A DNA stretch of 26,203 nt from a virus. This document shows positions 1-26,203 of this stretch, piece by piece. Within the stretch, counting starts at the first letter, position 1. Every line of letters begins with the position of its first letter. The position numbers were made by a program, and so were the translations under genes. Location of the stretch: positions 1 to 26,203 of the IMG/VR virus record IMGVR_UViG_3300017730_000067. One strand, written 5' to 3'. Under the pieces are notes generated by a model that saw only the letters and a list, made by a program, of their open reading frames with translations, was not told the origin of the DNA and ran no database searches.

Positions 1-120
1 ACCTGCCCACTGAGAAAGTTGACCACCCATGTCTTGCAAGTCTCTGCCTACTTGTATACCTTTTTTAATTGCATTGAAGGCTGCAGTAGCACCAGCTATA
101 GCTGTTACTGGATCAATCAT
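1..120 (-). CDS. Partial small phage protein running off left edge
   Basis: An ATG at 118-120 (minus strand) opens a frame that stays open for 40 codons to the window edge, so only the N-terminus is visible. It begins MIDPVTAIAGATAAFNAIKK and is Ala-rich and amphipathic, followed by a short Gly/Gln-rich part. A very G-rich ribosome binding site (GGGGGGAT, 121-140 on the plus strand) precedes the ATG, and the gene follows the upstream stop at 142 by 21 bases, as expected for the next gene of the operon. I do not recognise a defined family; short proteins of this look occur at the end of marine phage tail modules. Function unknown. Confidence 0.7.
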   Translation of the reverse strand, partial: MIDPVTAIAGATAAFNAIKKGIQVGRDLQDMGGQLSQWAG

Positions 121-141
121 AGTATCCCCCCAACGATTGTA

Positions 142-414
142 TTAGTTTTCAGTGTCCCTGTTTGCCATCTTTTCCACTGAGTCACGTATGGCTTTTATGT
201 TTTCATCCATGCGTCCAAGGGTTACGGCTTGACTTTGTACTACTTTTTCTAAAGCCTCTATTCTAGTTTCGTGCCGTATAAGTTCACGTTGATTGTTTTC
301 TATGTTGTTGTCCAGACTTGATACGTACCAGACTAATGCTACGGTCTGACCGACAATAGCTAGTATAAAAGAAATAGGTACAGATTTACTTAGATGCCAG
401 CTATTGTCAGTCAT
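142..414 (-). CDS. Small membrane-anchored coiled-coil protein (spanin/holin-like layout)
   Basis: This 90-residue protein has one hydrophobic segment near the N-terminus (about residues 13-33) after a short polar lead. A long charged heptad-like stretch follows (about 34-85, rich in E, R, N and hydrophobic a/d positions). This layout, one membrane anchor plus a coiled coil, fits a small lysis accessory protein such as an inner-membrane spanin, or a tail-associated membrane protein; nothing catalytic is visible. The ATG at 412-414 is preceded by AAGGAA about 9 bases upstream. It sits behind the last tail genes, while the holin-endolysin pair is at the other end of the window, so a lysis role is only a guess. 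Confidence 0.75.
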   Translation of the reverse strand: MTDNSWHLSKSVPISFILAIVGQTVALVWYVSSLDNNIENNQRELIRHETRIEALEKVVQSQAVTLGRMDENIKAIRDSVEKMANRDTEN

Positions 415-427
415 TATTTATTCCTTA

Positions 428-1255
428 TTAAATTAAAAAGTATCTTACTGCAGCAATACCACCACCTGAACCACCTGCATTACTTGAGTATGTAACAGAA
501 CCAGTATCACTAGAACCTCTTGTATCATAACCCATCCTTGAATAGTTTCCAGTTACTTCTGAACCACTGTCAACATTAGCTATGGCTGCAGGTATAGTTG
601 CATTTCCTATAGTTCCTACAAAAACAACGTCACGTTTATTTGCATTTATAGCAGCCGTTACTGTATTAACCCAACCCGCATCAGAATAACTTTCACTAGA
701 CTTAGCAGTTGTACCTAATTGAAGATTGCCAGTGCATTCCCAAATACGCCAACCACCCCCTGAAGGAGTACTTCCAAAACCACCTTTTGTACCTGTTAAA
801 GTAACAGACGTAGCTGTTCCAATATAAATTCTGTACCACCTTAGATATTTCTTTTCATCAAATCCATCATCGTTAAAAACAAGATCAGAATTAACAGTGT
901 GACCACCACTAGAAGATAAAGATGGAGAACTTGGAGACAAACCTGAGTGGTTTTTATCCATCCAATGAGCACCTACAACAAGGGTTGTTGGGCTAGATGA
1001 AAGCCCTGATAAGGACATTGTTGTAGTAGCATCCATACTACTTGAACCTGTGTAATCATACTTATCTATATGTGTAACAGCAATAGGGGGTGTTGCTTCA
1101 TGCCACTCACTAAAAGACATTTCTGAAGCAGAGGATTTAAATATCATACCCCTTATGTCTGCATCATTTATAGACACCGAACTACCAGAAGTACTAAATA
1201 CTTCTGTGTGCATTTGATCTAAAGATATAGAGTTTCCACTTGCAGGTAATGCCAT
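428..1255 (-). CDS. Tail-associated/fibre-like structural protein
   Basis: A 275-residue protein rich in Ser, Gly and Thr with alternating short strand-like stretches. The first 55 residues (SISLDQMHTE, SISINDADIRG and SEMSFSEWH type motifs) resemble the short N-terminal region of many marine phage tail and collar proteins, where it probably mediates attachment to the tail. The remainder looks like a beta-sandwich receptor-type domain ending in a Gly-rich loop and AAVRYFLI. Its ATG shares one base with the stop of the preceding fibre gene (TAATG at 1253-1257), implying coupled translation with that fibre. Probably a distal tail or host-contact protein; the exact role is unknown. Confidence 0.7.
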   Translation of the reverse strand: MALPASGNSISLDQMHTEVFSTSGSSVSINDADIRGMIFKSSASEMSFSEWHEATPPIAVTHIDKYDYTGSSSMDATTTMSLSGLSSSPTTLVVGAHWMDKNHSGLSPSSPSLSSSGGHTVNSDLVFNDDGFDEKKYLRWYRIYIGTATSVTLTGTKGGFGSTPSGGGWRIWECTGNLQLGTTAKSSESYSDAGWVNTVTAAINANKRDVVFVGTIGNATIPAAIANVDSGSEVTGNYSRMGYDTRGSSDTGSVTYSSNAGGSGGGIAAVRYFLI

Positions 1256-3063
1256 TAAATTGATCCGTATGCTGTTACATTACCTACAACGGTAAGGTTT
1301 CCAGAACTGTCTAGTTTCATTTTACTTGTTCCAGCATATTTTATAAGAAGGTTATTACTATCTACTTCAAATGTCCAATCATTAGAACCGTTATCAATAG
1401 CAAAACTGTTTGCTGTAAGTGCAGCATCTACATCTACAGCACCAGTAAAGTTAGCACCTGCTAATGCTGCTTTAGCATCTAGTGCTGTCTGCAAACCATC
1501 TACATTTGCAATAGTATGATTGTGGCTATCGTCTGCTACGGTAGCTGTAATACTAATATCACCACTACCATCAAAATTAGCAGTACCAGTAACATCTCCT
1601 GCTAATGCAATAGCTCTAGCTGTGGCAAGAGTAGTTGCTGTACTAGCATTACCTGTAACAGCACCTTCAATATTGGCTACAAGTGTGCCTGTAGTAATTG
1701 TAAGATCGCCTGTAGATGCACCTGTAAATGTACCTGTACCTACAGTAAACTTGTCTGCACTTTCATCAAAACCAATAAAGGCATTAGCATCATTACCACG
1801 TTCAATAACAAGACCTGAATCACCTGAAGCAGAACCTGTACGACCATTACCTAACTCAACAAGTTTATCACTGACAGTCATGTTTGTAGTGTTTACTGTA
1901 GTAGTTGTACCCGATACAGTAAGATTACCTGCTACAGTAACATTGTTAGGTAAACCAATTTGTATTTGATTATCGGATACTGTAGTTTCTATTTCATTAG
2001 CTGTACCTGCAAAGTTAAGTGTATCACTTGCAAGAGCTACAGTATCATTTGATCCACTGTCTGCACCAACAGTAAGAGTAGTAGTAATAGCTGCTGTACT
2101 TGCTGCAGTAACAAGCCCTTTACCATTAACTGTAAGTACAGGGATTGCTGTTGCACCACCAAAAGAACCTACGTTAGAGTTTACTGTGTCTAGTGTAGTA
2201 GTAAGAGTAATAGCACCTGTGCCATCAAAGTTAGTAGCAGAGGCATCTACATCACCATCAATAGTAATGCTACGTGCCGTTGCTAATTTTGTAGCTGTGG
2301 CTGCATTGCCTGTTAATGGTCCGACAAGGGATGTACCTGTAATTGTAGTACCTGTAATGGCTGCTGCAGTATTAGCACCAATAATAGTACCATCAATAGC
2401 ACCACCATTAACATCTACTGTTGCTAAAGTAGACAGTCCTGTAACACCCAGAGTGCCACCTACAGTTGCGTTACCTGTAACACCTAATGTACTATCTAAA
2501 GTTGCTGCACCTGTAACATCTAATGTACCTGCTAAGTCTACATTAGCACCAGTAAAAGTAGCTGCTGTAGTTGTACCAGATTTTACAACAAGATTGCCTG
2601 AGTTATTACTTAGTCCACCCCATGTAGCAGTAGCATCTTTTAATAATACATCTCCACCATCAACGTCTATAGTAAGATCACCTGCAATATCTACTGTTAA
2701 ATCTCCACTAGATACATCAATTTCATTATCAACAATAGTTGTGTATCCATTAGTACCTGCTTGTAGTGTATGCCCTTTAACTGATCCATCAAAATATCCA
2801 TCTTTAAATTGTGCTCCACTTGAACCCACATCTAAAGTGTTTGTTGTTTTTGGTAACACACTAGTTGATGATACAACAAGGTCTTGACTAGGACCAACCT
2901 TAGTAATAGGAGCACCGTTAGCTGTAGTGCCATCGTGAACGTGACCACTTGATGCATTAAATGCAGTTTCAACCGCATTAAACTCACTGTCTAAGTCATC
3001 TGCATCAATAACTTTACCATTAGCAATGTTGTTTGCTGTGTCTTGTCTTGAATATCCTGCCAT
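1255..3063 (-). CDS. Tail fibre protein with repeated beta motifs
   Basis: A 602-residue fibre. The N-terminus (YSRQDTANNIANGKVIDADD, then an EFNAVETAF stretch and a HDGT motif) is the type found at the tail-attachment end of marine phage fibres. The body is Gly/Thr/Ala/Val-rich with repeated ATL..TLGVTG..TVGGTLGVTG units, and GNAATATKLATARSI followed by GDVDASATNFDGTG recurs later as GNASTATTLATARAI and GDVTGTANFDGSG. This suggests a trimeric beta-helical shaft. The C-terminus (WTFEVDSNNLLIKYAG, then MKLDSSGNLTVVGN) is the usual end segment of such fibres. No intramolecular chaperone peptidase is visible after it. Its coupling to the next gene suggests the two form the adsorption apparatus together. 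Confidence 0.85.
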   Translation of the reverse strand: MAGYSRQDTANNIANGKVIDADDLDSEFNAVETAFNASSGHVHDGTTANGAPITKVGPSQDLVVSSTSVLPKTTNTLDVGSSGAQFKDGYFDGSVKGHTLQAGTNGYTTIVDNEIDVSSGDLTVDIAGDLTIDVDGGDVLLKDATATWGGLSNNSGNLVVKSGTTTAATFTGANVDLAGTLDVTGAATLDSTLGVTGNATVGGTLGVTGLSTLATVDVNGGAIDGTIIGANTAAAITGTTITGTSLVGPLTGNAATATKLATARSITIDGDVDASATNFDGTGAITLTTTLDTVNSNVGSFGGATAIPVLTVNGKGLVTAASTAAITTTLTVGADSGSNDTVALASDTLNFAGTANEIETTVSDNQIQIGLPNNVTVAGNLTVSGTTTTVNTTNMTVSDKLVELGNGRTGSASGDSGLVIERGNDANAFIGFDESADKFTVGTGTFTGASTGDLTITTGTLVANIEGAVTGNASTATTLATARAIALAGDVTGTANFDGSGDISITATVADDSHNHTIANVDGLQTALDAKAALAGANFTGAVDVDAALTANSFAIDNGSNDWTFEVDSNNLLIKYAGTSKMKLDSSGNLTVVGNVTAYGSI

Positions 3064-3064
3064 A

Positions 3065-5191
3065 TTATTGCCTATCGTTTTGTCTGTACTCTAACACTGC
3101 TGTGTCAAGAGTAAATGTGGGATTGGTTGAATTGTCAGCTATACGTAGAGCTACCGTTTTACCCGATCCGATTAGATTAGTATTATATATTTTATCTAGT
3201 TCACCACCATAGGTTATTTCTGTTGCTTCTACCATATTAGCAGTGCCTCCCATACCACTATGATTAGTACAATAGTAATATAGTGTAGGTGTACTGTCTG
3301 TAATTGTTATCTCAGTATATGCCCCAGAGCTTCCTGCTGTTCCACTTGTAGTAACACCTGTTGTGTATGCAGAACCCCCACCATGAGTACCGTCTGCTGT
3401 TGTAGAAAATCTTAGAGGGTGAGTAGAATTACTATTATCTTCTTGTGTAAATCTATATGTACGACCTATTGTTAGGCTTAAAGTTGGAGCAGCACCAGTA
3501 TGGTCTGATATATAATATTTATTTCCTGATCCCGGATTAGATACTGTTACTGCATAAGTAATATTTTTAGCATAGTAAATAGCATCAGATGCCCCATAAG
3601 AAAATACAGAAGTACCTGTACTGGATATAGCTTGTGTAGGTGGTTGTATAATTTTGTCATCGTTAAAATCGTATGTAAGATTTACGTCTACTGATGTAGA
3701 GCCAGTAGGTGTAACATACAAGGCCATTTTATAAAAAGTCTTACGTATCTGAGGGTCTTGAATAGGCATAAAAGGAGATTCATAAATAGCCTCAATGTTA
3801 GAACTATCAAAATTACTACCTGTTTCCATCTTATAAACATAGCCGTCATCGTTTACAAACACGGAAGTTTCTTGATCTCCTGCATATCTACTATCTGCTA
3901 TATAGGCTTTTATACCTTTTGTCGAAGCCCAGTTAATACCTGCAGAACCTTGAGCAATAAATTTAGTAGCTATTAAACCTTTAGCAACAGAGTTTCTCTC
4001 TGAAGAAACATAAGCAAAGATACGATACTGAGATTTATTTCTTATAAGCATAGAAGAAAATTCGTTTGATGTATTTAAAAAAGAATCAGCATCTTTATGT
4101 ATTGAATCAGATGCAACATCTAATGCAAAGTCACCGATACGATCTGTAGCACTTAACAATCTAATCCCATCAGGAGCTAAATAAATAATATCACCACCAA
4201 CTTCTTGTATGGTGTCTCCGTTAATACAACCTGTTTTATTTGTAATAGGTGCTAAAGCCCAATCACTAACAGAGTTACCTGTAATTTTTTGTATTGTGTC
4301 TGTTGTAAAAATAATAAGTTGATCACGAAAAACTGTAAGACCTGTTATGTCATGTCCTATATTAATAGTTCCAGAGCCTGTACCAAAGTTACTTACATCA
4401 GAAGGAATACTAAAAAAGAGATTATTACCTTTAGCATAAAAAGCATGTTTTTTAAACATTGCTACATGTTCTGCACCACTAATATCTGAACTGTTAGATG
4501 AAGTAAGAAATGTTGTACTGTTTCCAGAAGTATTATAAATAGCAGGGTAGCTAGTTCCATCTACAAAAATAACTTTATCATCACCGTCTAAATTAAATTC
4601 TGTATGTTTAGCTTTACCACCGTTAGTAGAGGCACTCTTTGCCATAAAGGTCCATGTTGTACCTGTACTATAATAGTAAGCTGTTTTATTTAAATCTGGT
4701 GTATCTAAATGTTTAAAGGTTAAAGCTACATCATTTGATAAAGATTGGGTAGAAGACAAAACTAAAGTGTTTTGATCTGTTACTGTGGCAACGGTTGGTG
4801 TTCCAGATATACCTGTTCCAGTAACAGACATGCCAACTTCAATAGTACCAGAATTACCGTCTACCACTAGTGCTGTTGTTGAACTTGTAGTTCCATTTAC
4901 AGAAGCTGTTGCTGTATATGTTGTTATCGCACTGCTATCTACTTTACGTGCTGCTACTACAAGACCAGAACTAATAACCTTTAATGCTAGGATAGGACCA
5001 GTTCCCGGTACAGTTGTAGTACTGTACTTTTCAAAACCTAAAAGTTTACTATACCCACCATTTTTATTAGGCTCAAAATTTTGTAGTACAGTAGCAGAAC
5101 CTACAGCATTAATACCCTGTTGCAATGGGCTAAGATTGGAAATAAGTCCACCCCTAAATTCTATAGGATATGTTTGCCATTGTGTTGCCAT
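3065..5191 (-). CDS. Tail tubular protein B-like (gp12-like nozzle) with cupredoxin-like insert
   Basis: A 708-residue protein. The N-terminus (QTYPIEFRGGLISNLSP, ending in a VLQNFEPN motif) and the beta-propeller-like body (residues about 160-500, repeated strands such as DQLIIFTTDTIQKITG and VFVNDDGYVYKMETGSN) fit the podoviral tail nozzle family of T7 gp12. Position immediately after a gp11-like gene supports this. Two extra domains interrupt it. Residues about 90-160 form a small Gly/Thr/Val-rich beta module. Residues about 545-656 form a cupredoxin-like module with H591 and YYYCTNHSGMGG (C641, H644, M647). The ATG overlaps the upstream stop by one base (TAATG at 5189-5193). The nozzle assignment is by resemblance and synteny; the copper idea is inference. 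Confidence 0.8.
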   Translation of the reverse strand: MATQWQTYPIEFRGGLISNLSPLQQGINAVGSATVLQNFEPNKNGGYSKLLGFEKYSTTTVPGTGPILALKVISSGLVVAARKVDSSAITTYTATASVNGTTSSTTALVVDGNSGTIEVGMSVTGTGISGTPTVATVTDQNTLVLSSTQSLSNDVALTFKHLDTPDLNKTAYYYSTGTTWTFMAKSASTNGGKAKHTEFNLDGDDKVIFVDGTSYPAIYNTSGNSTTFLTSSNSSDISGAEHVAMFKKHAFYAKGNNLFFSIPSDVSNFGTGSGTINIGHDITGLTVFRDQLIIFTTDTIQKITGNSVSDWALAPITNKTGCINGDTIQEVGGDIIYLAPDGIRLLSATDRIGDFALDVASDSIHKDADSFLNTSNEFSSMLIRNKSQYRIFAYVSSERNSVAKGLIATKFIAQGSAGINWASTKGIKAYIADSRYAGDQETSVFVNDDGYVYKMETGSNFDSSNIEAIYESPFMPIQDPQIRKTFYKMALYVTPTGSTSVDVNLTYDFNDDKIIQPPTQAISSTGTSVFSYGASDAIYYAKNITYAVTVSNPGSGNKYYISDHTGAAPTLSLTIGRTYRFTQEDNSNSTHPLRFSTTADGTHGGGSAYTTGVTTSGTAGSSGAYTEITITDSTPTLYYYCTNHSGMGGTANMVEATEITYGGELDKIYNTNLIGSGKTVALRIADNSTNPTFTLDTAVLEYRQNDRQ
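3224..3559 (-). other. Cupredoxin-like domain (residues ~545-656 of the tail nozzle protein)
   Basis: The module runs from YAVTVSNPGSGNKYY through a TYRFTQEDNSNSTHPLRFST region to YYYCTNHSGMGG. It shows His591, then Cys641-x2-His644-x2-Met647, the order of ligands of a type 1 blue copper site. Plastocyanin-type loops normally have C-x2-H-x4-M, so this loop is two residues shorter. The upstream strand with HPLRFS is where the first His ligand is expected. The ligand order is seen in the sequence; the fold and metal binding are inferred. Confidence 0.5.
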
Positions 5192-5880
5192 TAATAATAA
5201 ACTCTTGTATCACGTATATATTCATTACGATTAATATTTAAACTTCTTAGGTGTTTTATACCCTGAGTAAATTTGTTAAAAGATAGATTAGCACTTTGTG
5301 TATCACCTCTAAATTGATAAGCATAATACATAGCACCATCGACAATAACATATTTATATTGCTCTGGAAGAGTAGGTACATCGTCATGTAGTTCTAAGTC
5401 ATGGGATAAAGTATAATATTCATACACTACTTCATAGGCTTTATCGGGGGCAGGATAAAATATAAGTTCTCTACTAGGTGTTCTAGCTACATGTGTAGGA
5501 ACAGAACGTATGTTTGTACTAGAGTTATACTCTGAATCGGCGTATTTGTCAAGCCATTCTTCGTAGCTAAGTACTTTTAATTTAACAGTTTCCACATTTA
5601 AATCACTATCTCTTTTAATACGGAAGGTATTCATGTTAATTGTTTTAGAATCATATGGCATACTATATCTAATTTCCCCTGCCACTAATACTTCTGTTTC
5701 CTCTACATGATTCCAAGGCCATTCAAACTCTTCTTGATTAACATGACGAAGAGAAGAATTTACTGCATCTTTAGCTAAACTATAAAAACCTGTTGCAGAA
5801 GCAAAATTAGAAGAGGTTAATTCTACTTCGTTTAACCTACGATTAACATCATTTACTAGTGCTAAGTAGTTGTAGGCCAT
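5191..5880 (-). CDS. Tail tubular protein A-like (gp11-like head-tail adaptor)
   Basis: A 229-residue protein beginning MAYNYLALVNDVNRRLNEVE, a short helical N-terminus usual for gp11-type adaptor or tail tubular A proteins, followed by AKDAVNSSLRHV and the FEWPWNHVEE motif. A central beta part (TVKLKVLSYEEW to LIFYPAPDKAYEVVYEYY) is followed by a C-terminal helix-rich segment (YKYVIVDGAMYYAYQFRGD). Length and order (adaptor, then nozzle gene) match the T7-like tail tube pair. A strong ribosome binding site (AAGGAGA) lies about 8 bases before the ATG at 5880. In T7-like phages this protein forms the ring joining portal and nozzle; that role is inferred here. Confidence 0.78.
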   Translation of the reverse strand: MAYNYLALVNDVNRRLNEVELTSSNFASATGFYSLAKDAVNSSLRHVNQEEFEWPWNHVEETEVLVAGEIRYSMPYDSKTINMNTFRIKRDSDLNVETVKLKVLSYEEWLDKYADSEYNSSTNIRSVPTHVARTPSRELIFYPAPDKAYEVVYEYYTLSHDLELHDDVPTLPEQYKYVIVDGAMYYAYQFRGDTQSANLSFNKFTQGIKHLRSLNINRNEYIRDTRVYY

Positions 5881-5882
5881 TA

Positions 5883-6200
5883 TTATTTCTCCTTAATACG
5901 TAAGAATACAGAACGTTCATATTGTAGTCCACCATTTGTTGTAATCTTACACGTTATTTTGTATCTGATATTATTAGTACCTAATCCAAATCTAGTAGTA
6001 GCTACAGTAGTAGTGTTAGTAGCCTGAACAAATTGAAGACCATTAACTATATCATTTGAGGATACCTCTGTTTTTGTTCCATTAGCAGCATCTATGTGCC
6101 ATGCAACACTAGAAATAGTATCGGTATCAAGAAAACGTGACCAATCAATACTATAATCTAAAACTTCGTCTTTATCTTTATCGGGCCACTTGTACGACAT
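5883..6200 (-). CDS. Small tail/adaptor structural protein
   Basis: A 105-residue protein starting MSYKWPDKDKDEVLDYSIDW and followed by alternating strands (TISSVAWHID, NGLQFVQATNTTTVATTRFG, IRYKITCKITT, YERSVFLRIKEK). The pattern suggests a small immunoglobulin-like beta sandwich of the kind that connects fibres or decorates tails. The KWPDKD opening is familiar from small marine phage structural proteins next to the tail tube genes. The ATG at 6200 has AAAGGAT upstream, and the next start is 2 bases beyond the stop. Exact role is unknown; a fibre-tail adaptor is the best guess from position. Confidence 0.65.
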   Translation of the reverse strand: MSYKWPDKDKDEVLDYSIDWSRFLDTDTISSVAWHIDAANGTKTEVSSNDIVNGLQFVQATNTTTVATTRFGLGTNNIRYKITCKITTNGGLQYERSVFLRIKEK

Positions 6201-6211
6201 TATACTATCCT

Positions 6212-7675
6212 TTAGGCTGCAATCTTAATGATTTGTGTATTCTTGTTTTGTTTAGGTATATACAAGGTTCTATTTTGTGGTGGTATAATAACTGTATTAT
6301 TATTATCTTGTGCTACTGCGTATATAGTTCTTTGTCTGTTGTAAGCATCTGGGTCAAAATCAAATACAACACCTGTTGCAGTAAGTTGACCTAATGCTAC
6401 TTGTAATCCAACAGAGGTTAAACTTTGTGTTGCAGGGAAAGAAAGAAGTCCAATAGCACCTGTTGCAAAGACACTGTTTAAAACTTCACTAACTTTGGCT
6501 TCTAAGCCCTCAACTTCACCTGCAACAACTACACCTGTTGGAATTACAGAGTTATTAACTTTTAAAGAACCTACACTACCAGAAGCACTAACACCAACTA
6601 ACGTATGTGTTTTACCCACACTAATACTTAAAGTGTTTACCGCACCAGAGCCTTGCACTCCTGTCAATGACAGACTTACATCAACTCCTAAAGAACCTAC
6701 ATTACCTGTAGCACTTACAGAATTTAATGCTTCTGATGTAGTGGTAACTATAGAACCTAAAGCTGTTGTACCAGAAACACCAGTAATACTTTCTGAAATG
6801 TTTACAGATACAGTAGCTACAGCACCAGTAGAACTTACAGAAGATAATTGTTCTGTTACATCAATTTCAAAAACATTTATAGCTACAGATGTAACTATAC
6901 CTGTAGAAGAAACACCTGTAAGACCACTAGCTGTTTTAGTTTGAAGTGTTCCAACAGAACCAGAACCCTGAACACCAACAATGCTTTCACTTACTTTAGG
7001 TTCTATTGTTCCTAAAGAAGAAGTTAGTCCACTGCTTGAAATTACTATGGTAGAAGTTGCAGTAAGTGTAAGTGTACCTAAAGAACCAGTAGCAGCTACA
7101 CCAGAAATTGGAAAAGAAAATCTTGCATCAACAGTATTTACTGATCCAGTGCTGCTTACACTATTAATTTTTTCTGTTACATTTACAGTTACAGAGTTTA
7201 TTTGTCCTGTACCAAAAACACTTGCTAAACTTTCAGAAAACGTAATGGTTACTGTATTTACAGAACCTGTCCCAGACACACCAGTAAGTGTAGATGTATT
7301 ACTATTCTCTACTGTATTTACAGCACCTGTTCCAGACACACCAGTTAATGTAACAGTGTTGCTATTTTCTAGTGTACCTATTGCACCAGTACTTTGTACT
7401 CCTGTAGGTGTTACAGTTAAATTTACAGAGACTGAACTAATACCTGTTGTACCAGAAACACTGCCTAGCTTTTCTTCTGTATTAAAACTTATAGTTCCTA
7501 CAGCACCAGTAGCACTTACAGACCCAAGTCTTTCTGAGATGTCAACTTCAAAACCACCAACAGACAGACCTGCTACTGCAGTACTAGCAGAGACACTACC
7601 TAAAGAAACATCTGGAGATACAGATGAGGATGATACACCAAAGGGAGCTTCAGATAGTGCCGTAAAACCGAACAT
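6212..7675 (-). CDS. 20-residue-repeat tail structural protein
   Basis: A 487-residue protein almost wholly made of about 20 tandem repeats with a period of 20 residues (occasionally 22-25), residues about 26-437. The unit is roughly L-x-S-V-S-x-T-G-x-V-x-T-V-x-V-N-x-x-E-x. Only Ser, Thr, Gly, Val and Asn vary conservatively, and no Cys or Trp is present. A short N-terminal cap (MFGFTALSEAPFG) and a distinct C-terminal segment (TIYAVAQDNN, then PPQNRTLYIPKQNK) flank the repeats. The regular period predicts a solenoid or an elongated beta stack, suitable for a shaft or whisker. It lies between the accessory enzyme cassette and tail adaptor genes. An AAGGAT ribosome binding site precedes the ATG at 7675. 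The fold is inferred from periodicity. Confidence 0.75.
   Translation of the reverse strand: MFGFTALSEAPFGVSSSSVSPDVSLGSVSASTAVAGLSVGGFEVDISERLGSVSATGAVGTISFNTEEKLGSVSGTTGISSVSVNLTVTPTGVQSTGAIGTLENSNTVTLTGVSGTGAVNTVENSNTSTLTGVSGTGSVNTVTITFSESLASVFGTGQINSVTVNVTEKINSVSSTGSVNTVDARFSFPISGVAATGSLGTLTLTATSTIVISSSGLTSSLGTIEPKVSESIVGVQGSGSVGTLQTKTASGLTGVSSTGIVTSVAINVFEIDVTEQLSSVSSTGAVATVSVNISESITGVSGTTALGSIVTTTSEALNSVSATGNVGSLGVDVSLSLTGVQGSGAVNTLSISVGKTHTLVGVSASGSVGSLKVNNSVIPTGVVVAGEVEGLEAKVSEVLNSVFATGAIGLLSFPATQSLTSVGLQVALGQLTATGVVFDFDPDAYNRQRTIYAVAQDNNNTVIIPPQNRTLYIPKQNKNTQIIKIAA
6365..7600 (-). repeat. In-gene array of ~20 tandem 60-base units
   Basis: The repeats code for units like TGVSGTGAVNTVENSNTSTL and SSVSSTGAVATVSVNISESI, spaced 20 residues apart (for example unit starts at residues 51, 71, 91, 111, 131, 151, 171 and 191). 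At the DNA level the copies are degenerate, with many synonymous differences, so the repetition is conserved at protein rather than nucleotide level. The neighbouring pair at residues 111-150 is the most similar and may be the most recent duplication. Confidence 0.8.
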
Positions 7676-7686
7676 TTAGTTTATCC

Positions 7687-8376
7687 TTAGTCTATTTGTT
7701 CATTTATTAGTTTCATTATTTGTTTATTATATCTATTTATTTTAAATCTTTCATAGCAATAAGATAAAGAAGATTTTGGGGAATAAACTTTTAGACTTAA
7801 ACAGCTATGAGCAATATTAACCATAGGCTCTGTAACGGTAAACCTTTTAAATTTAATTTCTTTATTAAAAGTTACATATGCCATAGGTTCTCCTTTTTTT
7901 ATTTCAATAGGATTACCTGTATATATTGATGAAAAACTAATTGGCCTAAACCATTTACTTATGTCAAAAGAACCTGCAATACCAAAAATATCAGACTTAT
8001 GCATAAATGGTGGGTATATGTTTAATATAGTTTTAGTTGGTGCAAACATACATAAATAAAAATCACTTAACCACTGTATTGCATTCGGAGCTCTTTTAAT
8101 ATCCTCTCCTAATTGATCAACCATTAGTATATGGGGATTAGCAGAAGTATTAAAAACTTTATGAGATTTACCTCTAGTAATCTTTATAAGTAAATCGCAA
8201 GGGGTGTTTATTACGTAGTAATCTTTTATAGTATCAGCTATAGAAGGACACTGTAAAAGACCCGTTACGTTATATTTAGCATACTCTTTTTTTATAGACT
8301 TAGTGAGTCTTTCAGGTTCATCTAATAATATCCTGTAAGGGTGTTTGTCGTGTGATCCATATGCTACTATATCCAT
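7687..8376 (-). CDS. DUF6065-like protein of unknown function
   Basis: A 229-residue protein. Recognisable features are a CPSIADTIKDYYVINTP segment (about 43-59), a central hydrophobic part (LSDFYLCMFAP), and HKSDIFGIAGSFDISKWFRP (about 126-145). A GNPIEIKKGEPMAYVTF stretch (about 154-170) follows. The last two motifs, a beta-barrel edge ending in KGEP-x-A-hydrophobic, resemble what I remember of DUF6065 proteins that sit near oxygenase genes in phages; this family match is from memory and not certain. No catalytic residues can be assigned. The start (ATG 8376) lies inside the end of the preceding oxygenase gene (10-base overlap) and has a GAGGG site before it, so it is the last member of the coupled accessory cassette. 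Confidence 0.6.
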   Translation of the reverse strand: MDIVAYGSHDKHPYRILLDEPERLTKSIKKEYAKYNVTGLLQCPSIADTIKDYYVINTPCDLLIKITRGKSHKVFNTSANPHILMVDQLGEDIKRAPNAIQWLSDFYLCMFAPTKTILNIYPPFMHKSDIFGIAGSFDISKWFRPISFSSIYTGNPIEIKKGEPMAYVTFNKEIKFKRFTVTEPMVNIAHSCLSLKVYSPKSSLSYCYERFKINRYNKQIMKLINEQID

Positions 8377-8912
8377 CTTTGACCCTCAAACCAAGCAACT
8401 AAAGAACATCTTGTACCTTTTGTTACAGGAGATACTCTATGGCTTAGATAACTAGGAAAAACAAGGACAGTACCTTTTTGTCTAAGTTTTTCTTTATTGG
8501 GGTTTTCTACTTCTGCAAAACTAAAGTCTCCACCTTCATAGTTTTCCGAATCACTTAGCTGAACTGTTATACTTAACTTCCTATCAAAAGCAGTTTGAGA
8601 AGACCAATTTGTATCAATATGCCAATCATAATGACCATTTTGTTCAGCATGATACAGAGTATATTGTATGTCTGCATAGTTTTCTACTTTAAAACCAAAC
8701 ACATTTCTGTTAGCATTCTGAACTATGTCCCACAAAAAGTTTTTAAGTTCTTTATTTTGAGATAGCCAAGCAACTTCACTAGACCTAGCTTTATTATTAT
8801 CATTAAAAGTTGTAGCTTTATTTACTATCTGTTCTTCAGCTAAATCATGTATTTTATTTACAAGAAATTCATTTACTGCGTTTTCGTATAGTTGCCATAG
8901 TGGTCTATGCAT
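8367..8912 (-). CDS. 2-oxoglutarate/Fe(II)-dependent oxygenase, prolyl 4-hydroxylase type
   Basis: This 181-residue enzyme shows the full facial triad and co-substrate Arg: HYDWHID with H98 and D100, then FPSYLSHRV with H158, and TRCSLVAWFEG with R168. The intervening LSITVQLSD and YEGGDFSF segments are the usual strands of the double-stranded beta helix of the prolyl 4-hydroxylase (P4Hc/PKHD) group. Such enzymes couple oxidation of 2-oxoglutarate to hydroxylation of proteins or small molecules in the cytoplasm. The ATG at 8912 (GAGGGA upstream) overlaps the preceding radical SAM gene by 8 bases. The substrate is unknown; the Gly-Pro-Thr fibre upstream in the operon is one candidate. Family assignment is firm, substrate is inference. 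Confidence 0.9.
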   Translation of the reverse strand: MHRPLWQLYENAVNEFLVNKIHDLAEEQIVNKATTFNDNNKARSSEVAWLSQNKELKNFLWDIVQNANRNVFGFKVENYADIQYTLYHAEQNGHYDWHIDTNWSSQTAFDRKLSITVQLSDSENYEGGDFSFAEVENPNKEKLRQKGTVLVFPSYLSHRVSPVTKGTRCSLVAWFEGQRWI

Positions 8913-9867
8913 AGTATTCCCTCAAATTAAAGTTAGTGCCGATCATATTTCCTATATATCTGTCATCATTACTGTACACTAAAACTTCAGGGTCTTCAAC
9001 TAAAAAATCACATGACTTGCAATAATCAGGGAAATCTTTATTTCTGTGTTGCTCTCTTAATTTATTATAAGCCTTACCATTCCAAACTTCTTTTAAAGTA
9101 TTTGTACTTAAATGCCCTAATACTGCAGCCTCATCATTACCTAAAACCTGACAGCAAGGATGCACTGCTGCTGTATTACCATCATTACCTCCTGCCCTAA
9201 CAACTACATCAGGAGAGAAAGGTCTTCCACATCCTGCTATCTTACCTTTTCTTTTATAATCAGACTCATATACACCAGACCAATTATGCATACGCCAAAT
9301 ATCAACATTCATATTATCAAAAAGAGATTTATATGCTTCTACTTCTACTGGCTCATTATCGTTGTCTAGTATTAAATGATATGCTGCTACTATACAATCT
9401 TTATCTTTAGCATACTCCCGCATATCTTTAGCATTTTGTATAACTAAGTTAAAGAAAGGACTATTCATCCATTGTTTATATGTCTCTTCATTGTAGCCTA
9501 TAATAGAAAACCTAAAAAAGTTAAGACCTGCATCAACCGTTTCTTTCATAAAAGACCCACGCATATTCTTACCATTAGAATATATGTAAGATTTTGCTCC
9601 ATACTTTTTTACGATCTCAATATATCTTGGAAGATTTCTATTTAAAGTAGGTTCTCCTGATCCTTCTAGATTTATAGCCTTTACGTTTTGTTCTGCACAC
9701 TGAGCAACAATATCTTCAAACTGATCTAGTGGCATTTTCCTTAAAAAACCTTTTGGTCTTTTAGGGTCTGTTTGAGGACACATCTTGCAAGTATAATTAC
9801 ATCCACCGTTTATTTCAATAACGGCCCTTTCTAGTTGAGGCATTGTAAGTAAATTATTAACTTTCAT
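8905..9867 (-). CDS. Radical SAM protein with SPASM-type C-terminus (second copy)
   Basis: A 320-residue radical SAM enzyme. The CNYTCKMC motif (C23, C27, C30; CxxxCxxC) binds the SAM-cleaving 4Fe-4S cluster, and LEGSGEPTL (about 68-75) is the SAM-contacting GGE-like strand. Residues about 213-286 hold a SPASM-like set of cysteines (C213, C238, C239, C283, C286) for extra clusters. I place the start at the ATG at 9865-9867, which overlaps the preceding stop as ATGA (9864-9867). The longer frame to 9921 would need a TTG start inside the previous gene and has no clear ribosome binding site. Such proteins often modify peptides, sugars or cofactors by radical chemistry. The substrate is unknown. 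Confidence 0.9.
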   Translation of the reverse strand: MKVNNLLTMPQLERAVIEINGGCNYTCKMCPQTDPKRPKGFLRKMPLDQFEDIVAQCAEQNVKAINLEGSGEPTLNRNLPRYIEIVKKYGAKSYIYSNGKNMRGSFMKETVDAGLNFFRFSIIGYNEETYKQWMNSPFFNLVIQNAKDMREYAKDKDCIVAAYHLILDNDNEPVEVEAYKSLFDNMNVDIWRMHNWSGVYESDYKRKGKIAGCGRPFSPDVVVRAGGNDGNTAAVHPCCQVLGNDEAAVLGHLSTNTLKEVWNGKAYNKLREQHRNKDFPDYCKSCDFLVEDPEVLVYSNDDRYIGNMIGTNFNLREYYA

Positions 9868-10337
9868 TTTGCTATAATAAATCCGTTTAAAGTTTTTCTT
9901 GTCTCTCCCCTTTCTGCACAATAGCTGTGGTAAGTATAATTTTCTTTACCTGCAAAAATAAATGCTCTGTTTGGTTTCCAATCTACTCTACCGTAATAAC
10001 TTTTATCTGGTTTATATAAATCTGTTCCTGTTCCTTTATCTCCAAGATAAACAACAACCGATATTATTTTCTTAACCCACTCATGGTGTATTGGATACTC
10101 ATAAGGTCCGTGTTGAACTGAATAATACCAATCAATTTTCTCAACTTCGTTATAGGGTTTGTGATCTAATTTTTTGCAATACTTAAATATATCAGGAAGA
10201 AAAGATGTATCAGATATAGATAACCTATACTTTGCCCCCTCACCAATAGACTTTCTTTTATTTACTTCTGCTAAGTGGAAGTCATAATTGGTTAAAAAAT
10301 TATCAACAACTATGTGGGGCCAAGGATTATGCTGCAT
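9864..10337 (-). CDS. 2-oxoglutarate/Fe(II) oxygenase-like protein with HxE metal motif
   Basis: A 157-residue protein with the compact architecture of phage 2OG oxygenases: N-terminal PWPHIVVDNFLTNYDF, strands around IISVVVYLGD and RAFIFAG, and a C-terminal TRKTLNGFIIAK. The likely metal ligands are H84 and E86 (in PIHHEW) with distal H137 (YTYHSY). R147 is the probable 2-oxoglutarate salt-bridge residue. Glu in place of the usual Asp is less common but known in cupin-type enzymes. It overlaps the preceding radical SAM gene by 11 bases and the following one by 4 (ATGA). Substrate unknown. Confidence 0.75.
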   Translation of the reverse strand: MQHNPWPHIVVDNFLTNYDFHLAEVNKRKSIGEGAKYRLSISDTSFLPDIFKYCKKLDHKPYNEVEKIDWYYSVQHGPYEYPIHHEWVKKIISVVVYLGDKGTGTDLYKPDKSYYGRVDWKPNRAFIFAGKENYTYHSYCAERGETRKTLNGFIIAK

Positions 10338-11241
10338 AAACCGCCTCGTTTAATTGCATAATAAATGCAACATCAGGTCGTTTGTAGCAAGTTGAACATG
10401 GGCTTTTTGTTCTGCGACCATTTATTAGTTCTGTTCTGTATTCTTTTAGTCCTTCGTCAGTGTTCCAAAACTCTTTCATTGGAACATTATGTATATTACT
10501 AAAATTGTTTTCTTTGCTCCAATCATTACAACAAAGAACGTAATCACCATCCCAATTTACATAGACCATATTAAACGGCTTATGACATATTTTACCCCAT
10601 TGTTTATGTCCTTTATAATCTGGTCTGTTTATATTTTCATCAGGCACAGAACCACCACGATTATTTAAAGCTCTACCTGCTTTAGAGTCTGTCATAATTG
10701 TTTTAGTTTTACGGTCTGAAATTCTTATATCTGGATAACGTAACTTAGCTTCATGGAAACTAATTTTACTTTCATCATATATACTAAAATTTACATCATC
10801 TAGCTGCTTATATAAATCATAATACTTATCTATCCTTGATCCATTGGTGCTAACCTTAATCCATAGATGAGGCATATCAGTATTACGCCTGTGTATTGCT
10901 TTTTCTAGCATCTTGCCAAAATCAGGATGCAAAGAAGGTTCACCACGCCCTGCAAAATGCAGTCTAAATTTATCTGGCTCTTCGGAATAAAGGTTTTTGT
11001 CATTGCTATCTGACCACCCATTTCTTTTTGAGAAATCAAATGTAGCCATTTCATCAAGTATAAGGTCAAAGGTTTCTAAACTCATGTTCTGATTAAGGTT
11101 TGGGTAGCCATGCGCCCGTGGGCAAAAACTACATTTCATATTGCATAGTTCTGTTAAGTGAACCTCTACACACCAGATGAAATCGTCCATCTTAATCATA
11201 TCAGGGTGTAATTCAGTATTAGATTTATACATGAAGTCCAT
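10327..11241 (-). CDS. Radical SAM protein with SPASM-type C-terminus (first copy)
   Basis: A 304-residue radical SAM enzyme with CNMKCSFCPRAHG (C33, C37, C40), an FAGRGEPSLHPD SAM-binding strand (about 97-107), and a SPASM-like C-terminus. That C-terminus contains C219, the adjacent pair C237-C238 in YVNWDGDYVLCCNDW, and C282/C285 in SPCSTC. The W-DG-x-V-x-CC pattern is typical of radical SAM enzymes with auxiliary clusters. It differs substantially from the second copy at 8905-9867, so the two are not a recent duplication and probably have different substrates. ATG at 11241; an in-frame ATG at 11232 is possible. It overlaps the preceding gene by 17 bases. Function beyond radical chemistry is unknown. 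Confidence 0.9.
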   Translation of the reverse strand: MDFMYKSNTELHPDMIKMDDFIWCVEVHLTELCNMKCSFCPRAHGYPNLNQNMSLETFDLILDEMATFDFSKRNGWSDSNDKNLYSEEPDKFRLHFAGRGEPSLHPDFGKMLEKAIHRRNTDMPHLWIKVSTNGSRIDKYYDLYKQLDDVNFSIYDESKISFHEAKLRYPDIRISDRKTKTIMTDSKAGRALNNRGGSVPDENINRPDYKGHKQWGKICHKPFNMVYVNWDGDYVLCCNDWSKENNFSNIHNVPMKEFWNTDEGLKEYRTELINGRRTKSPCSTCYKRPDVAFIMQLNEAVYAA

Positions 11242-12154
11242 TTTCTTTAGTAAATTTCCATGAGTGAAGGTCTACATCTGTAGCCCCTAGCTTGTATAAA
11301 TCACGCCTCTTATTTATTTTCCACTTAAAATTTTCAGAGTTGTAATCATTGACACAAGACTTCCAATACCATGTAAGCCATCTTATCTGTTCCTCTTTTG
11401 GTATTGGTTTTAATTCTAATACACTACTGTCTAGTTCTTTATAGTTAGCCAAAGGCACAATATCACTTATCATACAACGCCTTAAATTTACAGTTGGTTT
11501 TTGTTGCAGCATGGCTTGCAAAGTCATAGCACTATCAACACTTATAAGCATTTCACATTGTGAAACCATTGACATAGAATTGTAGTTTTCTCTTGGAAAA
11601 CAAGTATACTCACTTGTTATCCCCATTTTTTCTACAACTCCCCAAAACGCATCATAGTTTCTAGGTATATTGCTTTGGCTTGATGATGCAGGGTGGCGTT
11701 TAAATACTGTATAAACTTTATTTTTTGTAGCCCACTCAACAAGGGCTACTGTTTCATAGTAGTCTTTAGGGTAAATAAACTGCAAAGGCACAAGAACATA
11801 TGGTCTATCTTTAACCCAAGGCTTATCTGTTTGTAAATATCGGTCATTAGCCCTATTTAAATACTCTTGATATATTTGTTCGTCTGGTTCTGCTTTAAGC
11901 CAATCATCTCTTTGTTTATATTCAGTAATATATAAACCTTTTGAAAACCTTATGTGTTCAAATGCACCAAAGCCACCCATAAATCTGTAGTCAACTTTTT
12001 GATTATTATAGACTTCAAAACATGCTTCTTCGTTATCCCATTGTTCTGCTATACTTAAACAATTTCGTAGCAAAGGAACAAGATGCATTTTTTCTGGGTT
12101 ATGTTTTCTATGCTCAATCCAAAGTGCAACCCAAGCCTCTGCACTTATCGCCAT
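11225..12154 (-). CDS. Capsule-biosynthesis/glycosyltransferase-like protein (KpsC/KpsS-like C-terminal half)
   Basis: A 309-residue protein. The second half resembles GT-B-fold capsule polysaccharide transferases: YVLVPLQFIYPKDYYET (about 119-134), YTVFKRHPASSS (K152, H154, P155), CEMLISVDSAMTLQAML (about 200-216) and KPTVNL (219-224). This order of a VPLQ strand, a K-x-HP loop, then S-x-DS and EAL-like nucleotide-sugar binding elements is what I know from KpsS/KpsC-type proteins. The first half (IEHRKHNPEKMHL and MGGFGAFEH) is not recognised. It overlaps the neighbouring genes at both ends (10 and 17 bases). If active it would transfer a sugar to a host or virion acceptor. The assignment is a resemblance and not certain. 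Confidence 0.5.
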   Translation of the reverse strand: MAISAEAWVALWIEHRKHNPEKMHLVPLLRNCLSIAEQWDNEEACFEVYNNQKVDYRFMGGFGAFEHIRFSKGLYITEYKQRDDWLKAEPDEQIYQEYLNRANDRYLQTDKPWVKDRPYVLVPLQFIYPKDYYETVALVEWATKNKVYTVFKRHPASSSQSNIPRNYDAFWGVVEKMGITSEYTCFPRENYNSMSMVSQCEMLISVDSAMTLQAMLQQKPTVNLRRCMISDIVPLANYKELDSSVLELKPIPKEEQIRWLTWYWKSCVNDYNSENFKWKINKRRDLYKLGATDVDLHSWKFTKENGLHV

Positions 12155-12642
12155 ATAGGGCGACCAAAACCAAATGCAAATCTAGTTTCTTCTGCATAAG
12201 CAGAATGCCAAAAAGGTTTTTCTTTTACAACTTTAAATTTTCTGCAAGTCCAATCATTAGGATCATCATAAGATAGTTGTTGATTTCCATTTTCATCTAA
12301 GTACTTAAAAACACCCTTACCTTTAATATAATATATTCTGTAACCTTCGTTGTCACTATTAGTATGCCAAGGAAGTTGAGTATTTGCTTCCATTCTTGTA
12401 CAATTAGTAACATCATCACACTCTAAAATTTCAGCACACTCTTTAAGTAAACCAGAAATTTCTTTTTCATCATTTTCAAAAAGTGCACCAGAAGCACTTT
12501 TAGGTATGTCCATATGGGGCAAAGGTCTTTTTAAAAACTCATCCAGTGTTAATGTTTTTGTAGGTTTTCTGCTTTTATTTAAACTTATTACTTCTTCTAA
12601 ACGTTTAATAACTTCACCTACTGGTTTGATTATTTCAATCAT
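12145..12642 (-). CDS. 2OG-oxygenase/cupin-like protein with atypical metal motif
   Basis: A 165-residue protein whose C-terminal half has the layout of aspartyl/asparaginyl beta-hydroxylase or related 2OG oxygenases. It contains LPWHTNSDNEGYRIYYIKG (H93), GVFKYLDENG, FKVVKEKPFWHSAYAEETR (H146, R154) and FAFGFG. The usual acid two residues after the first His is replaced by Asn95, with Asp97 two further on. This resembles beta-hydroxylases that use two His ligands, but could also mean altered chemistry. The N-terminal 80 residues are helical and unassigned. Its ATG overlaps the upstream stop as ATGA (12639-12642). Substrate unknown. Confidence 0.6.
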   Translation of the reverse strand: MIEIIKPVGEVIKRLEEVISLNKSRKPTKTLTLDEFLKRPLPHMDIPKSASGALFENDEKEISGLLKECAEILECDDVTNCTRMEANTQLPWHTNSDNEGYRIYYIKGKGVFKYLDENGNQQLSYDDPNDWTCRKFKVVKEKPFWHSAYAEETRFAFGFGRPIWR

Positions 12643-13070
12643 ATAGCATTTGCCTTTTCATAAAGCTGTCTTTTTTCATCATTAGTTATTACTCTGTCAG
12701 CTAAAAAATTAATTACAATATCTTCACCAAGATATACATAGCCATCCTCAAGACGATCTGCCCAATCAGCAGGTCTATCAATATCATCTAAAGGCGCATA
12801 CATTTGCAAATAATCAATAATTTGCCGTAAGTGTCTTTTTGTTCCACAACGTGTGACTTCCTGTTTTACACCAACAGTACCATCTTCACGTATCCATAAA
12901 TCCTCATATTCATCTTCACATCCCTCTGGTATAGTAGGATGAGTCTCAAGATAAATTTCAGTCATAGTTTTTTGACCAACTTTTAATTTATCAAACTCAC
13001 TGTCTGCTAATTTGCCATCTGTTGACATATAGCACAAAGAGTTATCTTCATTGAAATAATACCAAGGCAT
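12639..13070 (-). CDS. Unknown 143-residue acidic protein behind the collagen-like fibre
   Basis: I do not recognise a family. The protein is acidic and starts MPWYYFNEDNSLCYMSTDGK, with a mixed strand/helix middle (LWIREDGTVGVKQEVTRCG). A helical C-terminus follows (HLRQIIDYLQMYAPLDD, then DEKRQLYEKANAI). It begins 8 bases after the fibre stop and is preceded by an AGGA ribosome binding site. It is stop-start coupled to the oxygenase-like gene downstream, so it opens the accessory cassette. From position alone it could be a fibre assembly factor or a protein serving the modification enzymes. Both ideas are unsupported by motifs. Confidence 0.75.
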   Translation of the reverse strand: MPWYYFNEDNSLCYMSTDGKLADSEFDKLKVGQKTMTEIYLETHPTIPEGCEDEYEDLWIREDGTVGVKQEVTRCGTKRHLRQIIDYLQMYAPLDDIDRPADWADRLEDGYVYLGEDIVINFLADRVITNDEKRQLYEKANAI

Positions 13071-13078
13071 TTTTTTTC

Positions 13079-14626
13079 CTAATATGTTCTGTAACGTTTG
13101 CGAAACCCAGAAAAATAAGTTGTATTATCATACTGAGTGGCAGTAAGATCAGTTCTATCTACGCCGCACCAAAGCCAATCATTTTGTTGTGACGCACTAG
13201 TTAAATTTTTAAGACCTTTATCTGTCGTCGAGTAACTACCACTTTGGTAATAGCTGCCATATGCCAGACCACTTATGGAAGCCCCAGACGGTCCTGTTGG
13301 CCCTGTTGGTCCTGTTGGGCCAGTTGGCCCTGTCGGTCCTGCCACAGTACTATCTGCGCCTGACGGACCAGTTGGGCCTGTCGGTCCTGTCGGTCCAGTT
13401 GGGCCTGTACCACCTGCATCACCATCACCACCTGCAGGTCCAGTAGGTCCAGTAGGGCCAGTTGGTCCTGTCGGTCCAGTTGGTCCTGCTGCAATAGCAT
13501 TAGCAATAGTTTGCTTTTCCCATGCACTAGCACTAACATCATATACAGGGATAAGGTCAGAAGACCCTGCATCTGTACCAGTAGAAAATGCAGTAAGGGC
13601 AGTACCTACATTAGCTGCATCTGTGACATCTGAAGATGCTTCGATACCGTCTAGCTTAGTACCGTCTGCTGACAAATCTCGACCATCTACAGTTTGAGAG
13701 CCAGACATGACAATATTGCCTGTTATTGTGCCTCCTGCTTTAGGTAAAGCTGCATCAGCAGTAGTACCTTGTGCAGCAGTTGCATAGTCTGAACTATCAA
13801 ATGCTTTAACTTCAGCAAGATTAGTAACCTCACTGTCCATCAAAGCTCCTGCAGAAGTTACATTAGCTGTATCAGTTACATCAGCAGATGCTTCAATACC
13901 ATTGAGCTTAGTGTGGTCTGCATCAGTAAATACATTAGAGTCTGAGGCTGCTTCTACTGCCGCCCTTATTTCGGCATCAGTTTGATCTGCCGTAGCACTT
14001 GCTTCAATACCATTTAGTTTAGTATGGTCATCATCTGTAAATACATTTGAATCACTAGCAGCTTCAACTGCTGCTCTTATCTCAGCATTAGTTTGGTCTG
14101 CAGTTGCACTAGCCTCAATACCATTTAACTTAGTATGATCAGCATCAGTAAAGACGTTACTGTCGGATGCAGCTTCAACGGCGGCTCTTATCTCTGCGTT
14201 TGTCTGATCTGCCGTAGCACTAGCTTCAATACCGTCTAACTTACTACCGTCTGTAGCAAGGTCACGACCATCTATAGTACCGGGAATAGCAATATTACCT
14301 GATGCATCTTCAAACACTGCTTTATCTGCAGGGTATGTCATAAATATATTTTTAGTACCTGCAGAAAAATCTACAGCATTATTAGAATTAGAACTGGATA
14401 GGATAGTAGTTCTAGCTAAAGTATTACCACTACTAGTATAAGTACCAATACCTACTTCAAACTCATTATCATCACCTTGTTGCTCAATAGCATAGTATGT
14501 GGTGTCGGCATTAGAAAGGGCAGAACTAAAGGTTTTAAACTTAGTTACTGCCCCCCCTAAAGAGATACTACCTGTACCTGTAGTTGTGGTTGTTTCTTTA
14601 ACCCTATCTTTTACGACAAGTGCCAT
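13079..14626 (-). CDS. Collagen-like tail fibre protein
   Basis: A 515-residue fibre. The N-terminus ([20 protein letters not shown] and a WTRTTIL-like [11 protein letters not shown] region) resembles attachment domains of marine phage fibres. Residues 132-242 are three near-identical 37-residue repeats starting [32 protein letters not shown] segment echoes them later. Residues 381-450 are collagen-like Gly-X-Y: six triplets GPT/GPA, a GGDGDAGGT linker, more GPT, a short break (STVA), then GPT again. A compact C-terminal domain (about 451-515, with YYQSGSYST and [10 protein letters not shown]) may be the receptor-binding tip. An AGGGGG site precedes the ATG. A collagen-like triple helix implies a trimer. 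It heads the accessory cassette. Confidence 0.85.
13277..13486 (-). repeat. Collagen-like Gly-Pro-Thr triplet region
   Basis: The region codes for residues 381-450: mostly GPT with single [15 protein letters not shown] and GAD triplets and one four-residue interruption. Pro is always in the X position and Thr mostly in the Y position. Codons vary synonymously (GGN CCN ACN), so the array is protein-conserved rather than a recent slippage product. The complementary strand also reads as Gly-Pro-Val because of the codon symmetry. Confidence 0.9.
13901..14233 (-). repeat. Three tandem 37-residue fibre repeats
   Basis: Three copies start at residues 132, 169 and 206 of the fibre ([20 protein letters not shown] and onward), with a partial fourth at 243. 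Protein identity is nearly complete (changes only such as N/D and A/D), yet the DNA copies differ at many third positions. For example, the same [11 protein letters not shown] is spelled with different Ala, Glu and Ser codons in each copy. Confidence 0.85.
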
Positions 14627-14650
14627 AGTATACCCCCTGTTTAGTTTCTT

Positions 14651-15088
14651 TTAGGCGATACGAATGACTGCTGTAGATGCTCCTGCAGCAGGAAATTCAA
14701 TAGTAAGATCACCTGCAGTAGCACTAACTGTACCACCAAAGTCGATTACTGCAATAGCTTTATTAGATGCAGATGAATTATAAATAATACAACCTGCTGC
14801 AGAAGTAGTTACGTTAGAAAATACCTCGTCTGCAAAATCTACTAAGGCAGTAGTTCCTGATGTGGTAATAGCAGCACTGTCAAGATTTTGACCTCCTGCA
14901 CTGTAGTTAGTGCCTGTAGCCTCATCAGAGTTACCTGTAACATCTGAGTAGTTTGTTGTAGCTGCCCCATATGTTCCAGACATACCACTTTTAATTAAAG
15001 CCAATTTAATTGTGTTACTGTCTAAGTCGTGTGTACCACCAAGTAGCTCAGACTTAAAACTTGTACACATTGCTGTTGTGATTGCCAT
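14651..15088 (-). CDS. Small virion structural protein (decoration/tail type)
   Basis: A 145-residue protein starting MAITTAMCTSFKSELLGGTH with a TIKLALIKSGM strand, a YSDVTGNSDEATGTNYSAGG loop, and a hydrophobic VDFADEVFSN to CIIYNSS, then AIAVIDFGG and LTIEFPAAG. The pattern is familiar from small beta-rich structural proteins of marine phages lying between capsid and fibre genes. I cannot say whether it belongs to the head or the tail. A GAGGA site precedes the ATG at 15088. It is separated from the decoration-like gene by a 64-base gap holding the hairpin at 15113-15140. Confidence 0.7.
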   Translation of the reverse strand: MAITTAMCTSFKSELLGGTHDLDSNTIKLALIKSGMSGTYGAATTNYSDVTGNSDEATGTNYSAGGQNLDSAAITTSGTTALVDFADEVFSNVTTSAAGCIIYNSSASNKAIAVIDFGGTVSATAGDLTIEFPAAGASTAVIRIA

Positions 15089-15112
15089 TATTCTAATCCT
15101 CTATATAGCAAT

Positions 15113-15140
15113 AAAGAGGCCACCCTAAAGCAGCCCCTTT
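15113..15140 (-). terminator. Hairpin after the capsid pair (possible terminator or processing site)
   Basis: The minus-strand RNA folds AAAGGGGCUG against GGGUGGCCUCUUU. Ten pairs form with a loop around CUUUAGGG. Three of the pairs are G-U in the minus-strand RNA and would be mismatches in plus-strand RNA, which supports function in the transcribed direction. The stem starts 12 bases after the stop at 15153. The following sequence is AUUGCUAU, a poor U-tract, so full termination is uncertain; partial termination or mRNA processing would raise capsid expression over tail genes. Confidence 0.5.
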
Positions 15141-15152
15141 AGTTTGTTTTAA

Positions 15153-15635
15153 TTATGCAAGTGTATCACGGTCTACTTCATTAGCAGCCATGTCACCAAT
15201 GTCTGTGCAATCCATAAGAACTGCCCATACACGGAGCTTACCAGTAGTAACAGCACCACCTGAAAGGGTAGCAATTGTTACATCAATGTTGTCATTAGCA
15301 ACAGCCATTACAGGCTGATAAGCTGCAGGGTTCTGTGCGACTACTGCTGCTGCAGATGTAGCATCGAAACCATCAACAAATACGTCAGCATCAACCATAC
15401 CTAAGTCTACTGTAAAAGTAGAACCATCGGATGCAGTGTCAACTTCGATACCTGCGTTTAGGACCATAGTACCTTTAGCTACAGCAATTACAGGAATGAC
15501 ATCAGATGCTGCAAGAGCAGAACCTTTGTCAGACAAGGCTGTTGCCAAGTTTAAGGTAGTTTGAACCATATAGGGATTGCGACCACGTTGCGTATTGCCA
15601 CGTGCGGAAGCAAGAGTATTATCACCAAGTGCCAT
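15153..15635 (-). CDS. Putative head decoration/stabilisation protein
   Basis: A 160-residue Ala/Val-rich protein following the capsid gene. It has MALGDNTLASARGNTQRGRN at the N-terminus, then VIPVIAVAKGTMVLNAGIEV, FTVDLGMVDADVFVDG and GKLRVWAVLMDC. This compact beta-rich pattern is typical of small capsid decoration proteins in marine phages; no enzymatic motif is present. A strong ribosome binding site (GGGAGGA) precedes the ATG at 15635, and the gene lies 14 bases after the capsid stop. High expression together with the capsid protein is expected. Assignment rests on position and composition. Confidence 0.65.
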   Translation of the reverse strand: MALGDNTLASARGNTQRGRNPYMVQTTLNLATALSDKGSALAASDVIPVIAVAKGTMVLNAGIEVDTASDGSTFTVDLGMVDADVFVDGFDATSAAAVVAQNPAAYQPVMAVANDNIDVTIATLSGGAVTTGKLRVWAVLMDCTDIGDMAANEVDRDTLA

Positions 15636-15649
15636 GTTTCAATCCTCCC

Positions 15650-16708
15650 TTACGCCAAGTGATACTTAGCATTCACAAGAGCTTCTGGACGAAGAATCTT
15701 GCGGCCATATAGATGCATACCCCGAACAATGTCGGCAAATGAATCTGGGTCACGGTATGTTTCTGTTTTGTTGATTTGCTCCGCAGTTGCGACAGCAGAA
15801 TCATGTCCAGCAACAATCATGCCATAGTTAGTAGACGAGTTCGTTCCAGTAAAGGAAGGACCAGTACCAACAGCAGGAAGGTTGTTAGATGTATAAACAG
15901 AGAAACCGTGAATCTTAGTTCCGATTTGACCATTCTGAAGACCAGAACCACCAAAGTCTGCGTTAAACAAACGGGAGTCCTCATCTTTCAGTAGTTCCAT
16001 AAATACTGGATCAACAACAAGCCAACGACCTTGTGAATCCACGTTTTGCTGGTCAAGAAGACGAGACATACGTGCGATCACAGTCAATGGGAATGTGTCA
16101 CCAGCAGCAGGAGTTGAGTCAGTTGCACCACCAGTACGAGGCTGAAGGGCAAGTGCATCACCTGCTGAACCACCAAAGTCATTAGAATCAATTTTCATTG
16201 AAGATAACAACTCGTCAGTACCAGCAGTTGAAACTGCAACACTACCATTAACGGTTGAGTTTACAGTATCTGGAGTACCATGAATAGCAGACTGTTTAAA
16301 GCCTGTTAGGTATCCAAGAACGTCTTGGTCAAACTGATCTGACAAACGATACGCAGCACGATCACTTGCAAGGCTTTGGAAGTTGACGTGAGAGTGGGCT
16401 TCCTCAATGTCATCGACTTTAAAGGCAAAGTAGTTTGCTTTGTCGATGGTCAATGAAAAGTCTTCATCGTCCAAGTCTTGTGGTGTGATAGTTGTACCAC
16501 GTGCGTATTCTTTTACGGTGATTTCAGGTTCTTTGATGATTTTTACTGAGTCACCCATGTTTGCAATTTCTCCGAAATAATCAGAGTTAGTAATTGCCTC
16601 GGCAACAGATGCTTTGCGGAATGCAAGTTGCACCTGTTTGCTGTAGATAACTGGTGAGAAATTACCATTGGGTAGGTTTCCATGACCAGAAGCTGTCGAA
16701 AATGCCAT
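15650..16708 (-). CDS. Major capsid protein
   Basis: A 352-residue protein. The N-terminus (SPVIYSKQVQLAFRKASVAE, then GEIANMGDSVKIIKEPEITV) and the EEDFSLTIDKA-like segment (DLDDEDFSLTIDKANYFAFK) followed by a long helix (RAAYRLSDQFDQDVLGYLTG) fit HK97-fold coat proteins of the P22-like shape. RWLVVDPVFMELLKDEDSR and the C-terminal RDPDSFADIVRGMHLYGRKI are also typical of marine phage coats. It has the strongest ribosome binding site here (AAAGGAGA), its own upstream promoter, and a scaffold-like gene before it. Role: forms the icosahedral shell. Confident from motifs, size and order. Confidence 0.88.
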   Translation of the reverse strand: MAFSTASGHGNLPNGNFSPVIYSKQVQLAFRKASVAEAITNSDYFGEIANMGDSVKIIKEPEITVKEYARGTTITPQDLDDEDFSLTIDKANYFAFKVDDIEEAHSHVNFQSLASDRAAYRLSDQFDQDVLGYLTGFKQSAIHGTPDTVNSTVNGSVAVSTAGTDELLSSMKIDSNDFGGSAGDALALQPRTGGATDSTPAAGDTFPLTVIARMSRLLDQQNVDSQGRWLVVDPVFMELLKDEDSRLFNADFGGSGLQNGQIGTKIHGFSVYTSNNLPAVGTGPSFTGTNSSTNYGMIVAGHDSAVATAEQINKTETYRDPDSFADIVRGMHLYGRKILRPEALVNAKYHLA

Positions 16709-16871
16709 TTTAATTCTCCTTTAGCATTGAGACACAGATGCAAACCTTCAAATACTTATACAGAGGCTAATTCTAGTAGGGTGCATTATTAGGAAAGTTG
16801 GCCTACCTTCCATCAAATGGGCCATAAGACATTAGGTTGTCCGAAAGCTATTGTTGTTTGCTAAGAGTATT

Positions 16872-16909
16872 TAATGGTGCGAGTATTCCATATAGGGGTC
16901 ACACCATTA
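16872..16909 (-). promoter_or_regulatory. Hairpin at the 5' end of the predicted capsid mRNA
   Basis: In minus-strand RNA, UAAUGGUGUGA (16909-16899) pairs with UCGCACCAUUA (16882-16872), an 11-base stem with a 16-base loop. One pair is G-U and is a mismatch in plus-strand RNA. The stem starts a few bases after the start predicted for the promoter at 16923-16950. It may protect the 5' end of the message, act as a processing site for read-through transcripts, or terminate them, though no U-tract follows. Confidence 0.6.
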
Positions 16910-16922
16910 GATTGTACACATA

Positions 16923-16950
16923 GTTATATCATAAATATATTATATGTCAA
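16923..16950 (-). promoter_or_regulatory. Sigma70-type promoter for the capsid gene
   Basis: Reading the minus strand, a perfect -35 box TTGACA (16950-16945) is followed after 16 bases by TATAAC (16928-16923), five of six matches to TATAAT. Transcription would begin near 16916, giving a leader of about 200 bases before the capsid ATG at 16708. The spacer is very AT-rich and also contains a TATAAT, which lies too close to the -35 box to be its partner. This is the only clear promoter in the window. Confidence 0.75.
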
Positions 16951-16956
16951 TACCTT

Positions 16957-17823
16957 TTATCGGGCTGACCCCGACATATCGTAAATAAATTTACCTGTAC
17001 GAATAGATTCCATGATTGCATCAGCAGCCTTTTCGTACTGTTGAGGTGACATTTTATTTACATCACTCTCTTTAAATACCGCCGTGTCATTATCGGTATC
17101 AGGTTGACTTCTATTATTACGACTGTTTACAGAACGTGCAGCATCTTTATTGCTTGCAGGTTTTTTAGTATTAATGTTCATGTCTGCCTTGTACAAATCA
17201 ATTGCCCTAGCAGCAGAACGAGCATCACTGTCATTCTCGTATAGTGCATCTTGTACCCACTTAGGCTGTTGATCTGCCCACTCGTGGAATGCATCACTGT
17301 CACGAATTTCACCAAAGTCTGGATGTGCTTTCATAAGCTCGACTTCAGCTTTCTCACGAGATGCAGTTGCTTTCATCTCATCAATTTCTTTTACACGATC
17401 TTCTAATACAACAGCTTGTTCACGTGCTTTTTTAATTGCAATGGTTTCTACAATAGCTGCTACATCTGGATACTGTGTAGCCCAAGCCTCAATGTCTTCG
17501 TCAGACTTCGGTAGTTTAATTTCTTTTTGGGTAACTTCTTTAAGTTGTTTTTGTAACTCAAGTTGATTTGCTTCCCAAACTTTTTCTTTTTCTTGCATAT
17601 GGCGACGAAGATCACCATAACGTTTTTTAAAACTTTTTTCTTCTGCATTAACAGGTTCAGCTTCTTGAGGCTCTTCCTCTTTGACTTCACCTTTTTGTTC
17701 TGCAATAAGTTGTTCTAATTCTTCTTCATCTTTTTTAATTCGTTCTTCGTTAGTATACTTACGATTTGCGAAAGCTGTTTTCTTTTCAGGCTGCACTTCT
17801 TCAGCCATGATAGTATCAGACAT
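16957..17823 (-). CDS. Scaffolding-like protein
   Basis: A 288-residue, highly charged protein without Cys. Residues about 20-60 are acidic (KKDEEELEQLIAEQKGE), and about 60-180 are predicted coiled coil (RRHMQEKEKVWEANQLELQK to AREQAVVLEDRVKEIDEM). A Asn/Ser/Arg-rich flexible part follows (NSRNNRSQPDTDN), then a C-terminal helical patch (SPQQYEKAADAIMESI). This charged, helical, low-complexity build, directly before the coat gene and with similar length to other scaffolds, argues for the scaffold that guides procapsid assembly. The C-terminal end usually binds the coat protein in this class. AAGGAAA lies before the ATG. No protease motif is seen. Confidence 0.75.
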   Translation of the reverse strand: MSDTIMAEEVQPEKKTAFANRKYTNEERIKKDEEELEQLIAEQKGEVKEEEPQEAEPVNAEEKSFKKRYGDLRRHMQEKEKVWEANQLELQKQLKEVTQKEIKLPKSDEDIEAWATQYPDVAAIVETIAIKKAREQAVVLEDRVKEIDEMKATASREKAEVELMKAHPDFGEIRDSDAFHEWADQQPKWVQDALYENDSDARSAARAIDLYKADMNINTKKPASNKDAARSVNSRNNRSQPDTDNDTAVFKESDVNKMSPQQYEKAADAIMESIRTGKFIYDMSGSAR

Positions 17824-17832
17824 TGTATTTCC

Positions 17833-17895
17833 TTAAACTAGGGCCACCGTAGCCATGTTGGATGGGGGGTGAGTAGCCAGCATATCTAGCAATTA
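17833..17895 (-). other. Coding-like out-of-frame stretch after the 993-aa gene
   Basis: Past the stop at 17893-17895, the -1 frame reads ATT GCT AGA followed by a YAGYSPPIQHGYGGP-like stretch, then SLRKYNV and a stop at the start of the scaffold gene. It has no ATG/GTG/TTG start of its own. An alternative 16-codon ATG frame (17833-17883) also exists. It covers most of the 69-base gap. It may be a remnant, a frameshift extension or chance; no good slippery heptamer is visible. Confidence 0.25.
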
Positions 17896-20874
17896 TCTTC
17901 GGGTTGCTAGTCCACCCTTCTGTGCACCGAAAAGTCCTTTAAAAACTCCACCAAGTCCACCAGACTCATCGTGTTTTTTTGCAGATACTTTATCGGCAGG
18001 GTCTTTTCCTGTTTTCTTTTTTTCATTCTCTCGTCTATTAGCAGTAAGTATAAAGTGTCTTGCTAGATTAGGATCACTTCTAGCTTGTGCTTTTTCCCAA
18101 TCAGCAAGATGCTCATTAAAGTTTATTTCTGAATTAGGATTAGACTGATCTAATCTATTACTTTTTGAGCCTGTATCTCTTTTGGGTTTAGCTGCTTCTT
18201 TTTTAGCTGCCTTTTCTTCTTTTGTTTCTGTTATATATTTTTTACCTCTATAGGTAAATGTTTTTTTACCATCTTTTTTATTACGAGCAAATGCCTCATT
18301 AAAGGTTTCAGATTTAAGTGCAGGACTTGTACTATACTCTGCCTCAAGGTCTTCAAAAGATTTAGTACTTTTAACTGGTTCTTCTGTAGTAACTAGTGGT
18401 GTAGGTCGTGCAGCTAGTGCCTTTCTTTTAGCCATAGATGTAGCATCACTAAAACTTCTTAGTGGTGCAGCAACAGGTGCTTGTGGATACGGTGCATCAA
18501 TAAACGGTTGTCTACTTACATCTATTCTTGGATCACTTATTGCCGCAGGAGCAGGTGCTTGAGGTTTAGGTACAGTACCTTGATCATCACTACTATTACT
18601 TATTACTTTTTTTGCATTTGCAATTGTGGCATCAATATCTTTATTTAGTACTCTGGTTTGAGCCTCTGGACTTAATAGATTTAATGCTTGTTCCTGTAGT
18701 GAAGCTGGTTGTTGTGATGCTATGTATGCTTCAGTTGTTAAATCACTTACGTCTGCACTAGGTAACATAGAAATACCGTCTTTTGTAAATGTACCAGATT
18801 CTTGTGGTGCAGGACTAAGATCAAATGCAGCTAATGTATTTGACGTATCTTCCACATTAAATGGATCAGCACCAGTAAATCTTCGTGGTACACGTGGGGC
18901 AGCAGGTACAGGACCATAAGAAGGTGTGCCAGTGTCTGTATCCATATACTCAGGCACAGCAGAAAGATCAGGTTGTACAGGGGCTAGTTGCATACCCGTA
19001 GTTACTACATCTGTTTTTCTAGGTGATGCATTTACTATAGGTTCAAAAGGTTGTGTTGTTGTACCTGCGGATATACCCACCTGATTGTCTACTGGATAAC
19101 CTTGTGGGAAAGTAGCTGTAGGTTGTTGTGTTATTTCTACTTGTGGTGTAGCCGACTCATCACCATAAAATGCCTTACGAACTTCTGGCAAATCCTTGCG
19201 AAACTTGTCATCTGCATCTGATACAAAATTAGGGTCATTACTTGCTACATCATAATCACCGCCTGTAAAACTGTCTCCCCCTTGGCTTGAAGCAAGTCTT
19301 TGTGATAAATAACTACCTGCGTCTGTTGTTTCTGCAGGTTCAGGGGCGGGAACAATATCTTGCAATGCTCTTTGACTAGCTTGCATTTGAGCACCAGTAG
19401 ATGTATACTTCTGTTCTTCAACAGCAGGTTCTTCTGCAGCAGGACGTGCTCGTGGTCGAAGTGATTCTTGTACAGCACCTGTAGCTACGGCTGTATTAAC
19501 AGAGTTGTCTACTTTTTCTGTGGATAAACCTAATGCACCAGCAACCCCATCAATAATAGGATCAAGAAAGTCTAGCATACCAGACTTAGTTAATTCTTCT
19601 TTTGCAGCAGTAAGTGTAGCTGTATCCTCTGAAGATAAACCACCTCTAGCAAGAGCAGCATCAATAGCAACTACAATATTTTTATCTTGGTCTTTCATCA
19701 TAAAGCTACCTGCTATACCAACTGGTCCCATTAATAGCAGAGCACCTTTTGTTATTAACCTAGACGTACCTGTAACACTACCTAGTTCATCAATCAATTC
19801 ATCTGTAGGCATAGTGGCCCAATTTTTAGGCTCTGGTGGCTTTGGTTTCAAGAAGTCTGGCATTTCATACTTATCTTTTTCGGGAACTATGGCATTTGCT
19901 TTAACTACAGCTTCCTCTGTTTTATCTGCCGCATCTTCTTCTGTATACAAAGTATATCCATCTGGAATGGGATAAACAGGTTTACCACCAATAAATGCAA
20001 CTAGAGTAGACGTACCTTCTTCATTACGGTACTCTTTAAACTCTATGTTTGCATCACCCATAATTTTACTAAAATCTATATCGGGACGTGCTGGACGTTC
20101 GATAGAAGGTGTCAAGGCACGTGTACTACGAAACTCAGGTGCAGGTTCTACAGGTGGTTCTGCATACGTAGGTTGTTGCTCAGTACGTGTAACTGTAGTT
20201 GGTCGTGTTACAAAACCACCCTCTTGCATTTCTAACTCTTCACCAGTATCACCAGCAACTACGATAAGATCAGCCATACCAAATGGCATATCATCAGGCA
20301 TAGTGGCTTCATCGCCATTACCCATTTGACCCATAGCATCCATACGTTTCAAACCCATCTTAGCTTCTTGACGCATTTGCATTAGTTTATCTAAACCAAT
20401 GTATCGTGTTACATCTTCAGGAAAAACAAACTCACCTTCACTGACCATAGCAGGTACATCGTCACGAACACCCTTCTTAGTCCCACCTACAGGAACTTCA
20501 TTTCCAGATACTTCATCTACTTCACCACCCTCATCTCTGAGGCCACCATCTTCAAAAAGTTCCATTTGTTGTTCTAGCATTGGGGTTCCACCTTGGTTAA
20601 ATTTTAAACTATCACTGCGTTTACGTGCAGCTTGTTCTGCTTCTTTTCTATTTTTATGTACACTAGTAGGCTCAATAAGACCTGCTTCTAACATAAGTAT
20701 TAGTGTATCATCGTCGTATCTATTACCCTCGTGTATACTAGGAATGTTTATCCATTGACCTTTGTATTTAAAGGTAGTAGATTTTTCAGATACCATTTCA
20801 CCTTCAGGAGTTTTGTATACATCTCTTCCTGTCTGTGTTTTTTTATTTGTTTTTATGCCTACATTATCAGCCAT
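17893..20874 (-). CDS. 993-residue putative internal/structural virion protein
   Basis: The largest protein here. The N-terminal part (about 25-95) contains TTFKYKGQWINIPSIHEG and a LEAGLIEPTSVH helix with a charged tail. Residues about 126-185 hold GGTKKGVRDDVPAMVSEGEF followed by a VTRYIGLDKLMQMRQEAK helix, a motif pattern common in virion-associated proteins of marine podoviruses. The middle is Pro/Thr/Gln-rich and probably disordered. One hydrophobic stretch (about 377-393, GALLLMGPVGIAGSFMM) could insert in a membrane. The C-terminus is Lys/Arg-rich (KKDGKKTFTYRGKKYITE). It could be an internal ejected protein, but no lysozyme or other enzyme motif is seen. The ATG overlaps the preceding small gene by 8 bases. 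Confidence 0.7.
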   Translation of the reverse strand: MADNVGIKTNKKTQTGRDVYKTPEGEMVSEKSTTFKYKGQWINIPSIHEGNRYDDDTLILMLEAGLIEPTSVHKNRKEAEQAARKRSDSLKFNQGGTPMLEQQMELFEDGGLRDEGGEVDEVSGNEVPVGGTKKGVRDDVPAMVSEGEFVFPEDVTRYIGLDKLMQMRQEAKMGLKRMDAMGQMGNGDEATMPDDMPFGMADLIVVAGDTGEELEMQEGGFVTRPTTVTRTEQQPTYAEPPVEPAPEFRSTRALTPSIERPARPDIDFSKIMGDANIEFKEYRNEEGTSTLVAFIGGKPVYPIPDGYTLYTEEDAADKTEEAVVKANAIVPEKDKYEMPDFLKPKPPEPKNWATMPTDELIDELGSVTGTSRLITKGALLLMGPVGIAGSFMMKDQDKNIVVAIDAALARGGLSSEDTATLTAAKEELTKSGMLDFLDPIIDGVAGALGLSTEKVDNSVNTAVATGAVQESLRPRARPAAEEPAVEEQKYTSTGAQMQASQRALQDIVPAPEPAETTDAGSYLSQRLASSQGGDSFTGGDYDVASNDPNFVSDADDKFRKDLPEVRKAFYGDESATPQVEITQQPTATFPQGYPVDNQVGISAGTTTQPFEPIVNASPRKTDVVTTGMQLAPVQPDLSAVPEYMDTDTGTPSYGPVPAAPRVPRRFTGADPFNVEDTSNTLAAFDLSPAPQESGTFTKDGISMLPSADVSDLTTEAYIASQQPASLQEQALNLLSPEAQTRVLNKDIDATIANAKKVISNSSDDQGTVPKPQAPAPAAISDPRIDVSRQPFIDAPYPQAPVAAPLRSFSDATSMAKRKALAARPTPLVTTEEPVKSTKSFEDLEAEYSTSPALKSETFNEAFARNKKDGKKTFTYRGKKYITETKEEKAAKKEAAKPKRDTGSKSNRLDQSNPNSEINFNEHLADWEKAQARSDPNLARHFILTANRRENEKKKTGKDPADKVSAKKHDESGGLGGVFKGLFGAQKGGLATRR

Positions 20875-21079
20875 TTTTTAATACTTCATCTCGTAGTAAT
20901 TGTAATCTACGTAATTGATATATTGCACCTTGTGCTCTATACATAGCAATACTGTTATCTGATTGTTCCATAGCACGATGCTGTTGTGCTATAACAGTGT
21001 CTAAATACTTACTGAACTGGTCCCATTGCTGGTGGTTGTTCACCAGACCCTTGAGACTGCTCAACTGCTCCTTGCTCAT
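20867..21079 (-). CDS. 70-residue helical protein nested in portal 3' end
   Basis: The protein is MSKEQLSSLKGLVNNHQQWD and onward, all helical, with a charged amphipathic C-terminal half (AIYQLRRLQLLRDEVLKNG). I take ATG at 21077-21079 as the start, with AAGGAT 9 bases before it; a GTG two codons upstream (21085) is possible but less likely. The first 71 bases overlap the portal's Pro/Gly/Gln-rich end in another frame, and the last 8 overlap the next gene. Small helical proteins of this kind follow portal genes in some marine podoviruses. Function unknown; a portal or scaffold accessory role is guessed from position only. Confidence 0.7.
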   Translation of the reverse strand: MSKEQLSSLKGLVNNHQQWDQFSKYLDTVIAQQHRAMEQSDNSIAMYRAQGAIYQLRRLQLLRDEVLKNG

Positions 21080-23147
21080 TTCCACTAAATCCTTGTTCCT
21101 GTGGTACTGGAACTTGTCCTGTACCTATAGTGCCACCACCTGCACCCGTTGGGTCTGCTGGGTTTGCACCTGCTGGTGCTTGTCCTTCAGGGGGTTGCTG
21201 CTGTTGAAAGCCCTTCATAAGTTCAGCCTGAATAGCTGCCTCATCCATATTGTTAGTTACTTTGTCAGGGTCAAGGTCAAGAGACTTTGCAATCTCTCTG
21301 ATAATGTACTGGAATTTTGCAAAAGGTGCAAGTGCTTGATTAGAAGATATTTGCATAAACTGCATCAAACGTTGGCTGCGTACCTCATTAGCCATAAGAC
21401 TTTCTGTACCACGTGCCTTTACTTCTAAGTCTCCTTTGATGTTGGGATCAAAGTCAAACTGCATATTAAATCTAAATAATCCCTCACCAAGAGGGCGTAA
21501 TAGATAGTCATCTACATTTTTAATAACACTCTTTATACTACCTTGTGCAGCACCCATAAGCATACTAATACCAGAGGCAGTACGGCCTACACCTGAAACA
21601 CCTGTCTGTCCATGCGCAAAGGAAGGAAAACCTGTAGACTCATCTGCCAGTACTCGTGCCTTATCAAATAGCTGTAAGTTTTCATTAGACACATTAGGAA
21701 ACTTAGTACCGAAGATGGCCTGTCCGGGTGCACCCCCCTGTCTCCGAAACACTTTGCCGGGGTACACTGATAGGTCTTGTCCCGGCACTAGGTTAGTTTC
21801 ATCTACTTCAATTAAAAGATTACCAGATAATACAGCATTGTCAACAGCCATTCTCATAAAACCATTCATAAGAGTTTGGGTATCATCCATATTTTCTGCA
21901 ATACCTACCCCAAAGAATGAATATGGGTTAAGTTCATAGGGTGCAGCCATGTATGGAATCTTAGCTGGTTTAAACGGATTAAGTACCATACGAAGTAGTT
22001 TACCGTTACAAATCCAAATGTTTGCTTGCAACTCATCTACAGCTTGCAGTTCATTTGGAATATCTACACCTTGCTCAACAAGCATATCGGTATCACACAT
22101 ACCCCAATACTCAAGAACTTCATAACGTTCAACACCATGCTCTGGTGCATAGTCAGACAAATCAGATTCCCAAGATTCGTTACTGTAGTTTTCCCCTAAC
22201 TGAACTGCTTCATCTATTACAGAAGGTCTAAAATGTGGTCGCCTTTTTAATCCACGTAGTTGTGTACGTGACATTTTATGGCGTTCAATAACAAACTGAG
22301 CTTCGTCCATATTGTTTGCATCTGGGTCTGGGTAAAAGTTCCAAACAGATACATGAGATACTTGAGGAATAGTTTTTATATTTGGGGAATATTCACCATC
22401 ATCACCCCAACTAGGGTATTCTTTATCTACAGCAAACGGACCTTTCATTACGCCTGTACCAAACAAAGCCATTTCAAAAGCAGTACTACGTAAGTGTTTA
22501 CTTGCACTAGATTCTTCTAGCTGATCATGTATTTTCTTTTGCATCATTTTAGATGCTATCATAGCTGGACTAAAAGTAATTGCAGTAGGAGTTTTACCCA
22601 CACCTTCACGCACACCATCAATATCTTTTAGTTTGTCTTCTAGTGGACCAAGGCTTTCAACTAATGTTCTAGCTGTAGAACCTGCAGGTAGTTCCTTACC
22701 ATCACCCCTGTAGCCATACAGATTTACAACTTCGTCTAGGCCAGACTGTTTTAATTGCTCTGGTTCTTTAGGGTCAAAGTTTACATCTGCTACTACGCCA
22801 TCAGGAAGTTCTGTAGGATCAACTGTCAAAGAAAACTTTTGTCCAGCAAACAATACATCTACAATCTGACCATAGGCAGCAAGTGTTTTAGTTTTAGTTA
22901 CTTTAATAAATACCCTTGACTTCTCAGCTTCTGTAAACTGTACATCAGAACCATACAGACCACGATAATTACGATAAGCACGTAGCCAACGTTCTTCATC
23001 TTGTTGGCGATAATCATCAGCACGGTTATATCTTTCCATAATAAATGGAATTATGTTTGAGGTTTGTGCATCTTCTACGCCTGAGTCATCACTGTCAGCT
23101 AAGACGATTGCATCATCTTCAATAAAACCTTCGTTTTCTTCTGCCAT
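21009..23147 (-). CDS. Portal protein
   Basis: A 712-residue protein. The N-terminal part has a long helix with RADDYRQQDEERWLRAYRNY, then KSRVFIKVTKTKTLAAYGQI, the usual entry to a portal core. The middle contains VWNFYPDPDANNMDEAQFVI, YEVLEYWGMCDTDM, and KIPYMAAPYELNPYSFFGVG, which are portal-type wing/stem segments. The region ENMDDTQTLMNGFMRMAVDN is the conserved stem helix. The C-terminal 60 residues are Pro/Gly/Gln-rich and disordered. The length is nearer P22-like portals than T7's. It forms the dodecameric ring for DNA entry. A strong AAGGAAA site precedes ATG 23147. Confidence 0.88.
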   Translation of the reverse strand: MAEENEGFIEDDAIVLADSDDSGVEDAQTSNIIPFIMERYNRADDYRQQDEERWLRAYRNYRGLYGSDVQFTEAEKSRVFIKVTKTKTLAAYGQIVDVLFAGQKFSLTVDPTELPDGVVADVNFDPKEPEQLKQSGLDEVVNLYGYRGDGKELPAGSTARTLVESLGPLEDKLKDIDGVREGVGKTPTAITFSPAMIASKMMQKKIHDQLEESSASKHLRSTAFEMALFGTGVMKGPFAVDKEYPSWGDDGEYSPNIKTIPQVSHVSVWNFYPDPDANNMDEAQFVIERHKMSRTQLRGLKRRPHFRPSVIDEAVQLGENYSNESWESDLSDYAPEHGVERYEVLEYWGMCDTDMLVEQGVDIPNELQAVDELQANIWICNGKLLRMVLNPFKPAKIPYMAAPYELNPYSFFGVGIAENMDDTQTLMNGFMRMAVDNAVLSGNLLIEVDETNLVPGQDLSVYPGKVFRRQGGAPGQAIFGTKFPNVSNENLQLFDKARVLADESTGFPSFAHGQTGVSGVGRTASGISMLMGAAQGSIKSVIKNVDDYLLRPLGEGLFRFNMQFDFDPNIKGDLEVKARGTESLMANEVRSQRLMQFMQISSNQALAPFAKFQYIIREIAKSLDLDPDKVTNNMDEAAIQAELMKGFQQQQPPEGQAPAGANPADPTGAGGGTIGTGQVPVPQEQGFSGNEQGAVEQSQGSGEQPPAMGPVQ

Positions 23148-23157
23148 TTATTTTTCC

Positions 23158-24744
23158 TTAATAACCAAATGTAGCATCTGCTACCCTCATACCACTTGAA
23201 TAACTGCCTTGTGTATCAAAATCAAATATACTAAAACGTGGTCTTGACATTATACCATAACGTAAAGCATCGTACAAGTGGTCTTCTGAGGTAGTGTCAA
23301 TGTCTTCTGGATTTTTTTTATCTATAGGTAGTGCAGGTAGTTGAGATATTATATTAACACAATTATCAAAAAAGACTAGCCGTGGTTCTTCTGTAAACTC
23401 ATCTACCTGTAACCGTCTGTGTATTTCGTTTTTACCAGATACCCTTGAACCTTTTGATCTATCTGAAGGTCGCCAACGACAACCTCTTTGGATCATTTGT
23501 TCGGCAAGGCTAGGGCCAGTATCACCACGTTTATGCCAAAGAGAAGAGTCCAGAACTCCGTATTTAATACTTCCATCTTCTGCCTCTAAATCTAATATCA
23601 TATCTGCTAAGTCAGTAGCAAGAACTTTACTTACATATAACTCTCTATAAACTATTAACTGTTCACTAGGGGATATAGCAAACCAAACTACACCAGACTT
23701 ACTTCCGTACCCATAGTCACATGCTCTAAACTTTACCCAGTTGTTAGGTATGTAAAATGGTTCAACTACGTGTACTTTTCTGTCAAACTCTGTAAAGGCT
23801 GCGCCTTCTTTAATATCCCAATCACCATCAAGTAATTGCCTACGTTGTTGTTCAGGAAGTGACAGAAGCATTGCCTCATAGTCACCCTGTTCTGCTAGGT
23901 AAGGATTATCGGAAAGACGGGCAGGTATAAACCTACGTTTGAATAAAGGCTTACCAGCCTTGGCATGTCCAGAAGGATAACGTAATACTTCAGTTGTTTC
24001 AATATCTGTTGCATCAAATGATGTACCGTGTGGGGCAGGGTCAATAAACATTTTTTTAACCCAATGATGACCTCTACCTCCGGGGTTAGTAGTAGCTCTC
24101 ATGTATACAGGAAGATCATGTGCTGTCGATCTCAAACGACTCCTCATATAATTCCACGAAAATGGGGTAGGCCACTGAGTGAGTTCGTCAAAACCTATCC
24201 AACTAAATGCCAGACCTTGGTATCTTAGTACGTCATCTTCCCTGTCTAGGTAGGACATCCACAGTCTAGCACCAGAGGGTGCAGTCCATTGCATCTTACG
24301 TTCTGACCACTTAATACCGGGCCATATCTTAGGATACATTTCTTGAGACTTAAATATAAGTTCTCTTAGTTCTTCTGTAGTGTGCCGTAAGAGCAATCCT
24401 GAGAAGGCTGGATGGCCCATAAAACGTAGTGGGTCTGCCAACATTGCATATGACTTACCACCACCTGCAGAGCCACCGTATAGTACTTCACGTTCACCTG
24501 CAGCTAAGAAGTCAGTCTGTGGTCCAGCATTTGGTTTGAAGATAACATTATGTTGCTCTTCTATCGGTGCTAGTTCTTCAACTACTACAGCAGGTTTAGG
24601 CTGCGTTTGTTTCTTGCGTTTCGTTGTCTTGGGCTTTTGCACCGAGCCTTGTACGTTCGATTTCTTCCGCCTTGGCGATTGCCTTTTTCGCATAGTCTGC
24701 CCATCTGCGTAGGCTTCCAGCTTTGTTTTTTCTTCTTCGTTCAT
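23158..24744 (-). CDS. Terminase large subunit
   Basis: A 528-residue packaging motor. Walker A is YGGSAGGGKS (89-98, K97), Walker B is WIGFDE (D186, E187), and the ATTNPGG coupling motif is at 217-223. The C-terminal nuclease domain shows the acids D343 (FRACDYGYGS), D399 (YGVLDSSLW), and D488/D492 (SEDHLYDALRY). It hydrolyses ATP to push DNA into the head and cuts the concatemer. The first 60 residues are basic and Lys/Arg/Gln-rich, and overlap the previous gene by 149 bases (ATG at 24744). An in-frame ATG at residue 18 (24693) is the alternative start. No start beyond the overlap is available, so a long overlap is real either way. Confidence 0.95.
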   Translation of the reverse strand: MNEEEKTKLEAYADGQTMRKRQSPRRKKSNVQGSVQKPKTTKRKKQTQPKPAVVVEELAPIEEQHNVIFKPNAGPQTDFLAAGEREVLYGGSAGGGKSYAMLADPLRFMGHPAFSGLLLRHTTEELRELIFKSQEMYPKIWPGIKWSERKMQWTAPSGARLWMSYLDREDDVLRYQGLAFSWIGFDELTQWPTPFSWNYMRSRLRSTAHDLPVYMRATTNPGGRGHHWVKKMFIDPAPHGTSFDATDIETTEVLRYPSGHAKAGKPLFKRRFIPARLSDNPYLAEQGDYEAMLLSLPEQQRRQLLDGDWDIKEGAAFTEFDRKVHVVEPFYIPNNWVKFRACDYGYGSKSGVVWFAISPSEQLIVYRELYVSKVLATDLADMILDLEAEDGSIKYGVLDSSLWHKRGDTGPSLAEQMIQRGCRWRPSDRSKGSRVSGKNEIHRRLQVDEFTEEPRLVFFDNCVNIISQLPALPIDKKNPEDIDTTSEDHLYDALRYGIMSRPRFSIFDFDTQGSYSSGMRVADATFGY

Positions 24745-25024
24745 TATCCAACCGTTTCTTTAATCCAACATGTGATATGTCTCTGCCCGTATTTCGTGTG
24801 AGCCAGTTAGCTACTTCACGATAAGAATACTGTTTCAAGTATTTCTTTGCTTGCATAAGCATATCAAGTTCGTGATCAATTGGCAAGAGTATTCCGCCAT
24901 CATTTGGGTCTAATTCATAACCAAAGGGAACGGTTCTTGCAACACGTGGGATCGGAACCCATTCATTGTCTTCTTGTAGGTCTGTTGGTTGGGGTAGTTT
25001 CCACGTACCTAGTGGTTTAGTCAT
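24596..25024 (-). CDS. Helix-turn-helix protein, candidate terminase accessory/small subunit
   Basis: A 142-residue protein. Residues about 30-60 (RTVPFGYELDPNDGGILLPI) are followed by a helical core with YLKQYSYREVANWLTRNTGR and DISHVGLKKRLDNERRRK, which looks like a helix-turn-helix with a recognition helix. The C-terminal 40 residues are basic and coiled (ADYAKKAIAKAEEIERTRL). Similar proteins sit directly upstream of the large terminase in marine podoviruses. A DNA-recognition role in packaging is likely. It overlaps the preceding gene by 8 bases and the large terminase by 149. The terminase function is inferred from position. Confidence 0.65.
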   Translation of the reverse strand: MTKPLGTWKLPQPTDLQEDNEWVPIPRVARTVPFGYELDPNDGGILLPIDHELDMLMQAKKYLKQYSYREVANWLTRNTGRDISHVGLKKRLDNERRRKNKAGSLRRWADYAKKAIAKAEEIERTRLGAKAQDNETQETNAA

Positions 25025-25391
25025 CTTTATCCTGTGATTGTTTTGGGGGCATAAGCATTACACCACCCGTTGACTCTACTTGCATCTTCTCTGTTTTTAC
25101 TAGACCAGTACGATCTAGCAGTTCTTTAGCTGCTGCCATCTTATCACGAATGCCTAGTTCAGTTGGGTCATACAAAGCTCCAACCATTGCCATTGCAGCT
25201 TTAGGTACGTTACGTGCCAGATAACTGTGTGTAACATCTAATATCTCCTCTTTCAAACTATTTGTAATCTCACGATTAGTAGTGTTAGGAGAATAGCCAG
25301 CAAGTTTCTTGGCAGTAGTAATGTCACCACCTGCCTCATCCATAAGGATGTCTAAAAACTTTTGTTGACGTTCTGTTAATTCTCTAGCCAT
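25017..25391 (-). CDS. Putative terminase small subunit
   Basis: A 124-residue helical protein with LTERQQKFLDILMDEAGGD, AKKLAGYSPNTTNREITNSL (helix-turn-helix like), and a long C-terminal helix region ending MAAAKELLDRTGLVKTEKMQ. The N-terminal RQQKFLDILMDEAGGD followed by a KKLAGYS helix is typical of small terminase families that recognise the packaging site. The gene starts 2 bases after the endolysin stop and overlaps the next helix-turn-helix gene by 8. Two DNA-binding candidates in tandem before the motor is unusual. Which one is the true small terminase cannot be decided from sequence. Confidence 0.65.
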   Translation of the reverse strand: MARELTERQQKFLDILMDEAGGDITTAKKLAGYSPNTTNREITNSLKEEILDVTHSYLARNVPKAAMAMVGALYDPTELGIRDKMAAAKELLDRTGLVKTEKMQVESTGGVMLMPPKQSQDKDD

Positions 25392-25392
25392 A

Positions 25393-25845
25393 TTACATCA
25401 TTTCAAAATGTGGGGCATCAATAAATGGTCTACGTGATTGTGATCTACGTAAATCCACATAGGCATTCATAGCATCTTCTGCTGTACCCTGATACATACG
25501 AATGTCTCCCTCAGACCAAGCTGCACCCCACTTGATTGCTACACTGTTACGTCTAGCTGCTTCAGCCATTGCATCACAGATATCATCATATACATTTAGT
25601 TCCCACGAAATGTCTGAACCAAAGTATGCAACTAGGTCTACAGCACGACCATCTAGGTGTTTACTTTTCATAGTCTGTGATCTGCCAGACTCATACAACT
25701 TTTTCTGTTCTTCTAAAGTACGTAAGCCAAAGGTAACTCCAAAGTCTACCTTGGTTAATGTAATAGCATCCATAACAACTGCTACTAGGTCTTTTTCTAC
25801 ACCTTCAAGTTTACGAATACTTCTTGCACTTAATTTAAATGCCAT
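25393..25845 (-). CDS. M15-family peptidase, endolysin
   Basis: A 150-residue enzyme with the M15 zinc motif SKHLDGRAVD (S61, H63, G66, A68, D70) and a distal PHFE motif (H146, E148), with a conserved W107 region (AIKWGAAW). This group includes phage endolysins that cut peptidoglycan cross-bridge peptides (L-Ala-D-Glu or D-Ala type). I set the start at ATG 25843-25845, which lies 1 base after the stop of the upstream holin-like gene and is preceded by GGGAAG. The longer frame begins with GTG at 25884 inside that gene. It follows a holin-like gene, as expected of a lysis pair. It has no signal peptide, so it needs the holin. Confidence 0.9.
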   Translation of the reverse strand: MAFKLSARSIRKLEGVEKDLVAVVMDAITLTKVDFGVTFGLRTLEEQKKLYESGRSQTMKSKHLDGRAVDLVAYFGSDISWELNVYDDICDAMAEAARRNSVAIKWGAAWSEGDIRMYQGTAEDAMNAYVDLRRSQSRRPFIDAPHFEMM

Positions 25846-25846
25846 C

Positions 25847-26203
25847 TTATTTCTTCCCAAAAAACTTGGTAGCTGATCGTACACCGAAACTGGCAGCTAC
25901 AATCACTCCAAGTGTATACTGATACCAATCAGGCATTGTCTCCAACGCCACAAATCCGTTAGCTACAATCTCTCTGCCCCAATCCCCAATGAAGACTAGA
26001 ATTAATGGGATAGAAAATAGGATAGTTAGCCACTCGTCTTTCCAACTAGCCTGAGAACCTTGTGCCATAATTTTTTCCCAGTCAGCTTCACTTGTAGCAC
26101 GACTGAGCATAATCTGTGCTTCAGCTTCAGCTTTGGCAACCTTTGCTTTAGTTTCTGCAGCTTTTGTTTGAACTTTTCCATTAAGCCATGTTCCTACTAA
26201 ACT
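25847..26203 (-). CDS. Holin-like protein (5' end cut by window edge)
   Basis: The frame stays open to the right edge, so the first visible methionine (26108-26110) is not necessarily the start; 31 more codons precede it in frame. Those read SLVGTWLNGKVQTKAAETKA followed by a KVAKAEAEAQI helix, a charged amphipathic helix of the kind preceding membrane segments. Downstream is DEWLTILFSIPLILVFIGDW (one membrane segment) and YTLGVIVAASFGVRSATKFF (a second). This layout, a charged N-terminal helix, DEW, then two hydrophobic segments, fits the holin family described for gene transfer agents and marine phages. It would form membrane holes for the endolysin. Confidence 0.75.
   Translation of the reverse strand, partial: SLVGTWLNGKVQTKAAETKAKVAKAEAEAQIMLSRATSEADWEKIMAQGSQASWKDEWLTILFSIPLILVFIGDWGREIVANGFVALETMPDWYQYTLGVIVAASFGVRSATKFFGKK

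Follow-up and report, generated by a model that had tools for sequence, protein, structure and literature searches.

In a podovirus of the HMO-2011 type (IMG/VR record IMGVR_UViG_3300017730_000067, whose 26,203 analysed nucleotides are called the window here), eight intact minus-strand ORFs (7687-13070) of the late operon lie directly behind a collagen-like fibre gene. What does such a set of enzymes act on? The original prediction, made from the sequence alone, had proposed that eight overlapping, coupled genes form a late pathway that modifies a virion protein or the host surface.

Layout and protein families of the cassette

The arrangement of the eight genes was confirmed (Table 1), with overlaps between neighbours, from u1 to d8, of 4, 10, 17, 11, 4, 8 and 10 bases. 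The end of the fibre gene and the start of u1 are 8 bases apart and an 11-base gap lies between d8 and the next structural gene, so the cassette is placed inside a continuous late operon, in agreement with the late tail region named earlier. Promoter and terminator scans of the region gave fewer matches than shuffled sequences and no usable internal signal. The rs2 gene was taken from its ATG; the frame in the ORF list (8905-9921) uses an upstream TTG.

Table 1. Features of the fibre and cassette region (positions in the window).
Feature	Positions	Strand	Basis
Collagen-like tail fibre	13079-14626	-	PHROG tail fibre match; Gly-X-Y triplets; C-terminal tip
Fibre tip, last 70 aa	13082-13291	-	RKxYRT[FY] at extreme C terminus; alignment of related fibres
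u1, small protein	12639-13070	-	no family matches; always between fibre and enzymes
ox1, 2OG-oxygenase fold	12145-12642	-	AlphaFold model; metal motif
gt, probable glycosyltransferase, capsule-synthesis (KpsS/WbbB-like) kind	11225-12154	-	Capsule_synth similarity, L003 orthologue
rs1, radical SAM SPASM/Twitch enzyme	10327-11241	-	Pfam; closest solved structure BtrN
ox2, 2OG-Fe(II) oxygenase	9864-10337	-	H84-x-E86 ... H137 ... R147
rs2, radical SAM SPASM/Twitch enzyme	8905-9867	-	Pfam; closest solved structure BtrN
ox3, PKHD-type 2OG oxygenase	8367-8912	-	H98-x-D100 ... H158 ... R168; Pfam
d8, unknown protein	7687-8376	-	accompanies ox3 in four related cassettes

Of the eight products, two are radical SAM SPASM/Twitch proteins and two are good 2OG oxygenases; another has a 2OG fold with HxN for HxD, one is a capsule-type glycosyltransferase, and two are unknowns. 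Both rs1 and rs2 belong to the radical SAM SPASM/Twitch subfamily, as predicted. They matched the Pfam radical SAM and SPASM models (E 1e-9 to 2e-14) and carry CX3CX2C cluster motifs (CNMKCSFC and CNYTCKMC) together with C-terminal CX..GX4C and CX2C motifs. The best solved relative of each is BtrN, an aminocyclitol dehydrogenase (7e-14 for rs1, 2.5e-10 for rs2); rs2 also resembles DesII and cytosylglucuronate decarboxylase.

Three 2OG-oxygenase-like proteins had been called, and the call holds well for two of them. The sequence of ox3 is PKHD/PiuC-like, matches 2OG-FeII_Oxy_3 over the cut-off (E 6e-16) and has the HxD...H iron site (H98-I-D100 and H158) with the 2OG-binding R168; ox2 matches the same family under the cut-off (E 1e-4). 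No Pfam match was found for ox1. Its AlphaFold model (pLDDT 86) resembles 2OG prolyl hydroxylases (PHD2) and AlkB, and because Asn replaces the usual Asp/Glu ligand in the metal motif H93-T-N95 ... H146, its activity is uncertain. The predicted glycosyltransferase is borne out as probable: gt itself scored under the Capsule_synth (PF05159) cut-off (E 0.03), and its L003 orthologue scored over it (33.6 bits against 20). No relative of gt was found among the genome contigs, hence no bacterial or prophage copy was seen there. The DUF6065 label once given to d8 had to be withdrawn, since PF19541 recovered its controls yet had no match in the window at a threshold as loose as E 10; u1 and d8 thus both stand as unknowns. 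The AlphaFold model of d8 was unusable (pLDDT 34).

The cassette is not a chance assembly, because independent contigs and a different phage backbone (L003, L008, L009) share its order of genes, and its genes are under purifying selection (dN/dS of 0.06-0.38 against a relative; 0.76 for ox1, at 37% identity).

Enzyme content and the collagen stalk

The collagen of the fibre contains 19 Gly-X-Y triplets, with Pro at X in 17, Thr at Y in 14 and Lys in none, the absence of Lys being read together with the near-identical L002. Across collagens, Gly-Pro-Y richness was found in 17/17 with ox3 versus 2/33 without it, at a richness cut of 0.12 that was chosen post hoc on these data, whose values are bimodal; the two exceptions (L025 and L099) belong to other lineages.

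The comparison was extended through a second collagen enzyme. In the L003, L008 and L009 cassettes, one protein of 598 aa combines a GT25, a PLOD glucosyltransferase and a lysyl-hydroxylase domain; it matched Pfam GT_PLOD (8e-37) and LH3 in the PDB (9e-30). This fusion was found in 75 viral contigs, and unrelated marine phages, including the cultured CRP-6, S-CAM9 and S-PRM1, also show a collagen-like fibre followed by it. A collagen-like gene was called immediately upstream in 69 of the 84 fusion loci, and nearly all remaining loci were cut by a contig end or fell below thresholds. Lys occupied Y in 1291/4847 triplets (27%) where the locus held the fusion versus 7/670 where it did not; scored on clusters, the comparison gave 44/44 versus 0/6 (98% clusters) and 11/11 versus 0/5 (80% clusters). 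Only the frequency of Lys at Y counts here, because control collagens too have no Lys at X; the confinement of all Lys to Y was for that reason dropped as evidence for the fusion. The window contains neither the fusion enzyme nor, in its collagen, any Gly-X-Lys substrate.

Among the fusion-bearing collagens, ox3 presence agreed with Gly-Pro-Y richness in 40/40. On the fusion tree ox3 changed five times, always in concordance with Gly-Pro-Y, and all four well-supported independent contrasts had the same direction (sign test, p 0.125; four pairs cannot get below 0.05). CRP-6, with the fusion as its gp58 and no ox3, has 26 Y-Lys and X-Pro in 6/99, and S-PRM1, S-CAM9 and S-8S55, with both enzymes, have 22-24 Y-Lys and 21-31 X-Pro. 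Because ox3 presence covaries with Gly-Pro-Y richness, ox3 is probably a collagen prolyl hydroxylase. Relatives thus add a collagen-modifying enzyme and the enzyme content follows the adjacent fibre sequence, which gives good support to the late virion-protein pathway that had been proposed.

The fibre tip and the target of the remaining enzymes

The five genes next to the fibre (9864-13070, u1 to ox2, here module A) follow another part of the fibre. The fibre ends in ...GFRKRYRTY, and an RKxYRT[FY] tip is common to the fibres preceding related cassettes. In the alignment, conservation of the last eight residues far exceeds that of the remaining tip domain. Twenty distinct tips were found, each immediately upstream of module A genes. 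The tip was present in 45 of 5123 ORFs, all 45 upstream of module A. A tip-only scan, made with a narrower alignment, the broad one being too variable for scanning, added a single contig that continues downstream of the tip, L275, where module A was also present, and neither search found a tip lacking module A. In L043, L092 and L103, module A is present and no tip could be recognised. Shared inheritance of adjacent genes could account for part of this linkage.

The tie to the collagen fibre thus stands for ox3 and needs revision for module A: ox1-gt-rs1-ox2 also lie behind non-collagen fibres, where they track the C-terminal tip, and module A as a whole is found there mostly behind fibres with RKxYRT[FY]. 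Homologous cassettes in phages lacking the collagen fibre had been named as evidence against the tie, and such cassettes do exist for this part of the set. In other loci module A is accompanied by FkbM methyltransferases, sulfotransferases and GT8.

From the observed gene linkage, the domain identities and the match of enzyme content to fibre sequence, we infer the chemistry as follows. On the stalk, ox3 would hydroxylate the X-position Pro of the Gly-Pro-Thr repeats; in relatives, hydroxylation of Y-position Lys and addition of galactose/glucose are further predicted for the fusion enzyme. The products of u1, ox1, gt, rs1 and ox2 would act at or close to the C-terminal tip, where gt may place a sugar; that sugar, or tip residues, may be oxidised or tailored by the oxygenases and the BtrN-like radical SAM enzymes. 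A tailored sugar is probably the tip chemistry, u1 is a probable fibre-tip partner or chaperone that would hold the tip during assembly, and the modified tip would be the receptor-contacting end. Separate modification of stalk and tip of the virion fibre is the best reading. We consider it fairly probable that the fibre and the eight genes form one exchangeable module, by which the phage supplies a fibre together with the enzymes for its completion.

The cassette could instead serve, during infection, to alter the O-chain or capsule at the host surface and exclude competing phages, its site behind the fibre being the usual hypervariable host-recognition region. Relatives of rs2 are common in sugar islands of T4-like marine phages, with carbamoyltransferases, UDP-sugar enzymes and methyltransferases alongside and neither collagen nor tip, so the host surface, also named in the original prediction, may be the target of rs2; gt resembles capsule enzymes, and pelagimyophage host-recognition clusters with radical SAM cassettes are read as O-chain modification (PMC7029224). 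This account does not predict the pairing of ox3 with Pro, of the PLOD fusion with Lys or of module A with the tip. Moreover, the eight proteins gave no Pfam/NCBIfam match to a GtrA/GtrB-like membrane flippase or lipid-linked glucosyltransferase, the Pfam search recognised no membrane or lipid-linked sugar gene in the cassette, and CRP-345 lacks both fibre and cassette. In CRP-603 a homologous fibre start occupies the matching locus, and collagen, tip and cassette are all absent. For the cassette as a whole we regard a host-surface role as unlikely.

Still less likely is a RiPP-like maturation of the tip, in which residues of RKxYRTF would be cross-linked or epimerised by the radical SAM enzymes and hydroxylated by the oxygenases. 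Peptides are frequent targets of SPASM-type enzymes, weak similarity to peptide maturases was seen, and the strong conservation of the last eight tip residues would fit. On the other hand, BtrN, and for rs2 also DesII and the decarboxylase, act on small, sugar-like substrates, the Cys motif is of Twitch type, the gt and sulfotransferase partners suggest sugars, and no short precursor gene with a leader was seen among ORFs of at least 60 aa.

That the genes are mere passengers with no common role, retained through linkage to a useful fibre, is very improbable: the region is mosaic (against L010, 37-46% identity from tip to ox2 and 86-91% for rs2, ox3 and d8), but gene order is kept across backbones, the genes are intact, overlapping and under purifying selection, and ox3 and proline content change jointly and repeatedly.

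Relation to known collagen-modifying systems

Virus-encoded collagen modification is already known from giant viruses: Mimivirus L230, a lysyl hydroxylase and glucosyltransferase, modifies viral collagen (PMC9614988). Like L230, animal LH3/PLOD and GLT25D1, the relatives' cassettes have homologous GT25, PLOD glucosyltransferase and lysyl-hydroxylase domains beside a Gly-X-Lys collagen. The phage form differs in that a single protein of about 600 aa unites the three domains and is coupled with genes for tail fibres and further enzymes, and the window differs in having neither enzyme nor lysines. Among prolyl 4-hydroxylases, those of PBCV-1 and of Bacillus anthracis are 2OG oxygenases proposed for viral or bacterial collagen-like proteins (PMC9301287, PMC8968730); in (PPG)n, the B. 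anthracis enzyme hydroxylates proline at X as well as at Y (PMC8968730). ox3 is likewise a 2OG oxygenase with a presumed collagen-like substrate; it differs in being PKHD/PiuC-like and in that substrate, which has X-Pro, Y-Thr and almost no Y-Pro. BclA of Bacillus spores is glycosylated (PMC8968730) and shares a collagen-like domain on an exposed fibre; here the enzymes are others, radical SAM proteins among them, and the fibre belongs to a phage tail.

Pelagimyophage and cyanophage host-recognition clusters share the hypervariable block adjoining tail fibres and the radical SAM cassettes; in the accessible text of PMC7029224, their glycosyltransferases are read as modifying the host O-chain and not linked to fibre sequence, and collagen-enzyme coupling is not described. 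BtrN, the best solved relative of rs1 and rs2, yields an aminoglycoside precursor. We found no report of collagen modification by phage tail-fibre cassettes in the open-access literature.

More generally, though still tentatively, phages may carry fibre finishing kits, in which a receptor-binding fibre travels with enzymes for its stalk (prolyl/lysyl hydroxylation, Lys glycosylation) and, separately, for its tip (radical SAM, oxygenase and sugar chemistry), and host recognition would depend on covalent modification made by the phage. The purpose of prolyl hydroxylase-like genes in marine phages has been called cryptic (PMC9301287), and this reading of the cassette offers a concrete answer, in which the modified residues are predictable from the fibre sequence. 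Small phage lysyl/prolyl hydroxylases could help to produce modified collagens in bacteria. Animal-type collagen modification would extend to bacterial viruses, including cultured Roseobacter and Synechococcus phages, and chemical modification of the fibre tip is suggested as a new layer of host recognition.

Phage backbone and cassette proteins

The portal protein of the window, a 26.2-kb virus record, shares 82% identity with its counterpart in Roseobacter phage CRP-345 and 78% with the HMO-2011 portal, which identifies the window as part of an HMO-2011-type podovirus genome. The host was probably a Roseobacter-clade or similar alphaproteobacterium. A near-identical contig, IMGVR_UViG_3300017732_000049, matched it at 99.8% across 20.8 kb. 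The eight overlapping genes originally predicted agreed with the ORF listing. The fibre gene lies 8 bases 5′ of the first cassette gene; 11 bases 3′ of the last comes a structural repeat gene. The protein directly behind the cassette is low-complexity (S-V-S-A/S-T-G repeats), with counterparts of about 220 to 670 residues in relatives. At its C terminus the tail protein has an insert resembling a YHYH domain ('TLYYYCTNHSGMGG', read by eye), which is missing from its version in the related locus L054. In CRP-345, gp56 is followed directly by gp55, a repeat protein similar to the one behind the window's cassette, with neither fibre nor cassette in between; fibre and cassette were thus gained or lost jointly. 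At the equivalent spot, CRP-603 carries a fibre whose start is homologous to the window's (55% identity), and collagen, tip and cassette are all absent from that locus.

Coordinates of the cassette genes (minus strand) and of associated features
Feature	Sequence	Position
u1	window	12639-13070
ox1	window	12145-12642
gt	window	11225-12154
rs1	window	10327-11241
ox2	window	9864-10337
rs2	window	8905-9867
ox3	window	8367-8912
d8	window	7687-8376
Fibre	window	13079-14626
Homologue of CRP-345 gp56	window	14651-15088
Repeat protein	window	6212-7675
Tail protein	window	3065-5191
Fusion	L003	6993-8789
Fusion, CRP-6	MK613348	gp58
Fusion, S-CAM9	KU686206	34413-36254
Fusion, S-PRM1	MH629685	129960-131804
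Aminotransferase and sulfotransferases	L100	12409-13281
	L043	9388-10020
	L103	13045-13752

The radical SAM/SPASM domains predicted for rs1 and rs2 are certain: each protein has CX3CX2C and a Twitch-like C-terminal cysteine set, with BtrN as the closest solved structure for both. The only rs1 relatives in cultured phages were BtrN-like genes of Campylobacter phages (OP654737, MK408758, FN667789; about 26% identity). The three proteins predicted to be 2OG-oxygenase-like fared unequally. ox3 is a good PKHD-type 2OG oxygenase with a full ligand set, ox2 keeps the ligands with a score under the Pfam cut-off, and ox1 is a putative member by fold only, its AlphaFold model (pLDDT 86) matching HIF prolyl hydroxylase 2 and AlkB. 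Because HxN replaces the usual HxD/E in 7/7 aligned members, the activity of ox1 is in doubt. It belongs to a whole 2OG-fold family with H-T-N invariant where the iron ligand pair is usually H-x-D/E. The expected glycosyltransferase, gt, was placed through its L003 orthologue among capsule-type glycosyltransferases. Neither u1 nor d8 was assigned to a known family; d8 is not the DUF6065 protein it had been taken for.

Lysine and proline in the collagen-like fibres

L003 carries a syntenic cassette on a different phage backbone, ending in a 598-aa fusion of GT25, PLOD glucosyltransferase and 2OG domains, which matched human LH3 at 9e-30 and, more weakly, procollagen galactosyltransferase 1 and mimivirus lysyl hydroxylase. 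Scanning for the fusion gave 75 contigs. A collagen-like gene was called just upstream in 69/84 fusion loci; of the remaining 15, three had collagen under the calling thresholds (L199, L267, L268), and in the others the fusion was near a contig end or the fibre ORF ran off the contig (L182). Lysine occupied Y of the Gly-X-Y triplets at 27% (1291/4847) in fusion loci versus 1% (7/670) in loci without it, and with the marker protein clustered at 80% identity the split was 11/11 versus 0/5. The window encodes no fusion, and its collagen has no lysine. The fusion lies beside a collagen-like tail fibre in many marine phages (L003 and about 75 IMG/VR loci), cultured Roseobacter and Synechococcus phages among them, where it is annotated as hypothetical.

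The sole collagen-linked enzyme common to the window and the fusion cassettes is ox3. Proline at X averaged 48% in collagens with ox3 nearby versus 5% in those without, and exceeded 12%, a cut picked after inspection, in 17/17 versus 2/33. Across a 40-protein tree of the fusion, the state of ox3 and proline richness each changed five times with 40/40 rows concordant, and X-Pro fractions formed two groups without overlap (>=0.13 versus <=0.09); all four well-supported independent contrasts ran in the same direction, a number too small for sign test significance. Sequenced isolates were consistent with both the lysine and the proline rules: CRP-6 has the fusion, lacks ox3 and shows 26 Y-Lys and 6/99 X-Pro; in S-PRM1, S-CAM9 and S-8S55, ox3 immediately precedes the fusion, and the 55-59 triplets include 22-24 Y-Lys and 21-31 X-Pro. 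Since Gly-Hyp-Thr triple helices can gain stability from 4-hydroxyproline at X, X hydroxylation of Gly-Pro-Thr is plausible. Together with the covariation and the isolates, this makes ox3 a probable collagen prolyl hydroxylase.

The fibre tip and its enzymes

The u1-ox1-gt-(rs1)-ox2-(rs2) block was also found behind collagen-free fibres (L054, L178, L179, L183, L185, L187, L190), which share with the window fibre a C-terminal tip ending RKxYRT[FY]. The tip ended 45 of 5123 ORFs from 269 loci, and 45/45 precede block genes; L105 holds weaker-scoring copies. A tip-only scan turned up a single new contig that includes downstream sequence, L275, and the block is present there. Loci that combine collagen and fusion and lack the block have different fibre ends, and the tip had no match in 50,697 phage records. 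Exceptions, with block and no recognisable tip, were L043, L092 and L103. Compared with L010, the window has a strongly divergent tip, u1, ox1, gt and ox2, plus an rs1 that L010 lacks, but its rs2, ox3 and d8 are 86-91% identical to those of L010. Tip and enzymes may thus have been swapped as a single block, although their contiguity makes this no more than suggestive.

Additional genes in blocks of this kind (FkbM methyltransferases, sulfotransferases, a GT8, an aminotransferase) fit sugar tailoring. Distant cassette versions have an aminotransferase and sulfotransferases next to ox1 and gt, a hint that amino- or sulfo-sugars may be involved. The substrate of rs2, and perhaps of all the tip-linked enzymes, could instead be a free or host sugar that is then transferred to fibre or host. 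Of the 469 rs2-like proteins found in viral contigs, many come from T4-like contigs, where their islands also encode carbamoyltransferases, sugar-nucleotide enzymes and methyltransferases but neither collagen nor tip; PMC7029224 interprets such islands as O-chain modification. These large islands (L018, L024, L027, L072 and other T4-like contigs, around locus position 10000) also hold UDP-glucose dehydrogenase, UDP-galactopyranose mutase and B12-binding radical SAM genes.

The link between enzymes and fibre is based on sequence covariation and linkage, from which the chemistry is inferred. The predicted cassette is real, and the finding reaches beyond what was proposed: the cassette is one example of a group of late cassettes matched to the accompanying fibre. 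Its collagen side extends to phages a known kind of modification, that of giant-virus and animal collagen, and the tip side may represent a new kind.

What the first reader, a model, noticed from the sequence alone, without database searches (positions are those of the whole stretch)
13277..13486. Gly-Pro-Thr collagen region is a plausible substrate for the adjacent enzymes
The triplets have Pro in X and Thr in Y. Classical collagen 4-hydroxylation targets Pro in Y, so the prolyl hydroxylase-type enzyme would need X-position chemistry. Thr in Y is the kind of residue known to carry O-glycans in Gly-Pro-Thr repeats of Bacillus BclA and worm cuticle collagens. A glycosyltransferase-like gene lies two genes downstream. 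A glycosylated or hydroxylated fibre could gain triple-helix stability or change receptor binding. The link is inference from linkage and residue type.
Basis: partly seen in the sequence, partly recalled or inferred. Interest (0 to 1): 0.7.

Follow-up and report, generated by a model that had tools for sequence, protein, structure and literature searches.

The report
Phage collagen tail fibre with modifying enzymes
A marine virus of bacteria makes a tail fibre with a stretch of collagen and, in the same gene row, enzymes that very probably decorate that collagen chemically; related viruses gain and lose the collagen and its enzymes together, much as if they carried a miniature of the system animals use for their own collagen.

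Summary
The collagen stretch is real: fibre residues 381-450 (exactly 13486-13277, minus strand) hold 22 Gly-X-Y triplets, 14 of them Gly-Pro-Thr. The claim that neighbouring enzymes act on it is strongly supported for one enzyme, a P4H-like 2OG-Fe(II) oxygenase (og181, 8367-8912). Of 50 clusters of its viral relatives, 43 have a collagen gene nearby, always on the same strand; the other 7 show at most 4.5 kb upstream. In the window's lineage, relatives whose fibre lacks collagen lack the enzyme, including one 94% identical over fibre residues 1-305. In many relatives the next gene is an animal-type lysyl-hydroxylase/glycosyltransferase, present in 22/22 clusters whose collagen has Lys in Y and 0/17 without. 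The oxygenase instead follows Pro, which lies almost only in X: three Lys- and Thr-rich, Pro-poor collagens lack it, one keeping only a deletion remnant. So og181 is most likely an X-position collagen prolyl hydroxylase. Thr glycosylation by the glycosyltransferase-like gene is plausible but unproven. The link is not universal: most Gly-Pro-Thr phages lack the enzyme, and some bacteria carry a homologue without collagen. No paper found describes such a system in phages; cultured cyanophages S-CAM9 and S-8S55 allow direct tests.

The parts
13079..14626 (-). tail fibre, 515 aa, with collagen region
   Evidence: PHROG tail fibre matches; aligned with L164 fibre
13277..13486 (-). collagen-like region, residues 381-450, 22 Gly-X-Y triplets (14 GPT), interrupted once by STVA
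12639..13070 (-). 143 aa protein, unknown; travels with the cassette
   Evidence: homologues in L164, L408; no Pfam/PHROG/NCBIfam match
12145..12642 (-). 165 aa protein g165 with conserved WHTNS ... WH ... RxxFGF; possibly a diverged 2OG/AspH-like oxygenase (inference)
   Evidence: alignment of six relatives; no family match
11225..12154 (-). 309 aa glycosyltransferase-like protein g309 (C-terminal GT-B-type half)
   Evidence: AlphaFold2 pLDDT 77.6; Foldseek KpsC/WbbB Kdo transferases and UDP-GlcNAc 2-epimerases, E 2e-4 to 1e-3; VIA Z up to 12.8 over 136 residues; Pfam Capsule_synth E 0.03, under cut-off
10327..11241 (-). 304 aa radical SAM/SPASM enzyme rS304 (CNMKCSFC)
   Evidence: Pfam, motif
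9864..10337 (-). 157 aa 2OG-Fe(II) oxygenase-like protein og157 (HxE variant)
   Evidence: Pfam PF13640 E 1e-4, under cut-off; relatives aligned
8905..9921 (-). 338 aa radical SAM/SPASM enzyme rS338 (CNYTCKMC)
   Evidence: Pfam, motif
8367..8912 (-). og181: 181 aa 2OG-Fe(II) oxygenase, P4H-like, HxD...H...R complete; proposed X-position collagen prolyl hydroxylase
   Evidence: PF13640 59.5 bits against cut-off 27; H98, D100, H158, R168 invariant in 42 sequences; AlphaFold2 pLDDT 93.6; best solved folds are prolyl hydroxylases
7687..8376 (-). 229 aa protein g229, unknown; relatives lie between collagen and oxygenase in other phages

Best explanation
The window carries a tail-fibre gene with a collagen stretch and, overlapping one another just downstream, a cassette that modifies it. 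The P4H-like oxygenase og181 most likely hydroxylates proline in the X position of the Gly-Pro-Thr triplets before the chains trimerise, stabilising the triple helix. The other enzymes (g165, g309, og157, two radical SAM enzymes, g229) probably add further marks, perhaps sugars on Thr, but their targets are not identified. Shown here: linkage, co-inheritance and fold. Inferred: that the substrate is the collagen (about 0.88 likely), that the residue is Pro in X (about 0.7), and the effect on stability.
For: (1) 43 of 50 viral og181-family clusters (85% identity) have a collagen gene nearby (35 within 3 genes), all on the same strand; the 7 without show at most 4.5 kb upstream. Loci of unrelated gene scans have almost none: 0 of 80 capsid-scan loci and 1 of 80 g145-scan loci contain Pro-rich collagen, the one together with the oxygenase. 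(2) In the fibre slot between g145 and gp77, all 6 closed relatives with collagen have the oxygenase and all 77 without have none; L003 matches fibre residues 1-305 at 94% but has neither collagen nor cassette. (3) Division of labour: a gene of about 583 aa directly after the oxygenase (GT25 + GT_PLOD + lysyl hydroxylase domains) is present in 22/22 clusters with Lys in Y and 0/17 without (p 2e-11), and the label changes about 12 times on the oxygenase tree, at least 5 forced. Lys thus has its own enzyme. (4) The oxygenase follows Pro: Lys-enzyme phages without it (L566 = CRP-6, L562, L074) have Pro in X at 0.01-0.06 though Thr in Y is 0.45-0.48; 42 of 43 oxygenase clusters have Pro in X at 0.1 or more (p 0.001). 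L562 keeps only the ends of the oxygenase gene. (5) In oxygenase loci Pro is in X 4536 times and in Y 94 times of 9694 triplets. (6) Sphingomonad chromosomes repeat the pair: 8 loci have the oxygenase just upstream of a collagen gene with Pro almost always in X. (7) Fold: Z 17.9 to Pseudomonas P4H and to Chlorella virus collagen prolyl hydroxylase. Precedent: B. anthracis P4H hydroxylates X and Y prolines (PMC8968730); the title of Bann and Bachinger 2000 says 4-Hyp in Xaa can stabilise the triple helix (cited in PMC4019982).
Against: No biochemistry. Exceptions: L453/L544 (one contig) has the oxygenase with a Pro-free collagen; L051 has Pro-rich collagen and the Lys enzyme but no oxygenase in its 39 kb record. 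Five marine alphaproteobacterial genomes have a 45-48% identical homologue and no Pfam collagen match. Most GPT-fibre phages lack the enzyme. The Pro-against-Thr argument rests on three phages.
Confidence: 0.7

Rival explanations
1. og181 acts on the collagen but on Thr in Y (or another residue), for instance making a site for a sugar.
For: Thr is the commonest Y residue in the window fibre and in most oxygenase loci; a glycosyltransferase-like gene is in the window cassette.
Against: L562, L566 and L074 are Thr-rich, Pro-poor and lack the oxygenase; S-8S55 has little Thr in Y (0.22) but has it; the closest folds are prolyl hydroxylases.
Confidence: 0.13
2. The cassette modifies something else, such as another tail protein or a host surface sugar, and lies here because tail modules pick up such genes.
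For: Distant 2OG relatives lie in tail modules without collagen and some bacterial homologues have no collagen; radical SAM/SPASM and GT-like genes also occur in polysaccharide clusters (general knowledge).
Against: Matched gain and loss of collagen and oxygenase in one slot, the Lys/Lys-enzyme covariation and the Pro pattern are not expected from loose linkage.
Confidence: 0.1
3. The fibre's collagen works unmodified, as in the many GPT phages without the enzyme, and og181 modifies a non-collagen part of the same fibre.
For: Most GPT loci have no og181 relative.
Against: Does not explain why the oxygenase tracks Pro content and is missing where the same fibre N-terminus lacks collagen.
Confidence: 0.07

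Closest known systems
Animal collagen modification (collagen P4H, LH3/PLOD3, COLGALT1)
   Same: A prolyl-hydroxylase-type enzyme and, in relatives, a lysyl hydroxylase with GT_PLOD and GT25 domains, linked to a collagen
   Different: In phages; Pro sits in X, not Y; GT25, GT_PLOD and lysyl hydroxylase are fused in one chain of about 583 aa; the window itself has no lysyl hydroxylase gene
Mimivirus collagen lysyl hydroxylase/glycosyltransferase and Chlorella virus PBCV-1 vCPH
   Same: Viral collagen-modifying enzymes; PBCV-1 vCPH is a top structural match of og181; the mimivirus lysyl hydroxylase matches the C-terminus of the 583 aa protein
   Different: Viruses of eukaryotes; only 19% identity to vCPH; here the linked substrate is a phage tail fibre
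Bacillus anthracis P4H and glycosylated BclA
   Same: GPT-rich collagen glycoprotein (BclA repeats from general knowledge); a bacterial P4H that hydroxylates X and Y prolines in peptides (PMC8968730)
   Different: Spore surface, not virion; here gene linkage and covariation tie enzyme to substrate
Cyanophage 2OG-Fe(II) oxygenases (phrog_61)
   Same: Same superfamily; og181 matches phrog_61 (E 3.4e-31)
   Different: Targets of these are mostly not assigned; the distant relatives examined have no collagen neighbour; the og181 group is the collagen-linked part

Membership tests
Collagen-like protein (PF01391) | uninterrupted Gly-X-Y repeats | tested here: met
   15 + 7 triplets
Collagen-like protein (PF01391) | score over Pfam's curated cut-off | tested here: not met
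   25.4 against 27.2 bits, short region; so it is called collagen-like by repeat structure, not as a Pfam member
Collagen-like protein (PF01391) | forms a triple helix | not testable with these tools
   needs circular dichroism or a structure
2OG-Fe(II) oxygenase (PF13640), og181 | family score and HxD...H...R residues | tested here: met
   59.5 bits against 27; H98, D100, H158, R168 invariant in 42 sequences
Peptidyl prolyl hydroxylase, og181 | P4H fold | tested here: met
   Z 17.9 to 4iw3 and 5c5t, rmsd 2.9-3.0, 164-170 residues; a shared fold alone shows no function
Peptidyl prolyl hydroxylase, og181 | hydroxylates peptidyl proline | not testable with these tools
   needs an assay; only Pro covariation tested
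Classical collagen P4H | substrate Pro in Y | tested here: not met
   linked collagens have Pro in X 4536, in Y 94 times; window 0 in Y
LH3/PLOD-type lysyl hydroxylase (relatives only) | GT_PLOD and lysyl hydroxylase domains | tested here: met
   GT_PLOD 155.4 bits against 27; mimivirus lysyl hydroxylase 1.7e-8; not in the window
Glycosyltransferase GT-B, g309 | GT-B fold and family score | tested here: inconclusive
   one Rossmann-like half matches, Z 12.8; Pfam under cut-off; N-terminal half poorly modelled
Radical SAM/SPASM, 304 and 338 aa | CxxxCxxC and SPASM domain | tested here: met

The most novel reading that the evidence does not exclude
Bacteriophages carry modular collagen-modification cassettes matched to the residues of their collagen tail fibres: a prolyl hydroxylase specific for the X position for Gly-Pro-Thr, and a fused lysyl hydroxylase/galactosyl/glucosyltransferase for Lys in Y, with a third cassette type (window: radical SAM, g165, g309) adding marks not known on any collagen.
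Probability: 0.5. Interest if true: 0.92.

Novelty: new variant of a known kind. Interest (0 to 1): 0.85.

Why it matters
Collagen hydroxylation is regarded as largely a eukaryotic trait. Here comparative genomics ties a prolyl-hydroxylase-type enzyme, and in relatives an LH3-like enzyme, to phage tail fibres, with enzyme content predicting collagen residue content. If right, it means hydroxylated and possibly glycosylated collagen on virions, gives an enzyme for the little-studied X position, offers phage enzymes for making modified recombinant collagen in bacteria, and explains some of the orphan 2OG oxygenases of marine phages. Cultured phages make it directly testable.

Tried and rejected
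First tests with distant og181 relatives showed no collagen neighbours and looked like a refutation; the tree showed the window enzyme lies among the collagen-linked ones. Og181 as lysyl hydroxylase: rejected, since 17 clusters, the window's among them, have no Lys in Y. The first collagen filter demanded proline and wrongly scored L544/L453 as collagen-free; corrected. Papers: nothing on phage prolyl or lysyl hydroxylases of collagen was found in the open-access library; preprints and subscription papers were not searched, so absence is not proof. Bann and Bachinger 2000 could not be read; only its title is used. The cultured-phage set holds only distant og181 relatives (best about 36-42% identity). 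The fold of g309's N-terminal half is unresolved.

Full report
What is there. The window is a 26.2 kb fragment of a tailed phage with all main genes on the minus strand. The fibre (14626-13079) follows g160 and g145 downstream of the capsid gene. Eight further genes follow nearly without gaps, mostly overlapping: 143 aa, g165, g309, rS304, og157, rS338, og181, g229. Pfam identifies two radical SAM/SPASM enzymes and a clear 2OG-Fe(II) oxygenase, og181.

Natural experiment in the lineage. A near-identical contig (L163) and a relative (L164/L165) keep GPT fibre and cassette. L003 has fibre residues 1-305 at 94% identity, but its C-terminus has no collagen and the cassette is absent; L005 likewise. 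L006, L007, L008, L020, L026 and L031 have GPT fibres with only an og181 relative (about 50% identity) and a small gene beside or between them. Over 83 closed slots between g145 and gp77, collagen and oxygenase are both present in 6 and both absent in 77; some of these are near copies, so this is about four independent cases. Most of the 77 have no fibre in the slot at all; of those that do, none has collagen or oxygenase.

Two-way tests. Starting from GPT DNA in viral contigs, 108 loci have a collagen gene and 13-15 have an og181 relative, often 15-460 bases away. Starting from the oxygenase, 61 of 78 new loci have GPT-rich collagen within 8 genes, 51 within 3. Clustered at 85% identity, 43 of 50 clusters have collagen, all on the same strand; the other seven show at most 4.5 kb upstream. 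Loci from capsid and g145 scans almost never contain collagen.

The lysine enzyme. In the largest group the gene after the oxygenase encodes about 583 aa: GT25, then GT_PLOD (E 2e-45), then a lysyl-hydroxylase domain like mimivirus's. It goes with Lys in Y: 22 of 22 clusters with Lys at 5% or more have it and 0 of 17 without (p 2e-11). The 5% line was set after seeing the data, but values fall into two groups (0.01 or less, 0.11 or more). In the independent GPT scan the figures are 5 of 9 with Lys and 0 of 96 without (p 1.3e-6). The label changes about 12 times on the oxygenase tree, at least 5 of them forced by well-supported branches, so shared ancestry alone does not explain it.

What the oxygenase follows. 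It is present with and without Lys, so Lys is not its target. Three phages with the Lys enzyme but no oxygenase (L562, L074, CRP-6) have collagen almost free of Pro yet rich in Thr. In L562 a match to the last 20 residues of the oxygenase remains where intact relatives have the gene, between a radical SAM gene and the Lys enzyme: an internal deletion, in a phage whose collagen has 1% Pro in X. Its relative L561 has the oxygenase and 26%. Exceptions are L453/L544 and L051. Because Pro is nearly always in X (4536 against 94), a prolyl hydroxylase here must work on X, unlike animal collagen P4H. The sphingomonad pairs show the same.

Structure. The og181 model (pLDDT 93.6) is closest to prolyl hydroxylases, including Chlorella virus collagen prolyl hydroxylase. 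g309 resembles the nucleotide-sugar half of GT-B enzymes such as KpsC; all six viral contigs of the g309 scan have a collagen gene, so it belongs to the collagen cassette, with acceptor unknown. The og181 copies of the g309-type cassettes form one supported clade.

Named phages. The oxygenase and Lys enzyme lie next to a collagen fibre in Synechococcus phages S-CAM9 and S-8S55, where the Lys enzyme is annotated as hypothetical or only as a 2OG oxygenase. CRP-6 has the Lys enzyme beside a Lys-rich fibre.

How it most likely works. The oxygenase would act in the infected cell's cytoplasm on single fibre chains, as collagen hydroxylases act before trimerisation (general knowledge), turning Gly-Pro-Thr into Gly-Hyp-Thr. 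B. anthracis P4H shows that X-position Pro can be a substrate (PMC8968730), and the title of Bann and Bachinger 2000 states that 4-Hyp in Xaa can stabilise the triple helix (via PMC4019982). That modification and its effect have not been shown for any phage.

Limits. All is sequence inference; contigs are fragments; scans return best hits, not random samples; five alphaproteobacterial genomes carry a homologue with no collagen match; GPT fibres commonly exist without the enzyme.

Noticed in passing
L401:8537-10288 and relatives; S-CAM9 NC_031922 34413-36254; CRP-6 MK613348 gp58: Phage proteins with GT25 + GT_PLOD + lysyl hydroxylase domains, annotated as hypothetical or generic 2OG oxygenase in cultured phages.
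   Followed up: yes
L477-L482, L484, L486 (sphingomonads, mainly Sphingobium): Chromosomal og181 relative just upstream of a collagen gene with Pro in nearly every X; in L478 a ShlB/TpsB-like secretion gene lies just upstream.
   Followed up: partly
L562:8972-9054: Remnant of the oxygenase gene (start and last residues) after an internal deletion.
   Followed up: yes
L561:5370-6330: The rS338 relative appears to have an internal tandem duplication; whether its frame is broken was not checked in detail.
   Followed up: no
L441:10275-10823, L166-L168: FkbM-type methyltransferase near the Lys enzyme in some phages, possibly methylating the added sugar.
   Followed up: no
window 7687-8376; L409:6537-7992: g229 family and a DUF6065-like protein recur between collagen and oxygenase; function unknown.
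   Followed up: partly
MK867354 102203-104620 (S-SCSM1): 2OG oxygenases flank an annotated GDP-fucose protein O-fucosyltransferase in a cyanophage.
   Followed up: no
window 6212-7675: 487 aa protein of repeated short units (such as GVSGTGAVNT-like), length varies between relatives; present in nearly all slots.
   Followed up: no
L469, L471, L472, L474, L476: Marine alphaproteobacterial genomes with a 45-48% identical oxygenase but no Pfam collagen match: another substrate?
   Followed up: partly
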